DNA from: Oscillatoria sp. FACHB-1407
GTDB lineage: Bacteria; Cyanobacteriota; Cyanobacteriia; Elainellales; Elainellaceae
Assembly (NCBI RefSeq): GCF_014697545.1
Contig: NZ_JACJSA010000012.1
Coordinates: 1 to 64,000 of the forward strand
Reading direction: 5' to 3'
Length of the DNA stretch: 64,000 nt
A program made the translations under genes and the position numbers. The notes beneath the pieces were generated by a model. It made no database searches and was not told where the DNA came from. It worked only from the letters and a program-made list of their open reading frames with translations. Shown piece after piece: positions 1 to 64,000 of the stretch; within the stretch, counting starts at the first letter, position 1, and each line of letters starts with the position of its first letter.

Positions 1-2
1 CA

Positions 3-95
3 GGGGTCAGTTGGTATGAGGCAAAGTCGGCGATCGTACGGGATGCCATTCGAGCTTATTTGGCTGCTCCTCGTTTCGTTCTTCCAACTGCGTAA
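3..95 (+). CDS. C-terminal tail of an upstream gene (partial)
   Basis: An open frame runs in from the window edge and ends at TAA (93-95), giving a 30-residue tail ending RFVLPTA. It begins outside the window, so the product cannot be named. It sits 70 bases before the BREX-like operon on the same strand and could be another member of the same island. Being so short, it could also be a chance open frame. Confidence 0.3.
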   Translation, partial: GVSWYEAKSAIVRDAIRAYLAAPRFVLPTA

Positions 96-165
96 GTCCT
101 GTAGAAAAAATGTTCTTTAATTCCACCATCTCAAAAGTCTCATGCTGAAATTGGATTAATCGTTT

Positions 166-648
166 ATGAACGATCATCTAGAAAGGATTGTCCAAGCTGT
201 TCAGCAGATTAATCAAGCTCCTGAGCTACACCGTCATCGGCTTATTTTAGTTGTCGTAGCAGCCATGCAGACATTGTCATTCCAGGAGATAGCCGATCAG
301 CTTGGGTTTCATTACATAAACGTTAATTTTGAGCTAAGCCAACGGCTGCTAGAGGTTTCTAAACAGCAGCAGCCCATTAAAGCATTCAGATTACTTAATG
401 ATGAAATTATTGGGCAACCTGTCCAGCAGGGATTAGTCTTAGATCACTTTGAGATTCTCTTCGATCCGGGTTTGAGACTCGACCCAATGAGGTATCTGCT
501 CGACGTTTCTCGGTACTATACGGTAGTAGCAAGATGGAATGGCTCCTACGATAAGGGGTACTTGGTTTATGCTGAACCTGGACACCCTGAGTATGTCCAA
601 TATCAACCGAAAGATGGGGTGATTATAAGTGTAGAATCAAACCCTTGA
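166..648 (+). CDS. brxF: BrxF-like BREX type 3 protein with a degenerate P-loop
   Basis: A 160-aa protein. The C-terminal half matches my recollection of BrxF, the small P-loop protein of BREX type 3: an INVNFELSQRLLE segment (residues 51-63), a Walker B-like hydrophobic strand VLDHFEILFD (91-100) and the conserved AEPGHPEY (136-143). BrxF normally carries a GxxGxGKT loop after the first beta strand. Here the corresponding stretch reads VVVAAMQTLSF (29-39) with no GK[ST], so nucleotide binding is probably lost or altered. The gene is first in the operon, 37 bases before the BrxC gene. The family call rests on motif memory and synteny; the missing Walker A is seen directly. Confidence 0.72.
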   Translation: MNDHLERIVQAVQQINQAPELHRHRLILVVVAAMQTLSFQEIADQLGFHYINVNFELSQRLLEVSKQQQPIKAFRLLNDEIIGQPVQQGLVLDHFEILFDPGLRLDPMRYLLDVSRYYTVVARWNGSYDKGYLVYAEPGHPEYVQYQPKDGVIISVESNP

Positions 649-685
649 GAGCATCTAGCAGAGGCAGAAGCAAGAGGATACAGCG

Positions 686-3600
686 ATGCGATATGGCGAT
701 CTAATTCAATTTGAGCCAATTGAAACCGTTGTTCAACTGCGGGATGCTGACCGTCTTCAGGAAGCAAAACGCCTTGTTTCTACCTATGTCATTTCAGACG
801 AAATGGCTGAAAAACTGGCAGTTACGCTGTTCCCAAATCTTAGGCTTGATGGACATGACAGCAAAGGAGTTTTAATCGTTGGGAATTATGGTACAGGGAA
901 ATCTCACCTGATGTCAGTAATTTCAGCGATCGCTGAGCACAGCGACTTAGCAAAGGCTTTACCAAATTCCAGCATTGCGGAAGCTGCGACGACGATCGCA
1001 GGTAAATTTCAGGTTGTTCGAGCTGAAATTGGCACTACCAAGATGTCTCTCCGCGATATCCTGGTTTCTGTTCTGGAGGAATACTTAGATAAATTAGGCA
1101 TTCCACATAATTTCCCTTCAATTGAAGAGGTTGTTAATACTAAACCTGCTTTCGAGGAAATGATGGGTAAGTTTAACAACCATCCGGAGTATCGGGATAA
1201 GGGACTGCTTCTCGTAGTGGATGAGTTGCTAGATTACCTGGGTAGCCGAACGGATCAGGAACTCAACCTTGATCTTTCTTTTTTAAGAGAAATTGGGGAA
1301 GTCTGTAAATATCTTCCTTTCCGCTTTATTGCTGGACTTCAAGAACGATTATTTGATAACGATCGCTTCTCCTTTGTCGCAGGAGCGATCCGACGGGTGA
1401 AAGACCGATTTGATCAGGTTCTGATTGCCACTAGAGACATTAAGTTTGTTGTGGCTGAACGGCTTTTGAAGAAGAACGCTGAACAAAAAGTCAAGATAAG
1501 AGAACATTTAGCTCGTTTCGCTAAATTTTATGGAAACATGAACGAGCAAATGGAGGAGTATGTTGATCTCTTCCCAATTCATCCAGAATATATCAACGTT
1601 TTCAACCGGATTGCCTTCATTGAAAAGCGGGAGGTTTTAAGAACCCTATCTCTGGCAATGCGGCGTAAGTTGGATGACGTTATTCATGAAGACGAGCCAG
1701 GATTAATCAGCTATGACCAATACTGGACAGTCATCAAGGAAAACGCCGCTTTCAAAACGATTCCAGAAATCCGTGAGGTTGTTGAGTGCAGTGCAAAATT
1801 AGAAGGGCTGGTTGAAAGCAGCTATCCTTCAAAAGCATCAAAACAGTTTGCTAAGAAGATAATTTACGGTTTGAGCCTGTATCGTCTAGCTGTGGGGGAT
1901 ATTGAAGCCCCTGTAGGGTTAACAGCAGAGGCGCTGAGAGATGGGCTTTGCCTCTACGAGCCTGGAGTGGAGGATATGAGCGACGAGCCAGCGGATGACT
2001 TGCGAGGTGAAGTTGAAACGGCTCTGCGTTTGATCAGTACTACCGTCAATGGGCAGTTTATCTCGGCAACAGATCGAGACAGCAGGGGAGTTCCAAGCGG
2101 GCAGTTCTATCTAGATATCAAGAAAACGACTGATTATGATGCTCAAATCAACAAACGAGCTGAAAGCTTAGATGGAAGTAAACTTGACCAAGCCTACTTC
2201 AGAGCATTAGCCCAAATTCTTTACCTCTCTGATCGGTACTATCCTGGGACTCACCTTGCTTGGGAATACGAGCTAGAGTGGCGCAGCCATCATGCATCTC
2301 GAATTGGCTATATGTTCTTCGGAACCCCAAGCCAGCGTTCCACTGCTCAACCCCCCAGAGATTTTTATATCTTTTTTCTTCAGCCTTTTAGTGAACTGCC
2401 TAAGTTGTCAAAGCCTGAGGCGAGTGATGTCTTCTTTGAGTTAGGTCGTCGGGATGAAACGTTTGATACCGCATTGAACTGGTATGCAGCCGCATTGGAT
2501 CTGGAAGCTACGAGTTCTGGTAAGGCAAAGGAGACCTATGCATCTAAAGCTGCTGGTTATTTGAGAAACCTGGTGAGGTGGCTGGAAACTAATATTACAA
2601 CTGCTTTTAAGGTTACTTATCGAGGGCAGACAAAACCACTACCAGAATGGATTAAGGGCAAGCTGACCACGGGAGGAACACGCGCAGGCGTAAGAGATAT
2701 CGTCAATACAGCCGCTTCCGTGTGTCTCGAAGACCATTTTCGGCAGCTAGCTCCGGATTACCCTGGCTTTTCTGTGCTGATTACAAATGAGAACAGACCC
2801 CAAGCTGCTCAAGATGCTCTCCGGTGGATGCGTGGGGCAACTCAAACTAAGCAAGCAACTGCTGTACTAGATGCCCTAGAGCTTTTAGACGGCGATCGCC
2901 TAACTCCCTCTCGATCAAAATATACGAACTATATCCTAGAACTATTGCGAAATAAGGGGCAAGGGCAGGTTCTGAATCGATCGGAGTTGATTCAGGATGA
3001 ATTTGGCATTGAGTTCATGATTCGGTATCGTTTAGAACCTGAATGGATCGTTGTACTACTGGCAGTGTTGGTTTACAACGGAGACGTGGTTCTGTCAGTA
3101 CCAGGTAAAAAATATGATGCGGGTAATCTGGATAGTTTAATTACGGCTCCTATCAGTGAGCTAGTCAATTTTAAGCATATTGAGCAGCCCAAGGATTGGA
3201 ATGTACCTGTTCTAAAAGCAGTGTTTGAATTGGTCGGGCTAGAGCCAGGAAAAGCTGTTTTGGTGACTCAAACAGGGACAGAAGCGGAAGCGATCGTTGC
3301 TCAGCAGTTTCAACCTCGCCTCTCTGAGCTAGTAGCTCGGATTGTGAATGCCAGACAGCACTTGCCTAACTTAGCAATTTGGGGACAGGCACTGATACCA
3401 GACGAGCGTTTAAGAACGGCATATCAGACAACACTTAACGAGACAAAAGCTTTTCTCGAATCGCTTCAAGCATATAATACACCTGCAAAATTAAAGAATC
3501 TGAGACTTGATCCATCAGAGTTAGATCGTCAACAAAGGGGGGTAGATACTCTGCGACAGGTTGAGTATCTACTGGAACTGCTGACCAATCTGAGGGAGCC

Positions 3601-4420
3601 GACGAACTACCTGTCTCAGGCAAGCATGGCATTGCCTGAAAGCCATCCTTGGGTCGTTGATGTGCGTCAGTTTCGCAATCAATTGGTGATGGAATTGCAA
3701 GACCCGGAGCACCGAGAAGCTTCAGCTTTCCAACAGAGTACTCGGCAAAAGATTACCGAACTGAAGCGGGAGTATATTCGGACTTATGCCACTTTACACA
3801 GCCGTGGACGATTGGGTGTAGCTGAAGCCCGTCAGCGTGCTCGTTTAGTGCAGGACGAGCGGTGGAAAATGCTCTATCGCTTGAAAGAGATTGATGTCAT
3901 GCCTGTTCAGCAATTGCATGATTATCAACAGCGGTTGAATCGGCTCCAAGAGTGTTCGCAACTGACTGAACAGGACTTGCAAAGCACACCCACTTGCCCT
4001 CATTGCCAATTTCGTCCAGCCAGTGAAGACGTTCAGGCACCCGTTAGTTTACGGTTGGAGCAGATGGAAGCGGAATTGGATCAATTGGTTGCTAGCTGGA
4101 CAAAATCCTTGCTCGATAACCTCAACTCAACCGTAGCTCAAGAAAGTATTCGGCTTCTCCCAGAAGATCAGCAGCACGCTGTTACAGCCTTCGTCGAGTC
4201 GGGTGAATTGCCTGATCTCACTCCAGATTTTATCCACGCGCTGCAAGAAGCTCTCTCTGGGCTGGAGAAGGTAGTGGTTCAACTGGAAGAGATGCGCTCG
4301 GCGTTGCTAGAGGGTGGCTCTCCAATTACTCCAGAGGAGTTAAAGAATCGTTTCAGGGACTATCTCAATGGCAAAATTCGTGGGTTAGACTCTACCAAGG
4401 TCAGGATTGTTTTGGAATAA
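686..4420 (+). CDS. brxC: BrxC/PglY-like large ATPase (DUF6079 type)
   Basis: A 1244-aa protein of the size typical for BREX BrxC/PglY. Walker A is GNYGTGKSH at residues 66-74 and Walker B is LLLVVDELLDYLG at about 174-186. A long helical region follows, and near residue 1104 a CPHC pair suggests half of a zinc ribbon, followed by a coiled C-terminus. BrxC is an AAA+-type ATPase needed for BREX restriction and methylation, probably as a DNA-bound oligomer. It lies between brxF and the methylase, the order known for BREX type 3. The stop lies 10 bases before the methylase ATG, with the methylase ribosome binding site in between. Confidence 0.85.
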   Translation: MRYGDLIQFEPIETVVQLRDADRLQEAKRLVSTYVISDEMAEKLAVTLFPNLRLDGHDSKGVLIVGNYGTGKSHLMSVISAIAEHSDLAKALPNSSIAEAATTIAGKFQVVRAEIGTTKMSLRDILVSVLEEYLDKLGIPHNFPSIEEVVNTKPAFEEMMGKFNNHPEYRDKGLLLVVDELLDYLGSRTDQELNLDLSFLREIGEVCKYLPFRFIAGLQERLFDNDRFSFVAGAIRRVKDRFDQVLIATRDIKFVVAERLLKKNAEQKVKIREHLARFAKFYGNMNEQMEEYVDLFPIHPEYINVFNRIAFIEKREVLRTLSLAMRRKLDDVIHEDEPGLISYDQYWTVIKENAAFKTIPEIREVVECSAKLEGLVESSYPSKASKQFAKKIIYGLSLYRLAVGDIEAPVGLTAEALRDGLCLYEPGVEDMSDEPADDLRGEVETALRLISTTVNGQFISATDRDSRGVPSGQFYLDIKKTTDYDAQINKRAESLDGSKLDQAYFRALAQILYLSDRYYPGTHLAWEYELEWRSHHASRIGYMFFGTPSQRSTAQPPRDFYIFFLQPFSELPKLSKPEASDVFFELGRRDETFDTALNWYAAALDLEATSSGKAKETYASKAAGYLRNLVRWLETNITTAFKVTYRGQTKPLPEWIKGKLTTGGTRAGVRDIVNTAASVCLEDHFRQLAPDYPGFSVLITNENRPQAAQDALRWMRGATQTKQATAVLDALELLDGDRLTPSRSKYTNYILELLRNKGQGQVLNRSELIQDEFGIEFMIRYRLEPEWIVVLLAVLVYNGDVVLSVPGKKYDAGNLDSLITAPISELVNFKHIEQPKDWNVPVLKAVFELVGLEPGKAVLVTQTGTEAEAIVAQQFQPRLSELVARIVNARQHLPNLAIWGQALIPDERLRTAYQTTLNETKAFLESLQAYNTPAKLKNLRLDPSELDRQQRGVDTLRQVEYLLELLTNLREPTNYLSQASMALPESHPWVVDVRQFRNQLVMELQDPEHREASAFQQSTRQKITELKREYIRTYATLHSRGRLGVAEARQRARLVQDERWKMLYRLKEIDVMPVQQLHDYQQRLNRLQECSQLTEQDLQSTPTCPHCQFRPASEDVQAPVSLRLEQMEAELDQLVASWTKSLLDNLNSTVAQESIRLLPEDQQHAVTAFVESGELPDLTPDFIHALQEALSGLEKVVVQLEEMRSALLEGGSPITPEELKNRFRDYLNGKIRGLDSTKVRIVLE

Positions 4421-4430
4421 AGGGGAACGG

Positions 4431-7265
4431 ATGACGGAGTCAGCCAAGCAACTGTCGATTTCTGAACCAGATGAGTCAGCCAAAATTCAGGAACCCGTAG
4501 AGTGCTTAGGCAAGACCTTTGAGAACGATGAGGCGCGGCGGGCTTATTTCCTAGAGAAACTGCGGGAGAAGCTAAAAGATCCTGAATTTCGAGCGATCGA
4601 AGGGTTTCCCATCGGTGAAGACGAAGACATCTTGGCACTATCTGACCCACCCTACTACACGGCTTGCCCCAATCCCTTTTTAGAAGACTTCATTCGCTGC
4701 TACGGCAAGCCTTACGATCCTGAAACCAGCCATTATCACCGTGAACCTTTGGCGGCGGATATCAGCGAAGGCAAAACAGACAGCTTATACACTGCCCATA
4801 GCTATCACACCAAGGTGCCGCATAAAGCCATCATGCGCTATATCCTGCACTATACAGAGCCAGGAGATATTGTTTTGGATGGGTTCTCTGGCTCCGGCTT
4901 GACGGGTGTTGCGGCGCAAATGTGTGGTTCTCCTGATCAGGAGTTTAAGAGAGAAATTGAAACGGAACGTGAAGCCGCAAACCTCCCACCTGTAAAATGG
5001 GGTTCCCGTCGAGCGGTGCTAAATGATATTGGAATTGCTGCCACTTTTATTGGAGCGAATTATAACCTGCCGTTTGATGTAGAGGCATTTGAACGAGAAG
5101 CCAAACGTATTCTGAGGGAGCTAAAAGACGAAATTGGCTGGATGTATGAAACGCTTCATACAGATGGAAAAACGAAAGGGCAAATCAATTACACCGTTTG
5201 GAGTGAAGTCTTCAGTTGCCCAAACTGTAGTGAACAAATCGTTTTTCTGAAAGAAGCTCTTGATCTCATTACCAAACGAGTTCATGAGACATTTTCATGT
5301 CCCCACTGCTCTGCTAGGCTAAACAAAGATAATCTTCAAAGATTCATAGAAACGCTAATTGATCCAGCGACCCATGAACCTTGGCAACGAATTCGCTTAA
5401 TACCAGTATTAGTTAACTATAGCGTTGGGAAAAACAAGTTTGAGAAGGAAGTTGATAGCTTTGATCTAGAAACCTTAAGAGAAATAGAAAGATTAGAACT
5501 TCCATCAACTGTACCAACTAATCGTTTCCCAATCGAGCGTATGTATCATGGCTCACGATTGGCACCGAAAGGCTTCACACATGTCCACCACTTGTTTTTA
5601 CCTCCGGCTATTCAATCTCTTGGAGTGTTGTGGAAAAAAGCAATTACTTTTAGAGATCCGCGCTTGCGAAATATGCTTTTTTATCTGATAGAGCAAGCGC
5701 TTTGGACTATGTCAGTTTGCAATGCTTATCGTCCAACTGGCTTTTCTCAAGTTTCACAATATATGAAGGGTATTTATTATGTCCCTTCACAGCATTCAGA
5801 AGTTTCACCTTGGTATGTGTTGAATGGAAAGCTAAATCGGCTGGTCAAAGCGTTTAAGGTTTTTCAAGCAAATACAGCTCACGTAACTGCTAACGCTAGT
5901 ACTACAGCCAAGCTCAATATTCCCGATAATTCAATCGACTATATCTTTACTGATCCGCCCTTCGGCGAAAATATTTTCTATGCCGACCTTAACCTTTTAG
6001 TTGAATCTTGGCATAAAGTCGCAACTAATACTAGAACTGAAGCTATTATTGACAAGCCCAAACAAAAGGATTTATCAGATTACCAACAACTAATGCAGCG
6101 TTGCTTTGAGCAATATTATCGGGTGCTAAAGCCTGGTCGCTGGATGACGATGGTGTTCCATAATTCCAAAAATGCGGTCTGGAATGCTATTCAAGAGGCA
6201 ATGCTATCCGCAGGGTTTGTCGTTTCAACGGTTCGCACCCTGAATAAGCAGCAAGGCTCCTACCGACAAGTCACCAGCAGTGCCCCTAAAGAAGATTTGG
6301 TGGTGTCTGCCTATAAACCCAATGGTGGATTAGAGTCTCGCTTCAAGCTGGAAGCAGGCACCGAAGAAGGCGTTTGGGATTTTGTTCGCACTCATTTAGG
6401 GCAACTGCCTGTCATGCCGATTCTCAATGACTGTGCAGAACCCGTTTCTGAGCGCACCAGTCAGATGTTATATGACCAAATGGTCGCCTTCCACGTTCAG
6501 CGTGGAGTCATGATCCCCCTCTCTGCGGCTGAGTTCTACGCCGGAGTAGAGCAGCGATTTGAGCCGCGAAATGGGATGTACTTTTTGCCAGAACAAGCGT
6601 TGGAATACGATCGCAAACGCCATACCGTCCGCGAGTTCCTCCAGCTTGAACTACTTGTTACAGATGAAGAATCCGCTATTCAATGGGTACGCCAACAACT
6701 GACCCGGAAACCGCAAACCCTGCAAGAACTCACGCCCAAATTCATGAAAGAAGGGCAGCGTTCCTGGGCAAAGCACGAACGCTTATTTGAACTCCGAGAA
6801 CTCCTGGAAGACAATTTCCCTTGCTATAAAGGCAATGAGCCAATTCCCCCCCAAATCGTTTCCTGGCTTAAAGAATCCTCCATCTACAGAGAAATTATCA
6901 ACGGGCTAGAAACCGAACATCTCACTGATGCTGGGTTAGATACTCAAAATTCAGTTTTGCTAAATGCAGCGGTTGAGAGATGGTATGTGCCAAATCCTGA
7001 TCGAGCTAGAGACTTAGAACTTATTCGCGATCAGAAACTCCTGCGAGAATTTGAGCAATACCGTCAATCAAACCAACGCAAACTCAAGCAATTCCGTACT
7101 GAGGCAATTCGCGCAGGTTTCAAGAAGTGCTGGCAGGAACGGACAGAAGAAGGCTATCAAACCATTGTAGACATCGCCCATAAAATCCCCGAAACCATTC
7201 TTCAGGAAGACCCAAAACTCTTCCGCTTTTATAACCAAGCTGTGACCCGACTGGGAGGAATCTAA
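4431..7265 (+). CDS. pglX: Zn-ribbon adenine-specific DNA methylase, BREX type 3 PglX
   Basis: A 944-aa putative N6-adenine methyltransferase of the COG1743 type. SAM-binding motif I is LDGFSGSGLTG (149-159) and the catalytic motif is TDPPFGENIFYAD (about 507-519). Between them lies a zinc ribbon with CPNC and CPHC pairs (about 263-293). A second DPPYYT motif occurs near the N-terminus (72-77), before motif I. The role in BREX is to mark host DNA at a non-palindromic site so that phage DNA is told apart. I chose ATG 4431, which has GGGGAA upstream; an in-frame TTG at 4407 would overlap brxC. The stop overlaps the next ATG by one base (TAATG), suggesting translational coupling. Confidence 0.85.
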   Translation: MTESAKQLSISEPDESAKIQEPVECLGKTFENDEARRAYFLEKLREKLKDPEFRAIEGFPIGEDEDILALSDPPYYTACPNPFLEDFIRCYGKPYDPETSHYHREPLAADISEGKTDSLYTAHSYHTKVPHKAIMRYILHYTEPGDIVLDGFSGSGLTGVAAQMCGSPDQEFKREIETEREAANLPPVKWGSRRAVLNDIGIAATFIGANYNLPFDVEAFEREAKRILRELKDEIGWMYETLHTDGKTKGQINYTVWSEVFSCPNCSEQIVFLKEALDLITKRVHETFSCPHCSARLNKDNLQRFIETLIDPATHEPWQRIRLIPVLVNYSVGKNKFEKEVDSFDLETLREIERLELPSTVPTNRFPIERMYHGSRLAPKGFTHVHHLFLPPAIQSLGVLWKKAITFRDPRLRNMLFYLIEQALWTMSVCNAYRPTGFSQVSQYMKGIYYVPSQHSEVSPWYVLNGKLNRLVKAFKVFQANTAHVTANASTTAKLNIPDNSIDYIFTDPPFGENIFYADLNLLVESWHKVATNTRTEAIIDKPKQKDLSDYQQLMQRCFEQYYRVLKPGRWMTMVFHNSKNAVWNAIQEAMLSAGFVVSTVRTLNKQQGSYRQVTSSAPKEDLVVSAYKPNGGLESRFKLEAGTEEGVWDFVRTHLGQLPVMPILNDCAEPVSERTSQMLYDQMVAFHVQRGVMIPLSAAEFYAGVEQRFEPRNGMYFLPEQALEYDRKRHTVREFLQLELLVTDEESAIQWVRQQLTRKPQTLQELTPKFMKEGQRSWAKHERLFELRELLEDNFPCYKGNEPIPPQIVSWLKESSIYREIINGLETEHLTDAGLDTQNSVLLNAAVERWYVPNPDRARDLELIRDQKLLREFEQYRQSNQRKLKQFRTEAIRAGFKKCWQERTEEGYQTIVDIAHKIPETILQEDPKLFRFYNQAVTRLGGI

Positions 7266-9253
7266 TGCTTACTAAATGGAAGCTCTTCAACTTCAAATCA
7301 GTTCAAAAAGAGACTGAACTTGCATTAGCCCCCCTCACAATCTTCGCCGGACCCAATAGTAGCGGCAAGAGCACTTGGATTCAATCCATTTTACTGATTA
7401 GCCAAACGGTAGCCAGCAAAGTTCAGTCTCCTGCTGCTGTTGTCCTCAATGGCTATCTGACAAAGCTCGGTCAATTTGATGATCTCAAGTCATACGGCAG
7501 TGGGGCAAATCAAATTCTTATTGGGTGGGAGTGTGAACCGCGTAAACCTCAATTCTCAAGTCTCTCTGAAGAGTCAGAAATTGGTTTAGCAAGAGCGGTT
7601 AGTTTAGGAGATATGCCAGAGAGGATTCTTGGTGAAATATATTTTGATGCTGATTCATCTAATTCAGATAAAGATTTAACTCAACTTCAGCCTCGCTTAT
7701 TTCAATACACAATGTCCTGCAATAGCAAGGACGAAGACGCTATCAACTCGATCTCTACTTTTTCTGTAGGTCTCCTATCAAAGCCATTAGCTCAAAAAGT
7801 TCAAGATTTGAACGTTTCCCCGGCAGATATCGAGGCAGCACGAAGTGCCCTTGAATGTGAAATTAAGCTAAATGAAAATGCTCTAAAAGAGTTGAGGGAA
7901 TTAAGAGAATTTTTTGATTTAGAAGTTGAGCCAGTAGGTTGTGCATTTAGCCATCATTTTCTACCGAGTAAACTAATTGTACGCTGTAACGAAGTCATAG
8001 AGGAAACGCGCCTTATTTCGTCAATTTTGTTAGAGGAAGGGATACGTGTGTCTCCGTCCTATATTATGAGGCAACGGAACAATCCTACTATTCCTCTCAG
8101 AGCAATTAAGTTATTACAGGACTGGTTCGGTGATATTTTGCCAATTTCAAATCAACCGGATATTGATCAAATTTCACTTTTTCCAGAAATAGAGCCTAGA
8201 GCTATTACTCTAAAGGATTGGATGGATGGGCTAAGAAGGTTATCTTCTCACCGTCGGGGTGAATTTAGACAAAGACTTCGTAGAGAGCTTTCACCAGAAA
8301 AATTGGATGAATTAAATCAAATATTATATGAGTCACTTTTAGAAAATAGACAAAGCCCTTATGCACTTAAATCACAGCAGTTGCCAAGGAAAATTCGTAC
8401 AGCAGTTAATTATTTAGATTCTTTTTTTTCTAACTCAGTTCAATATCTAGGTCCATTACGAGACGAGCCAAAACCTTTATATCCGTTAGCTCCCACTGTT
8501 GATCCTTCTGATATTGGATTGCGCGGAGAATATACAGCCGCAGTCTTCGATCGTTACAAGGAAAAGCGAATTACTTATATCCCTACTACCTGCTTCCCAG
8601 AGCCAAAAGGTGGACAACCTCTAAAAGAAGAATACCAAACTCGAACTCTCAAGACTGCTGTACTAGATTGGTTGAGGTATCTGGAAGTTGCAGAAGATTT
8701 GCAAACAAAAGATATGGGTAAGCTTGGTCATGAGTTAAAAGTCACTCTACCTGGCTTAGGAAAAGAGCAAGATTTAATGCATGTCGGTGTTGGTGTCAGT
8801 CAAGTTTTACCAATTTTAGTAATGTGTCTTTTAGCTGACGAAGATACTACCTTAATTTTCGAGCAGCCAGAGCTTCACCTACATCCCCTGGTCCAAACTC
8901 GTCTAGCAGATTTTTTCTTGTCAATGGCACTTCTAGGTAAGCAATGTATCATTGAGACTCACAGTGAGTACTTAATTAATCGATTACGGTTTAGAGTTGC
9001 CTCTGATATCACTTCAGAGCCTAGAGATACTTTAGCCGAGCAAATCAAGATTTACTTTGCTGAAAAAGTTAAGGGAGCATCCAAATACTGTGAAGTAACA
9101 GTCAATAAGTACGGGGCGATCGTTGACTGGCCAAAAGGCTTCTTTGATCAGTCCCAACGTGAAGCAGAAGAAATTTTGAGGGCTTCGATGGCTAAGCGTA
9201 AACAAGAACGCCAGAAGAAGCAGGAGCAACTAGGGGAAAAGCCTGATGCCTGA
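7265..9253 (+). CDS. DUF3696-type AAA/ABC-like ATPase embedded in the BREX operon
   Basis: A 662-aa SMC/RecF-like ATPase. Walker A is GPNSSGKST (29-37) just after a KLFNFKS strand; the ABC signature-like GVGVSQVLP is at about 507-515, Walker B with catalytic Glu in TLIFEQPELHLHP at about 528-540, and the H-loop in ETHSEYLINRLR at about 564-575. The long middle is a helical insertion. This layout fits the DUF3696/AAA_15 families found in OLD, PARIS AriA and related defence ATPases. No Toprim nuclease domain is visible at the C-terminus, which is a charged helix. It overlaps the next gene by 8 bases, so the two proteins probably work together. BREX type 3 normally has a helicase gene (brxHII) here. 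Confidence 0.8.
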   Translation: MLTKWKLFNFKSVQKETELALAPLTIFAGPNSSGKSTWIQSILLISQTVASKVQSPAAVVLNGYLTKLGQFDDLKSYGSGANQILIGWECEPRKPQFSSLSEESEIGLARAVSLGDMPERILGEIYFDADSSNSDKDLTQLQPRLFQYTMSCNSKDEDAINSISTFSVGLLSKPLAQKVQDLNVSPADIEAARSALECEIKLNENALKELRELREFFDLEVEPVGCAFSHHFLPSKLIVRCNEVIEETRLISSILLEEGIRVSPSYIMRQRNNPTIPLRAIKLLQDWFGDILPISNQPDIDQISLFPEIEPRAITLKDWMDGLRRLSSHRRGEFRQRLRRELSPEKLDELNQILYESLLENRQSPYALKSQQLPRKIRTAVNYLDSFFSNSVQYLGPLRDEPKPLYPLAPTVDPSDIGLRGEYTAAVFDRYKEKRITYIPTTCFPEPKGGQPLKEEYQTRTLKTAVLDWLRYLEVAEDLQTKDMGKLGHELKVTLPGLGKEQDLMHVGVGVSQVLPILVMCLLADEDTTLIFEQPELHLHPLVQTRLADFFLSMALLGKQCIIETHSEYLINRLRFRVASDITSEPRDTLAEQIKIYFAEKVKGASKYCEVTVNKYGAIVDWPKGFFDQSQREAEEILRASMAKRKQERQKKQEQLGEKPDA

Positions 9254-10259
9254 AGCACTGAATGTCATCGTTGACCCTCATCTTATAGCTTTGCCAGATC
9301 CGTGCAATTCAGTAAAAGACTTAGAACTGTTTGTAGAAAACCTCCTTGCATGGGCTAAAGCATTAGATCAGGAAGATATCAAAATTTTGCTGGCTCAAAG
9401 TTGCTTAGAGTCACTATATGCCGATGGCTTTTATCCGTATGATGACTACAAATTACGAACACTCCTGAACACTTACACAATCGATGACGAACCCATTGCT
9501 GATGAAGATACTGTTGCCCTCGTTTTGCGGCGTTTGCTCGATCAAACACCTTTTTTAGAAGAGTTCATTGGCATTTCTGTCATCTTGTGCGATGAAGATA
9601 AAACAACCATTGCACCCGAGCATTTTCTCAACCGACTAGGAGCGAACACTGCTCAAGCTCTAAGAGAAAGCTTGATCATGTTAATGCTTTGGCATCAAAA
9701 CATTAGCCTAACGTCGTCAATCCAAGGATGTGTGTTTGCCACAGGACGGGGTGAGACACTTGAACAGCAAAACACATTGTTAGTTGTTTCAGAAGTTGTA
9801 GACATAAGTTGTGACGAGAACTCACCTATCTCCTATGAACTTCCCCATGTCGTTAATGGCAGCTTCCATATTTGTGTTGGCGATGAGGATCTGCTTCAAA
9901 ATATTCTGGGATATACAGTACTAGACCTTTGGAATCCCCAGGATGAGCAGTTGCCCTGCTACGTTACAACGGCAGGAAAAAATCTTTTAGCAGAGTGGTT
10001 AAACTCCCTGATTGACTTGCAGGCTCAGAAAATTATTCAAGCTCGTCTCACCCAGGTTAAGCGAGGCACCTTGGGGGATCACAAATCGATTGGTGAAGGG
10101 GTGTATGAGCTGAGAATCCGCTACGGTCCTGCTTACCGAGTTTATTTCGGTTACGTGACAACAACTCAAATTCTGCTGCTTTGTGGAGGAGACAAAAGCA
10201 CTCAGCCAGAAGACATTAGCAAAGCAAAACAGTATTGGAAAGCGTATAAGCAGCAATGA
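9246..10259 (+). CDS. Fusion protein: unknown N-terminal domain plus RelE/HigB-like killer domain
   Basis: A 337-aa protein. Residues about 245-337 match the small 'addiction module killer' family (COG3657, RelE/HigB superfamily): a helix with AQKIIQARL, then GDHKSIGEGVYELRIRYGP, YRVYFG, and the terminal LLLCGGDKSTQPEDISKAK. Those toxins are usually about 100-aa free-standing proteins with a HigA-like antitoxin next door. Here the domain is fused to about 240 residues of an acidic N-terminal region I do not recognise, and no antitoxin gene is present. It overlaps the DUF3696 ATPase gene by 8 bases and pglZ by 4 bases (ATGA), so it is built into the operon. Inference: an ATPase-controlled effector. 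The domain match is strong; the function is not shown. Confidence 0.7.
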   Translation: MPEALNVIVDPHLIALPDPCNSVKDLELFVENLLAWAKALDQEDIKILLAQSCLESLYADGFYPYDDYKLRTLLNTYTIDDEPIADEDTVALVLRRLLDQTPFLEEFIGISVILCDEDKTTIAPEHFLNRLGANTAQALRESLIMLMLWHQNISLTSSIQGCVFATGRGETLEQQNTLLVVSEVVDISCDENSPISYELPHVVNGSFHICVGDEDLLQNILGYTVLDLWNPQDEQLPCYVTTAGKNLLAEWLNSLIDLQAQKIIQARLTQVKRGTLGDHKSIGEGVYELRIRYGPAYRVYFGYVTTTQILLLCGGDKSTQPEDISKAKQYWKAYKQQ

Positions 10260-12277
10260 TTAAGGTAAACTGGCGCGATCGCATTCTTGAACAATTCACT
10301 CCCCACGCTGCCCGTCTTGCCCTGGTTGCTGACCCAGATAATTTGCTGACGGAAGAAGATATAGCGCAAAAAATCCAGACTAGAGGCTTTGAAACGCTGC
10401 TCTACGAAGACTCTATCTCTTTCCGTTTTATCTATGAGTCCAGATACCGATCCCGGTGGCAAGACGGTAGTCTCAGTGACCTAATTGTGATTGTGCCATC
10501 CCAGCCTAGTGAGCTTGAATCCTTACCGTTCGATTTACTGAAAGAGAGTGATCGTAGGCTTAGCTTTAGCTTGAACGAACTTTTTCCAAACCTTAGCTAT
10601 CCAGTTCTTAGCACGCTTGATCGAAACCTGCTTGACCCTCTATACGCAGCGATCCTGGAGCATCAACCCGATCACTTAAATGACATTGAAACTCAAGATT
10701 TTATCCTTTGCCACGTTTTCCGCATTGTTTCCGAATCGATTAAAGAAGACTCAGACCTACTCCATTGCTTGCTTCGATTACATTACAAAGAGCAGCGTCT
10801 ACCTGATCTCTTGAGTGATCGATTAATCACGATTCTGTGCCAGAAACCACAATTTCAGAAATTTCCACTGAAGGCGATCGTGCCAAACCGTCCAGTTTTT
10901 TTACAGTTTCTTCAAGAAAACTGGAATAGCTTTGCCCAACAGCAAATTCTCAGATCCTTGCCAGACAGTTTAGCTTCGGAACTAAGTACATCCTATGGTG
11001 AGGTTGTCGAAACTTTCCTACCTTTTGACCATAAGGACGTTTGGGCGTTCATGGACAATCTGTTCCGTGAAGGCTATTTGAAACCTGCCAATCCCATGTC
11101 GTTAGGATTTCCTGGCTTTGAGCCTAAGTCCAACGATTTGTTCAGAATTGGCTTGTATATTGATTCTCTTGCTAACCAGAAATATCGATTCAGCAAACTT
11201 CTCCAACTGATTAACGAATCAGTTCCTAACAACAATGCCCACCACAGAGAATGGTTTTCTGTTGCTTACCGTTGGGCTGAGCTGTTAGTTCTTTGGCACC
11301 AAATCAATATGAATGAGGAGCCAGAATTGATATCCGAATTCTATGACATCCAGAAAGAGTTGGATACTGCATTTCTGAATTGGGTTCAAGAGCGGTATAA
11401 CACGCTCCACTACCAATCACCCACCAATCCTGCAATGCTTCACCACTTGCCTCTGTTCCTGGCGAGGCACATTTACCCACAAAACAAACAAAAAGTTGCT
11501 TTGGTCTTGATGGATGGCTTGGCTTTAGATCAATGGCTGATCATTCGTAAAGGATTAGCTGAACAAAAGCCACAATGGCGATTTCAGGAAGAAGCGGTCT
11601 TTGCCTTGATTCCCACTATCACTTCAGTTTCACGGCAAGCTGTTTTTGCAGGAAAGACTCCAATCGGTTTTGCTAACAGTATTCAAGCCAATAATAAAGA
11701 GTCTTCCTTGTGGCAGCAGTTCTGGATAGACCAAGGCTTTAAAGCCGGGCAAGTCGGCTACAAGGCGGGCTTAAGAGATGAGCAACATCTAGAAAAAGCT
11801 GAAGAACTGATATCGCACCCTGCTATGCGCATTCTAGGTTTAGTAGTTCCTAAGGTCGATCGCATTAGCCACAGCAAAGAGTCATATACCCCTAGTATGC
11901 ATGAGCAAATTCGTCCTTGGGTGCAACAAGGTTTCCTGACAAGAATGTTGAACAGCCTGCTTGAAAATAACTTCCAAGTATTCCTGACTGCCGACCACGG
12001 CAATATTGAAGCAACAGGCATTGGACGACCATCCGAAGGGGCTATCGCAGAGTATCGGGGAGAACGAGTCAGAATCTACTCTGAGACAGCACTTAGAGCT
12101 AAGGTGAAAGAAAGATTTCCAACTGCTATTGCATGGGACTCACCCATCCTTCCACCTAACTATCTACCCTTATTAGCGCCCAATCGCTCAGCTTTTATTG
12201 AGGACGAAAAAATAGTAGCGCATGGGGGCATTTCTATGGAAGAATTAATAGTCCCTTTTGTCCAAATTAGGCAATAA
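10256..12277 (+). CDS. pglZ: PglZ-domain phosphatase-like protein (BREX)
   Basis: A 673-aa protein with the alkaline-phosphatase-superfamily PglZ core in its C-terminal half: the metal-ligand strand VALVLMDGLALDQW (about 415-428), ITSVSRQAVFAGKTP after it, TADHGN (about 577-582) and the hallmark AHGGISMEELIVPF at about 655-668. PglZ is one of the two proteins common to all BREX types. The N-terminal 400 residues are helical and lack motifs I can name. It starts within the end of the toxin-like gene (ATGA), consistent with one polycistronic message. Confidence 0.88.
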   Translation: MIKVNWRDRILEQFTPHAARLALVADPDNLLTEEDIAQKIQTRGFETLLYEDSISFRFIYESRYRSRWQDGSLSDLIVIVPSQPSELESLPFDLLKESDRRLSFSLNELFPNLSYPVLSTLDRNLLDPLYAAILEHQPDHLNDIETQDFILCHVFRIVSESIKEDSDLLHCLLRLHYKEQRLPDLLSDRLITILCQKPQFQKFPLKAIVPNRPVFLQFLQENWNSFAQQQILRSLPDSLASELSTSYGEVVETFLPFDHKDVWAFMDNLFREGYLKPANPMSLGFPGFEPKSNDLFRIGLYIDSLANQKYRFSKLLQLINESVPNNNAHHREWFSVAYRWAELLVLWHQINMNEEPELISEFYDIQKELDTAFLNWVQERYNTLHYQSPTNPAMLHHLPLFLARHIYPQNKQKVALVLMDGLALDQWLIIRKGLAEQKPQWRFQEEAVFALIPTITSVSRQAVFAGKTPIGFANSIQANNKESSLWQQFWIDQGFKAGQVGYKAGLRDEQHLEKAEELISHPAMRILGLVVPKVDRISHSKESYTPSMHEQIRPWVQQGFLTRMLNSLLENNFQVFLTADHGNIEATGIGRPSEGAIAEYRGERVRIYSETALRAKVKERFPTAIAWDSPILPPNYLPLLAPNRSAFIEDEKIVAHGGISMEELIVPFVQIRQ

Positions 12278-12284
12278 TCTTGGG

Positions 12285-13031
12285 ATGACAAAGCAAGTTG
12301 GGTTTAGCATTCGGGTCAGAGTAGAATGGCTAGAGCAGACAGCCATGCTCTATTTAGCTGGCAAAACGCGAGATGAAATCAAACTTGTCCTAGAAGAGAG
12401 TCTTGCAGATAAGCTTGCAGGTAGTGGCCAGGCAAACCGTGGTAGCCGCCAAAAGGCAATTTCGATACTTTTAAAGACTTGGGTTGCTGTTCCCCAAAAA
12501 CTCAAACCTCTTAGAGACGAAGGTTTAGAGCTGATAAAGAACTTACCCTCAAATGAGCATTTGGTACTTCATTGGGGTATGACAATGGCTGCATACCCTT
12601 TCTTTGGAACAGTTGCTGAGATAACAGGCAGACTTCTTAGGCTCCAAGGATACGTATCTACAACTCAAGTCCTTAGACGAACCTGTGAATTAATGGGAGA
12701 ACGTGAAACTGTAGCACGAGCAACAAGACGAGTTATCCGGTGCTTTGTTGACTGGGGTGTTCTCGAAGATACGGAAGAAACCGGGGTGTGCCGAGCAACT
12801 TCCTCTCTCGCTTTAGCAGATACTAAGCTTGCAGCATGGCTAATTGAAGCAGCCTTAGTTGCTAGTGGATCTAACTCGAAAGCATTAAAGGCGATCGCAG
12901 ACACTCCAGCCCTTTTTCCTTTTGTGGTCGGCACCCTCAATACTATCGAATTGGAAGAAAATTCTCGATTAGAGCTTTTTCGACATGGTTTAGACGAACA
13001 CGTAGTCAGCCTGCGTCAAGTAGCCGTATAA
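12285..13031 (+). CDS. Helical protein at the end of the BREX operon, possibly a BrxA equivalent
   Basis: A 248-aa protein beginning MTKQVGFSIRVRVEWLE. I chose ATG 12285, seven bases after the pglZ stop; an in-frame TTG at 12258 would overlap pglZ. It is predicted all-helical, with a conserved-looking centre HWGMTMAAYPFFG (about 95-107) and a winged-helix-like part, RVIRCFVDWGVLEDT (about 153-167). BREX type 3 operons normally contain brxA (DUF1819), a small helical DNA-binding protein; this gene has that place and general build, but I could not match DUF1819 motifs. It could equally be a separate accessory family. It is the last gene before a 32-bp palindrome. Confidence 0.45.
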   Translation: MTKQVGFSIRVRVEWLEQTAMLYLAGKTRDEIKLVLEESLADKLAGSGQANRGSRQKAISILLKTWVAVPQKLKPLRDEGLELIKNLPSNEHLVLHWGMTMAAYPFFGTVAEITGRLLRLQGYVSTTQVLRRTCELMGERETVARATRRVIRCFVDWGVLEDTEETGVCRATSSLALADTKLAAWLIEAALVASGSNSKALKAIADTPALFPFVVGTLNTIELEENSRLELFRHGLDEHVVSLRQVAV

Positions 13032-13130
13032 GAAATTTTATAGAAACGGGTAGGAAGTTATAGGGTCCGTCATCAATTCCTCGCGAAAAGCTTGAGACAC
13101 GAACATTACCGAGTTGCCTAATGAACAGGC

Positions 13131-13162
13131 TAGGGGCTGTAACTCTAGAGTTACAGCCCCTA
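13131..13162. repeat. Perfect 32-bp palindrome after the BREX operon
   Basis: Two 16-base arms meet without a loop; the sequence begins TAGGGGCTGTAAC and ends with its reverse complement GTTACAGCCCCTA. It lies 100 bases after the last BREX gene and could fold as a hairpin that ends the transcript, although no T-run follows it. Similar TAGGGG...CCCCTA palindromes occur at 28151-28176 and 58182-58206. Confidence 0.7.
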
Positions 13163-13259
13163 ACTAATGATACGCCTTGGCAAAGAAGTTTAAATTCCTC
13201 TTCTGAGAATTAGAAGTATTAATTTATAGTGAGAGTAAGAATTATCCGTTATATTTCTA

Positions 13260-13817
13260 ATGCTTCAAGAGCCTATAGAAGAGTCTAAACGCTCACAAAT
13301 AGAGTTACCCTCCTCAGATGGTCTAGCAAGCAAACCGCCCTCCGCAAAACTTGGTCCGTTTCTGCTAGATTCAGAAGTCTCATTAGAAAATTTGGAGAGC
13401 CTTACTAGCGAAGACTTGAATAAATATCAAACACTTCTTGCAATTAAACGTGAGCTAGTTTCTATAGAAGAACTTAAAAAAAATAGCCAAATTCAACGAG
13501 AAGAATATCAAAAAGATAAAGAGCTTGAGAGGGAGAGAATTAGGAAAGAGAGGGAGACTTTACAAGCACAAAGAGAAGCGAATTTAGCAGCATTACGTAC
13601 GCAAAGGCTATTTAAGAGAAGTATAGGCTTAGTTTCCTTTTTAGCAGGCTTATACTTAACCATTACAAGCAATGCTTTTGGTCCAGTAGTGATGGGAGCG
13701 GGATTGGTAGCTGCTGATATCCCCATTGGTCAAGCTGCTACCGTTGTTAATTCACATGGACTAGCAGTAAGAAATAGAAATTTAGATTCAAGCAAGGATG
13801 AAGATTTAGCTGAATAA
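13260..13817 (+). CDS. Coiled-coil membrane protein of unknown function
   Basis: A 185-aa protein starting at ATG 13260. Residues 1-60 are polar and probably disordered. Residues about 60-117 form a strongly charged coiled coil (EELKKNSQIQREEYQKDKE, then RERIRKERETLQ). One or two membrane segments follow at about 122-150 (SIGLVSFLAGLYLTI...), then a short polar tail. I do not recognise the family. It lies in the AT-rich island between the BREX operon and the putative transposon end, so it is probably cargo. A coiled coil plus membrane anchor would suit a membrane-bound partner protein, but no effector domain is visible. Confidence 0.6.
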   Translation: MLQEPIEESKRSQIELPSSDGLASKPPSAKLGPFLLDSEVSLENLESLTSEDLNKYQTLLAIKRELVSIEELKKNSQIQREEYQKDKELERERIRKERETLQAQREANLAALRTQRLFKRSIGLVSFLAGLYLTITSNAFGPVVMGAGLVAADIPIGQAATVVNSHGLAVRNRNLDSSKDEDLAE

Positions 13818-13942
13818 AGTGCTCAAAGAGCAATTAGTAGTAATCAAAAAACAGTAAGTAAAGGTTAAGGTCGGGTTGAGGATGTGGTGTAGAAGAAGTC
13901 AAAGATAATCATTTTATAATGCCGCTCATATTGCTTTGAAGC

Positions 13943-15184
13943 TTAGTCTTCATTAGAGCTAAAAGATCTTATACTGCTCACTCTTTTACCAAAAGCTGTA
14001 AATTCTCTAATTAATTCAAGGGTTAAAAATCCACTCACCCCGGCAATGAAGAAGATCACTTGTTCAGCACCTCGTGATAAATTATTGCTTGAGGATTCAC
14101 TCTTTACTTCTACAAAAACAAGTGAAAAGCAAGCAAGCAAAGGTGCAATACAACCAGTAAGCAGAATTATTTTGTAAATTCTACGAAGATGGTTGTCTTG
14201 TCTTTGCATCTGAATATATTCTTGTTTCCTATTCTGTTCTTCCCTAAACTTGAGGAGTTCCGTTTTTTCTTTGCTGTTTCTAATAAGTGTTTGTAATAAT
14301 AAAATTTCCCTGTCTCTGTTGGCAGAAATAGTCTGTACAAGACTATTTACCTCACGCTCTTTTCCCGGAAGAAGTTTTCGAATAAGGGATACTTCTTCTT
14401 CTCGACTGCGATATATTTCTCTACTTAAAGCACTGATTTGCTCATTCTCATCAGAATCATGCTTCTCTTGTTTCGCTGTCAACTCTTGAGATTGAAATTC
14501 CTTATTCTGCTTACCATCAGCAAATCCTATAAGGCGAGAAGGTGTATCAGAAGGTATACCTTTTGATCGTATAACGGGTAAGGGTCTCGTATTCCTAGAG
14601 AGGGGGCTTAAATTTGTACCCCTTTGTCCAATTGAATACTCAAGAGAACTCGAATTATCTTGAGTAGGCTGTTTGGAAGAATCTTCAAAGTCTACATCGT
14701 CAGACTTCTTGGATAATTGAGAATCATCAAGCTTTTTAGATGATTCAAATTTTTCTTGCTCTATTTCGTTCCCAAATTCAGCTTTAAGAAAATTTTCCCA
14801 GAATTCTCCTTGTTCCCAGAATTCTCCTTGAATAGTATTTAGACTGTTATCAAGATCATCTTTTGAAGCACCAATCTCCCCTGTTTCTGTGTTGGAGGGA
14901 GCTAAATCTTCTAATGAACTTAATGAGTTAAATGCTTTACTAATTTCAGGATCTGAATCTATAAACTTACTTAATTCAATTAATAAAGATTTTGAGGTAC
15001 TATTTGAAAGTTGCACCGAACTTTTCATTTCTTTAAAGAATGAAGGAGATTTTGTTTCTATGAGACCTACTAGCTCCCAAACTTTCTTATAGATTTCGTT
15101 AGAGTAGAGTTCTACGTTAATATCAGGACGCAGAAAAGTAAGGATTAAGTTTAGCCTATCCAATTTTGATAAAGAATCTGGCAT
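13943..15184 (-). CDS. Coiled-coil protein with two C-terminal membrane helices, unknown
   Basis: A 413-aa protein read leftward from ATG 15184. Residues 1-95 are a helical domain (SKLDRLNLILTFLRPDINVE...) that might be a small adaptor domain. Residues 100-230 are Ser/Asp/Glu-rich and low in complexity, with a small duplication GEFWEQGEFWEN (about 119-130). A coiled coil covers about 240-335, and two membrane helices lie at about 335-358 (IILLTGCIAPLLACFSLVFV) and 370-390 (VIFFIAGVSGFLTLELI). Its plan resembles the 185-aa gene on the other strand: disordered region, coiled coil, membrane. The two are convergent across 125 bases. No known family was recognised; AT-rich composition fits transferred DNA. 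Confidence 0.6.
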   Translation of the reverse strand: MPDSLSKLDRLNLILTFLRPDINVELYSNEIYKKVWELVGLIETKSPSFFKEMKSSVQLSNSTSKSLLIELSKFIDSDPEISKAFNSLSSLEDLAPSNTETGEIGASKDDLDNSLNTIQGEFWEQGEFWENFLKAEFGNEIEQEKFESSKKLDDSQLSKKSDDVDFEDSSKQPTQDNSSSLEYSIGQRGTNLSPLSRNTRPLPVIRSKGIPSDTPSRLIGFADGKQNKEFQSQELTAKQEKHDSDENEQISALSREIYRSREEEVSLIRKLLPGKEREVNSLVQTISANRDREILLLQTLIRNSKEKTELLKFREEQNRKQEYIQMQRQDNHLRRIYKIILLTGCIAPLLACFSLVFVEVKSESSSNNLSRGAEQVIFFIAGVSGFLTLELIREFTAFGKRVSSIRSFSSNED

Positions 15185-15865
15185 AGTTGAATTAAATATT
15201 CAGACTGTAGTAAGTTTGAACTATTAGGTATGTTTGTAGATACCAGACTAGTTAACATTTTTCCTTCGCATTTAACTAAGTATATTACTCTAAATGAGAC
15301 ACAGGGGGTAGAACCTTAAGTTTTACTCCAAAAATATTTTTCCTCAACTAACGGACACATCCAACGGTTGGGGAAGCAGAGATTGAGGATTAATGGGTAT
15401 TCCGGGAACGAGGGACCAAAACGTCTCTTAGCCCAAGCCGAAAGCACCATGAATAAGATTGACAGACCTGTCGTACATAGCAGCTTAATGTAATCAGAAT
15501 TAAGACTATAGGTTTAGAAGATTTGGACTGTAGACTTCGTTTACAAGAAATTACCTTTGAGGTTGCTAAAGTGGTTCGGCATATCCGAAACGCTATCTAC
15601 TCAGAAAGTATTGAAGTAATCGAACTTGTGTTTGACTCAGACCACCCTAGCAGTGGTCATCAATTATGGGTTAAGTCCTGATTTGGCAATTATTTCAGCC
15701 CCTAGCTGTTTCCCAGAACGAGCGCGGACATGCTTGTTCCTCAAGGTTTCTAGCTTTAATTGATAACGCGTCCTAGCAATGAGCTGCTTTAAGCAGGCTG
15801 ACCTTAGAACCATAGCAAAGAACGATGGCACCACCTTTTCAAGTAATTGATGTCTGAGGAGTTTA
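15185..15865. other. Intergenic stretch with a gene fragment
   Basis: No complete gene is seen. An open frame without a normal start, ending at TGA 15679-15681, reads about 65 residues (ending SSGHQLWVKS) and looks like the remnant of a protein gene. The rest is AT-rich DNA without clear structure. Confidence 0.4.
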
Positions 15866-15871
15866 TACTTT

Positions 15872-16027
15872 TGCTCACCTTATGGTTTCGATTTTGAACT
15901 TCTGCTCACCTTATGATTGCAAAACTTAGAAAGCTATATAATGATGTGAACTAAAAAATGAGCAACTGGAGACCCCAGTTGCTCATCTTATGGTTACAAA
16001 ATTGTTCAATTTATGGTTTCAGTCTCA
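15872..16027 (-). mobile_element. Putative right end of a Tn7-like transposon (four TnsB-type sites)
   Basis: Four direct copies of a 16-bp motif are seen on the plus strand: TGCTCACCTTATGGTT (15872-15887), TGCTCACCTTATGATT (15903-15918), TGCTCATCTTATGGTT (15980-15995) and TGTTCAATTTATGGTT (16003-16018). Read on the minus strand this is AACCATAANNTGANCA, close to the repeated AACCATAAATTGATA sites I recall from Tn6677-type Tn7-like transposon ends. The outermost copy is followed by TCAGTCTCA, so the minus strand would begin TGAGACTGAAACC at 16027, a plausible TG...CA terminus. The other end and the tnsABC genes would lie left of the window. The repeats are seen; the transposon identity is inferred. 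Confidence 0.5.
15953..15986 (-). terminator. Hairpin with T-run, minus-strand terminator
   Basis: A perfect 12-bp stem, ATGAGCAACTGG / CCAGTTGCTCAT, with a 5-base loop (15958-15986). On the minus strand it is followed by six T, the form of an intrinsic terminator. It would stop leftward transcription entering the island from the flanking chromosome. Its right arm overlaps the third 16-bp repeat. Confidence 0.6.
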
Positions 16028-16182
16028 TTCTTCTCCAGAACTAGAGCATTCAATTGAGTGATATTCGGTTCAATGCTGATAGGCCTCTCGAATCCTGTAG
16101 AGAGCGTCTGTTTGCCTAAGAAAAGTGATAGAAACTCCACTGAATTACATTTCGTAGAGTTCTCAAATTTCTCTTTTGCCAC

Positions 16183-16462
16183 TAATTAACGTGAATTCGG
16201 GATAGGAATTTCGGCAGTTAAAACCGCCGCTATCGGAGCAAAACCAACCTGCGTCGGTTCGTCAAATCCCGCATTTTCCGGAGTCCGCCGACGCGGACTT
16301 CGCTCTAGTACAGCAAAAAGTAAGTTTTGAAAGGGGTGAAGGGGTGGAACCCCTTCTTGGGAGCGAAACCCCCAAACCCCCTACATTGCAGAACTTTGTG
16401 TTCGCAACACTAGTAGCCGCGAATTCATTCGCCGGGCTCTTAAACCGAACTGACGTTAATTA
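16183..16462. mobile_element. Small inverted-repeat element (MITE-like), interrupted by a second one
   Basis: Ends are imperfect 18-bp inverted repeats: TAATTAACGTGAATTCGG (16183-16200) and the reverse complement of TAATTAACGTCAGTTCGG (16445-16462), 16 of 18 identical. The inner sequence (GGCAGTT...CCGC...GGAGCAAAACC...CCTGCGTCGGTTCG) recurs at 33557-33690 in reverse and at 58211-58285. Without the 109-bp insertion at 16305-16413 the element is about 171 bp. No coding capacity is seen, so it would need a transposase from elsewhere. Confidence 0.6.
16305..16413. mobile_element. 109-bp MITE-like element nested in the larger repeat
   Basis: It begins CTAGTACAGCAAAA and ends with the reverse complement of CTAGTGTTGCGAA, so it has short CTAGT...ACTAG inverted ends. 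Its centre is a G/C-rich hairpin (GGGGTGGAACCCC, then GGGAGCGAAACCCCC). It splits the surrounding repeat, whose intact counterpart at 33557-33690 is continuous. Ends of the same type bound the element at 39505-39607. Confidence 0.55.
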
Positions 16463-16588
16463 AGAACTTGAACTTCTCACCAAAGCTATATTCCGTATGA
16501 GAAGAAGCTGGGGATCTGGGATATCACCTACAAAAATAACCCCCCTTCTACAAAGAAGAGAGGCAAACAAGAGATTCCAAGCGAGAGA

Positions 16589-17557
16589 TTAGACGACCTT
16601 CAGATTGGGATATTCGCTAATCACATCGTCCGACGTGAGCACATCGCCTTCCGCTTGAGGACTCCACAACACCTCAACGGCTAACAACTGGTCACTAGGA
16701 ATCGCACCAATTTGCGATAACGCCCGACGCACATCTTCGGTGCTATTTACCGCAGGCAGTTGTAACTTGCCCTGTGTGGCAACCAGGATTGTGGCAATGA
16801 TGTATTCACCTGGAGCATCCGGAGTGGCTAACTCACCACCTGCCGCAGGCAATTCGCCACTCGTAGCCGCCTGTCTCAGTTGGTTGTTGACATTAGAAAC
16901 GCTTTCACTGGTGAACTTGCTGCGTTCGGTTAACGCCAACCGATTAAACATGCCCTCTGCCGCAGGCAAGCTGGTTTGCTGAGAAGCAGACCCCGCATAC
17001 ACCCAATACTCAGGGTGACGCAGCAATGAGAGCGTCGTTTCCTGTAACACCTGGGTTAACCCTTCAGATGAACCCGTATTTGCAGTAGATGCCAAGCGGT
17101 TCAAGTCAGCCTGGAGCGATCGCGCCCCTGCCAATAAACCCACTTGTAGCTGGGCGATCGAGACGGTTTGGGTGCCGTAGCCGCTACCATAGCTGTCACT
17201 ATACCCATCCACTTCACCCGTGCGACGGAAGCTTCTGACTAAAAAGCTGGCGATCGAGATAAACAACAGAATTGAAAACAGACCTCCAAAACCGCCACCA
17301 ATGCCAAACACTGGGACGATGAAGGGGAAGCCAAAGCCACCACCCGGATAGTAGCCACCTCCGGGAGGAGTGTAGGTACGGCTGGGTGGAGCATAGGTGC
17401 GGCTGGGTGCTCTAAAGTTGCCACCACCAATTCGACCACCACTGCGTCCTGCCGCCAGGGCACCGCCCGCTTGACCCAAGACAAGCGTTACTACGAGGGC
17501 AAAGACCAGGAACGGCTTCACCAGGGGCTTAATAAATGCAAACAGTTTTTTGTACAT
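16589..17557 (-). CDS. DUF1517 family membrane-associated protein
   Basis: A 322-aa protein. The N-terminus (MYKKLFAFIKPLVKPFLVF...) is a signal or membrane segment ending near ALAAGRSGGRIGGG. A Gly/Arg/Pro/Tyr-rich linker follows to about residue 85, then a membrane segment, FIVPVFGIGGGFGGLFSILLFISIASFLV (about 80-108). The soluble C-terminal domain (about 130-322) carries the DUF1517 features: VSIAQLQVGLLAGARSLQ, LRHPEYWVYAG, and YIIATILVATQGKLQLP. DUF1517 proteins are found in cyanobacteria and chloroplasts; their role is unknown to me. It is a single gene transcribed leftward. Confidence 0.8.
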   Translation of the reverse strand: MYKKLFAFIKPLVKPFLVFALVVTLVLGQAGGALAAGRSGGRIGGGNFRAPSRTYAPPSRTYTPPGGGYYPGGGFGFPFIVPVFGIGGGFGGLFSILLFISIASFLVRSFRRTGEVDGYSDSYGSGYGTQTVSIAQLQVGLLAGARSLQADLNRLASTANTGSSEGLTQVLQETTLSLLRHPEYWVYAGSASQQTSLPAAEGMFNRLALTERSKFTSESVSNVNNQLRQAATSGELPAAGGELATPDAPGEYIIATILVATQGKLQLPAVNSTEDVRRALSQIGAIPSDQLLAVEVLWSPQAEGDVLTSDDVISEYPNLKVV

Positions 17558-17768
17558 AAGGATTGAGCCTATTCAAACTAACTCAGGGCGAATTGCGATG
17601 ATGCCGACTGCAATTGGTTTGGCTCGTGACCGCAAATCCGAGTGATATAAGCAGATTCGGTTAACTAAACGTTACACATTGATTCATACCTCTAATTTAC
17701 CGCCTTCCGAGGAGGATAGCGGGTGGGCTTAAGGCAGATTTTAGAGAGATAACCGTACAGAATAACGT

Positions 17769-17821
17769 TTTCGTGAAGCGACGCGATTAGTTTCGTGAAG
17801 CGACGCGATTAATCGCGTCTC
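17769..17821. repeat. Two 21-bp direct repeats and a palindrome after thiS
   Basis: TTTCGTGAAGCGACGCGATTA occurs at 17769-17789 and 17791-17811. The second copy continues into a palindrome, GCGACGCGATTAATCGCGTCTC (arms 17800-17821). It lies just beyond the thiS stop and may fold in the 3' end of the thiE-thiS message; no T-run is seen. Confidence 0.55.
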
Positions 17822-17830
17822 TCCACGAAA

Positions 17831-18061
17831 TCATCCACCACCCACGATGGTGACAATCTCCAGGCGATCGCCTTCCTTCACTTCCGTTGTGTCCCAAAAT
17901 TGCCGATGCAGGATCTCACCGTTATATTCCACGGCAACCAGTCGCGGGTTCATGCCCAACTGCTCTAAAAGCTGCGGCAAGGACTTACCAGAGGAGCACT
18001 GACGGGTTTCACCGTTGACCTGGATCGTGATGTCGTTCACTGAATTCAATCCACTAGACAT
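17831..18061 (-). CDS. thiS: Sulfur carrier protein ThiS
   Basis: A 76-aa ubiquitin-fold protein that carries sulfur as a thiocarboxylate to build the thiazole ring of thiamine. The sequence has ITIQVNGETRQC, a central LLEQLGMNPRLVAVEYNGEILHR and the required C-terminal GG (ends TIVGGG). I chose ATG 18061 (MSSGLNS); a longer frame from 18169 would lie inside thiE. The start overlaps the thiE stop by 8 bases, so the two are probably co-translated. Confidence 0.9.
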   Translation of the reverse strand: MSSGLNSVNDITIQVNGETRQCSSGKSLPQLLEQLGMNPRLVAVEYNGEILHRQFWDTTEVKEGDRLEIVTIVGGG

Positions 18062-19133
18062 GATGGCGATCGCGTTGAGCGCGAGTAACTTGAGACAACA
18101 AGAATTGAGTGACGAGGGTGGGATCTTCGGCGTGCATAATGGCACGTACCACAGCAACGCGATCGGCACCCGACGCTACCACATCATTTATATTGTTGGC
18201 ATCAATGCCGCCAATGGCAAACCAGGGAATCGGGGAGTGAGCGACCGCATGACGAATATAGTCATGTCCTGCCGCCGCTTTTCCGGCTTTGGTGGGCGTT
18301 TCGTAGACCGGGCCCACACCGATGTAGTCGGCTCTCTCTTGAATGGCGCGATGCATCTCATCCGGGTTCGTGGTCGAGCGACCGATAATGCGGTGAGAAC
18401 CCAACACCTGACGGGCAAAGGCGATCGGCACATCCTGTTGCCCCAGATGCACGCCATCAGCATCGACAGCTAGTGCCAGATCGACGCGATCGTTCATGAT
18501 GAAAAGGGCATCGTAGCGGTGGCAGATCTGTTTTAATTTCTCAGCGTTTTGTAGACGAACCGTATCGTCCGTCGATTTGTCGCGATATTGCACCAGGGTT
18601 AGCCCACCCCGGAGAGCCGCTTCTACGACAGAAAAGAGATTTTCTTGCGGAGACGTGACGAGATAGAGGGGCGATCGCGCCAGTTTGTGATGGCGTTGAG
18701 AACCAATCAAGTTACTTTCCAAGGTATAGACGCGGTAGCGCATCTGCTTACAAGCCGTTCCCATTTCCGGGGAATAGAGCTTGCCGTATTCTTCTAGAAC
18801 CCGCAAAGCTTCTTGCACGCGACAGAAATTGGCTTGCAACACCTGTTGCAGGTTGGCGCGTTGTTCCTCGTTGGGGTGGCTCAACTCTGTCCCTGGATCA
18901 CCGGGCGTATCTCGTGCCGCCCGAATCTCAGCCTTATGCCAGTGGGCTAACTCCTGTCGCAGGTGTTTGCACTCTGCTGTAAAATCAGCATGATTTAAGC
19001 CAAACCGACACCACTCTTCAATAATTCGCAGCCCTTCACGAGCACGGTCTAAGTTTGCATCCAAAATTCGATAGACGGCGTGTTCAATTGGATTGTTATG
19101 GCTATTTAGTTCGCCCATTCGTCTTCCTCGCAA
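18054..19133 (-). CDS. thiE: Thiamine-phosphate synthase, long cyanobacterial form
   Basis: A 359-aa protein. It joins hydroxymethylpyrimidine diphosphate and thiazole phosphate to thiamine phosphate. Residues about 15-140 are an extra helical domain (HAVYRILDANLDRAREGLRI...), a common N-terminal extension of cyanobacterial ThiE. The TIM-barrel part (about 150-359) shows LYLVTS, LVQYRDKSTDD, FIMNDRVDLALAVDADGVHLGQQD, IIGRSTTNPDE, YIGVGPVYETPTKA and FAIGGIDANN. It forms an operon with thiS. A more internal start at residue 6 (MGELNSH) is possible. Confidence 0.93.
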   Translation of the reverse strand: MRGRRMGELNSHNNPIEHAVYRILDANLDRAREGLRIIEEWCRFGLNHADFTAECKHLRQELAHWHKAEIRAARDTPGDPGTELSHPNEEQRANLQQVLQANFCRVQEALRVLEEYGKLYSPEMGTACKQMRYRVYTLESNLIGSQRHHKLARSPLYLVTSPQENLFSVVEAALRGGLTLVQYRDKSTDDTVRLQNAEKLKQICHRYDALFIMNDRVDLALAVDADGVHLGQQDVPIAFARQVLGSHRIIGRSTTNPDEMHRAIQERADYIGVGPVYETPTKAGKAAAGHDYIRHAVAHSPIPWFAIGGIDANNINDVVASGADRVAVVRAIMHAEDPTLVTQFLLSQVTRAQRDRHHV

Positions 19134-19175
19134 TATCTCCTCACTGCACCTTAAAGGCTATCTGGCATCAGTGCC

Positions 19176-19579
19176 TCATTGCCGCAATTTTTCTAGCAAC
19201 CCCTCTCGCAGTTGCCGATCTGCCTCAAGCTGTTGTGCTGACTGTCTTGCTTGTTCTTCAGCTTAAAGCGTAACCAATAACAGGTGCCTGTTAGCACAAC
19301 AAAAAAGTCAGATCCGCGAAAGTCCCGGTTCATGCTCTGGTTTTCGCTGTAGTAGACAAACATATTGCCGCCTACAAAGAAATCGGTGCGATCGCTAAAG
19401 ACTTGTTGCACAGAACGAATCAAAACGTTCATGGCAATGCGGTGACGGTTGGTTGCCAACGGTTCTCCGTCGTCAAAAATCAAGTCAGTCGGGGGTGGCG
19501 GTGGAGTCCACTCCGGAGCAATCAGGGCTTGAGGTTGTTGAGTAGCATCTATTGACACGGTTGAGTCCCCAACGTTCAC
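19176..19579 (-). pseudogene. Decayed Uma2-family (DUF820) gene
   Basis: The first 93 or so codons match the N-terminus of Uma2-family putative nucleases common in cyanobacteria (TDLIFDDGEPLATNRHRIAM, FFVGGNMFVYYSENQ, DFRGSDFFVVL). After FFVVL the frame runs into unrelated residues and stops at 19193. In another frame the following DNA reads AEEQARQSAQQLEAD...LLEKLRQ, the typical coiled-coil Uma2 end, stopping at 19176-19178. The PD-(D/E)XK core between them is missing. The gene has therefore lost its catalytic middle by a deletion and is frameshifted. Confidence 0.75.
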
Positions 19580-19721
19580 TCTCTCCTAGCATATAGCACC
19601 TGACAGAAGGGCGTAGTGCGATCGCAGGTTGATCAACAGTGCCTAACCAACAGCTTAAAGCTCATCGGGATTGGGGGTTAACGTCAGCAACGTTGAGGAA
19701 TTTAGAGAGCTAGATCTGAAA

Positions 19722-20330
19722 TCAATGGCTACTTGTTGTAATCACTTGAGCCTCTGGCTCCAAAATGCAGATACAATAACCCTTCTCAACACGAGTCACA
19801 ATGGTTTCATCGCCACGTTGAGTGATCTTGCCGACTAGCTCAATCAACCGTTGCACGTCAGATTCCACTCGAAAAATACTGTAATAGTGATTATCAATTG
19901 CGATCGCCTGCAAAGGTTGGTCTAAATCGGGCACACAAATATCCACCTGCTGATATTGCTGCCGCGACACCAGAATGCGACACGTTGCAGGGGCAGGTAA
20001 GGAAACGGTTGACCCCTGACGGGTGAGATCCTTGAGAGATTGAGCATCCGGTTCCCATATCCAAATGCCGTAGACCTTGCTGGCTTTTGTAATGGCGATC
20101 TGGTCACCCCGATAGCTGAGCTTGACAATGATGCCTAGCAACTTACGGCAATCTGGAACTGCCTTGAAAAAACTATAGAAGCGATCGCCAATTTGAATAG
20201 CAGCAATGGGGCGGTCCAGATCAGGCACTTGAACTCGCCCCGATGAATATTGGTCACGAGACATCAGAATCAGGCAGGGAGCCGGACCTGCACGGTGAGC
20301 CGATAGGGGCTGAACCTGCAATTGCATCAC
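19722..20330 (-). CDS. Hypothetical protein made of two repeats
   Basis: A 202-aa protein with an internal duplication of about 85 residues: PCLILMSRDQYSSGRVQVPDL / ATCRILVSRQQYQQVDICVPDL, then IAAIQIGDRFYSFF / LQAIAIDNHYYSIF, YRGDQIAITKA / QRGDETIVTRV and IWEPDAQ / ILEPEAQ. No signal peptide or membrane segment is seen. I do not know the family. The internal ATG at residue 23 (MSRDQ) could be the real start. Single gene, read leftward. Confidence 0.65.
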   Translation of the reverse strand: MMQLQVQPLSAHRAGPAPCLILMSRDQYSSGRVQVPDLDRPIAAIQIGDRFYSFFKAVPDCRKLLGIIVKLSYRGDQIAITKASKVYGIWIWEPDAQSLKDLTRQGSTVSLPAPATCRILVSRQQYQQVDICVPDLDQPLQAIAIDNHYYSIFRVESDVQRLIELVGKITQRGDETIVTRVEKGYCICILEPEAQVITTSSH

Positions 20331-20407
20331 TCGGACAATTAAGAGAGTATCACTTTATATTTTCAGCTAAAACACGAAGAATCAGCAATTTTATAGAAGA
20401 GAGAAAA

Positions 20408-21112
20408 TTACATTCGCGATTTCGGTTCTGGGTAACGATACGTGAGCCACTTACTCGTTTGTAGTTTCATGCCTACCAGCATCTCAGCAAATCTCACTCC
20501 GGCAGCGACCGCATCAATACAAGGCACTCCTAAACGCTGAGTCAATTGTCGATCTAATCCACCCATCCCCGCACAGCCCAGAATAATGGCTTCCGCGCCA
20601 TCGAGTGTTAGAGCCAGATGTCCCATTTTGGCTAATCCTTCGACGATCGCCTCTGGGTCTGACTCACAATCCAACACAGGTAGATCCACACAGCGAATCG
20701 AAGCACAGCGATCGCTCAAGCCTGTCTTCTTAACGATTGCCTCAACCATATGGTGACTGCGCTGTAACGTGGTTACCACCGACCATCGAGGGGCGATCGC
20801 ATTTGCCGCATACATAGAGGCTTCGGCAATCCCAACCACAGGCTTCAGCGTCACCTCTCGCACCGCATCCACCCCCGGATCACCCCAGCACGCCAATACA
20901 AAGCCGTCAAACTCTGCTTCGTCCTTTTCCACCTCCGCCAGCACATGGGGAATTGCCAGATATTCGTCGTAATAGCTCTCGATCGATTCCGGACCGTGGG
21001 CAGGGCAGGTTGCTACTATTTCGGTGCCCGGTGCAGCGTGAGTAGCGGCAATGCGCCCAATCGAACTGGTCATTGCAGCACTAGTATTCGGATTGATGAC
21101 CTTTAATCGCAT
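20408..21112 (-). CDS. Aspartate/glutamate/hydantoin racemase family protein
   Basis: A 234-aa protein with the N-terminal VINPNTSAAMTSSI of hydantoin-racemase-like enzymes, the first catalytic cysteine in VLACWGDPGVDA (about 74-85) and the second in IILGCAGMGG (about 177-186). The family acts by a two-cysteine, cofactor-free proton transfer, racemising hydantoins or allantoin-like compounds or amino acids. Length is normal for the family. No hydantoinase gene is nearby, so the substrate cannot be assigned. Confidence 0.82.
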   Translation of the reverse strand: MRLKVINPNTSAAMTSSIGRIAATHAAPGTEIVATCPAHGPESIESYYDEYLAIPHVLAEVEKDEAEFDGFVLACWGDPGVDAVREVTLKPVVGIAEASMYAANAIAPRWSVVTTLQRSHHMVEAIVKKTGLSDRCASIRCVDLPVLDCESDPEAIVEGLAKMGHLALTLDGAEAIILGCAGMGGLDRQLTQRLGVPCIDAVAAGVRFAEMLVGMKLQTSKWLTYRYPEPKSRM

Positions 21113-21282
21113 AACGCTTAACTCGCAAAAGAAGGCAATCCCAAATTTACAGAATCAAGGCGATCGCAGCAGTCATCAACGATTCACTACGCCGTTATCT
21201 CTCCCTATCCTTTTGCTCCTGCCACTCTTGCAAACGATGCGTTACGCCGCGCTAACAGCACATTAGGCGATCGCTTTCAATG

Positions 21283-21828
21283 TTATGAATAGGTCGGCTC
21301 ATAGGTAACAGGTTTGCGGAGTTTGCGGGTCGTCAAGAAAAATTCAATCTTCAATTCTCCCAGTTGCAGCAAATCCCCATCTTGAAGGGTGCGGCGTTCC
21401 CGGTGAATAAGGCGACGACGATTGACAAATGTTCCATTGCTACTGCCCACATCTGCAATATACACACCATCGATGGGATGATAGCCCACTACAGCATGGC
21501 AACGCGATACAGAACTATCGGGAATAGTGATGGCACAGGTCGCATCCCTTCCAATCAACCAGGTCGAATTACTTTCTACTAAACAATTTTTCTGGTCAGA
21601 ATTGAGATTGGTCACTAAAAATGTGGTTTGGGCTGTCACCACAATTTGAATATAGGATGCAGTCAATTGACAGCGTTGAGGGCAGTCTAAAATACGTTGA
21701 GCAACAGCAATGACTTCATCTCGGTTGTAGTTACAATCTGCCAATAAAGCATCTGTTAAGGTTGGGTTTCGCTCTAAAAAACTCAGAGGATTGTGACCAG
21801 AAACACTGGAAGTTGTGAAGTTGAACAT
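21283..21828 (-). CDS. FHA-domain protein
   Basis: A 181-aa protein. The forkhead-associated domain occupies about 75-165: WLIGRDATCAITIPDSSVSRCHAVVGYHPIDG, then VYIADVGSSNGTFVNRRRL. The key GR, S..H and NGT residues for phosphothreonine binding are present. The N-terminal 70 residues are helical and of unknown role. Such proteins link Ser/Thr kinase signalling to other functions; no kinase gene is adjacent. Confidence 0.85.
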   Translation of the reverse strand: MFNFTTSSVSGHNPLSFLERNPTLTDALLADCNYNRDEVIAVAQRILDCPQRCQLTASYIQIVVTAQTTFLVTNLNSDQKNCLVESNSTWLIGRDATCAITIPDSSVSRCHAVVGYHPIDGVYIADVGSSNGTFVNRRRLIHRERRTLQDGDLLQLGELKIEFFLTTRKLRKPVTYEPTYS

Positions 21829-22407
21829 AACAATGGATTCACGCTGTGCGATGACAATGGTTTACAAATCGCCAGACCTTTAAACCCTGATTTAAAAATC
21901 GATCGCTATCTGAAAAAAGATATGTCAATGAAGCGTCACTCAACTAGAAACCCTAGTTTGAAAAGCACGTTAAAACTACCCTAATATCGGGCAAATTACC
22001 CTTAAGTTGTAGGCAATGTTTCAGCAGCGACTAATGTATTGAGATGCATCGAAGCGGTCTGAACTGGCAGATTGCACACATCTGATTTAGCACCTTCAGC
22101 CGCACTGATAGAACAGTTGAGGAAGATTAAATAGGATAGCTTCATGGTTGTGCAACCCTCACATCAGACAAGTTCATCAAAACTTTATAAAACGTCTTAA
22201 AAATGTGAGTTCTTTAAAGTTTTATTGAACCGACTTGTCCGTGATGATACCAATTTTCTACGAGAACTAAATTTTTACCCCTTTATGACGCAGCTATACA
22301 TCAAGTGAATGAAATGTTGATAGCAACAAACCGTAGGCCGATCTGGGAAACACAATAGCTTCTTCTCTTTTACAAGGTCAGGTGAATCGCAAAAACTAAA
22401 TGCTGTT
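21829..22407. other. Intergenic stretch, nothing clear
   Basis: AT-rich DNA between the divergent FHA gene and the nitrilase-family gene. It presumably holds their promoters. I see no RNA gene, terminator or protein-coding frame I would support. Confidence 0.4.
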
Positions 22408-22692
22408 TTGAGTTATCAACCTTTGCCAGAAAAGCGAAAATCATTTTTTCAATGGTTACCCATTCAGCTTGAAATAGATCGTTGTTCACCAAAACTTCAA
22501 CAGATAATCCGGGTTTATTTATTTTCTGATGAAAATAAATTTATATTCCAGACTAGAATTCTAGGAGCTGTAATACAAATTCATTCAGAACCTGTCCTCC
22601 TTTTGGGGGAAAATCTAAGATTAAATGATGACAAGCACCCGTTTACGGGTATTTTCACAACCGATCCTCGTTTCACCACGCTACGTCTATGA
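22408..22692 (+). CDS. Possible small protein ahead of the nitrilase-family gene
   Basis: A 94-aa open frame from TTG 22408 (SYQPLPEKRKSFF...), overlapping the next ATG by 4 bases (ATGA), which suggests coupling. No ATG start, clear ribosome binding site or known family is seen, so it may be a chance frame. Confidence 0.35.
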   Translation: MSYQPLPEKRKSFFQWLPIQLEIDRCSPKLQQIIRVYLFSDENKFIFQTRILGAVIQIHSEPVLLLGENLRLNDDKHPFTGIFTTDPRFTTLRL

Positions 22693-23501
22693 AGTCTTAT
22701 CTGGCTGCTGCGGTGCAGATGAATAGTCTGCCTGATTTAGAAAAAAATTTGGCACAAGCTGAAGATCTAATTGATCTGGCTGTACGCCAGGGGGCAGAGT
22801 TAATTGGGTTGCCAGAAAACTTCTCGTTTTTAGGAGACGAAGTCGCCAAGATGAAACAGGCAGAGGCGATCGCCCAAGCCAGTGAAAAGTTTTTGCGGAC
22901 AATGGCGCAACGTTACCAGGTGACGCTGTTGGGGGGCGGTTTCCCAGTGCCTACGGATGGGGGCAAAGTCAACAACACTGCCTTGTTAGTGGGTCCCAAT
23001 GGGGAGAATCTGGCTCGCTACGAAAAAGTTCACCTGTTTGATGTCAACCTGCCCGATGGCAACACCTATCAGGAATCGCAAACTGTCCTGGCAGGCATCC
23101 AACTCCCTCCCGTGCATCCCTCTAAAGAGTTGGGGCACATCGGCTTGTCAGTTTGCTACGATGTCCGCTTCCCAGAACTCTACCGCCATCTCTCTCAAAT
23201 GGGAGCGGAAGTTCTCTTTGTCCCCGCTGCATTTACGGCATATACCGGAAAAGACCACTGGCAGGTGCTGCTTCAGGCACGAGCGATCGAAAATACCTGC
23301 TATGTCGTCGCTCCAGCACAGACGGGACGACACAACTCGCTGCGACAGTCTCATGGTCATGCGGTCATTATTGACCCGTGGGGTGTGGTGCTGGCAGACG
23401 CAGGTGACAAACCCGGAGTGGCGATCGCCTCGATTGAGCCATCTCGACTAGAACAGGTGCGGCGACAAATGCCCTCCCTCAAACACCGAGTTTTTGTCTA
23501 G
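22689..23501 (+). CDS. Carbon-nitrogen hydrolase (nitrilase superfamily, Nit-like)
   Basis: A 270-aa enzyme with the Glu-Lys-Cys triad in LPENFSFLG (about 41-49), YEKVHLFDVNLPDG (about 115-128) and LSVCYDVRFPELYR (about 155-168). Length and the YEKVHLFD motif resemble the Nit1/Nit2 omega-amidase or deaminated-glutathione amidase branch, which hydrolyses amide side products of metabolism. It acts in the cytoplasm. The exact substrate cannot be told from sequence. Confidence 0.87.
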   Translation: MKSYLAAAVQMNSLPDLEKNLAQAEDLIDLAVRQGAELIGLPENFSFLGDEVAKMKQAEAIAQASEKFLRTMAQRYQVTLLGGGFPVPTDGGKVNNTALLVGPNGENLARYEKVHLFDVNLPDGNTYQESQTVLAGIQLPPVHPSKELGHIGLSVCYDVRFPELYRHLSQMGAEVLFVPAAFTAYTGKDHWQVLLQARAIENTCYVVAPAQTGRHNSLRQSHGHAVIIDPWGVVLADAGDKPGVAIASIEPSRLEQVRRQMPSLKHRVFV

Positions 23502-23574
23502 CTCTGGCAAATTCTTGCGAATTGGTCCTGGGCGATCGCTGCATCTTGAAAAGAACCATGTACAGTAGACAGCA

Positions 23575-25095
23575 ATGAGTTTTGTTAAGCACATGGTTGA
23601 TCCAATGGCTTGGATAAGCAACATCAGCCCAAATTGCTGGATGGTTCCCTCGTTCCGAGTTCCATCCTTGCTCGCGGCTGCCCCTGAAGCCGAAAGCGGA
23701 CCACTCGTATTAGCGGCAGTCTTGCTGAGTTTGGTTGTGATCTATTTTGCGGCTAAGTTAGGAGGCGAGATTTGTGCTCGCATCAATCTGCCATCGGTGT
23801 TGGGGGAATTAATCGGAGGAGTCATCGTCGGAGTCTCAGCTCTGCATCTCATCGTCTTCCCAGAAGGCTCTGGCACCCCTGATTCAGCCATCCTCTCCTT
23901 TTTGCAGATGACCACTGGGTTAGAACCCGAATCTGCCTTTGGTGTGTTTCAAGCAGAAAGCGAAGTCATTTCCGTTCTGGCAGAATTGGGTGTCATTATT
24001 CTGTTATTCGAGATCGGTCTGGAATCTGATCTAAAAGAGTTAATTCGAGTGGGACCACAAGCCGCCGTGGTCGCTGTGGTGGGGGTAGCCGTCCCGTTTG
24101 CAGCGGGAACTGCCGGATTGATTGCCCTCTTTGGCGTGCCAACCATTCCTGCTGTGTTTGCAGGTGCGGCTCTAACTGCAACCAGCATTGGTATTACAGC
24201 TAAGGTGCTGGCTGAGTTACAACGCCTGAGCTCACGAGAGGGTCAGATCATCATTGGCGCAGCCGTATTGGATGATGTGCTCGGCATTATTGTCCTGGCT
24301 GTGGTTGCCAGTCTGGCAAAGACAGGGGAAATTGAGATTTCTCAGGTTGTCTATTTAATAGTCGGTGCCGCCGTCTTTTTGATTGGGTCGATTTTTTTGG
24401 GACGTTTCCTCAGTCCTTACTTTGTCGCCCTGGTCAACCGGATGAATACTCGTGGGCAACTGCTGTTATCGTCCCTCATCTTTACCTTTGTGCTGGCTTA
24501 CATCGGGGCAGCCATCCAACTAGAGGCCATTTTGGGTGCGTTCGCAGCGGGGTTAGTGCTGGCAGAAACTGAAAAACGGCATGAACTAGAGGAACAGGTT
24601 ATTCCAGTAGCAGACATCCTGGTTCCCATCTTCTTCGTGACAGTGGGAGCCCGAACCGATGTGAGTGTCCTGAATCCCCTTGACCCTGCCAACCGAGAAG
24701 GGTTGATTATCGCGACGTTTTTGATCGTCGTGGCAATCATCGGAAAGGTGGTCACCGGGTTAGCGGTGTTTGGTCAACCGGGCATTAACCGACTGGCGAT
24801 CGGCGTAGGCATGATTCCACGAGGTGAGGTCGGTCTGGTGTTTGTGGGGGTCGGCTCAGCTACGGGTGTGCTGTCACAGTCGCTGGAGGCTGCCATTATT
24901 GTCATGGTGATTTTAACCACGTTTTTGGCTCCGGCGTTGCTGCGGGTGGTATTTCAAGCTGCCCCAACTGAGGGGAGTGTGACAGATCCAGCGATCGCCG
25001 TTTTAGATGGTTCTGATAATCCTCCATTAGTCACCTCTAGCCCACAGACCTCTGCCTCCGAGGTCGAATCGATTCAGGAGTCTCAATCCGGTTAA
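23575..25095 (+). CDS. Cation:proton antiporter (CPA2 family, NhaS3-like)
   Basis: A 506-aa membrane protein with about 12-13 hydrophobic segments from residue 42 on. GGEICARINLPSVLGELIGG (about 64-83) and AAVLDDVLGIIVLA (about 228-241), with paired acidic residues, are typical of the Na+(K+)/H+ exchangers; GAFAAGLVLAETE and MIPRGEVGLVF are also family motifs. The C-terminus is a short acidic tail. In cyanobacteria NhaS3-type exchangers sit in the plasma or thylakoid membrane and control ion balance. The first 30 residues may not be translated; later ATGs at residues 7 and 12 are possible. Confidence 0.85.
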   Translation: MSFVKHMVDPMAWISNISPNCWMVPSFRVPSLLAAAPEAESGPLVLAAVLLSLVVIYFAAKLGGEICARINLPSVLGELIGGVIVGVSALHLIVFPEGSGTPDSAILSFLQMTTGLEPESAFGVFQAESEVISVLAELGVIILLFEIGLESDLKELIRVGPQAAVVAVVGVAVPFAAGTAGLIALFGVPTIPAVFAGAALTATSIGITAKVLAELQRLSSREGQIIIGAAVLDDVLGIIVLAVVASLAKTGEIEISQVVYLIVGAAVFLIGSIFLGRFLSPYFVALVNRMNTRGQLLLSSLIFTFVLAYIGAAIQLEAILGAFAAGLVLAETEKRHELEEQVIPVADILVPIFFVTVGARTDVSVLNPLDPANREGLIIATFLIVVAIIGKVVTGLAVFGQPGINRLAIGVGMIPRGEVGLVFVGVGSATGVLSQSLEAAIIVMVILTTFLAPALLRVVFQAAPTEGSVTDPAIAVLDGSDNPPLVTSSPQTSASEVESIQESQSG

Positions 25096-25369
25096 AGCCA
25101 TCAAACGAGGTGCTAAACTGGCAACGCTTCCCCATTGAAACTCCCTGATTACAAACTGCATTGCACGTATTTACGTTAAAGATTCTTGCCGTTATAGCGG
25201 TTGCAGAGAATTTAGGACATTGAAATCAAACGGGTGTGGGGTGTTACCCCAGTTTGGAACTCTTCTCCTGCACCCCGTCCTAGTTAATCTAGCTGTTGCT
25301 AAAACAAGAAGAATTGTGCAGTGAGGATTCACCTGTGTGATTCATAGCCGGTTTTTGTAGAGGTTTACA
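25096..25369. other. Intergenic with a G/C-rich hairpin
   Basis: A GGGGTGTTACCCC hairpin near 25235-25255 and a CACCCCGTCCTAG stretch resemble the intergenic repeats at 16330-16380 and 45690-45760. No gene is seen. Confidence 0.35.
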
Positions 25370-27160
25370 GTGAGATTTTATCGGTTCCTTCCCGGTTTGC
25401 TGGGTGCCGTCGGTGCCCTGCTTATCGCGGCTCCAGCAGACGCTGCCAGACTCCAGTTTTGGCGTTTTAATGCCAGTGAAAATCGCCTTGTTTTCACAAC
25501 TGATGATGGAGTTCAGCCCAGAGCGCAATTGTTATCCAATCCGACGCGCTTGGTGATTGATCTACCGGGGACTACATTGGGGCGATCGCCCCTGAGTCAA
25601 CCTGTGGGGGGTGCGATTCGAGAGGTGCGGGTGGCGCAGTTTGATGCTCAGACCACCCGAATTGTGATTGAACTCGTTCAGGGCTATACCCTCGACCCGC
25701 AACAGATTATGGTGCGGGGAGCCACACCCACTCAATGGATGGTGCAGTTGCCCGCGCCACAAGCCACTGACCCCAACGCACCGTCCATCACTCCACCTAC
25801 AACCGCTTCCCCATCCCCCACGACACCGGCCATCTCTGGAGCGGCAACGCAACTCGAAGGAGCACGGGTGACTCCCGATGGGTTTTTTATTCGCACGCGC
25901 GGGGCACAGCCAGAGATTGACGTTCAACGCAGCCGCGATCGCCGCCAGATCACCTTTGACCTCGCCAACACAGCCCTCTCTCCCCAACTGCTGGAGCGAG
26001 AAATCACGGTGAACAACAACGGGGTAGAACGACTGCGAATCGAACAGGCTCAGACCTCCCCTCCCGTTGCCCGGATTACGTTGGAATTATCGGATGAAGA
26101 CAGTGAATGGCAGGCTAACAGCAGCAGTTTGGGTGGCATCGTCATCATCCCCTCCGCTGGCAGTGTGGCAACTCGTCCTCCCAGCGATCGCCCCTCTCCT
26201 ACTCCTGTCACACCCCCACCCCGACAACGCGCCACTGTTCAGGCGATCGAACTGGCTCCCGATGGCAATCAACTACTAATTCGAGCCAACCAGCCCATTA
26301 CCTACACCACAGGCTGGGATCGGACAACACTTGCCTATCGCATTACCATTCCCTCCGCTGAGCTGGCAGAAAATATTCAGGGTCCGCAGTTGGGGCAGGG
26401 CAGCCCTCTGCTCAGTATCCGGTTGCGGCAAGAGGATGAGGATACAGTTGTCATTCTGTTGCAACCAGCCGCAGGTGTCCGCTTTGGGCAAATCAACCAA
26501 CCCGGACGGCAACTCCTTGCCCTGCCGATACAACGACGTGGCGATCCCGTCCCCCCTACCATTGGACGACCAACGGTACCAACACCATCCGGACCTCTTC
26601 CCAGCGTTCGGAATGGTCGTATTGTTGTGGTGATTGATCCGGGTCATGGTGGTCCTGATCCAGGGGCAATCGGCATTGGGGGTTTGCGTGAAGTCGATAT
26701 TGTCTTACCCATCAGCTTGCAGGTGGCTTCTCTACTGGAGCAACAGGGGGTGCAAGTGGTCTTGACGCGCCGCGAGGATCGTGACCTCGATCTGGCTCCC
26801 CGTGTCCAAATTGCCGAACGGGCAAATGCAGATCTGTTTGTCAGCATTCATGCTAACGCTATCAGCATGAGCCGACCCGATGTGAATGGGTTGGAAACAT
26901 ACTATTACTCTCCTCAGGGAGGAAGATTAGCCCAGGTAATCCACAATACACTGGTGCGTGAAACTGGGATGAACGATCGCGGGGTGCGTAGAGCACGATT
27001 TTATGTCATCCGCAATACTTCCATGCCAGCCGTCTTAATTGAAACTGGATTTGTCACGGGTGCCCAAGATGCTCGCCTTCTCAGAGATCCCAACTTCCGT
27101 AGCCAAATGGCTGTGGCGATCGCTCGCGGTATCCTGCAATATATTCAGCAAAACTTCTAA
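25370..27160 (+). CDS. amiC: N-acetylmuramoyl-L-alanine amidase with AMIN domain
   Basis: A 596-aa protein starting at GTG 25370. It has a signal peptide (RFYRFLPGLLGAVGALLIAAPADAA), an AMIN domain that targets the septum (about 28-125), a Pro/Thr-rich linker, a second AMIN-like part (about 155-255) and another linker. The Amidase_3 domain (about 420-596) has the zinc ligands in VVVIDPGHGGPDPGA, the Glu in GLREVDI, His in FVSIHANA, and the catalytic Glu in VLIETGFVTG. It cleaves the septal peptidoglycan; in filamentous cyanobacteria such enzymes also make cell-to-cell channels. It precedes murI by 16 bases, making a cell-wall pair. Confidence 0.92.
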   Translation: MRFYRFLPGLLGAVGALLIAAPADAARLQFWRFNASENRLVFTTDDGVQPRAQLLSNPTRLVIDLPGTTLGRSPLSQPVGGAIREVRVAQFDAQTTRIVIELVQGYTLDPQQIMVRGATPTQWMVQLPAPQATDPNAPSITPPTTASPSPTTPAISGAATQLEGARVTPDGFFIRTRGAQPEIDVQRSRDRRQITFDLANTALSPQLLEREITVNNNGVERLRIEQAQTSPPVARITLELSDEDSEWQANSSSLGGIVIIPSAGSVATRPPSDRPSPTPVTPPPRQRATVQAIELAPDGNQLLIRANQPITYTTGWDRTTLAYRITIPSAELAENIQGPQLGQGSPLLSIRLRQEDEDTVVILLQPAAGVRFGQINQPGRQLLALPIQRRGDPVPPTIGRPTVPTPSGPLPSVRNGRIVVVIDPGHGGPDPGAIGIGGLREVDIVLPISLQVASLLEQQGVQVVLTRREDRDLDLAPRVQIAERANADLFVSIHANAISMSRPDVNGLETYYYSPQGGRLAQVIHNTLVRETGMNDRGVRRARFYVIRNTSMPAVLIETGFVTGAQDARLLRDPNFRSQMAVAIARGILQYIQQNF

Positions 27161-27176
27161 ATAAAACTTTAGTTTG

Positions 27177-28115
27177 ATGCCATTCCCCGTACCAAACTTC
27201 CCCAATCATTCACCTGAACTTACTGGACTATCCACCGACCCGCAACCCTATTTTTTTGCATCGTCTCCTGCTCTATCGCCCAATGACCCACATGCCCGCA
27301 TTGCGGTTTTTGACAGTGGTGTTGGCGGTTTAACGGTGTTGCGAGAGGTCTATCGTCAGTTACCCCACGAATCGGTTTTATATGTTGCCGATACGGCTCA
27401 CCTGCCCTACGGCACCCGTTCTCAATCTGAGATTATCCAGTTTACTCGTGAGATTTTGACATGGCTGCAACAGCAACACGTCAAGATGGTGCTCATGGCG
27501 TGCAACACCAGTTCCGCGCTGGCACTGGAAACGGTTCAGGCTGAGTTTGCGGTTCCAATTTTGGGAGTCATCTTGCCGGGGGCGCGAGCTGCTGTACAAC
27601 AGGGAAGCCGAATTGGGGTGATTGCGACCCCGGCAACGGCCGCCAGTCATGCCTATCGTCGGGCGATCGCTGAAATCAACCCCAGTGCCCAGGTTTGGCA
27701 GATTGGCTGTCCAGAATTTGTCCCCCTAATTGAGCAAAATCGCCTGCAAGACCCCTATACCTTTAAAGTGGCGCAGGACTATCTCACGCCGCTCATCGAT
27801 CAGCAAATCGATACTCTGGTATACGGGTGTACCCATTATCCCCACCTCTCCCCCGTGATCAAAACGCTCTTGCCGAGTCAGGTTACCCTGGTTGACCCTG
27901 CCGTGCATGTTGTTCACGCTGCTGCTCAAGAGCTAGATGTGCTGGGTTTGAGAAATACGCATCCGCCTCTACCCACCCGGTTCTGTGTCAGTGGGCAGAT
28001 CGGGCAGTTTGTATCACTCGCGCATCAATGGTTAGGCTTTTCACCGCAAATAGAGCAGATCCAGGTGTTTGATGAGGCAGATACTCGCGTTTGTTCTGCG
28101 TCTGTAGACAGTTGA
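27177..28115 (+). CDS. murI: Glutamate racemase
   Basis: A 312-aa enzyme making D-glutamate for peptidoglycan. Catalytic cysteines lie in MACNTSSAL (about 107) and YGCTHYPHL (about 219); the N-terminal IAVFDSGVGGLTVLRE and YVADTAHLPYG motifs are intact. I start it at ATG 27177; TTG 27174 is also in frame. The first 40 residues are a nonconserved, Pro-rich lead, so a later start is possible. It follows amiC closely. Confidence 0.93.
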   Translation: MPFPVPNFPNHSPELTGLSTDPQPYFFASSPALSPNDPHARIAVFDSGVGGLTVLREVYRQLPHESVLYVADTAHLPYGTRSQSEIIQFTREILTWLQQQHVKMVLMACNTSSALALETVQAEFAVPILGVILPGARAAVQQGSRIGVIATPATAASHAYRRAIAEINPSAQVWQIGCPEFVPLIEQNRLQDPYTFKVAQDYLTPLIDQQIDTLVYGCTHYPHLSPVIKTLLPSQVTLVDPAVHVVHAAAQELDVLGLRNTHPPLPTRFCVSGQIGQFVSLAHQWLGFSPQIEQIQVFDEADTRVCSASVDS

Positions 28116-28150
28116 CGCTTACAAATCAAGTTTCTGACTCAAATAGCCAG

Positions 28151-28176
28151 TAGGGGTTTGACATGTCAAACCCCTA
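28151..28176. terminator. Perfect 26-bp palindrome after murI
   Basis: Arms TAGGGGTTTGACA and TGTCAAACCCCTA meet without a loop, 36 bases after the murI stop. It probably folds at the 3' end of the amiC-murI message. An A/T-rich stretch (AAAATTATT) follows, but not a pure T-run. Confidence 0.5.
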
Positions 28177-28235
28177 CCTAAAATTATTGAATTGGTATTA
28201 ACGTCGCGTCGAGATAGCATCAGGAACGATCGCCC

Positions 28236-28337
28236 CTACGCTCGCGATCGCTGCACCAGCATCAGCAACACATAAATGACCAACAGATAACCCGCCGCCA
28301 AGATAGGAATAATGAATGGAATGCCGTTATAAGTCAT
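28236..28337 (-). CDS. Possible 33-aa membrane peptide
   Basis: From ATG 28337 the frame gives MTYNGIPF followed by one long hydrophobic segment (about residues 7-28) and ends QRSRA. The build, one helix with positive end, is that of a small membrane protein, but no family is recognised. A longer frame starting at 28469 is less likely. Confidence 0.35.
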   Translation of the reverse strand: MTYNGIPFIIPILAAGYLLVIYVLLMLVQRSRA

Positions 28338-29154
28338 AGCCTTACCCGTGAGGAGTGGAAATAGGAAATTACATAAGAGCAACAAAATATGTGGCGCAAC
28401 ATAGATCGTGCGCCAGTAGCATAGGCAGTGATGCCAAAGTGGGGACACTAACAGCCAACCCCGACTCAATCTCTCAGCAAGATTTGCCTAACTGAACCAG
28501 AGCCGACACCGAGCTAAACAAACCGAGCCTCATCAAAAGATGAAACCAGGGCGATCAAACCTCCACTCTGGAGGAAAGACTGCTCAACTCGGCAATCAGA
28601 AATCAGGAAAACAGAATCCAATTACTTGAACTCAATCCTGACCCATATCACCTGCATCGGAACAGAACAGTTACCGCAGATCTACCGTGACCAGATTTAT
28701 GAAATTTTGAAATCCTTACTTATAAGACTAACACAGGATTTATGACTTATCCGTACTTTTTTGAAAAAAATTGAGTCCTTCTTTAAAACTTACAATTGCC
28801 AGTTTTTCTTAACTGGAGGGGATTCTAGCGATTGGTAGAGTTGTTCATTCGGGATATCAACCCTAAGATTTATTGACACTCAATATCGGCGTAAAAGTTG
28901 AGATGTTTCTCATTTTGAGACTCACTTAAACCGTACTTCAACTAGTAAAAATACCTACTCTGCAATAGTGGGCGATCGCGTCTTCCTTAATCGCTTCCTC
29001 AAGCGTTGTTTACAATACAAATTTCTAATGGTTCCAGCGATACTTGCGAGATTCTGTGAAACAGATAGGTTGAGCTTTCCCAGAAGTAGAGGGGTTGTCT
29101 TAGAATAAACACAAGATATGTAAAATTTCGTAAATAACTTACAAGCCTCTATCC
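28338..29154. other. Intergenic stretch before sds, nothing clear
   Basis: About 800 bases without a supported gene. It is AT-rich toward the sds start, where the promoter is expected. No RNA gene or repeat was recognised. Confidence 0.4.
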
Positions 29155-30126
29155 ATGACTTCAGCCACCTCCCTCTTTTCTACTGTTGAAGCCGACTTGT
29201 ATCAGCTCACAGAAAATCTGAAGCAATTGGTCGGCGCGCGTCACCCAATTCTATACGCAGCAGCAGAGCACCTCTTTGGTGCAGGGGGAAAGCGGCTTAG
29301 ACCAGCGATTGTGTTGCTCGTGTCTCGTGCTACGATGCCGACCCATGAGCCAACGCCAAAGCACCGTCGCCTGGCGGAGTTAACGGAAATGATTCATACA
29401 GCCAGCCTCGTACATGATGACATCATCGACGAATCGGAGTTGCGTCGAGGTGTGCCAACCGTTCACGCTAGCTTTGGTAACCGAGTGGCAGTATTGGCGG
29501 GAGATTTTTTGTTCGCGCAAGCATCCTGGTATCTGGCAAATCTCGACAATCTGGAGGTTGTGAAACTGTTGTCAGAGGTGATTAAGGACTATGCCGAAGG
29601 GGAAATTCAACAAGGCTTAAATCGGTTTGATACCAATCTCAGCATTGATGCTTATTTAGAAAAAACCTATTACAAAACGGCTTCCTTGATTGCCAATAGC
29701 TCTAAATCTGCTGGGCTGCTGAGTGGAGTGAGTGATGAACTGGCGTTAGATCTCTACAGCTACGGTCGTCATTTGGGTCTTGCCTTCCAAATTGTGGATG
29801 ACATCCTTGACTTTACTGGGTCAAGCGATGCGTTGGGTAAGCCAGCAGGCTCTGACCTCAAAAGCGGCAATTTGACGGCTCCGGTACTCTACGCGCTAGA
29901 GGAGAAGCCTTATTTGGAGGTGTTAATCGATCGCGAGTTTGCTCAAGAGGGAGATCTAGACCAGGCGATCGCACTGGTGAGAGACAGTCAGGGCATCCAG
30001 CGATCGCGAGAATTAGCTGCACATCACGCCCAACTTGCGGTTGAGCACATCACTCGACTTGCTCCTTCCGACTCGCGCCAAACGCTGATTAACCTGACTG
30101 ACTACGTTTTAAGCCGACTCTATTAG
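29155..30126 (+). CDS. sds: All-trans polyprenyl (solanesyl) diphosphate synthase
   Basis: A 323-aa class I prenyltransferase. The first Asp-rich motif is LVHDDIIDES (about 88-97) with RRGVPTVH after it; the second is FQIVDDILDFTGS (about 212-224). GGKRLRPA for isoprenyl diphosphate binding is present near residue 44. In cyanobacteria this enzyme makes the nonaprenyl tail of plastoquinone. Single gene, convergent with icd. Confidence 0.9.
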   Translation: MTSATSLFSTVEADLYQLTENLKQLVGARHPILYAAAEHLFGAGGKRLRPAIVLLVSRATMPTHEPTPKHRRLAELTEMIHTASLVHDDIIDESELRRGVPTVHASFGNRVAVLAGDFLFAQASWYLANLDNLEVVKLLSEVIKDYAEGEIQQGLNRFDTNLSIDAYLEKTYYKTASLIANSSKSAGLLSGVSDELALDLYSYGRHLGLAFQIVDDILDFTGSSDALGKPAGSDLKSGNLTAPVLYALEEKPYLEVLIDREFAQEGDLDQAIALVRDSQGIQRSRELAAHHAQLAVEHITRLAPSDSRQTLINLTDYVLSRLY

Positions 30127-30142
30127 TAACAATTTCTCTGTT

Positions 30143-30164
30143 GGGGCGTTTTGCGATACGCCCC
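30143..30164. terminator. Hairpin between convergent sds and icd
   Basis: Stem GGGGCGT / ACGCCCC with an 8-base loop (TTTGCGAT), 17 bases after the sds stop. No long T-run follows on either strand, so it is only a possible terminator. Confidence 0.45.
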
Positions 30165-30199
30165 TGCAAAAAACATCTTGCTACGGTTGAGGTTACTTC

Positions 30200-31621
30200 T
30201 TAGAAGTGGCGAATGATCGCGTCTGCGAACTCTGAGCACTTCAGCGGTGGTTCAACGGGGGGTTCCATGAGGCGTGCCAGGTCATAAGTTACTTCCCGGT
30301 TTGAAATCGCGGCTCCAATCCCCTTCTTGATCAAGTCAGCGGCTTCCTGCCAGCCCATATACTCCAACATCATCACCCCTGAGAGGATAACCGAACCAGG
30401 GTTGATGCGGTCTAGACCAGCGTGTTTGGGGGCTGTGCCGTGTGTCGCCTCAAAGATGGCACAGGCATCACCAATATTGGCACCGGGACCCATGCCCAGA
30501 CCACCAACGATCGCCGCTGCCGCATCTGACAAGTAATCACCGTTCAGGTTCATTGTCGCTAAAATCGAGTACTCATCCGGGCGCGTCTGAATTTGCTGGA
30601 AAATACTATCGGCAATGCGATCGTTCACCATAATCTTGGTTTTCCACTGCCCGTTGCCGTGGCTGTCCCAAATAGCATCCAGAACTGCTTGTACCTCATC
30701 ACAGATCTTGGCTTTTTTCTCGGCAGTGAGCGCATCATAGCCAGGTTCGATCTGACGGGCATTGTCTTCTACCGATAAATCGGGATTTCGCTCCTTATTG
30801 CCCAAAATCCAGGATTCCCGCTCTGTAATGCACTCCGCCCGAAATTCGGTTGTGGCTAACTCATAGCCCCAATCGCGAAATGCCCCTTCGGTATATTTCA
30901 TGATGTTGCCCTTGTGCACTAGCGTCACCATCTGTTTGTGCTTGGGCAGCCGCAGGGCGTGTTTGATGGCGCGTCGCACCAGTCGTTGAGAGCCTGTTTT
31001 GCTAATGGGTTTAACGCCGATGCCAGCATCAAGGGGAATTTTCTTTTTGCCGTGTTCTGGGGTCGCAGGAATCAACTCTTCATTGAGGATTTTGATGAGG
31101 CGATCGCCCACTTCGCTGCCCTGTTTCCATTCAATTCCCAGATAGATATCTTCAGTATTTTCTCGATAAACAATCACATCTAGCTTTTCGGGGGTTTTGT
31201 GAGGCGACGGTGTGCCGGGGTAGTACTTACAGGGGCGTACACAGGCGTAGAGGTCGTGAATCTGACGCAACGCCACGTTAAGGGAACGAATGCCGCCTCC
31301 AACAGGGGTTGTCAGGGGTCCTTTGATGGCAACTCCATATTCCTGAATTGCTGTCAGCGTGTCCTGCGGTAAATACTGATAAGTACCATAGAGATCACAG
31401 GCTTCGTCTCCGGCGTAGACCTTGAACCAGACGATGTGGCGTTGTCCGTTATAAGCTTTGGCGATCGCCGCATCAAACACCTTCTGGGCAGCGGGCCAAA
31501 TGTCTACTCCTGTTCCATCTCCGCGAATAAAGGGAATGATTGGATCATTGGGAACAATAGGCTCACCATTCTCGAACGTAATACGTGATCCAACGGAGGG
31601 GGGAACAATTTTCTCGTACAT
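30200..31621 (-). CDS. icd: NADP-dependent isocitrate dehydrogenase
   Basis: A 473-aa enzyme converting isocitrate to 2-oxoglutarate with NADPH, the carbon skeleton for ammonium assimilation in cyanobacteria. Visible motifs: [17 protein letters not shown] (about 28-44), the phosphate-binding [17 protein letters not shown] (about 112-132), [14 protein letters not shown] (about 152), [34 protein letters not shown] and [12 protein letters not shown]. The length of about 473 is usual for cyanobacteria, longer than the E. coli enzyme. Single gene. Confidence 0.95.
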
Positions 31622-32029
31622 ATCCTTCGAACTCCTGCTTGCTAACTCTAGCTCAGTGGCATAATAGCTCTAATTTTGAAGCTCTTTTGAGCAAAGTGAG
31701 CAATCTTGTCAGTTTCGTGTGGTTACGGCAGATTTTTGTAGTGAAATCTACGATCTTTAAGATGTAGATGTAGACTGGTGATTGTTGCATTGATTTTTGT
31801 CAATAGACAACTGGCTTAACTTAAAAATGGTGCAACCTGAAATAAGCTGAGAGAAGCAGGAAACATAAGAGTATTCGCTCTCTTGGAGAAGAAAATCTCT
31901 CGAATTCTCGCCTGATCCTTTGACCTTAATGAGAATTGAGATAAAGGACACTTTAGAACAAGACTTTTTAAGATAAAGGATTTATGATTACCTTCAATTC
32001 CACGCCTGGACGGTTATGTGGGAGTTTGA
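31622..32029. other. Intergenic stretch between icd and a response regulator
   Basis: A divergent promoter region for icd (leftward) and the regulator gene (rightward). No feature beyond AT-rich DNA was recognised. Confidence 0.4.
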
Positions 32030-32704
32030 ATGAAGAAGATTTTAATCGTTGACGACGACATTACATTGAGAACAGCCATCATCCGCTATTTACAAAATCG
32101 CGGCTATGCCGTTCAGGATGCCAGCTCAGGAGTCGAAGGGCTGGCAATGTTTGAGCAAAATCCCCCTGATTTGGTTGTGTCCGATGTGATGATGCCAGAG
32201 ATGGACGGATTTGAATTTTGTCGTCGCTTGCGGGCTACCCGCTCGGGTCAGTTGGTTCCCTTCATTTTTCTGTCTAGCCGCACTGAGGTTGACGACCGAG
32301 TCCAGGGGCACCAGATTGGAGCCGACGATTATCTGGTTAAGCCATTTGAGCCGAAAGAACTTGTGGCAAAAATTGAAGCCCAATTGGAGCGATCGCGCCG
32401 CATCCATTCTGAAATTATTCGGTTGATTCAACAATCGAACGGGATAGGGGGCGAAACCCCTACCAATTCGTCTCACCCTAGCCCTCTACCCCTGACCCCA
32501 GCCGAAGAGAAGGTGTTTTGGGAAGTGATTCAAGGCTATACCAACAAGCAAATTGGCGATCGCCTGTTTGTTAGTCCTCGCACAGTCCAGACTCACCTGA
32601 GTAACATCCTCAGCAAACTACAACTGGAAAACCGTTCCCAACTGATCCGATTTGCCTTTGAGCAGGGCTATCGTCCTCCAGTGGGGCATGGAGACGAGGA
32701 GTAA
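32030..32704 (+). CDS. NarL/LuxR-type DNA-binding response regulator
   Basis: A 224-aa two-component regulator. The receiver domain (about 1-120) has the acidic pair DDD (8-10), phospho-acceptor Asp in LVVSDVMMPEMDG (about 54), Ser/Thr in FLSSRTEVDD and Lys in VKPFEPKEL. The LuxR-type helix-turn-helix (about 160-215) reads LTPAEEKVFWEVIQGYTNKQIGDRL...RTVQTHLSNILSKL. The pattern resembles the cyanobacterial/plastid Ycf29 group. No kinase is adjacent. The rfaE2-like gene follows after 15 bases. Confidence 0.88.
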   Translation: MKKILIVDDDITLRTAIIRYLQNRGYAVQDASSGVEGLAMFEQNPPDLVVSDVMMPEMDGFEFCRRLRATRSGQLVPFIFLSSRTEVDDRVQGHQIGADDYLVKPFEPKELVAKIEAQLERSRRIHSEIIRLIQQSNGIGGETPTNSSHPSPLPLTPAEEKVFWEVIQGYTNKQIGDRLFVSPRTVQTHLSNILSKLQLENRSQLIRFAFEQGYRPPVGHGDEE

Positions 32705-32719
32705 GGAACAGAACATGAG

Positions 32720-33217
32720 ATGATTCCTGGTATCTACTCGCTTGCTGACCTGCAACAGGCAGTCGCCCATTCTCCTGACCAGTGGCGACCAATGGTACTG
32801 ACAAACGGTTGCTTTGATCTGCTGCACGCAGGGCACGTGCGCTATTTGCGAGAGGCTAGGGCGTTGGGGCGATCGCTAGTAGTCGGTTTGAATAGCGATG
32901 CATCCGTCCAGAATATTAAACCCAATCCTCCAGGCAAGCCACCTCGCCCCATTGTGCCAGAGTTGCAGCGAGCGGAGGTGCTGGCAGCTCTCAAACCCGT
33001 GAATGCGGTGGTGATCTTTCCAGAGACAACGGCGATCGCCCTGATTCAAGCACTGCAACCAGAGATCTATGCCAAGGGAGGCGATTATCGGCTGGATACT
33101 CTGCCAGAAGCTCCTATTGTGCAAGCCTACGGCGGACAAATCAAACTCATTCAAGTCAAGATTCCCAGTTCCACAAGCGAAATTATCGATCGCATTCTCA
33201 ATTCTGCTTATCCTTAA
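32720..33217 (+). CDS. RfaE domain II-like nucleotidyltransferase
   Basis: A 165-aa cytidylyltransferase-like enzyme. VLTNGCFDLLHAGHVRYLREA (about 26-46) contains the HxGH nucleotide-binding motif, followed by VVGLNSDASV, a second substrate loop PERQRAEVLAAL-like (VPELQRAEVLAAL) and YAKGGDY. It resembles the adenylyltransferase half of HldE/RfaE, which makes ADP-heptose for lipopolysaccharide. The kinase half is not present here, so it may act with a separate kinase or on another sugar phosphate. Probably co-transcribed with the regulator upstream. Confidence 0.82.
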   Translation: MIPGIYSLADLQQAVAHSPDQWRPMVLTNGCFDLLHAGHVRYLREARALGRSLVVGLNSDASVQNIKPNPPGKPPRPIVPELQRAEVLAALKPVNAVVIFPETTAIALIQALQPEIYAKGGDYRLDTLPEAPIVQAYGGQIKLIQVKIPSSTSEIIDRILNSAYP

Positions 33218-33556
33218 ATTTGCCTGACTTCAGGTACAGCACTTCTGTAGAGGTTCGGCGTTACCCAACCCTTTCTGCCGAAACACTATAGCCGCAGCCA
33301 CATGCGATGGGGCGGAGGCAGATCGGAAAGCTCCGCCAGAATCAGGGTTTGAGCCATTGCCGTTGCCTTAAGCTTTCTGACCAAAGCTAATAACCTGCCC
33401 GGAGACAGTTTGGATCGGTATGAGATTTTGGGAATGCTTATCCCTGAAAATGAATTGCTGGTGGGATTTAATTTATGATCCTAAGAACGATCAATTCATC
33501 CAATATGCACGATTAAGCTCGAAAACTCACACCATTCTGATCGGCAGTTCTGCACT
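33218..33556. other. Intergenic stretch, nothing clear
   Basis: Between the nucleotidyltransferase gene and a dispersed repeat. No gene, terminator or RNA was recognised. Confidence 0.35.
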
Positions 33557-33690
33557 CGGCGAATGAACTCGCGGCTACCGGAGCCAAGTCTGCCTTCGCG
33601 GATTCCTGAAAAGCAAGGGTTTGCCGAACCGACACAGGTCGATTTTGCTCCTATCGTTGCTGTTTCAACTGCCAAAATCCTGATCTCGAA
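33557..33690 (-). repeat. Copy of the 171-bp dispersed repeat, reverse orientation
   Basis: On the minus strand it reads ATCAGGATTTTGGCAGTTGA...GGAGCAAAATCGACCTGTG...GGCTCCGGTAGCCGCGAGTT, which matches the core of the element at 16183-16462 without its 109-bp insertion. A third, partial copy is at 58211-58285. No coding capacity. Confidence 0.6.
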
Positions 33691-33787
33691 CTCAGGTAAC
33701 GATTGACTGCTGACTACTCTCACCGTCGTTTCTTAAACACCAGTGGGTTCTGTGCTCACACGATGCCCGATTAACGCTCTCATTGTT

Positions 33788-34498
33788 ATGACTGATTTAC
33801 GCGATCGCCTCAAGCTTGAACCCCTCAAAACTCAACTATTGCTGATTCAAGAGCTAGCCGATTCAGGAGACTCTGGGCTAGATGTACTGATGGATTTTTT
33901 GCTGGATCAGCGATCAACCCCGGTCACTCCAGCACAAGGCAAAGCCTATCAGGTACTGTTTAATGCCGACCACCCGAAGACAAACGAGTTTCTGCAAACT
34001 CACTTCCCCCAAGGGTTAGTCGCCCTCACGTCAGAACGGGGAATTGACTACGCCCCCTTACAATCCCTCCTGGTGAAACAGGATTTACAAGCCGCTGATA
34101 AACTCACCCTCGAAAAAATGTGTGAGTTAGCAGGCGAGACGGCTCTACAGCGTCGCTGGCTCTATTTCACTGAGGTAGAGCGGTTTCCCATCACAGATTT
34201 ACAAACCATCAACACACTCTGGTTGGTTTACTGCGATGGCAAATTTGGCTTTTCAGTACAACGGGAGTTGTGGATTGGCGTTGGCAAAAATTGGGATCAG
34301 CTCTGGGAGAAGATTGGTTGGCGCAAGGGCAACAGTTGGACTCGATATCCAAACGAGTTCACCTGGGATTTGAGTGCTCCCAGAGGTCATCTTCCCCTGT
34401 CTAATCAGTTACGAGGCGTCAGGGTGTTGGCTGCTCTGCTCAGTCACCCTGCGTGGATCACAAAGGCGATCGCCCCTGTTCAAGCGGGTCAGCCCTAA
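33788..34498 (+). CDS. gun4: GUN4 domain protein, Mg-chelatase activator
   Basis: A 236-aa protein, the usual size of cyanobacterial Gun4. It has an N-terminal helical bundle (about 1-80) and a porphyrin-binding GUN4 domain (about 85-230) with [50 protein letters not shown] and [13 protein letters not shown]. Gun4 binds protoporphyrin IX and stimulates magnesium chelatase in chlorophyll synthesis. I start at ATG 33788; an upstream in-frame GTG at 33743 adds 15 unlikely residues. The 3' end overlaps recR by 4 bases, tail to tail. Confidence 0.93.
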
Positions 34499-35091
34499 TC
34501 CAACTCGCGCCGCCCCTCCAGTGCTCGCGCTAGAGTCACCTCATCGGCATACTCCAGATCACCCCCCATCGGCAACCCAAAGGCAATCCGGGTCACTTTG
34601 GTAAAGGGTTTCAGCAAATGCCCCACATACAACGTGGTTGTGTCTCCCTCCACACTGGGGCTAATCGCCATAATCACTTCCTTCACTTGGGGTTGGCTGA
34701 CCCGTCGTACTAACGGCGAGATATGGAGTTGATCGGGACCAATCCCATCCATTGGCGAAATTAGCCCTCCCAAAACGTGGTACTTGCCCTGAAATTCACG
34801 GGTCTTCTCCAGGGCAATCACATCTTTAGAATCCGCCACTACACAAATCGTGCTCTCGTCGCGGTTGGAAGCACGACAAATCTCGCAAACTGGCTCCGCT
34901 GACAAATGAAAACACGTTGAGCAAAGCCCAACCTGCTGCTTTGCCTCCATTAACGCCTGAGCCAGTGCCTGCACTTCTGTTTCCGGTCGCTTGAGAATAT
35001 GCAGTGCTAATCGTTGGGCACTTTTAGGACCAATGCCAGGTAATCGTTGAAATTGCTCAATTAATCGAGCCAGGGGACGTGTGTAAACCGT
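34495..35091 (-). CDS. recR: Recombination protein RecR, apparently without a normal start codon
   Basis: RecR acts with RecF and RecO in loading RecA at gaps. The reading frame [20 protein letters not shown], helix-hairpin-helix, zinc finger [16 protein letters not shown] (four cysteines) and Toprim domain ([16 protein letters not shown]) is intact and would give the normal 198 residues. The codon where ATG is expected, just before VYTRPL, is ACG (35091-35089). A TGA lies six codons further upstream with no ATG, GTG or TTG between. The first usual start inside is GTG 34974, which would remove the helix-hairpin-helix. It may use the ACG, or the base may be an error or mutation. Confidence 0.85.
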
Positions 35092-35170
35092 TGGAGTGCC
35101 TCCATCAAATGCTCAAAACTCGATCATAGCGGTTGCTGTAGTCACTGGTCAGACATTCAGCCCTAAAACA

Positions 35171-35204
35171 CAAGAGGTGCCCTCCATTTGGAGAACACCT
35201 CTTG
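35171..35204 (-). terminator. psbA terminator
   Basis: A strong hairpin, CAAGAGGTG / CACCTCTTG with further pairing CCTCC / GGAG inside, 21 bases after the psbA stop. On the minus strand TGTTTTAGGG follows. Position and strength fit transcript termination of psbA. Confidence 0.75.
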
Positions 35205-35224
35205 AAATAAACCAGGGCTAGAAA

Positions 35225-36307
35225 TTAGCCGTTGATTTGAGGAGCGGTAAATGCAACTGGAGTTGCTTCACCCGATGCCAAATCGAGGGGGAAGTTGTGA
35301 GCGTTGCGCTCGTGCATTACTTCCATACCCAGGTTGGCGCGGTTCAACACGTCTGCCCAGGTGCTTACCACACGACCTTGAGAATCCAACACTGACTGGT
35401 TGAAGTTGAAACCATTCAGGTTGAACGCCATGGTGCTGATGCCCAAAGCAGTGAACCAGATACAAACCACAGGCCATGCACCCAAGAAGAAGTGCAAGCT
35501 GCGAGAGTTGTTAAAAGATGCATATTGGAAGATCAAACGACCGAAGTAGCCATGCGCTGCAACGATGTTGTAAGTCTCTTCCTCTTGACCAAACTTGTAA
35601 CCATAGTTCTGGGATTCAGTTTCGGTTGTTTCACGAACCAAGGAAGAAGTCACCAGAGAACCGTGCATGGCGGAGAACAAAGAACCACCGAATACACCCG
35701 CTACACCCAACATGTGGAAGGGGTGCATCAGAATGTTGTGCTCAGCCTGGAACACGAACATGAAGTTGAAGGTTCCGGAGATACCCAAAGGCATCCCGTC
35801 AGAGAAAGAACCCTGACCGATGGGGTAGATCAGGAATACAGAAGTTGCAGCGGCCAGAGGAGCGGAGTAAGCAACACAGATCCAAGGGCGCATACCCAAG
35901 CGGTAGCTCAGTTCCCACTGACGACCCATGTAAGCAAAGATGCCGATGAGGAAGTGGAAGCATACCAACTGGTAAGGGCCACCGTTATAGAGCCACTCAT
36001 CGAGGGATGCAGCTTCCCAAATGGGGTAGAGGTGCAAACCAATGGCGTTGGAGGAAGGAACAACAGCACCAGAAATGATGTTGTTGCCATAAAGCAAGGA
36101 GCCAGAAACAGGCTCACGGATGCCATCGATGTCTACAGGAGGTGCAGCAACGAAGGCAATGATGAAGCAAATCGTAGCGGCGAGTAAGGTAGGAATCATC
36201 AACACACCGAACCAACCAACATAAATCCGGTTGTCAGTGCTGGTGACCCAGTTACAAAACCGCTCCCATGCACTTGCGCTTTCGCGACGCTGGAGAGTAG
36301 TTGTCAT
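35225..36307 (-). CDS. psbA: Photosystem II reaction centre protein D1
   Basis: A 360-aa thylakoid membrane protein with five helices, binding P680 chlorophylls, pheophytin, the QB plastoquinone and most of the manganese cluster. Tyr161 and Asp170 ([10 protein letters not shown]), His198-region [14 protein letters not shown], and the C-terminal [14 protein letters not shown] processing site after Ala344 are present. Residue 130 is Gln (AYMGRQWEL), the type found in the standard low-light D1 form rather than the Glu130 high-light form. All key residues look normal. Single gene, with its own promoter and terminator. Confidence 0.98.
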
Positions 36308-36363
36308 AATTTAATGAGTGCTTGGATATAAATGAGCAAAATCAGCAGCTAAATAAACTGCTG

Positions 36364-36392
36364 TAATAACTAACGTTAAGCATTTCATTCAA
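36364..36392 (-). promoter_or_regulatory. Possible psbA promoter
   Basis: On the minus strand TTGAAT (36392-36387) and TTATTA (36369-36364) are spaced by 17 bases, about 57 bases before the psbA ATG. The match to -35/-10 consensus is moderate, and the surrounding AT-rich leader makes chance matches likely. Confidence 0.3.
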
Positions 36393-36628
36393 CGCTGTAA
36401 ATCCCTCAGAAATTATTGTTACTCTTCTTAAAAAGGAACTTCAAACGATACCGTATATTCCAAGGAAAAACCTTTATTCTATGAGCTTTTCAAGCAATTT
36501 ACTTAATTGAGTTTTATTTACATTGCTCAACAATTGTTTCGACTTTAAAACCCAAATTATTTGTAAATTTTTAGATACAAACAGGCTTTATCTTTACGTT
36601 ACAAAATATTGCTTTACGAAGCGTTAAA
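36393..36628. other. AT-rich psbA upstream region
   Basis: Strongly AT-rich DNA between psbA and the HIT gene terminator. It probably holds psbA control sites; none can be named from sequence. Confidence 0.4.
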
Positions 36629-36661
36629 AAAACTCCAACTTCCTGAAGAAGCTGGAGTTTT
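36629..36661 (-). terminator. Intrinsic terminator of the HIT gene
   Basis: Arms AAAACTCCAACTTC / GAAGCTGGAGTTTT (one mismatch) around a 5-base loop. On the minus strand the stem runs into seven T. It lies 16 bases after the HIT-protein stop and would separate it from psbA. Confidence 0.85.
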
Positions 36662-36676
36662 GTAGAGGGAGTGAGT

Positions 36677-37027
36677 TCAACCGGGAGGCCAACCCATTGG
36701 GCGACCACCCAGGATATGAATGTGAAGATGAAAGACGGTTTGCCCTCCTTCGGGGCCAGTGTTGATCACGGTTCGATAGCCGTTAACCAACCCAGCCTGT
36801 TCAGCGACTCGCTTAACAGTTAGTAACAAATGCCCCATCAACCGATGATCTTGAGATTCTGCGTCAGAGAGTTTAGCAATCGGCTGTTTAGGTACGACTA
36901 AGATATGAATCGGGGCTTGAGGATTGACATCCTTGAAGGCGATCGCCAACTCATCCTCGTAAACAATATCGGCTGGGATCTCCCGCTTAATGATCTTGGT
37001 AAAAATGCTGTCTTGTGTCTGGCTCAT
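36677..37027 (-). CDS. HIT-family nucleotide hydrolase (HinT-like)
   Basis: A 116-aa protein with IFTKIIKREIPADIVYEDELAIAFKDVNPQAP at the start and the histidine triad HLHIHILGGR at 99-108. HinT-type enzymes hydrolyse adenosine phosphoramidates and aminoacyl-adenylates. The length is standard. Single gene with its own terminator. Confidence 0.92.
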   Translation of the reverse strand: MSQTQDSIFTKIIKREIPADIVYEDELAIAFKDVNPQAPIHILVVPKQPIAKLSDAESQDHRLMGHLLLTVKRVAEQAGLVNGYRTVINTGPEGGQTVFHLHIHILGGRPMGWPPG

Positions 37028-37080
37028 GGCACTGGTTGAATCACGCCAGCAGTATTGTATAGCGAAAGATAAAGGTCGAT

Positions 37081-37180
37081 AGTTAGTGGTCAGGGGTCAG
37101 GGGTCAGGAGTCAGGAGTCAATGGTCAATGGTCAATGGTCAATGGTCAATGGTCAATGGTCAATGGCCAGGGGTCAGGGG
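37081..37180. repeat. Short tandem repeats (TCAATGG heptamers)
   Basis: GGGGTCAG units followed by about eight copies of the heptamer GGTCAAT, then GGGGTCAG again. This is the type of short tandem repeat common between genes in filamentous cyanobacteria. A related block is at 63591-63745. Just beyond it, CCTCCGGTTTCT (37203-37214) and its complement AGAAACCGGAG (37252-37262) form a longer-range inverted repeat. Confidence 0.8.
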
Positions 37181-37286
37181 TTAAGCGTCAGAAGAGTTTA
37201 GACCTCCGGTTTCTGGTGGAGCGTCCTTAAAGGGGTGTGGTTGACATCATTAGAAACCGGAGATCTGGAAGGAGCCTCATACGCGG

Positions 37287-37661
37287 TCAATGAGAATGCT
37301 TCTCCCGTGTGCGCTCAATCAACACAACGACGATCGCCCCGATCGCATATGCCACTACATCAAACCAATCAAAGGTCGTACCCAACGCAACTCTGGCAAT
37401 GGGGTTATCTGCCAATCCCAACCGCTCCACAAATCGGAAGTATTGCGCGATCTCGATCGCCCAGGCAAAGATGAGCGTTCCGATCGCTAACCGCATGGTT
37501 GGCACTGGAAACAGCGATCGCATCCCATAGAAAATCAGCAGGATCACCAATACATCACCGACTAAAGGACGAATCAGGCGATCTTTGATGAAGAGGGCGA
37601 TCGCCACCTCAAGCGCAAATAGAATCAGAAACCAGCAAAAGGCATGGGGATTGAACTTCAC
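37287..37661 (-). CDS. DUF2809 membrane protein
   Basis: A 124-aa protein with four hydrophobic segments (about 8-25, 33-50, 57-75, 100-116). FFGYGMRSLF-like FYGMRSLFPVP, AWAIEIAQYF and GTTFDWFDVVAYAIGA are features I associate with DUF2809. Function unknown. It is read leftward, divergent from the comM-like gene. Confidence 0.8.
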   Translation of the reverse strand: MKFNPHAFCWFLILFALEVAIALFIKDRLIRPLVGDVLVILLIFYGMRSLFPVPTMRLAIGTLIFAWAIEIAQYFRFVERLGLADNPIARVALGTTFDWFDVVAYAIGAIVVVLIERTREKHSH

Positions 37662-37788
37662 AAATTTAAAGTCCTTGCCATAACAGCGTGGGATTTAAGC
37701 ATCATTTATAGCTACAAACACACTAATTTGTTTCCCATAGAGCAATTTCGGGCACGTTAGGGAAAGAAAAATTGGCTGAGGGTGCCTA

Positions 37789-39315
37789 ATGCTTTCCAGA
37801 GTTTGGAGTGCGTCGCTCGTTGGAATTGACGCGATCAAAGTTGGGGTTGAGGTGGATGTCGCAGGCGGACTACCAGCGGTTGTCGTCGTGGGCTTGCCAG
37901 ACACTGCCGTTCAGGAGTCCCGCGAACGAGTCAAAGCGGCACTCAAGAATGCGGGCTATGCCGTCCCGATGCGAAAGGTTGTGATTAACCTGACTCCAGC
38001 AGATCTGCGAAAAGAGGGACCCAGCTTTGATTTGCCCATCAGCATCGGCATTTTGGCAGCGACAGAACAGGTCAACTGTCAGAGTTTAGACGATTACTTG
38101 TTCTTGGGTGAAGTGTCGCTAGATGGGGCATTGCGTCCCGTAACTGGAGTCTTGGCGATCGCTGCGGCGGCTCATCGTATGGGAGTCAAAGGATTGGTCG
38201 TTCCCGCAGACAATGCCCGTGAGGCAGCAGTGGTTAAGGGGTTAGAGGTCTACGGCTTTCAGCATCTTTCCGAAGCAGCGGACTTTTTGAACTATCCAGA
38301 CCACTACAAACCCTTGAAGGTAGATGGGTTACAAGAACTGGCGCGATCGCAATTTCGGGGGTTGGATCTCAAGGATGTTAAAGGTCAGGCACACGCTCGA
38401 CGGGCATTGGAAATTGCTGCTGCTGGGGGGCATAACCTGATCTTTGTAGGACCTCCTGGCAGTGGTAAAACGATGCTGGCTCGACGGTTACCCTCAATCC
38501 TGCCACCGCTCAACTTTGAAGAAGCTCTGGAAGTCACCCAAATCCACTCAGTTGCCGGATTGTTAAGAGATAAGGGGTCATTAGTGGGCGATCGCCCCTT
38601 CCGCAGTCCCCACCACTCCGCATCGGGGCCATCCCTGGTGGGGGGAGGCAGTTTCCCGCGACCTGGGGAGATCTCGCTGGCACACCGGGGAATTCTCTTC
38701 CTTGACGAATTAACCGAGTTTAAGCGAGATGTGCTCGAATTCCTGCGACAACCCCTGGAAGATGGCTATGTCACCATTGCCCGGACTCGGCAATCTGTCA
38801 TGTTTCCAGCCCAATTCACGCTAGTTGCCAGCACTAATCCCTGCCCCTGTGGCTACTTTGGCGACACAATTCAACCCTGCACCTGCAAGCCACGCAACCG
38901 GGAGCAATATTGGGCACGGTTATCGGGGCCTTTGATGGATCGGATCGATCTGCAAGTAGCGGTGAATCGGTTGAAGCCGGAAGAAATGACCCAACAAGCC
39001 ACCGGGGAAGCCTCCAGTTCTGTGAGGGAACGAGTTCAGCAAGCTCGCGATCGCGCCCGTGCCCGATTTCAGCAAGAGACGCTGCGGTGTAACGCGGAGA
39101 TGCAGAGCCGTCACCTGCGGCGGTGGTGCCAACTGAGTGATGCCACTCGTACCCTTCTAGAATCGGCGATTCGCAAGTTAGGACTGTCTGCCAGAGCCAC
39201 CGATCGCATCCTCAAAGTTGCCCGCACGATCGCAGACTTAGCCGGAGAGGAACATCTACAAACTCACCATGTGGCAGAGGCAATTCAGTATCGCACGATC
39301 GATCGAATGCAATAG
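37789..39315 (+). CDS. comM: ComM/YifB-type Mg-chelatase-like AAA ATPase
   Basis: A 508-aa protein. The N-terminal domain (about 20-190) is the ChlI/Lon-protease-like fold of this family (VEVDVAGGLPAVVVVGLPD). The AAA+ module has Walker A GPPGSGKTML (about 222-231), Walker B GILFLDELTEF (about 302-312), and a cysteine cluster, NPCPCGYFGD...PCTCKPR (about 351-370). In naturally transformable bacteria ComM is a hexameric helicase that promotes branch migration during DNA uptake. Length is normal. Confidence 0.9.
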   Translation: MLSRVWSASLVGIDAIKVGVEVDVAGGLPAVVVVGLPDTAVQESRERVKAALKNAGYAVPMRKVVINLTPADLRKEGPSFDLPISIGILAATEQVNCQSLDDYLFLGEVSLDGALRPVTGVLAIAAAAHRMGVKGLVVPADNAREAAVVKGLEVYGFQHLSEAADFLNYPDHYKPLKVDGLQELARSQFRGLDLKDVKGQAHARRALEIAAAGGHNLIFVGPPGSGKTMLARRLPSILPPLNFEEALEVTQIHSVAGLLRDKGSLVGDRPFRSPHHSASGPSLVGGGSFPRPGEISLAHRGILFLDELTEFKRDVLEFLRQPLEDGYVTIARTRQSVMFPAQFTLVASTNPCPCGYFGDTIQPCTCKPRNREQYWARLSGPLMDRIDLQVAVNRLKPEEMTQQATGEASSSVRERVQQARDRARARFQQETLRCNAEMQSRHLRRWCQLSDATRTLLESAIRKLGLSARATDRILKVARTIADLAGEEHLQTHHVAEAIQYRTIDRMQ

Positions 39316-39432
39316 GAGTGGGGAGTGGGGAATGGGAAATGGGGTGTGGGGTGTAGGGTGTGGGGTGTGGGGTGTAGGGTGTGGGGAGTGGGGTGTAGGG
39401 AGTGAAGAATGGGGAGTGGGGAGTGGGGAGAG
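39316..39432. repeat. G-rich minisatellite after the comM-like gene
   Basis: Irregular tandem units of GTGGGGTGTAGG and GGGGAGTG, with no C on this strand. It starts at the comM stop. It looks like replication slippage; a four-strand G structure is possible but not shown. Confidence 0.75.
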
Positions 39433-39504
39433 TTTTCAGTTACTCCTCTCAAAGCTGATTTATAGATGGTTGTTTTGATCCCTCTCAATCTCCCTTCAAA
39501 AGGC

Positions 39505-39607
39505 CTAGTGCAGCATCAAACCTTATTTTTAGGATTGTCAGTGTGAGCGTCTCGCTCACGGCGCGAGCAAGATGCTACCCTAACTTTTAATTGTGACGCG
39601 GCACTAG
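39505..39607. mobile_element. 103-bp MITE-like element
   Basis: Inverted ends CTAGTGCAGCATCA and the reverse complement of CTAGTGCCGCGTCA (12 of 14 identical). Inside is a hairpin, GTGAGCGTCTCGCTCAC, and no gene. The CTAGT ends match those of the element at 16305-16413, so both were probably moved by the same transposase type. Confidence 0.65.
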
Positions 39608-39884
39608 GGTCTTGTCCCAATCAGACGCTCCCGTACCTGAAACCGATGCGAAGCGCGCTTTTGGGTAAACTGAAACACCGCCTGCTAGAAGGTTTGGGGA
39701 TTTTCCCCCAATGCCTGGTTTTCAAACTTGAATGACAAGGTAAGCAAGTAGAACTCACTTAACGAACAACCTTGGTTTTTAGAGGTATTCAGTGGCAGTA
39801 GATGATGTGTGTCCTCTTCAGCCCTCGTCTGATTGATTCCTGATAGGCGATCGCTAGAATGATGAGAGTAAAACAGATGTCATC
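39608..39884. other. Intergenic stretch, nothing clear
   Basis: DNA between the MITE and the DUF3445 gene. No gene or RNA was recognised; the promoter of the next gene is expected here. Confidence 0.35.
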
Positions 39885-40772
39885 ATGAATAAGCCCGTCT
39901 ATTTGCCGTTTAGCAGCGGGAAGTGGCAGTTGAAACCAGGACTCAAACCGCTGCGGCTAGAGGACTGGATTCAAATTGATGAGGAATATTTGCCTTATTT
40001 GCGGCGCAAAGCAGAATTGCGAGCAGAACGCTACAACGAGGTGTTTGCTGGACTTCCGGGAACAGAGCCAGCCCAGCAAGAAGTATTGGATTTACTGGTT
40101 GACCACTTGCTTCAGCATTTTCCAGACCAGTTTGAGCGATCGCCCACTTCCATTACCAATCACTTGACCCAGGAAACCTGGCGATTTGCCGACTTTGCCA
40201 CTGCACCGCTTGATCTGGCAGGGCGGTTGGTACAGGAGGATTTATGTCTGATGATGCCCAACGAGAGCGGCTACATTCTGGGAGCCGCATCACTGAGCTT
40301 TCCGTCTTACTGGCGGTTGCACGACAAACTGGGACGGGCGATCGCCCCCATTCATGATCCGGTTCCAGGTTACGCGCAGAAGCTCCAACATCCGGTGAAT
40401 ACTTACTTCGATCGCCTCCAACCTGAACATCCAGGCTATCGCATCAACTGGAGCATCACTGGCACTTCAGAACTTTTTTTAGGACACCATCACGTTCACC
40501 GTCTTCAGCCTGGAGATATCACTGCCGAGAATGCCGGAGATAAACTCTGGATTCGCATCGAATGGCAAACTCTACGACGAATTCCTATTACACGGGCGAT
40601 TTTGTTTGGCATCCACACCTATCGCTATCCCATCGCTCTCCTTAAGCAATATCCGGATGCTGCGGCTGGATTACACTCCATGCTCGACCAAATTCCCGAA
40701 GACATGCAACGTTACAAAAGCCTAGTGCCCATTCGGGAAGCCTTACAAAAATATCTAGCCTCAATCATTTGA
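39885..40772 (+). CDS. DUF3445 heme-dependent oxidative N-demethylase family protein
   Basis: A 295-aa protein. WIQIDEEYLPYLRRKAELRAER near the N-terminus, VQEDLCLMMP (about 115-124), AASLSFPSYWRLHDKLGRAIAPIHDPVPGY (about 133-162) and IRIEWQTLRRIPITRAILFGIHTY (about 224-247) are typical of the family. Characterised members bind heme and remove methyl groups from dimethylamine-like compounds. No partner subunit genes are nearby, so the substrate is unknown. The 3' end overlaps xylB by 12 bases, tail to tail. Confidence 0.85.
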   Translation: MNKPVYLPFSSGKWQLKPGLKPLRLEDWIQIDEEYLPYLRRKAELRAERYNEVFAGLPGTEPAQQEVLDLLVDHLLQHFPDQFERSPTSITNHLTQETWRFADFATAPLDLAGRLVQEDLCLMMPNESGYILGAASLSFPSYWRLHDKLGRAIAPIHDPVPGYAQKLQHPVNTYFDRLQPEHPGYRINWSITGTSELFLGHHHVHRLQPGDITAENAGDKLWIRIEWQTLRRIPITRAILFGIHTYRYPIALLKQYPDAAAGLHSMLDQIPEDMQRYKSLVPIREALQKYLASII

Positions 40773-42179
40773 TGCCGCTGCAAAACGTTGCCAGGCAGCA
40801 TCGAGATTTGCATCCCAGGAGTTAGGGGTGATCAGCGAGGATGAGAGCGATACGGTTGGAAGCTCATTGACACTGGAATAGATCCCAACGCCCAGTCCTG
40901 CCAGCAGAGCAGCACCACGAGCAGAGGCAGCAGGGCTATCCACCGGACGCAGGGGCACTTGCAGTACATCTGCGAGCAGTTGTCGCCAGGAAGGTTCCAA
41001 TGTGCCACCCCCGGCTAGACGAATTTCAGCTGGATGCAGGGGCATCACCTCCAACCCCTGGCGAATGGAGAAAGCGACTCCTTCCAGCGCAGCCCGCATC
41101 AGGTGTGCTCGCGTGTGGTGTAGCCCCAAACCAACCCAGGAGCCGCGCCGAGACGAATCCAGATGGGGAGTGCGATCGCCCGTAAGGTAGGGCAAAAACG
41201 TCAACCCTTCACATCCAGGTGGAACGGCAAATGCCTGCTCGTAGACCTCTGCCCAGGTGAATCCCAAGAGGTGGCGAACCCATTCCAGTGCCAGACCTGC
41301 ATTTTGAATCGCTGCCAGCGTATACCATTGGTCAGGTAATGCGGAGCGAAACAGGTGGGTGCGATGTTGCGGATCGGGTTGGGGTTGGTCTTGTAGCGTG
41401 ATCAACTGAGCACCCGACCCAACCGTGAGTTGCACAACGCCTGGGCTCGTCAATCCACTGCCAAGAGCCGCCGCCGCCGTGTCAGCGGCTCCGACGGTGA
41501 CGGGAATGCCGACCGATAAGCCTAAATGGTTAGCGGCGTCTGAAGTGAGGGTTTCGGCGATCGCCCCCGACGGTCTCAACTCTGGCAACCAGTCTGATCG
41601 CAGATTAAGAGCTTTCATCACCGCCCCCGCCCAATCATCCGCCATCACGTCATACAACAGCGTCCCAGAGGCATCAGAGGGTTCTGTAGCGACTCCCCCC
41701 GTCAGCCGCAACCGCAGCCAGTCTTTGGGTTGCAGTGCCCATCGTGCCGTTGTGTAGAGTTCGGGTTCATGTTGCCGCAACCAGAGCAACGTCCCCCCTG
41801 CCATTCCCGCCGCGATCGGATTGGCTAGTGTCTGTTGCAATTCAAGGGAAAGCTCACGATACTGACTCAAAACCTCACTGGAACGGGTATCTGCCCACAG
41901 GATTGCAGAATGCAAGGGTTCTCCCACCTCATCCGTGAGCACAACCCCATGCATTTGTCCCGACAAGCCGATCGCCTGAATCGGTTCACCCCACGCCTGG
42001 ACAACAGCCCGAACAGCGATCGCCACTCCATTCCACCAATCCTCTGGATTCGACTCTGCCCAACCGGGTTGCGGCGCATGAACCGAATAGGCATGACTGG
42101 ACTCAGCCACCACCTGCCCCTGGATATCCAGGGCGATCGCCTTAGCGGAGCCTGTGCCTAAATCAATTCCCAGTAACAT
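40761..42179 (-). CDS. xylB: Xylulokinase (FGGY family)
   Basis: A 472-aa sugar kinase. The N-terminal LLGIDLGTGSAKAIALD (2-18) and C-terminal IRLAGGGTLEPSWRQLLADVLQVP (about 388-411) are the ATPase-fold signatures of FGGY kinases; GLSGQMHGVVL and LPYLTGDRTPHLDSSRRG fit xylulokinases. It phosphorylates D-xylulose, feeding the pentose phosphate pathway. No xylose isomerase gene is nearby, as is common in cyanobacteria, so another keto-sugar is possible. Confidence 0.88.
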   Translation of the reverse strand: MLLGIDLGTGSAKAIALDIQGQVVAESSHAYSVHAPQPGWAESNPEDWWNGVAIAVRAVVQAWGEPIQAIGLSGQMHGVVLTDEVGEPLHSAILWADTRSSEVLSQYRELSLELQQTLANPIAAGMAGGTLLWLRQHEPELYTTARWALQPKDWLRLRLTGGVATEPSDASGTLLYDVMADDWAGAVMKALNLRSDWLPELRPSGAIAETLTSDAANHLGLSVGIPVTVGAADTAAAALGSGLTSPGVVQLTVGSGAQLITLQDQPQPDPQHRTHLFRSALPDQWYTLAAIQNAGLALEWVRHLLGFTWAEVYEQAFAVPPGCEGLTFLPYLTGDRTPHLDSSRRGSWVGLGLHHTRAHLMRAALEGVAFSIRQGLEVMPLHPAEIRLAGGGTLEPSWRQLLADVLQVPLRPVDSPAASARGAALLAGLGVGIYSSVNELPTVSLSSSLITPNSWDANLDAAWQRFAAASND

Positions 42180-42286
42180 AAAGCAAGAGAGTGTTTTGAG
42201 TCAGACGGTCTGAGCCAGGAGTAGCCTGCTTGGCTTCCCTCCTTTCCTCACTTACCCTATCTCCCTTCCCTACGCAGCGTCCTTCC

Positions 42287-42586
42287 CTACTCAAATAGCC
42301 TACCTTGGCGATAATGGCGTGTATCAAACCATTCCAACACTTCTGCCTCTGTAGCAAACCAGAATGATCTGCCTGTTGTAGGTTCATAAACATACCACCA
42401 CTCACCCGATGCATCAGAGGTGTGATAGACAGACGGCTCAGAACTTAACTCAAAAAAACCAACAAGCCTTTCCCAAGCTTTTTGGAATCCTGACACGACA
42501 AGCCCAAGCTTATCTTGAAGCGAGGATTGCGTCGTAGGAATCAGTTCTAACTTTTCGTAATTGAGCCGCTGTTCATAGGTTCTCAT
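42287..42586 (-). CDS. Small conserved protein, related to the one at 56705
   Basis: A 99-aa protein from ATG 42586 (MRTYEQRLNYEK). The C-terminal half reads SEPSVYHTSDASGEWWYVYEP, then TTGRSFWFATEAEVLEWFDTR. The gene at 56705-56989 has the same layout (SEPQIWQTQGSAGEMLWNVYD, PTTDQTSVFYSELEVRTWLDER), so the two are paralogues. The family is unknown to me. A frame start at 42694 is unlikely. Confidence 0.7.
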   Translation of the reverse strand: MRTYEQRLNYEKLELIPTTQSSLQDKLGLVVSGFQKAWERLVGFFELSSEPSVYHTSDASGEWWYVYEPTTGRSFWFATEAEVLEWFDTRHYRQGRLFE

Positions 42587-42925
42587 AGCACTTCTCCTGA
42601 TCGTCAAGGTTTGCCCTACATTAGGACTAAACCCGACAATCTCTAGTGTATGAGAAGGGCTGTAAGCAGACCTCACCTGTCTGGAGTCATCCAATCAGGT
42701 GGATTCCCAGAAATTGGGTGCGATCGCCTCCCATAAACTGGGAACTCTAAAATCAGCGCATCATTTTGGACACCTCCCCGGTAGTTTCTACCGGGGTTTT
42801 CTATCTTTAAACCATTATTCTCCCAGATCACCCCACATCCTATCCTGATTCCTACGGGTTATCTTGAATACCTTGATTAGAGGGAAATCTCTCTGGGACT
42901 CACGCTAACGAAACACACAAATCTT
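42587..42925. other. Divergent intergenic region with a terminator-like hairpin
   Basis: Promoter space for the small gene (leftward) and the pentapeptide gene (rightward). At 42776-42800 a 9-bp stem, CCCCGGTAG / CTACCGGGG with loop TTT, is followed by TTTT on the plus strand. No gene precedes it on that strand, so it may end an unseen RNA or shield the next promoter. Confidence 0.6.
42776..42800 (+). terminator. Rho-independent terminator-like hairpin
   Basis: CCCCGGTAG, TTT loop, CTACCGGGG, then TTTT. A compact G/C-rich stem with a T-run is the classic form. See the surrounding intergenic entry for its odd position 126 bases before a plus-strand gene. Confidence 0.65.
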
Positions 42926-43714
42926 ATGGCGAATCAGGAGTACCTCGCCCTGTTAGATCGAGGAATAGATGCTTGGAATGCGTGGCGGCAGATGCAACCT
43001 GTTAAGCCAGACCTGAGCGGTATCAACCTCAATGAGGCAGACTTAAAATTAATTGATTTCACACGTACCAATCTCAGTGGTGTCAGTTTAAACCGAGCAT
43101 CACTTAGAGGAGCCTATTTGCGGGATGCCGATCTCAGCAATGCGTTGTTGCTGGAAATTGATTTGCAAGACGCTGACATGAAAAGTGCGTTGTTGCTTAA
43201 CGCTGATCTGACCAAAGCCAATCTCCTCCGTGCTCAGCTCTTGAACGCTAATTTAACGGGAGCCATCTTAAGGGATGCCAATTTGGAAAATGCAAACCTG
43301 AGTTGGGCTGATCTAACCAATGCTGATTTACGAGGAGCCAATCTCACAGGAGCAGACTTCAGCCGAGCCACATTACATGCCGCTAACTTCAACCTGGTAG
43401 ATCTCTGCGCCACTAACTTGATTGAGGCTAACTTTAGCCAAGCTAACCTGGTTGGAGTTGACTTTAGTGGAGCCAATTTGAGCCGTGCCAATTTAAGTGG
43501 GGCTGATCTGCGGGAGGCATATTTATTTGACGTCAAACTGACTGGAGCTGATTTGACCGGATGTAATCTCAAGGGAGCCTGTCTACACGCGATCGACCTG
43601 AGAGAGGTCAATCTGGAAGGAGCAAACCTCAGCGGCACCGATTTAGAAGGCGCGATTTTACCCGTCAATACTCAAGCAGCAGGTAATCAAGACGACATCA
43701 CCTTGGGATATTAA
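42926..43714 (+). CDS. Pentapeptide-repeat protein
   Basis: A 262-aa protein. From about residue 32 to 245 it is built of A(D/N)LXX units (for example ANLSGADLREA), which fold as a square right-handed beta helix. The N-terminal 30 residues form a short helix (MANQEYLALLDRGIDAWNAW). No signal peptide or extra domain. Such proteins are frequent in cyanobacteria and their functions are mostly unknown. It is convergent with the phosphoesterase gene, 5 bases apart. Confidence 0.93.
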   Translation: MANQEYLALLDRGIDAWNAWRQMQPVKPDLSGINLNEADLKLIDFTRTNLSGVSLNRASLRGAYLRDADLSNALLLEIDLQDADMKSALLLNADLTKANLLRAQLLNANLTGAILRDANLENANLSWADLTNADLRGANLTGADFSRATLHAANFNLVDLCATNLIEANFSQANLVGVDFSGANLSRANLSGADLREAYLFDVKLTGADLTGCNLKGACLHAIDLREVNLEGANLSGTDLEGAILPVNTQAAGNQDDITLGY

Positions 43715-43719
43715 AATTC

Positions 43720-45327
43720 TTATCTCAAACTGCTCTGCAAAGCACACACCTCAAAAGGGTCGAGTACCTGGTTGACCCATCGATGCTCAAACCAATCTGA
43801 GATAAATGGACGCACCACAAACCGGGGAGGGTTGCCCGCTTTGACATCAATCCGCAAAAACGAGTAAGGGCGATGTTTTTGAGAACCGCTGCCTTTTCGC
43901 CCCACGTAGAGCTTGGATTTAGCGACCGATCGCTCAATAAACGTTTCTTTTGCGTCGTCCCCAGCTTCCATCAACTCAGTCAACTCAGGTCCTTCTTGGC
44001 GTTGTCGTCGCAAGCTATAACCACTGCCGCCACAGATAATCCAGTTGGTGTAAGCATCTGCGTGTCCAGTATCGACAGTCTGAAGATGCTCTAAACAATG
44101 AGCGTGCCCGTTGAGCACCAGATCCACGATCGATCGCCCCTCTGACAAAGACCCGATCGCCTTTGCCACGTCATTCAACACACGCCGCAACCGTCGCCGC
44201 ACCATCAGGGTTTGGGCCTGGTGCCACTTCGTTGCCTCAGTCACGTAGGGTGGATGGTGAAAGTAAATGATCCGTCCACGCGCATCTGGATCATGCCATG
44301 ACTCAATTAGCTCCTTTTCAAGCCAATTTAGCTGCTCACTGTCAACCACTGTCATCTCGTTGGATGCCAACTGTTTGAGAATATCCCTCTCAACTTCATC
44401 CAATTGCTGGAGCTTGGCTTGCAAATCGTCCATTTGTTCTACAGTATCCGGCGAATCAGGCGTCAGCTTTGCTGAAGCTTCACTCACCTCCATCTTGTCT
44501 CGTTCGATCTGTTCCAGTCGCTTCTCCAAAATGCGGCGATAGGCATCGCCTTCCTGACTGTCGGGCAACGGAGACGGAGCATTGAAAGTGTTGGAGTCGA
44601 GGGCAAAAAAATCAATGCCTCCCATCCGAAAACTGTAATAGCGATTGGGAAGACGAGTAAAGTGACCGGGTTGATAGCGCAGACAAGCCCCCGATTTTGT
44701 CTTAGCTGTGTAGTGCTCGTTGAGGTGTTGATCTAACGTACCGGGTAACCGATCTTTGAGGCAGTCTAGAAAGGCACGAGCATAAGCTCTGCCTTGATAG
44801 GAGCCGTGCCAACCGACATCTAGATCAACATGAGACTGGAGTAAACGACGGACGGGCAGCATGAGTTGGGCAGCCAACCCATAAAACGGTGACAGATCAT
44901 AGTAGTCGTGATTTCCAGGGACAGGCAGGATGGGAAAAGCAAACACCATCTGGTCATAGGCGATCGCCTTTCCTGTTTCACCCCCAACCAAAAATTCGCG
45001 ATAGGGTTCAATGAAATTTTTAGGATAATACTCGCTTGAGCCAACCAGATAAATCACATCTCCGGTGTGCAATACAAAGCGGCATTCGTCGCGATGCTGA
45101 AACATCTGCTCCGCAATTTGGCGTTGGGGATTGTGCCCACGGTGAGGTCCAGATCCGCTATCCCCAATCACCATAAACGAAAACTCTGGGGTATCGGGTT
45201 TACCATCGTCAAACACCAGACGAGTCTGGTCAATTCCACGATCGGCGATCGCAGGATCGCGCCAGCGCACCCGTTCTGCCATCTTGCGAATCTTGACATC
45301 AATACGTGGTTCAGAGATAAATCCCAT
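43720..45327 (-). CDS. Metallophosphoesterase (calcineurin-like)
   Basis: A 535-aa protein. Metal-binding motifs: MVIGDSGSG (about 52-60), HTGDVIYLVG (about 86-95), PVPGNHDYYD (about 145-154), YFHHPPYV (about 355-362) and LNGHAHCLEHL (about 409-419). A charged coiled-coil insertion (about 265-320) interrupts the fold before FHHPP. No signal peptide is seen, so it is probably cytoplasmic. The substrate cannot be predicted. Confidence 0.88.
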   Translation of the reverse strand: MGFISEPRIDVKIRKMAERVRWRDPAIADRGIDQTRLVFDDGKPDTPEFSFMVIGDSGSGPHRGHNPQRQIAEQMFQHRDECRFVLHTGDVIYLVGSSEYYPKNFIEPYREFLVGGETGKAIAYDQMVFAFPILPVPGNHDYYDLSPFYGLAAQLMLPVRRLLQSHVDLDVGWHGSYQGRAYARAFLDCLKDRLPGTLDQHLNEHYTAKTKSGACLRYQPGHFTRLPNRYYSFRMGGIDFFALDSNTFNAPSPLPDSQEGDAYRRILEKRLEQIERDKMEVSEASAKLTPDSPDTVEQMDDLQAKLQQLDEVERDILKQLASNEMTVVDSEQLNWLEKELIESWHDPDARGRIIYFHHPPYVTEATKWHQAQTLMVRRRLRRVLNDVAKAIGSLSEGRSIVDLVLNGHAHCLEHLQTVDTGHADAYTNWIICGGSGYSLRRQRQEGPELTELMEAGDDAKETFIERSVAKSKLYVGRKGSGSQKHRPYSFLRIDVKAGNPPRFVVRPFISDWFEHRWVNQVLDPFEVCALQSSLR

Positions 45328-45873
45328 AGTTCTTCACAGGCTTGAGTACACTGGGTTACAAGCTCAATCAAGAGCAGCTGTGCTGAGTATCTACCAAATT
45401 TCCAGAATCTGCATCTACCATTGAGTAATGACTATAGGTAGGCAGTTTGGCTCCTGTCTGAATTGCTCCATTTCCAAGTAGCAACTCAACCGCTTAGCAC
45501 CAATCACCTTGGTATCAACCATGACAGTGACGCTTGTAGGAAGACTTTAATGTGATACGTGGAACTTATCAGAATCAGGCTTGATCTACCATATTAAGAG
45601 TGTTTTTCTATCTCTGTCGTCAATTTGGGTGGTCTTCATTAAACAAGAGTTAGAAATCACTAAGTACTGCTATTCATAGATAGGGTTTGGAAATACAACC
45701 AGGGGGGTGTGGGGGCTGCGCCTCCAACCAGGGGTGGAACCCCTGCACCCCAAATTCCCACCCTTATTTACGACGAGTTGTACTAAGCCTTGGATTCAAT
45801 TCATAGAATGGATCTTTGTTGAATCAGAATTAGGGTCTAATGTACGAACCTGCTTTTAATTATTGTCGTTGTC
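45328..45873. other. Intergenic stretch with a G/C-rich repeat
   Basis: At about 45690-45760, GGGGGGTGTGGGGGCTGCGCCTCC and AGGGGTGGAACCCCT form hairpins like those at 16330-16380. No gene is seen. In-frame hydrophobic codons just before the kinase ATG are noted with that gene. Confidence 0.45.
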
Positions 45874-47790
45874 ATGAATGCAGACAATAAAAGCGTCATA
45901 TTAGCGGAATCTTCAAGATTAATTGGACAGATTGGCAACAATCTTGTTCTTAATCTGCACATCCGAATTCGAGAAATTGAAGCACTGACTAGAACCATTG
46001 GGGCGATTGTTGAAGGACTACCTAAGTCTGAGGATTTATTTCAACGACTGCTGCCAACACTCATTAACTTCCAGGGAGATGTAGGTGTAGCAGGAGGAGG
46101 GGTGTGGCCTGAACCCTATGCCTTCTCATCGACGTGTGAAAGGCGCAGTTTTTTTTGGGGTCGCAATCAAAACGGTGACTTTGAGTATTTTGATAACTAT
46201 AATCAATCGCCCCCAGGCTATCACCACGAAGTCTGGTATGTTGTCGGTCGCCACGCCAAACCGGGGCAATGTGTCTGGAGTAAGTCCTACATGGATCGGT
46301 ACTCCTGTCAGCCCATGGTGACTTGCACTAGCCCTACCTTTGAGAAGGAACAATTTACAGGCGTCGTCACCATCGATTTGAATTTGGAGAGTTTACAAGC
46401 CACCGTTGAAAGTTGGCGCAACAAAACAGGGGGTTATGTTTTCATCCTCGATCAAGTCAATAAGTTCATCACTTTTCCTCAACCTGCTCTCGTTAAAAAG
46501 GTGACTGAAGGTACAGGTAACTGCCAGCCTGAAGAGTTGATGTTAATTGATGAATTTGTTCAGGAAGAGCCTCTATTTGAGCCGATCGCCACTGCGGTAA
46601 ATGAGATGAATCAGGCGATCATTCAAAAAGCTAAGGAAACGCCCCATTTCCAGTCAGAAACAGCCCCAGAAATTGAACAGTCTGGTCATCACATCAACTC
46701 CTCAGAAGCTGAGTTGATTGCAGCGGTCATGGCTAATCCATTTGCGGATGGCGATCGCACAACCTATCTTTATAAAACCATTAGTGTTGAAAACGACTTT
46801 TTACTGAAGGAATTCTGTACTGTATTTTTGTTTCATGTCCCTCGTGCCTATTGGAAGATTGCGGTAGTCAAGCCTTTTTCAGAAGCGGCGATCGAAACCT
46901 ATAGTGTGATCCAATCTGAAAAGCGATCGAGTTTAGGGCAGTTAGTTGCTGGGGTTGCTCATGAGATTAATAACCCCATCAATTACATCTATGGCAATAT
47001 TGACTACGCCAATGCATACACCAAAGATTTGTTGGAATTAATTGAGCTTTATCAACGACATTACCCCAACGCCAATCCCGACATTCAAAAATATTTAGAG
47101 GCAAAAGACTACAAATTCCTCATTATCGATCTTCCTAAAATCCTCAGTTCAATGCGAGTTGGAGCCGATCGCATTCGGCAGATTGTGTTATCACTCCGCA
47201 ACTTTGCTCAGTTGGACGAAACAGCCATCAAAGCTGTCGATTTACACGAAAACATCGATAACACTCTCCTTTTATTAGAACCGCGACTCAAAGCAAAGGG
47301 TGAGTATCCTGGTGTTCAGGTGATTCGAGAATATGATGATTTACCTCTGATAGAGTGTTACCCTTCTCCACTGAATCAGGTATTTATGAACATTCTGATT
47401 AACGCTCTCGATGCGATGGAAGAAGAATTTAAAGTTCACCAATCGTTGAGTAGAGGTACTAATTTAGAACTGTCTAAGACATTAGAAGGAGTATCAGAGG
47501 CGCAAAGTTCATGTTCAAAATCACCCTGTTTAAAGATCAAAACTGAACTCGTTAATAGCTCTCACGTTGCTATTCATATTGTTGATAATGGACCCGGTAT
47601 TCCAGAACTGTTGCAAAAGCATTTATTCGATCCATTCTTCACGACCAAACCTGCGGGTAAAGGCACTGGATTAGGGCTAGCCATCTGTCATCAAATTGTC
47701 ACTGAGAAACACGAAGGCAACTTACGGTGTTTTTCAGAAGTTGGGCAGGGAACAGAATTTTTGATTGAGATTCCGATTCGAGTGCGTTGA
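45874..47790 (+). CDS. Sensor histidine kinase with PDC-type sensor, no visible membrane segment
   Basis: A 638-aa protein. Residues about 20-330 resemble a periplasmic PDC/dCache sensor ([37 protein letters not shown]). The kinase part has the H-box [19 protein letters not shown] (His near 363), N-box NALDAM, DNGPGIP and [13 protein letters not shown]. There is no HAMP or membrane helix between sensor and kinase, and none before the sensor. In frame upstream of the ATG the codons read LLLIIVVV after a TAA stop, like the end of a membrane helix. The 5' end may therefore have been lost. No regulator gene is adjacent. Confidence 0.85.
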
Positions 47791-47844
47791 CTATCGCCAT
47801 GCCAAAGTTGAGAATAACTGAGAATTCAAGTTTGGCGAACAGAA

Positions 47845-49179
47845 ATGGGTTGGCGCAACGATTTAGTGAGACAGCACACGCTTCAACGTATCAGTCATGT
47901 TTTTAAGACCATCGTGTTTGTCTTGGTGATGGGTGCGTGCCTGATCACTCTAACCGCCTGTCAAGCGAGCGATCGCCCTTCCTCTGATTCCTCAACGGTG
48001 ACTCACCTGACGCTATGGCATGGTATCAATCCGCCGCCCAACCGGGATGTATTTCAAAAGTTGGTGGATCAGTTCAACCAGACCCATCCCCAGATTCAAG
48101 TAGAGTCACTGTACGTCGGGCAATCGGATCAGCAAATGCCTAAAATTTTGGCAGCGGTCGTCGGGAATGCGCCTCCCAATATGCTGTGGTATCCACCCAT
48201 GATCACGGGTGAGTTAGTAGAGTTGCAGGCGATTCGACCGATTGAGGACTGGTTAACCAGCAACCCAATTCAGGATGAAATAGATCCAGTGTTATTTGAA
48301 TCCATGCAGTTTGAAGACCATCTCTGGTCAGTGCCGTTTGGAGTCAACAACGTTGGCATTTTTTATCGCCCCAGTTTGTTTCAAGCCGCAGGAATTACCC
48401 AATTGCCTGCCACCTGGGAGGAGTTAAGGCAAACCGCGAAAATTCTGACCCGACGCAGCAGGGGGCAAGATCAATACGGGATGGTGTTGCCGTTGGGCAA
48501 GGGTGAATGGACGGTGTTTACCTGGCTACCCTTTATGTGGAGTGGCGGTGGTGAGTTGACCAGTCCTGAAAAGCTCGGTGCCCAGGTTGAGAATGAGGGG
48601 GCGATCGCGGCTCTGCACCTGTGGCAAGACCTGTTAACCGATGGCTCTGCCATTTTGTCTCAACCCGAACGAGGCTTTGAGTTAGATGGTTTCCTTAAAG
48701 GGCGAGTAGCCATGCAACTCACCGGACCCTGGACATTGGGACAACTGGCAGGAACGAATGTCGATTTTGGGGTGATGCCGATTCCTGCTGAGGTCAGACC
48801 AGCAACGGCAATGGGCGGCGAGAATTTATTCATTTTCAGAACGACTCCTCAAGCAGAAGAGGCATCTCTCGTTTTTGCGGAGTATGTGTTGAGTGAAGCT
48901 TTTCAGACGCAGTGGGCGATCGGCACCGGATACTTACCTGTCAATTTGCGATCGCGCCAGAGTGAGGAATATCAAGCCTTTGTCGCTCAGCAACCCGCTG
49001 TTCAGGTGTTTCTCGATCAGGCAGAACATGGGCGATCGCGTCCCATTGCCCCTGGTTATAACCGCATCTCAGAAAGTGTAGGACGGGCGATCGAGGCAAC
49101 ACTGCTCGGTCAAAGTACCCCCGAATCAGCCCTGCAAACTGCACAACAACGATTGGATCTAATCTTCGGGAAAGGGTAA
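47845..49179 (+). CDS. ABC transporter substrate-binding lipoprotein (sugar type)
   Basis: A 444-aa protein. The lipobox is in LITLTACQ (cysteine about 38) after a hydrophobic signal. LTLWHGINPPPNRDVFQKLVDQFNQTHPQIQVE starts the mature fold, and FLKGRVAMQLTGPWTLGQLAG (about 277-297) is typical of the maltose/glycerol-phosphate binding-protein family. It would sit on the outside of the plasma membrane and deliver sugar to a permease. No permease or ATPase gene is nearby. Confidence 0.88.
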   Translation: MGWRNDLVRQHTLQRISHVFKTIVFVLVMGACLITLTACQASDRPSSDSSTVTHLTLWHGINPPPNRDVFQKLVDQFNQTHPQIQVESLYVGQSDQQMPKILAAVVGNAPPNMLWYPPMITGELVELQAIRPIEDWLTSNPIQDEIDPVLFESMQFEDHLWSVPFGVNNVGIFYRPSLFQAAGITQLPATWEELRQTAKILTRRSRGQDQYGMVLPLGKGEWTVFTWLPFMWSGGGELTSPEKLGAQVENEGAIAALHLWQDLLTDGSAILSQPERGFELDGFLKGRVAMQLTGPWTLGQLAGTNVDFGVMPIPAEVRPATAMGGENLFIFRTTPQAEEASLVFAEYVLSEAFQTQWAIGTGYLPVNLRSRQSEEYQAFVAQQPAVQVFLDQAEHGRSRPIAPGYNRISESVGRAIEATLLGQSTPESALQTAQQRLDLIFGKG

Positions 49180-49209
49180 AGCCACGATGCGATTCATCCC
49201 TTCCCTGTC

Positions 49210-51756
49210 TTACCCTCCTGGACAGGTTGCCTCAACTCTATCAGGAGCATGAGGAGTCGCGTGGCTTGCCTCAGCGATTAACATAACCTTGCCATCCGAG
49301 CCAACCGTCCAACCTTGCGCTTCTATAACTGGATTAGCCGTTTGTGTCACCGCTGGTTGAGCCGAGGTGTTGTCAATTGCGCCCGCCATCTCTTCAGCGA
49401 TCGGGCTTTCCCAATCCACCAAAATTGTGTCGCTCAGCAGTGGATCGGTTGGACTGGGTGGCAAACCTCCGCGTCCAGTGATCAAAAATTCACCTCTGGA
49501 CTGGGCAACGCTTGTGCCTCTGGTGGAGCAGTCTTGAGCAATCAGTCGAGAAGCATCGACCACTCCAGTTGGCAACTCAACGAGTCCTCGATTGGGGTCA
49601 ACATCAAGAGTTGTAATTTCAATTTCCCCGTCAACCCCAGTCCGAGAACTGGCATTAAGCTCACTGCGAAACGTGTCCTGATTACTCTCGACTAATCCAA
49701 AAATTCCCTGAGTGTTGATACCAATGAACCCGCCCTCACCATCAACAGCACTGGCAATAATGTCACTGTTTTCATTGGGAACAGCAGCAACAAACCCGGC
49801 TCTAATGGTAACGTTGCCACCATTAGCGTCTGCTTGAGCACGAGCAGAAATGAGACTCCTTTGACGCAGAGTTAGAGCGTTAAGCACAAGCAACTCAACA
49901 TTTCCTCCCGTGCCAATGCCAGTGGATGCTCTAAGGCTGCTTCTATTCTCTAACTGCACATCATCTGCTTCAATTCGCAAATTTCCTGCTGTTCCACGTC
50001 TAGCACCACTGACCGTAATCCTACCGCCATCGGCAACGGTTAACCTTGCAGTAAAGATATTCAGGTTGCCCGCTGCCCCAGCAAAATTTGTATCCGCTCG
50101 TAGACCTGTATTACGAACTCCTTCACCCCGAATCTCAATAAATTCGGTTGCATTCACAGTCAACGTACCTCCGATTCCGCTTCTAAAAACATTTGAGGAA
50201 ATTACACCGCCCTGCCGCAGCAAAATGCGATCGGCATTGACTGTTAAATCTCCTGCCTGTCCCGTTGTAGTAGAGCTAGAGGTAATCACACTTTGCACTA
50301 CACCTGTTGGGTTAGTACCTCTGACTTCCACATCATTTGCATCAATAGTCATACGCCCCCCTCTACCTCCTGTGAAGGTATTAGAGGTAATCACTCCACC
50401 CCGATCAACCAACAATCGATTGGTGTTGATGATTAAGTTTCCTGCATTACCTGCGGGTGTTGCAGTCAGGGTAGCTAAGGAACTGACCCCATTGAGTTCA
50501 AACCCTAGCCGATTATTGAGGAATAGATTATCTCCATCTCCACCCACCGGAACCCATCCGCTCACTTCAATGTAATCTGAGGCATTAATTGTTAAGTCAC
50601 CACCATCTCCCGACCCTGTAAAGTTACTGCCAGTATTAATCCTTCCACCATCTCGTGCGATCAAGCGTCGAGTATTAATCGTTATTGATCCAGCATCTCC
50701 CGATCCCAGAGTGCTGGAGTTAATCACACTACGAAACGGCACTAAAATGTCTAGAAATGCTAAATCAGGCTCATATCTTTCTGCAATATTGGTTCTCCCG
50801 ATAACTTCTAGCGACTCACTGGCGTTGATGGTTATAGGTTGTCCCCGCTGATCACCCAGAGTGCTGGAGTTAATGCTTGCGCCTCCTGTGAGAGTGACGT
50901 TGCGCCCTTGAACCCGAATCTCGCCGCCGCCTATGCCACTGGCGTTAACCTCTGCCAAATCGGTTAGACGGATGTCTTGAAACGACCTTGCTTGTTGATA
51001 ACCTAATTGATAGCTAGAGCCTTCTGGAATCAAACTCACCTGGCTATTGGCTCCAACGCTACTTAGCTCAATTTGCCCCCCAAAGGAAGTCAAGTCGCCC
51101 CCATCCAACCAAATATCACCTCCAATCAAGGACAGGGTTTGCCCAGGAGCAACCTGTAGCCCGATTTGAGTCGGAGCACCTTGAAATCCTGGTGCGGACA
51201 CTCTCGATCGATTAACAATGCTGCCCGGATTCGCCCCAAACCCCAGACCAATAGGGGCACTAATTGTTAGTAGGGGTGATGCTTGTGGTTCAGATGCGCT
51301 AAATGTGGTGCCATCTGCGAAGAGAATGCGATCGCCCGTACTGGCAAAAAAAGACCCCCCAATGTTGAGAGCGGCATTAGGGCCAAACAGAATGCCATTG
51401 GGGTTTAACAAAAACAAATTAGCCGTGCCATTGGCTCGAATCGTTCCATTAATTCTGGAAACTGACCCACCTGTGACCCGGCTAAAAATATTTTGAATAT
51501 CTACCGCATTGTTGAAGTAGGCTGTCGTATCTACCGACAACGAAAACTGATCAAAGCTGTGGAAGAGATTGCTGCCTGCGGTCGTGCCATCGTCAATCTG
51601 AATTGTGTTTCCGTTTTGATTAACCCTGGAATTCGTGGGTAAGGTGCGATCGGGAATAACCTGGGCGATCGCACTCGGTGCTCCAAAGATCGACAAACCA
51701 GCAACAGACGACACAAACCAAGTAGAAACGGGGAACCAATAAATTTTTCTCTTCAC
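49210..51756 (-). CDS. Filamentous haemagglutinin-domain (TpsA-like) secreted protein
   Basis: An 848-aa protein with a signal peptide ending near SAIAQ. The TPS domain (about 30-290) has IPDRTLPTNSRV, NLFHSFDQFSL, DIQNIFSRVTGGSVSRINGTI and LFLLNPNGILFGPNA, the signature for recognition by a TpsB outer-membrane transporter. The rest is beta-helix repeats (GNLTINAN...GG.I...). Probably exported to the cell surface by two-partner secretion. No TpsB gene is in the window. Length is moderate for the family. Confidence 0.9.
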   Translation of the reverse strand: MKRKIYWFPVSTWFVSSVAGLSIFGAPSAIAQVIPDRTLPTNSRVNQNGNTIQIDDGTTAGSNLFHSFDQFSLSVDTTAYFNNAVDIQNIFSRVTGGSVSRINGTIRANGTANLFLLNPNGILFGPNAALNIGGSFFASTGDRILFADGTTFSASEPQASPLLTISAPIGLGFGANPGSIVNRSRVSAPGFQGAPTQIGLQVAPGQTLSLIGGDIWLDGGDLTSFGGQIELSSVGANSQVSLIPEGSSYQLGYQQARSFQDIRLTDLAEVNASGIGGGEIRVQGRNVTLTGGASINSSTLGDQRGQPITINASESLEVIGRTNIAERYEPDLAFLDILVPFRSVINSSTLGSGDAGSITINTRRLIARDGGRINTGSNFTGSGDGGDLTINASDYIEVSGWVPVGGDGDNLFLNNRLGFELNGVSSLATLTATPAGNAGNLIINTNRLLVDRGGVITSNTFTGGRGGRMTIDANDVEVRGTNPTGVVQSVITSSSTTTGQAGDLTVNADRILLRQGGVISSNVFRSGIGGTLTVNATEFIEIRGEGVRNTGLRADTNFAGAAGNLNIFTARLTVADGGRITVSGARRGTAGNLRIEADDVQLENRSSLRASTGIGTGGNVELLVLNALTLRQRSLISARAQADANGGNVTIRAGFVAAVPNENSDIIASAVDGEGGFIGINTQGIFGLVESNQDTFRSELNASSRTGVDGEIEITTLDVDPNRGLVELPTGVVDASRLIAQDCSTRGTSVAQSRGEFLITGRGGLPPSPTDPLLSDTILVDWESPIAEEMAGAIDNTSAQPAVTQTANPVIEAQGWTVGSDGKVMLIAEASHATPHAPDRVEATCPGG

Positions 51757-51806
51757 AATGAATCCAGTGGGGGTTCAAAATACTCCCTCTATCTAGCCTT
51801 CATTAT

Positions 51807-54104
51807 CTAGTATCTAGCTTGATGAGCTTCATCCCACTTCTGATACACCGCTTCAAATAGCTCCTCGATTTTTCTTCTAGTCTCAAGTGAGATGCGCTGT
51901 TTTTGAATTTGGTGGTCGAGCCACTTCTGCACCTGTGGAGCATAGTCTTGACGCACGTTGTAGTGGTTACCTGATGCAGGCGAGGACTTGGGCGATCGCG
52001 GTGGGAGCCAGGTGGTATGTAATGTAAAACCGAGATGCAACTGAGGGTGGCTAAGCCGACAGAGGGGTTGCCCTCCCAGATTATCCTTCTCGGCATCAAA
52101 GATCCAGATCTCGCTGTTGTTTTGTCGGGGTTGCTCATCAAGGGGGCAATCACAATCGCTTGGCGTAATCACGACACAAACGATATAACCTTGCCTGGAA
52201 CCTGTCGAATTTGCCTTGGGAATAAATTGGGCAGATGTCCCCAAATATCCTTTTGGAAACTGATAAGAATCCATCAGTTGAATACCAATAGGTAAACCCT
52301 CTATATCTCGTTCAATATGTACTCGGCAAAGATTAGAAGGGATGCCCTCTAGAGCAATTTCAAACAGCGTTAAATGGGTTAACTCAGAGCCATCAGATGT
52401 GGGTGATAAGATAGCTGTCACCGATTCGTCATCTGGCTCACCAACAGGAACGACCCGATCTTCGTAATCTTCATACAAATTCAAAACATGTTGAGAAAGA
52501 GTATCAGTCCAACAGCCCCAACTATTCCAATAAATGTCATTGAATTGGGCTGAGTGCTGCTCATTGCGACAGGCATAAAATGCTGTAGCCCAGGTTTTAT
52601 CAATATCATACTTGGTGTAAGGAATCACTTTCTGATTGTCTACATCAATGACATAACATCCCACTCGATTTACATCTGTCGGACCACAAATTGAGCCAGC
52701 TAATTGTCTCAAACTACGAGTAATTCCTAAGTCTTTGTAGATTGATAGATCGCTAATTCTCAATGTTTCTGAGGGATCAGTCGCACAAATATGAGCCGCA
52801 TGAAGCACAATCTTGCCATCAGGATTCTCATAATCAACGATGTAATGAGTCATCGGATATTCAAGCTTGAAATGCTGTGCCTTGACTCGCTTTTTTCCGG
52901 GAATTAAATCCGCTCGACGAACAACGTAGAGATTCGTTTCAGGATAAGCCGCATAGTCGAACAAATACATGATTAACAGCAAAACCTGGTTTGCAATGTC
53001 ATCATGCAAAAAAGGGATAACCTCACTTAAATCAAACTTAAATGCCGTGTCAGTCAAGATTACAAAATCTCTTGTCAACGCCATTTGGTGTAACGTCTGG
53101 CGAATTTTGATGGGATATCCCTTTGAGTTAACAACCTTCCATTGATCCAGGGTCTTTGTTTTCTCTGAGGCAAATGGCTTACCATCCCATCGCAACAAAT
53201 AAACAGCATCCCCTTTACCAAAGATCAAATTGATGAAGAAGTGAAAGATATCATCAACTGCCAAAAAAATGTTGAGAGATACAGCGATCGCTCTCAGTCT
53301 TCGCTTTAGTGGAGATGCCTTTACACTTTCTAATAATTTCTCAAGACGAAGCTTAAGCGATCGCGACAGCCACAAAATCGTGGAGATCGATTTACTAACA
53401 TTTACGGTAAAGAATTCACCATCTTGTTTCTCTCCACCTTGTGGGTCAAAACAAGGATGAGAGGTAGACATCACTTGCGAAAAAGGCAGATTGCCCGTGA
53501 GAGATGTAGTAGCATTCCACTCATCATTCCAACCAATTGGAGCAACTAATTCGAGTGTGTCAGGATCAACTTCAAAATGACGGCCTGTATCCCATGTGAT
53601 TAACAATCTCTCTTGATCATCCGTTGAAAACTTAAAGGGAACAAAAGCGGTATTGAGTTGATTACGAATTCCTAAACTCACAAAAGTATCTTTAACAAAT
53701 GAGAGTCGGCCATACCCAAAATTCTTAAATTTAAGGTCTTGAAACTGTTCCTCATTCTGTGTCAATTCATCCGCATAGTAACAGGGCGGTTTAACAATTC
53801 GAGTTTTGACAGTGGCTTTTCCCTCGACAAAATCAACTCGATAAACCATGCCATCTCCGTTAAATAACGGAGTCAAACCATCAGCAGCAGGTAATGCAAT
53901 ATGTGCATTATTCTCTGGATCAGGGCGATAGGAATCTAGCGTGCCTGCTGGGGCAGTTAAGAAGAAATGACCTTCTAAATCAGGGGGTAAAGTTGTATCT
54001 TCAATGCCACAGGTTTTCTTGATATTCAGTTGTAGATGGTCAATCTCTTCACGACTAACTGAGAGGATCGCTTTAGGAAAAAACTGAGGATCTGTCTGAT
54101 TCAT
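51807..54104 (-). CDS. Carotenoid oxygenase family protein, unusually long
   Basis: A 765-aa protein. LPPDLEGHFFLTAPAG and LFNGDGMVYRVDF near the N-terminus are family features. Candidate iron-binding histidines lie in MSTSHPCFDP, TLHQMALTRDFVILTDT, IVLHAAHI and FTLHTTWLPP. Normal family members are about 450-550 aa. Here an insertion at about 240-320 contains a hydrophobic stretch (VSLNIFLAVDDIFHFFINLIFG), and the C-terminal part adds a helix-rich tail. Known members cleave carotenoids or stilbenes; this one could act on another substrate. Preceded by a hairpin at 54144-54174. Confidence 0.78.
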   Translation of the reverse strand: MNQTDPQFFPKAILSVSREEIDHLQLNIKKTCGIEDTTLPPDLEGHFFLTAPAGTLDSYRPDPENNAHIALPAADGLTPLFNGDGMVYRVDFVEGKATVKTRIVKPPCYYADELTQNEEQFQDLKFKNFGYGRLSFVKDTFVSLGIRNQLNTAFVPFKFSTDDQERLLITWDTGRHFEVDPDTLELVAPIGWNDEWNATTSLTGNLPFSQVMSTSHPCFDPQGGEKQDGEFFTVNVSKSISTILWLSRSLKLRLEKLLESVKASPLKRRLRAIAVSLNIFLAVDDIFHFFINLIFGKGDAVYLLRWDGKPFASEKTKTLDQWKVVNSKGYPIKIRQTLHQMALTRDFVILTDTAFKFDLSEVIPFLHDDIANQVLLLIMYLFDYAAYPETNLYVVRRADLIPGKKRVKAQHFKLEYPMTHYIVDYENPDGKIVLHAAHICATDPSETLRISDLSIYKDLGITRSLRQLAGSICGPTDVNRVGCYVIDVDNQKVIPYTKYDIDKTWATAFYACRNEQHSAQFNDIYWNSWGCWTDTLSQHVLNLYEDYEDRVVPVGEPDDESVTAILSPTSDGSELTHLTLFEIALEGIPSNLCRVHIERDIEGLPIGIQLMDSYQFPKGYLGTSAQFIPKANSTGSRQGYIVCVVITPSDCDCPLDEQPRQNNSEIWIFDAEKDNLGGQPLCRLSHPQLHLGFTLHTTWLPPRSPKSSPASGNHYNVRQDYAPQVQKWLDHQIQKQRISLETRRKIEELFEAVYQKWDEAHQARY

Positions 54105-54143
54105 AGGAATGACGAGTCAAAAGATTGGGGGCAATGAAAACCT

Positions 54144-54174
54144 AGATCCCCGGCTTTCAAAAAACCGGGGATCT
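54144..54174 (-). terminator. Hairpin between the HAD gene and the oxygenase gene
   Basis: Arms AGATCCCCGG / CCGGGGATCT around an 11-base loop. On the minus strand AGGTTTTC follows. It may end the upstream HAD transcript. Similar hairpins (CCCCGACTTT...AATCGGGG at 56636-56661) occur elsewhere, so it may also be a dispersed repeat. Confidence 0.5.
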
Positions 54175-54344
54175 CAACGCTGTATCCGTGAAAACAATAT
54201 CGCCTGAATGTTTGAGGTTCTAAGGTGCTGATGGGGTTTATTAATGAGCCTCGTTGATTGCTTGAATTATCCCCACCAACTTATTAACTATATAGGGTTA
54301 ATTCCTTTGAATTATGCATAAGATAAACGCTTCAGTCCGGTATT

Positions 54345-55064
54345 CTAGCTTACCGTTTGTCGCGATTTAGTACCTGAAAAGCGATCGCGAATTCGGTCTA
54401 ATTCTAGTTCTGTCAAGTAATCAACCGCCCAGTTTGCCCGACGCTGCATCATGTGAAATGGGTAGGTATTCGCCACACCAACCACCTGAATGCCTGCCCG
54501 TTTTGCCGCTTCAATACCTGCAAACGTATCTTCGATCGCCAGACATTCATTGGGTTGCAATAGTAAATCAGGAAACTGTTGATTTAACCGTTTAATCGCT
54601 AACAAATATCCTTCTGGCTCTGGCTTGCTCTGCGTAATTTCGTCACCTGCCACGATCGCCGCAAAGTGTTGAGACAACTGCGATCGCTCCAACACTAACT
54701 CAATCTCAGCCCGCATGGCACCGCTCACCACCGCCATCTTGATCTGGGCTGACCGCAATTGAAAGATCAAATCGGCTAACCCAGGGTAAATTGGGAGTTT
54801 CTCAATCACCTCTAGCTGTTGTTGATAGGCACGCGATTTGCGAGCGATCAACTCATCTAAATATTTGTCCGTCACTATTCGACCTCGCCGCGCCAACAGA
54901 TCGGTCAAACAGGCGCGATCGCTTCGTCCTACGCAGACCTGCCAATATTCCTCCGGTTTGGGGCGCAGATTTTCTTCAATCAAAAGCTGATCGATCAACT
55001 TTTGATGTAACGGCTCATCATTAATAATGACTCCGTTGAAGTCAAACAAAACGGCTTTTAGCAT
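54345..55064 (-). CDS. HAD-family hydrolase (phosphoglucomutase-like branch)
   Basis: A 239-aa protein with the haloacid dehalogenase fold. Motif I is LFDFNGVIINDE (6-17): the nucleophile Asp8 is there, but the second acidic residue is Asn10 instead of Asp. Motif II Ser is in MAVVSGAMRAE (about 112-122), motif III Lys in QSKPEPEGYLLA and motif IV in CLAIEDTFAGIEAAKRAGI. The helical cap after motif I places it with beta-phosphoglucomutase-like phosphatases. The Asn change should alter acid-base catalysis unless it is usual in this subfamily. Confidence 0.85.
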   Translation of the reverse strand: MLKAVLFDFNGVIINDEPLHQKLIDQLLIEENLRPKPEEYWQVCVGRSDRACLTDLLARRGRIVTDKYLDELIARKSRAYQQQLEVIEKLPIYPGLADLIFQLRSAQIKMAVVSGAMRAEIELVLERSQLSQHFAAIVAGDEITQSKPEPEGYLLAIKRLNQQFPDLLLQPNECLAIEDTFAGIEAAKRAGIQVVGVANTYPFHMMQRRANWAVDYLTELELDRIRDRFSGTKSRQTVS

Positions 55065-55306
55065 ACGGTAGCCTTTGGGGAGCGAGCAATGGGAAACAGA
55101 AGAATAAAAATTTAATAATTTATTAATAATTTATCGTCCATCGTTCGTGGCTAATGGTCAATGGCAGGATGTGCAACTTTTGCCCCTCATCCTAACCTTT
55201 CTGCCAGAGAGGAGCTTTTCAAAAAAGCTAAAATTCCCTCGCTTGTAGGAAAAGGCCAGGGTAAGGGCACTAACAATAACCGATCAACCGAACCAATCAT
55301 TGCCGA

Positions 55307-56179
55307 TTAACCGCTGACTACCCACTGCTCGCCACCGACCGTTGACCATTGATCACGAATCTCCTCAAGCGATCGCCCCAACCTCGGCTTCACGCCCCGC
55401 GTAATTTGGTGAATACCCCAGACCATCTCCGTTTGCACCGCTCCAAATCCGGCACTACCCATCCAGGCATCGACACTTCCAGCGGCAAAATCCTTGATAT
55501 AGGGTTCTTCAAAGATCTCCATCAACCAGGGAGTATGGCGCAAGACTCCTTGATTGCCGTCTAAAATAATCACCTCGCCACCAACTGTGAGCAGACGAAA
55601 AGCTTCTTGCAAGATCTGCTTTGAAACTTCAGACGGAGTTTCATGAAACAGCAGCGATGCGGTCACCAGATCAAAGCTGGCATTGGGAAGTCCTGTACTT
55701 TCGGCATTGCCATGTCGAAACTGGATCGGCAAACTGGCATCCCGTGCTTTGTCTTCTGCAACCACAAGCATGTAGGGCGACAGATCTATGCCAATCACCT
55801 CGGCATCTGGAAAGGCATACTTCAACAGACGAGTTGTGCTCCCCGTACCGCACCCCAAATCCAAAATCCGCCGGGGTTTTCCCTGGACATGCTCAATCAC
55901 GCTTTGCCGTACCCATTCCTCGTTGGGTGCTAAAACGTATTGGGTAATGGGATCATAGGAAACCGCCGCACCGATCGTGAGATACCCCCCTTCGATGCTG
56001 TGAAAGTTTTGTGAACGGTAGTAATCAGGATAAACCACGGTGGGGTCTGTGAGGCGATCGCACTCCTTCGTCCAATCCTTGCTGTGGTAGTAGCGCGTGA
56101 GCGCATCCCGATCGATTAAAAAGTTTTTGAAAATAGGTGCCAAAAACCGTTCAAAAATAGTGTCCTTCCGAATTGCCAT
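55307..56179 (-). CDS. SAM-dependent methyltransferase (class I)
   Basis: A 290-aa protein. Motif I RILDLGCGTGSTTRLL (about 105-120) and EVIGIDLSPYML (about 128-139) bind SAM; FDLVTASLLFHETP (about 178-191) and VGGEVIILDGN follow. The N-terminal 90 residues (RDALTRYYHSKDWTKECDRL) are a separate helical part. The substrate is unknown. Single gene. Confidence 0.87.
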   Translation of the reverse strand: MAIRKDTIFERFLAPIFKNFLIDRDALTRYYHSKDWTKECDRLTDPTVVYPDYYRSQNFHSIEGGYLTIGAAVSYDPITQYVLAPNEEWVRQSVIEHVQGKPRRILDLGCGTGSTTRLLKYAFPDAEVIGIDLSPYMLVVAEDKARDASLPIQFRHGNAESTGLPNASFDLVTASLLFHETPSEVSKQILQEAFRLLTVGGEVIILDGNQGVLRHTPWLMEIFEEPYIKDFAAGSVDAWMGSAGFGAVQTEMVWGIHQITRGVKPRLGRSLEEIRDQWSTVGGEQWVVSG

Positions 56180-56704
56180 AGAAATGCCTGAGTGAGTGCT
56201 GTTTTTACATAGACGTGTTTTGTGTGGGGTACTTTACACAGAGATGAGCTACACAAAGGTGCTTTAAAACAAGTGATGTTTTACAAAGTGTAATAAATTT
56301 TGGCGGTTAGAACATCATGCAGCTTATGCATCCGTAGTAGCTATAGAGCGAAGAGAGCGATCTTTCTTGCTCTCGGAACCTGGGGCGAGGGATCGCTTAA
56401 GACAACAGTGTTGGATCGTAAACTCAGGTTTCTGGATAACCGAAACGGATTTCCTGCACAATCAGCAACCATGGTGGATTTTCAAAACTCAACTGTCTCA
56501 ACTAGAAAATACAATCGAGCACCGAGCGAGCAACATCACCAGCTATGCATACATTGGAGATTTTTGGGAAAAGCCTAAATCAGGCTTTGAGCTTAACTTA
56601 CTTTCAACCCCCTCAGCCTCAACCCATGGACAAATTCCCCGACTTTTTAGAGAAATCGGGGAGTTGAGTGAATGGATATTGAATTCATTTATTCGATGTA
56701 ACGC
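56180..56704. other. Intergenic stretch with a hairpin
   Basis: An inverted repeat, TTCCCCGACTTTTTAG...AATCGGGGAG, lies at about 56634-56664. Open frames of 92 and 113 aa on the plus strand overlap each other and show no family features, so I do not call them genes. Confidence 0.4.
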
Positions 56705-56989
56705 CTAAAAGTTGTAACGTTCATCGAGCCACGTCCGCACCTCCAATTCAGAATAAAAAACTGAGGTTTGATCGGTGGTGGGGTCATACACGTTCCATAG
56801 CATCTCACCCGCAGACCCTTGAGTTTGCCAAATTTGAGGTTCTGAGTTGCCTGCCATGCGGGCAACCATATTACCCAGCGCGCGGCTGAGCGAGGCAGTC
56901 AGACCGGACTTAACAAATGGCTTCTGAACTGATACATTGGAATTTATCTCTGCTCGTTCCTTCTTCAAAAAATAGGCATCGGCTCTCAT
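56705..56989 (-). CDS. Small conserved protein, paralogue of the one at 42287
   Basis: A 94-aa protein. The last 45 residues (SEPQIWQTQGSAGEMLWNVYD, then PTTDQTSVFYSELEVRTWLDE) align with the 99-aa protein at 42287-42586: SEP, T, GE, W.VY.PTT, F..E.EV..W.D.R.Y are shared. The N-terminal half differs. No known family. It is divergent from the LysR gene across 209 bases. Confidence 0.7.
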   Translation of the reverse strand: MRADAYFLKKERAEINSNVSVQKPFVKSGLTASLSRALGNMVARMAGNSEPQIWQTQGSAGEMLWNVYDPTTDQTSVFYSELEVRTWLDERYNF

Positions 56990-57198
56990 ATCATTAACTC
57001 CCGTTGGCTTGGTTGAAGGTAGACCTTGACTTGATTAGATGTAGACAGTGATTTCAGGCTTGCCGTCTACATTTACACTCTATTCATTTCCCAAGAGACA
57101 ATCAAAAGGAAGTATGAATAGAATTCATGAACAAAATCGATAGATAGACCATCGATTTCCAGCACGGGACAATCAGATCCATTCTGAGGGGGGAGTAG

Positions 57199-58155
57199 AT
57201 GAGAGAGGTCAACCGGGACGGCGTTAAATTGTCTCAATTGCGTGCTTTGGTAACCGTTGCAGAGCACGGCAATTTTAGCGAGGCAGCGTTGCATTTAGCG
57301 GTGTCTCAATCTGCTATTAGCCATGCGATCGCCAGTTTGGAACAAGAGTTGGGTGTCATTTTGTTGTCTCGTGGACGGCATGGGGCACGACTAACCCCTG
57401 TGGGTGAGCGCATTACGCAGCACGCGAAGGAAATGCTGCAACTGCTCGACACCATCGGCAAAGAAGCCAACCGCTCGAAGGGGTTGCAGGGTGGCGAAGT
57501 TCGGATCTCCTGTTTTCGCAGCGTCGCGACTCACGTTCTGCCAGAAATCATGGCGGAGTTTCGCAGTGCCTATCCTGCGATCGCCATCACCCTCAATGAA
57601 TTTCGCGGTAATGAGGGGGGGTATGACGGCATTGAGCAATCCCTGCGCGAAGGCAAAGCTGATATTGGGTTTACCTGTCTGCCACCTGCACCTGAATTTG
57701 ACAGGCTAGAGCTGATGCGTGACGAGTACTTTGTCCTTTGTCCACCCCAATGGGACATTCCCCATTCCCTCTGCTGGGAGGATCTCCGCAAGTACCCCAT
57801 TATCTTGCCTCCCGATGATGACTATTGCTCCACGCTCATTCGTAACCACTTTAATAAACTGGTTCAACCCCTCAACGCTCAATACAAAATTAAAGAGGAC
57901 TCGACCATCGTCAGCATGGTGACTCAAGGCTTGGGGATAACGGTTATGGCGCGATTAGCCGCAGAACCAATGCCCCCCGAAATTCAGGTGCGGCGATTGC
58001 CTGTACCTCTAGAGCGGAAAATTTGTGTCGTGACGTTGGCAGATGCGCTCCATTCTCCAGCTGTTTATGCTTTCCTGGAAACCATTAAACGTATGAACCG
58101 ATCGCTTAACCAACCTAAAACAATCTCAGCCAGCGATCGCCTTAAAACGGCATAA
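57199..58155 (+). CDS. LysR-family transcriptional regulator
   Basis: A 318-aa protein. The winged helix-turn-helix (about 11-70) is LSQLRALVTVAEHGNFSEAA...SQSAISHAIASLEQELGV. The effector-binding part (about 98-300) has the two periplasmic-binding-like lobes (ADIGFTCLP, STIVSMVTQGLGITVMARLA). It may control the divergent small gene at 56705 or itself through the shared 209-base region. Inducer unknown. Confidence 0.9.
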   Translation: MREVNRDGVKLSQLRALVTVAEHGNFSEAALHLAVSQSAISHAIASLEQELGVILLSRGRHGARLTPVGERITQHAKEMLQLLDTIGKEANRSKGLQGGEVRISCFRSVATHVLPEIMAEFRSAYPAIAITLNEFRGNEGGYDGIEQSLREGKADIGFTCLPPAPEFDRLELMRDEYFVLCPPQWDIPHSLCWEDLRKYPIILPPDDDYCSTLIRNHFNKLVQPLNAQYKIKEDSTIVSMVTQGLGITVMARLAAEPMPPEIQVRRLPVPLERKICVVTLADALHSPAVYAFLETIKRMNRSLNQPKTISASDRLKTA

Positions 58156-58181
58156 CCCCTCTTTCACCTTAACGGTCTGGT

Positions 58182-58206
58182 TAGGGCGTTTCACGAAACA
58201 CCCCTA
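58182..58206. terminator. Palindrome after the LysR gene
   Basis: TAGGGCGTTTC, ACG, GAAACACCCCTA-type arms with one unpaired position each, 26 bases after the LysR stop. It belongs to the same TAGGGG...CCCCTA family as 13131-13162 and 28151-28176. No T-run follows. Confidence 0.45.
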
Positions 58207-58210
58207 CTGG

Positions 58211-58285
58211 AAATCAGGATCTTGGCGGTTGAAACTGCCGTTATTGAAACAAAACTGACCTGCGTTAGTTCGTCAAAAATTGCAT
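58211..58285 (+). repeat. Partial copy of the dispersed repeat
   Basis: AATCAGGATCTTGGCGGTTG, then AAACTGCCG and CAAAACTGACCTGCGTTAGT match the core of the elements at 16183-16462 and 33557-33690, but the second half is missing. Confidence 0.55.
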
Positions 58286-58303
58286 TTCATTTAATCCATA
58301 ACC

Positions 58304-59974
58304 CTAACCGTCAACGACCCCAGAACGACTGGCTTGAATAATGGGCTTAATCTCGTCGTAAAACTGTTGCCAGGTCGCTACCGCCTCAGGATTCGGCTCT
58401 GCCCCCCACTGCAACAACGCTACCCCATCGCGAAAGTCGATGAGTTGATATCGCGAGGTTTGGGTAATGCGCGTGATGCGATCGCTCAAAAACCGCAAGA
58501 ACTCCCAATCGCTAAAGAAAGCAGGCTGATATTGCAGCGGATACCACAAGTCCGTGATGATGTACTTGACTCGTGCATCTCGGCGATCGTCCCCGCGAAT
58601 CCGCAATTCCGGAAAACGCACCACCTCTCGTCGATTGGACAGGTGCGAGACGATGTGCCCCGTCGCTGACACACTTGCATCCGGCGGAATCTGGGCGATC
58701 AACTGCCGAATCGCCTGAGAATGCTGAAGTTGGCGAGCCGGACTCACATAAACCCACGGTTGAAACGAATCGGGAAAAATCACCGAAAACGCCCGATTGG
58801 GGTTAGAAGTCAGGGTAAACAGGAGCGCGAACCCCAGACACACAACCCAGAACCGCCGAAACCAGGGTTTGAAGTGCAATGGGTGCTTAGACCACCACAA
58901 AATTGTGCCGTAAAACAACCCAGGAACCACTGCCAGCGCGTAGCGCAACTGAAGCGACAGCGCATCTGGATCGTTTTGGATCAAGATGTTGAACAGGGGA
59001 ACGCCCGCCAACAACCAGGCACTCATGGAAATGGATGGGATAAACGCCAGAGGCACCCAGTACCCCAGGAAGTAGCTCAGAGTGCGATCGGGCGGTGTTA
59101 CTAACTCACGCACTGTTCGTACTGGGTCTTGCAAAATGCCTTTCAGCACATCCAGAGTCGATGGATTTTCAATACCCTGGACAAATTGACCATATTGCTC
59201 GACCATAAATCGTCGCCCAATGTCACTGGCAAACGATGGCATCACCATATTTGTGATGGTGACAACGTAGATCACACTGGCAACACACAGCCCCACCCCA
59301 ATCCGAGGGAAGCGACGACTGGCAATGAGATAGATACCAATACCAAACAGGATAATTCCTGCATCCTCACGGACTGCCAGCGTTAATGCCGACAATATGA
59401 CAAACAGCCACCACCACCGTCTTTCCAGGGCTAACAACAACCCAAAAATGTAGAGCGGAATCTGCGAGAAGTCATGAAAGTTAGCAACGGTAGGACCAAT
59501 GACCGCATTCGCGCAGTAGTAACTGATAGTGATCAGGGCGGAGAGATGCGGGGGGTGATAATGCCGTGCCAGGGCATACAATACAAATCCTGCCAGGGTA
59601 ATGAGCGTGACTTGAAGAATCGATAACCCGGCTGGAGATTGAAACAAGGCATAGAATGGCAGCCACAACATGAGCGTTGGGGTGAAATGCTGGGCAAGCC
59701 GCTGATACACCACATCGGGCACAGCCCCGTCATAAATCACGGCACTGGATTCGGTTGAGGAAAGCGAACTTTGAAAGAAGCGACCGTGAAGGCTGTTCCA
59801 GAACACCTGATTAAAGATGCCCTGGTCAAAGGAGACATCCGACGGAAAGAAATTGTAGAACCGCCACAGCACCAGCCCAGTGCAGATGACCCAAAAGAGA
59901 GCAGCCGCGATCGCCACTGACCGCAACTCCGGGTTTTTCTGCCAAATCTTCATCGATTCACTCCTCAAATCCAC
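58304..59974 (-). CDS. DUF2079 membrane protein
   Basis: A 556-aa protein with about nine membrane helices in residues 15-380, then a soluble C-terminal part. SFDQGIFNQVFWNSLHGRFFQSS (about 49-71) and HFTPTLMLWLPFYALFQSPAGLS (about 95-117) are typical of the DUF2079 family, which resembles glycosyltransferases of the mannosyltransferase (GT-C) fold. Function is unknown. The internal ATG at residue 8 (MKIWQKN) is a possible start. Confidence 0.83.
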   Translation of the reverse strand: MDLRSESMKIWQKNPELRSVAIAAALFWVICTGLVLWRFYNFFPSDVSFDQGIFNQVFWNSLHGRFFQSSLSSTESSAVIYDGAVPDVVYQRLAQHFTPTLMLWLPFYALFQSPAGLSILQVTLITLAGFVLYALARHYHPPHLSALITISYYCANAVIGPTVANFHDFSQIPLYIFGLLLALERRWWWLFVILSALTLAVREDAGIILFGIGIYLIASRRFPRIGVGLCVASVIYVVTITNMVMPSFASDIGRRFMVEQYGQFVQGIENPSTLDVLKGILQDPVRTVRELVTPPDRTLSYFLGYWVPLAFIPSISMSAWLLAGVPLFNILIQNDPDALSLQLRYALAVVPGLFYGTILWWSKHPLHFKPWFRRFWVVCLGFALLFTLTSNPNRAFSVIFPDSFQPWVYVSPARQLQHSQAIRQLIAQIPPDASVSATGHIVSHLSNRREVVRFPELRIRGDDRRDARVKYIITDLWYPLQYQPAFFSDWEFLRFLSDRITRITQTSRYQLIDFRDGVALLQWGAEPNPEAVATWQQFYDEIKPIIQASRSGVVDG

Positions 59975-60085
59975 TCACTACCCTCTCATGTCTCTGGTGA
60001 TTACTCAAGATACATGCATTGTGATGCAAGGGTGAATTAATTCAGAGACAATGGACAATGTTCTCTCGATCAAAATGAAACTGGC

Positions 60086-60952
60086 ATGGATCAGGAGTTG
60101 ATTCAGCTTCTAGTCAATGGCGTTGCAGTTGGCAGCATTCTGGCATTGTCCGCTGTGGGGCTAACCCTCACCTACGGCATTCTACGACTGGCAAACTTTG
60201 CCCATGGCGACTTTATGACGCTGGGCGCATTCCTCACCTTAATGGTGAACGGGTTCGGAATTAATATCTGGCTGTCGGTTGCAATAGGAGCCATTCTCAC
60301 CATTGGAGTCGCCCTACTGACTGAAAAATTGATATGGTTGCCAATGCGCGATCGCCGAGCGTCTCCCACAACCCTCATCATTATCTCCATCGGCTTAGCC
60401 TTATTTCTCCGCAACGGCATTATTCTCATTTGGGGCGCAGACAACCAGAAATATAATTTGCCCGTTTTGAGTGCTATTGACGTATTCGGCATCAGGATCT
60501 CTCAAAGTCGGCTCATTGTTGTCCTACTGGCACTTGTGGTCATTTTGGGGCTGCACTTTTTGCTGCAAAACACCAAAATTGGCAAAGCTATGCGAGCTGT
60601 TGCCGACAACGTTGATCTGGCGCGTGTCTCAGGTATTAATGTCGAACGCATTGTCATCTGGACATGGGTTCTTGCCGCAGGATTAACTGCTGTCGGGGGT
60701 GGTATGTATGGGTTAATTACCGCTGTGCGACCCAACATGGGTTGGTTCCTCATTCTGCCCATGTTTGCATCGGTCATTTTAGGTGGCATTGGCAATCCTT
60801 ACGGGGCGATCGCCGGAGCCTTTGTTATCGGTATGACTCAAGAACTCAGCACCTACCTCATGCCCTCTGAATACAAGCTGGGAGTCGCTCTCGTGTTGAT
60901 GGTGCTGGTGTTGCTGATTCGTCCTCAAGGGTTGTTTAGAGGCACGATGTAA
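60086..60952 (+). CDS. Branched-chain amino acid ABC transporter permease (LivH type)
   Basis: A 288-aa membrane protein with about eight helices. LVNGVAVGSILALSAVGLTLTYGILRLANFAHGDFMTLGA (from residue 8) and RAVADNVDLARVSGINVERIV (about 171-191) are LivH features. In cyanobacteria the related NatD subunit belongs to the N-I neutral amino acid transporter. The other subunits are not nearby, so the full transporter is encoded elsewhere. Confidence 0.88.
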   Translation: MDQELIQLLVNGVAVGSILALSAVGLTLTYGILRLANFAHGDFMTLGAFLTLMVNGFGINIWLSVAIGAILTIGVALLTEKLIWLPMRDRRASPTTLIIISIGLALFLRNGIILIWGADNQKYNLPVLSAIDVFGIRISQSRLIVVLLALVVILGLHFLLQNTKIGKAMRAVADNVDLARVSGINVERIVIWTWVLAAGLTAVGGGMYGLITAVRPNMGWFLILPMFASVILGGIGNPYGAIAGAFVIGMTQELSTYLMPSEYKLGVALVLMVLVLLIRPQGLFRGTM

Positions 60953-61052
60953 GAGAAGCAATAGGGGACAAAGCATTCAGCAGAGTGATCTGAAAAGATA
61001 CAGACACACCCCACTCCACGCCTCGCCCCCATTCCTTAATATAAAATCCGTC

Positions 61053-61160
61053 TTATTTGAGGATGCCGAAGTAATAAGCAGCCACAACAAAGTTAACCAC
61101 GAGCAACAAAAGTGCCCAGGCGGTACGGAAGGTATAAGGAGGTTTTGCCTTTGAGGTCAT
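61053..61160 (-). CDS. psaX: Photosystem I subunit PsaX
   Basis: A 35-aa protein starting MTSKAKPPYTFRTAWALLLL and ending AAYYFGILK, with one membrane helix (about 13-30). It matches closely the PsaX sequence I recall from Thermosynechococcus (K-A-K-P-Y-FRT-W-A-LLL...NF-VAAYYFGI). PsaX is a small peripheral helix of photosystem I found only in some cyanobacteria. It stands alone between natD-like and lipA genes, with its own AT-rich upstream region. It is too short for most gene finders. Confidence 0.88.
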   Translation of the reverse strand: MTSKAKPPYTFRTAWALLLLVVNFVVAAYYFGILK

Positions 61161-61300
61161 AGAGATTCAGTTCCTAGTTAGTGAATTGGTTATGAACTCA
61201 TCACCGCCATTATTGAATAATCCGTAACACCACAAAGCATTTGTTGCAAAAACTCAATAATGTTAAGAAAAACAAAAACTAACTTCCCACTCCCTACTTC

Positions 61301-62251
61301 CTATCCCTCTTCCCCTGCATGATACGAACTCCGAACTAAGGGACCCGATCGCACATGGCTAAAGCCCATCTCACGAGCGATCGCCCCCAGTTGGTCAAAC
61401 TCATCCGGTGTCCAATACTTCTGCACGGGCAGGTGGTCGAGGGATGGGCGCATGTATTGCCCCAATGTGATGCGATCGCAGCCTACCTGGCGTAAATCCT
61501 GCATCGTCTCGATCACCTCTGCCTCGGTTTCGCCATGCCCCAGCATTAAGCCTGACTTCGTGGGAATCGTTGCATCCAGTTCCTTAACGATTTGCAGCAC
61601 TCGCAGCGATCGCTCATACTTGGCTCCCCGTCGCACAGGTCCTTGAAGCCGTCGCACTGTCTCAATATTGTGGTTATAACAGGCAGGTTGAGCCGCAACT
61701 ACCGTCGCAACGCGCTGTCGCTGTGCCGTCTCTCCCTCCAGACCTCCCCAAAAATCAGGAGTTAGCACCTCAATTTGAGTCCCTGAGTTTGCCGCTCGAA
61801 TCGCTTGCATTGTCTGAGCAAACCATCCCGCCCCCTGATCTGGTAAATCATCCCGTGTCACCGAGGTGAGAACAACATAGCGCAACCCCAACAAGCGTAC
61901 TGATTCTGCTACTTTTTGAGGCTCCTCTGGGTCGAGGGGCATGGGCGCATGACCCTTGTCCACCTGGCAAAACCCACAAGAACGGGTGCAAATCGGTCCC
62001 ATCAGCAAAAACGTTGCCGTTTGATTGGCATAGCACTCGCCTCGATTGGGACACCGCCCCTCCTCACAAATCGTGTGAATCTGGCGTTGTTTAATAATTT
62101 GCTGGACTGTCGAGATCTCGCTCGCCTTGCCAATGGGACGCCGCAACCACGCAGGCAAGATTTCGTGGGGCACCTCACGGTTGGGCGATCGCTTCACAGG
62201 TTGAGCCGCTGGCATCGGAGAGGAAATCGGTTGTTCAGTTTCAAAGGGCAT
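61301..62251 (-). CDS. lipA: Lipoyl synthase
   Basis: A 316-aa radical-SAM enzyme that inserts sulfur into octanoyl groups to make lipoate. The auxiliary cluster cysteines are in [13 protein letters not shown] (about 59-71), the radical-SAM CxxxCxxC in CTRSCGFCQ (about 87-95), and the C-terminal RSSYHAGE holds the conserved Ser ligand (RSSYHA). [20 protein letters not shown] is also typical. Length is normal. Cyanobacteria often have two lipA genes; this may be either. Confidence 0.95.
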
Positions 62252-62826
62252 AAAGTTTCAGCATTAAGGCGACTACCCAAAGGACAAAGCCAATCTCAAT
62301 TGTAAAGCAACCTTTCTTGCAGGTCTGTCCCCCTCTTTGAACCTCTCCCGATAAGCCTTATGCTAAGGAGATACAGGTTATTTTGCCTGTAGAGTGTATT
62401 GGTTCTGCCTCAGATGAGACACGGATCAGGAACTCGCCCCACATCACTGGGTATTTTTTGCGCCTTTTGTTCCTTGTTATTCAAGAATCGCCACAATTAC
62501 GCTTCGGCTTGTTTAGCTTTTGTGTATGAAACGCTAATATTTGGGATATCTAGGAAATAGAGTGCAGCTTGGTTTGAAAGCAAAATTGATACCGCCTGAA
62601 ATGAAAGCCATTCTGTCATTGAGCAGTTACACTAGTTCATGCTGGCGTATATGGGATCTGCAACTTACGGTGAGTTCAGCGTTAGCTGGCTTGAGCGAAT
62701 GTCTGTGATACCAATTCCCGCTTTCTCTATACCGAAGTCACATCCCGTCGTCAGGATGAAAAGGGGCGATGTCACCGAAGCCTGACCTTTCATTTGTTCC
62801 TTCAGTCACCACCAGAGGAGTCCGTC
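62252..62826. other. Intergenic stretch, nothing clear
   Basis: About 575 bases between divergent lipA and the CheY-like gene. I looked for a tRNA or small RNA fold and found none I would support. Confidence 0.4.
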
Positions 62827-63378
62827 GTGGCAAGTCACAAGATTCTGGTCATTGATGACAGCAGAGTCATCCGTAATATGGTTCGGGACATGTTGCCGAA
62901 AGGTAATTTTGAAGTCCTGGAAGCCAAAGATGGCGTTGAGGGTCTAAACACCATTCATCAAGAACGCCCAAATTTAATCATGTTAGATTTTCTCCTGCCC
63001 CGGATGAGTGGTTGGGAGGTATTTCAGCAGATTCAAGCCCAACCGGACTTGAGAGCACCTCTGGTGCTGATGTCTGGTCGTAAGGAAGAGGTGACTGAGA
63101 AGATTCCAGAACCCTTCGAGTACTTTGAGTTTATTGAAAAGCCATTTGAACAGCGCGAGTTGGTCGATGCGATCAAGTCGGCAATGGCAAAGTTCAAAAA
63201 GTGGCCCCAACCTGCTGTTGCAGCAGCAAGCACCGCAGCCGCCGTCACAAACGATGCGGCAGGCTCAGCTGAAATTGAGGCACTCCGACAAAAGGTCGAT
63301 AAGATGCAGACTGAGATTGATCTGCTGAAGAAGCAACTGGCGCAGATTTTGACCTTCGTAAAACAAAAACTCAAATAA
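62827..63378 (+). CDS. CheY-like response regulator with C-terminal coiled coil
   Basis: A 183-aa protein. I start at GTG 62827 (V/M-ASHKILVIDDS); an in-frame start at 62794 adds 11 residues. The receiver has the acidic pair DD (about 10-11), phospho-acceptor in LIMLDFLLPRMSGWEVF (Asp about 55), SGR and Lys in FIEKPFEQRELV. After an Ala-rich linker comes a heptad coiled coil (IEALRQKVDKMQTEIDLLKKQLAQIL). No DNA-binding domain, so it probably acts by protein contact. A 52-aa gene follows after 20 bases. Confidence 0.87.
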   Translation: MASHKILVIDDSRVIRNMVRDMLPKGNFEVLEAKDGVEGLNTIHQERPNLIMLDFLLPRMSGWEVFQQIQAQPDLRAPLVLMSGRKEEVTEKIPEPFEYFEFIEKPFEQRELVDAIKSAMAKFKKWPQPAVAAASTAAAVTNDAAGSAEIEALRQKVDKMQTEIDLLKKQLAQILTFVKQKLK

Positions 63379-63398
63379 GGTAGCCTTACAGGACAAAA

Positions 63399-63557
63399 AT
63401 GAGTTGGGAACCAGGAAATCCAAAGGGTTGGGGTGATCCAGCACCCATTGTCCTTGCAGTCTTGTTGTTGGTCATTGCTGGAGCGGCTGTCGATAACTTT
63501 ACCAATGTCATCGCAGAACGCGATCGCTGTGAGGAGTTGCTTAATAGCGCACGTTGA
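63399..63557 (+). CDS. 52-aa single-helix membrane protein
   Basis: From ATG 63399, with AGGA nine bases upstream, the frame reads MSWEPGNPKGWGDPAP, a hydrophobic helix (about 17-31) and DNFTNVIAERDRCEELLNSAR. It follows the CheY-like gene by 20 bases on the same strand, so it is probably in one operon. No family is known to me. Confidence 0.6.
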   Translation: MSWEPGNPKGWGDPAPIVLAVLLLVIAGAAVDNFTNVIAERDRCEELLNSAR

Positions 63558-63590
63558 TTAGTCGCGAGTGCAATTGGTAGCCATGGTCGA

Positions 63591-63745
63591 TTGCTAATGG
63601 TCAATGGTTAATGGTCAATAGTCAATGGTTAATGGTCAATAGTCAATGGCTAATGGTCAGGGGTCAATGGTTAATAGTCAATAGTCAATGGCTAATGGTC
63701 AGGGGTCAATGGTCAATGGTTAATAGTCAATAGTCAACGGTCATA
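63591..63745. repeat. Short tandem repeats (TCAATGGT/TAATGGT type)
   Basis: About 20 heptamer or variant units of GGTCAAT, GGTTAAT and AGTCAAT, with GGGGTCA in places. The same family occurs at 37081-37180, and short reverse copies (CATTGACTATTGACTATCGAC) lie at 63786-63806. Confidence 0.85.
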
Positions 63746-63812
63746 GCTCTGGTAAAGACGGGCTTTATTGCAGTCGATGACCAATCATTGACTATTGACT
63801 ATCGACTCATCT

Positions 63813-64000
63813 CTACTGTGATACCAGGTTTGGCTCAAACCGGATATTGGCTTGCTTCAGCCGATTGAGTGCTTCCTGGAGGCGATCGCAATCGGCAATC
63901 AGGCTAATCCGAACGTATCCCTCACCCCCGGCACCAAAGGCGTTTCCGGGTGTAACAACGACCCCCGTCTGCTGCAAGACATTTAGCGCAAAGTCGGTGG
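63813..64000 (-). CDS. C-terminal end of a PLP aminotransferase (class I/II), partial
   Basis: The last 62 residues of a gene that begins beyond the window. FALNVLQQTGVVVTPGNAFG, GGEGYVRISLIADCDRLQEAL and IRF near the end match aspartate aminotransferase-fold enzymes; LL-diaminopimelate aminotransferase-type enzymes of cyanobacteria end this way. The exact substrate cannot be judged from the fragment. Confidence 0.75.
   Translation of the reverse strand, partial: TDFALNVLQQTGVVVTPGNAFGAGGEGYVRISLIADCDRLQEALNRLKQANIRFEPNLVSQ

Follow-up and report, generated by a model that had tools for sequence, protein, structure and literature searches.

Probable near-cognate start codons of recR in Oscillatoria sp. 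FACHB-1407 and much of its class: a likely ACG start behind a strong ribosome site

The recR locus beside described near-cognate starts

Among the closest described systems is sigR of Streptomyces, which in 34 species begins with a near-cognate codon (GTC in 32 and GTT in two) behind a conserved AGGAGGTG site; there the start is repressed by IF3, and putting a canonical codon in its place leads to overproduction (PMC5472188, in the sections drawn on here). The same sections give ATT or ATC as the start of infC, the gene for IF3 itself, in E. coli and Streptomyces, and state that experimental characterisation exists for very few bacterial genes whose starts are non-canonical (PMC5472188). The likeness of infC to the gene considered here is a near-cognate start that gates translation; the difference is that infC is autoregulatory. 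The pcnB gene of E. coli, with an AUU start that is thought to hold its protein at low dosage, is alike in the rarity of its start and differs from recR in codon and function.

The gene compared with these is recR in a 64,000-nucleotide stretch of the genome of Oscillatoria sp. FACHB-1407 (hereafter the window). Its coding frame, read from an ACG, occupies positions 34,495–35,091 on the minus strand (198 codons and a stop) and was identified by TIGR00615 (274.1 bits against a cut-off of 162.55, E = 5.2e-82, profile positions 2–196 of 196) and by the Pfam domains RecR_HhH (PF21176), RecR_ZnF (PF02132), Toprim_4 (PF13662) and RecR_C (PF21175); one recR was found in this genome. A preliminary description of the window had placed ACG at the position where other RecR proteins have their methionine, and that is borne out: frame reading and the relatives put the inferred start codon, ACG, at 35,091–35,089, and the order on the minus strand is TGA, GCA TTT GAT GGA GGC ACT CCA, ACG, GTT TAC ACA CGT. 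The description also put the closing TGA six codons upstream with no usual start between; its second half stands, since ATG, GTG and TTG are all missing from the intervening codons, and its count does not, the in-frame TGA (35,113–35,115) lying eight codons up with seven sense codons between. Inside the frame the first canonical codon (ATG, GTG or TTG) is a GTG at 34,972–34,974, and we agree with the description that a protein begun there, at 34,974, has lost the helix-hairpin-helix (PF21176, residues 8–50 of the full frame); such a protein still passes the recR model cut-off.

A Shine-Dalgarno site, GGAGG (35,099–35,103, minus strand), stands 7 nt before the ACG with a predicted pairing of −9.3 kcal/mol. 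Further upstream on the same strand, a promoter-like site scan gave TATGAT (35,123–35,128), the likely −10 element of a promoter of recR's own, with CTGACC 18 nt further up, an arrangement that is weak evidence by itself, one such site being found in 1.1 kb versus 0.7 expected by shuffling. With a promoter-like site ending at 35,123 and GGAGG at 35,103–35,099, the recR leader is expected to be short and to hold one clear ribosome site. A terminator-like hairpin of 15 pairs (35,171–35,204, minus strand) separates recR from the upstream psbA (35,225–36,307, minus strand, Pfam Photo_RC). On the other side a GUN4-domain gene (33,743–34,498, plus strand, from Pfam) converges with recR, and the 3′ ends of the two genes overlap by 4 nt (34,495–34,498).

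The window recR thus has what infC- and sigR-type starts have, no available canonical codon and a strong Shine-Dalgarno site, and its anatomy is like that of sigR as a whole (own promoter, short leader, strong ribosome site and a start mismatched to the initiator); three recR loci among the relatives pair GTT with AGGAGGTG (L095, L132 and L192). The two differ in gene and phylum and in that sigR uses one codon family, whereas recR appears to use ACG, CTG, ATT and GTT in turn; moreover, the effect of the sigR start has been measured, whereas that of the recR start is predicted.

Start codons and ribosome sites among the relatives

We collected 230 recR loci: 30 from 60 relatives (the window's own locus included), ten more from 290 members of the class, 80 named records, 80 fetched by coordinates (chosen among the listed matches so as to cover varied genera) and another 30 from distant families. 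Near the start, 204 of them differ in sequence, and because several of the source lists hold best matches only, this set leans towards the window's kin. A six-frame search found recR in 283 of the 290 genomes. From the upstream stop to the codon aligned with the V of VYTRPLAR there is no ATG, GTG or TTG in 121 of the 204 distinct loci; two others run off their contig, 54 have a canonical codon 0–4 codons up, and 27 have one only at least five codons up (nine at 5–10 codons, 18 further). In these last the ribosome site, by eye, usually lies between the far canonical codon and the near-cognate one, and on that ground they were counted as non-canonical, a choice made by judgement. Of the 38 family codes, 19 contain one or more loci without any canonical codon, seven others have only loci in which the canonical codon is distant or the contig ends, and the remaining 12 are purely canonical. 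Comparison with relatives, which the preliminary description had recommended, therefore finds a non-canonical codon recurring at the recR start; canonical starts are nonetheless present in 54 of the 204 loci and are the rule in 12 of the 38 family codes, so a weak one is not required.

After five loci were reassigned by Shine-Dalgarno spacing (L083, L085, L087, L091 and L103), 150 non-canonical loci divide into 78 with ACG, 34 with ATT or ATC, 20 with GTT or GTC and 18 with CTG, beside 54 canonical loci. All 150 have one of these codons at the V codon or one to two codons before it, an assignment that is ambiguous in some loci and, since GTT is also the usual V codon, says little by codon presence alone for the GTT class. 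ACG stands at the window's codon position in 74 distinct loci, the window's own included; at the V codon, 34 loci have ATT or ATC and others have GTT or GTC. Thirteen non-canonical loci have ACA, ACT or TCA at the window's position; eight of these have CTG one codon earlier, and the remaining five have ACG or ATT beside it. L014, L057 and L134 carry their ACG shifted by one codon into the gene; in the first two a stop precedes it by two codons, and in L134 no canonical codon lies between it and the stop.

The Shine-Dalgarno spacing is 7 nt, as in the window, in 57 of the 74 loci that have their ACG at the window's codon; 64 of the 74 have a site at 6–8 nt, and the scan found none at that distance in the other ten. 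Spacing is 6 nt in 9 of 15 GTT/GTC loci. Predicted pairing with the 16S tail is at least as strong as −6 kcal/mol in 136 of the 150 non-canonical loci versus 7 of 53 canonical ones (one canonical locus was dropped for having too little upstream sequence), a difference with a Mann-Whitney p of 4.6e-19 that is not corrected for kinship. Median values are −9.3 kcal/mol for ACG, −9.0 for GTT/GTC, −7.2 for ATT/ATC, −7.15 for CTG and −3.4 for canonical starts. Among other genes of the relatives, the same strength is reached in 7 of 21 recA and 2 of 25 infC loci scored, from 26 of 30 loci given for each. Independent pairs on well-supported branches point in this direction (3.1 for the association of site strength with start type and 0.0 against), but at five they are too few for a test. 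Nine CTG loci of family f2 have no strong site (−5.0 at best). Several f2 leaders (L216–L219 and L222–L226), none with a strong Shine-Dalgarno site, carry a TAGATT/TAAATT-like motif about 24 nt before the CTG. A −10-like hexamer lies 20–60 nt upstream in 80 of the 150 non-canonical loci (24.2 expected from base shuffles) versus 8 of 53 canonical ones.

Outside the class, recR was matched in 36 genomes of the phylum, and all 21 loci examined there are canonical (19 ATG and two GTG); many of these genes lie directly behind a frame that ends like YbaB (a GGINIPGL-type end). Within the class, ybaB is just upstream in nine recR loci, and all nine are canonical. The RecR protein of this arrangement is the same as in the window; the difference is that recR there begins with ATG or GTG, and this codon frequently adjoins the upstream stop or overlaps it. 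Among 128 distinct loci with at least 500 nt of upstream sequence, 121 are not linked to ybaB, 93 of them non-canonical and 28 canonical, so that absence of ybaB does not predict a weak recR start. On a recR tree, counting only these two states gives 19 changes between canonical and non-canonical starts, of which starred branches force at least five; the mean after shuffling is 47.8. Changes among all start types number 40. Both counts are rough, since the tree was built from 282 nt and 36 of its 201 inner branches are starred. Such a history could have run from a canonical, ybaB-linked recR ancestor through escape from ybaB to repeated near-cognate starts, with some returns.

Codon invariance, control genes and alternative readings

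Does the odd codon behave as a start or as an ordinary codon for threonine or leucine? In a Nostocales-type set of 30 loci, made up of 19 named records together with 11 loci from family code f32 (taken to be the same order), ACG is present in 30 of 30, though the codon after it changes in some (to GCT or CTG), and the one other conserved threonine column available for comparison mixes ACT (25) and ACC (4). About 95 codon columns were scanned in these loci; six are invariant, and the ACG is the sole fourfold-degenerate one. One column in family f2 (small genomes that we read as picocyanobacteria) has CTG in nine of ten loci and TTG in the tenth (L195); across the nine CTG loci, 23 other conserved leucine columns are never invariant (their commonest codon does not exceed 67%), and besides the CTG a single codon column, an ATG, is invariant. 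In both sets, then, the codon is kept beyond the needs of the amino acid, as would be expected of a start and not of a threonine or leucine codon serving its residue alone.

We place the probability that the window recR is translated from its ACG with the strong GGAGG, and that near-cognate starts, mostly accompanied by a strong ribosome site, are used in much of the class outside the ybaB-recR arrangement, at roughly 0.8. That the near-cognate codon itself serves as the start is very probable; what the sequences show directly is the start region, how it is conserved, and that it goes with strong ribosome sites and with ybaB absence. The preliminary description's proposal of a non-standard start accordingly gains support from codon invariance, ribosome-site spacing and the control genes below; its further idea, that the ACG keeps RecR low, is plausible by analogy.

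Tolerated drift is the rather unlikely, though serious, alternative: a strong Shine-Dalgarno site would make the start codon nearly irrelevant, a trace of RecR would suffice, and near-cognate codons would wander with no regulatory role. The turnover among ACG, CTG, ATT and GTT, and the two counts of change on the tree, are what such drift would produce. It fits poorly with the ACG that is invariant in 30 of 30 loci and the CTG kept in nine, where synonymous sites vary, and with canonical codons being only one base away; in a triplet set, moreover, just 2 of 61,358 ancestral AUG starts had switched to CUG (PMC5622118, in the part consulted).

It is improbable that RecR starts elsewhere, whether at the GTT beside the ACG, at an in-frame codon before the Shine-Dalgarno site or at an internal GTG or TTG. 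The 27 loci with a canonical codon at least five codons upstream could be read in this way, as could the GTT that follows ACG in most ACG loci and is the assigned start in 20 others. However, ACG stays where the codon after it changes (GCT in L159, ATC in L156, CTG in L197), the window has no canonical codon upstream, and its internal ones lie behind the helix-hairpin-helix. The first internal canonical codon also scatters from codon 5 to codon 66 in the 121 loci (with none within 90 codons in one of them), and an internal start is rejected on this scatter and on the loss of the helix-hairpin-helix.

Recoding of the start in RNA, or a special initiator tRNA, is very improbable. One C-to-U change would turn both ACG (to AUG) and CTG (to UUG) canonical, and plant plastids do edit ACG starts; the ATT, ATC and GTT starts are left unexplained by it, and we know of no such RNA editing in cyanobacteria. 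The abstract of PMC12548569 mentions start codons created by editing.

An erroneous base call, a misassembly or a recent mutation would account for a single odd base, and a wrong or mutated base was the other possibility raised in the preliminary description; it is refuted by the relatives, since ACG stands at the same place in 73 further distinct loci, some from named cultured strains of Nostoc, Calothrix and Fischerella, and since that or another non-ATG/GTG/TTG codon is there in many genomes of the class. Reads with T in place of C, which the description had named as its refuting result, are now very unlikely. Translation from an out-of-frame ATG followed by a frameshift into recR is equally remote, because such an ATG, though it lies just before the Shine-Dalgarno site in the window and within 45 nt in 43 of 121 loci, is within 25 nt in only 12 of 121, holds no position common to more than four loci and so is not conserved.

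A peculiarity of the whole genome is disfavoured by control genes. A canonical in-frame codon is present in the relatives' infC in 29 of 30 loci sampled, which makes recR and not infC the odd gene here, and in recA and ruvB in 30 of 30 each; the latter two are weaker controls than infC, since the recA and ruvB models start deeper in the protein, the nearest canonical codon being more than 20 codons up in 5 of 30 recA and 15 of 30 ruvB loci. One draft genome has an apparent one-base frame break after the ATG of infC (L252), which is probably an assembly error. Fifteen of 40 genomes searched, the window's own included, have two or three matches over the infC cut-off (in the window's genome G000, C1:755556-756056, locus L250, and C41:11540-11983), and start-codon fidelity might be affected by a second IF3-like factor.

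A comparison of 0.8 Mb from each of two f2 genomes gave 263 gene pairs that could be tested for a canonical codon near the conserved N-terminal edge. Such a codon is missing from one or both genomes for 32 of these genes and from both for 12, among which recR is, on inspection, the only clean case. The other 11 were set aside by eye, as a matter of judgement: three apparent rRNA-region frames, one apparent shadow frame, and others with divergent N-termini or with an ATG or GTG just outside the range. A first such comparison (346 pairs, 32 flagged) was set aside: the N-terminal edge it used was too tight, shadow and rRNA-region frames had been kept, and recR went unflagged on account of a TTG far upstream in one of the genomes. 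As far as these samples reach, infC, recA, ruvB and the f2 comparison indicate that the feature belongs to recR.

RecR dosage and what a weak start would mean

If the window recR starts at its ACG, the initiator fMet-tRNA would read the codon at 35,091–35,089 with one mismatch, the GGAGG 7 nt upstream would place the ribosome there on a short leader from recR's own promoter, and, by analogy with the described systems, IF3 would reject most initiation attempts and so hold RecR low. We somewhat favour the view that selection keeps the recR start weak because such a start caps RecR dosage. That IF3 gating sets the amount of RecR is a tentative suggestion, drawn from the same analogy.

All 64 codons have reportedly been measured as starts in E. 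coli. Non-ATG starts in cyanobacteria are already known: proteogenomics of Nostoc sp. PCC 7120 revised eight genes to ATA or ATT starts, and the part of its main text consulted mentions neither recR nor ACG (PMC8557916). No paper on the recR start codon was recognised among the matches listed from the open-access literature, judged by titles and abstract openings.

Gene finders limited to ATG, GTG and TTG would shorten recR, with loss of the helix-hairpin-helix, or miss it. A comparative study reports recR as absent from Cylindrospermum stagnale PCC 7417, Cyanobacterium aponinum PCC 10605 and C. epipsammum PCC 9333, and leaves recR out of its proposed core repair set (PMC5101192, in the sections cited). 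These three absences may be annotation misses caused by the start codon.

A repair gene that, over a large part of a class, appears to use near-cognate starts of four kinds offers natural replicates for the trade-off between start codon and ribosome site. It is possible, and we advance it with reserve, that recR is gated by start-codon fidelity in much of the class: near-cognate codons, taken up repeatedly where recR stands apart from ybaB, would be tuned against Shine-Dalgarno strength, RecFOR-dependent loading of RecA would answer to IF3 activity or to the state of the ribosome, and ACG would be a normal bacterial start for recR.
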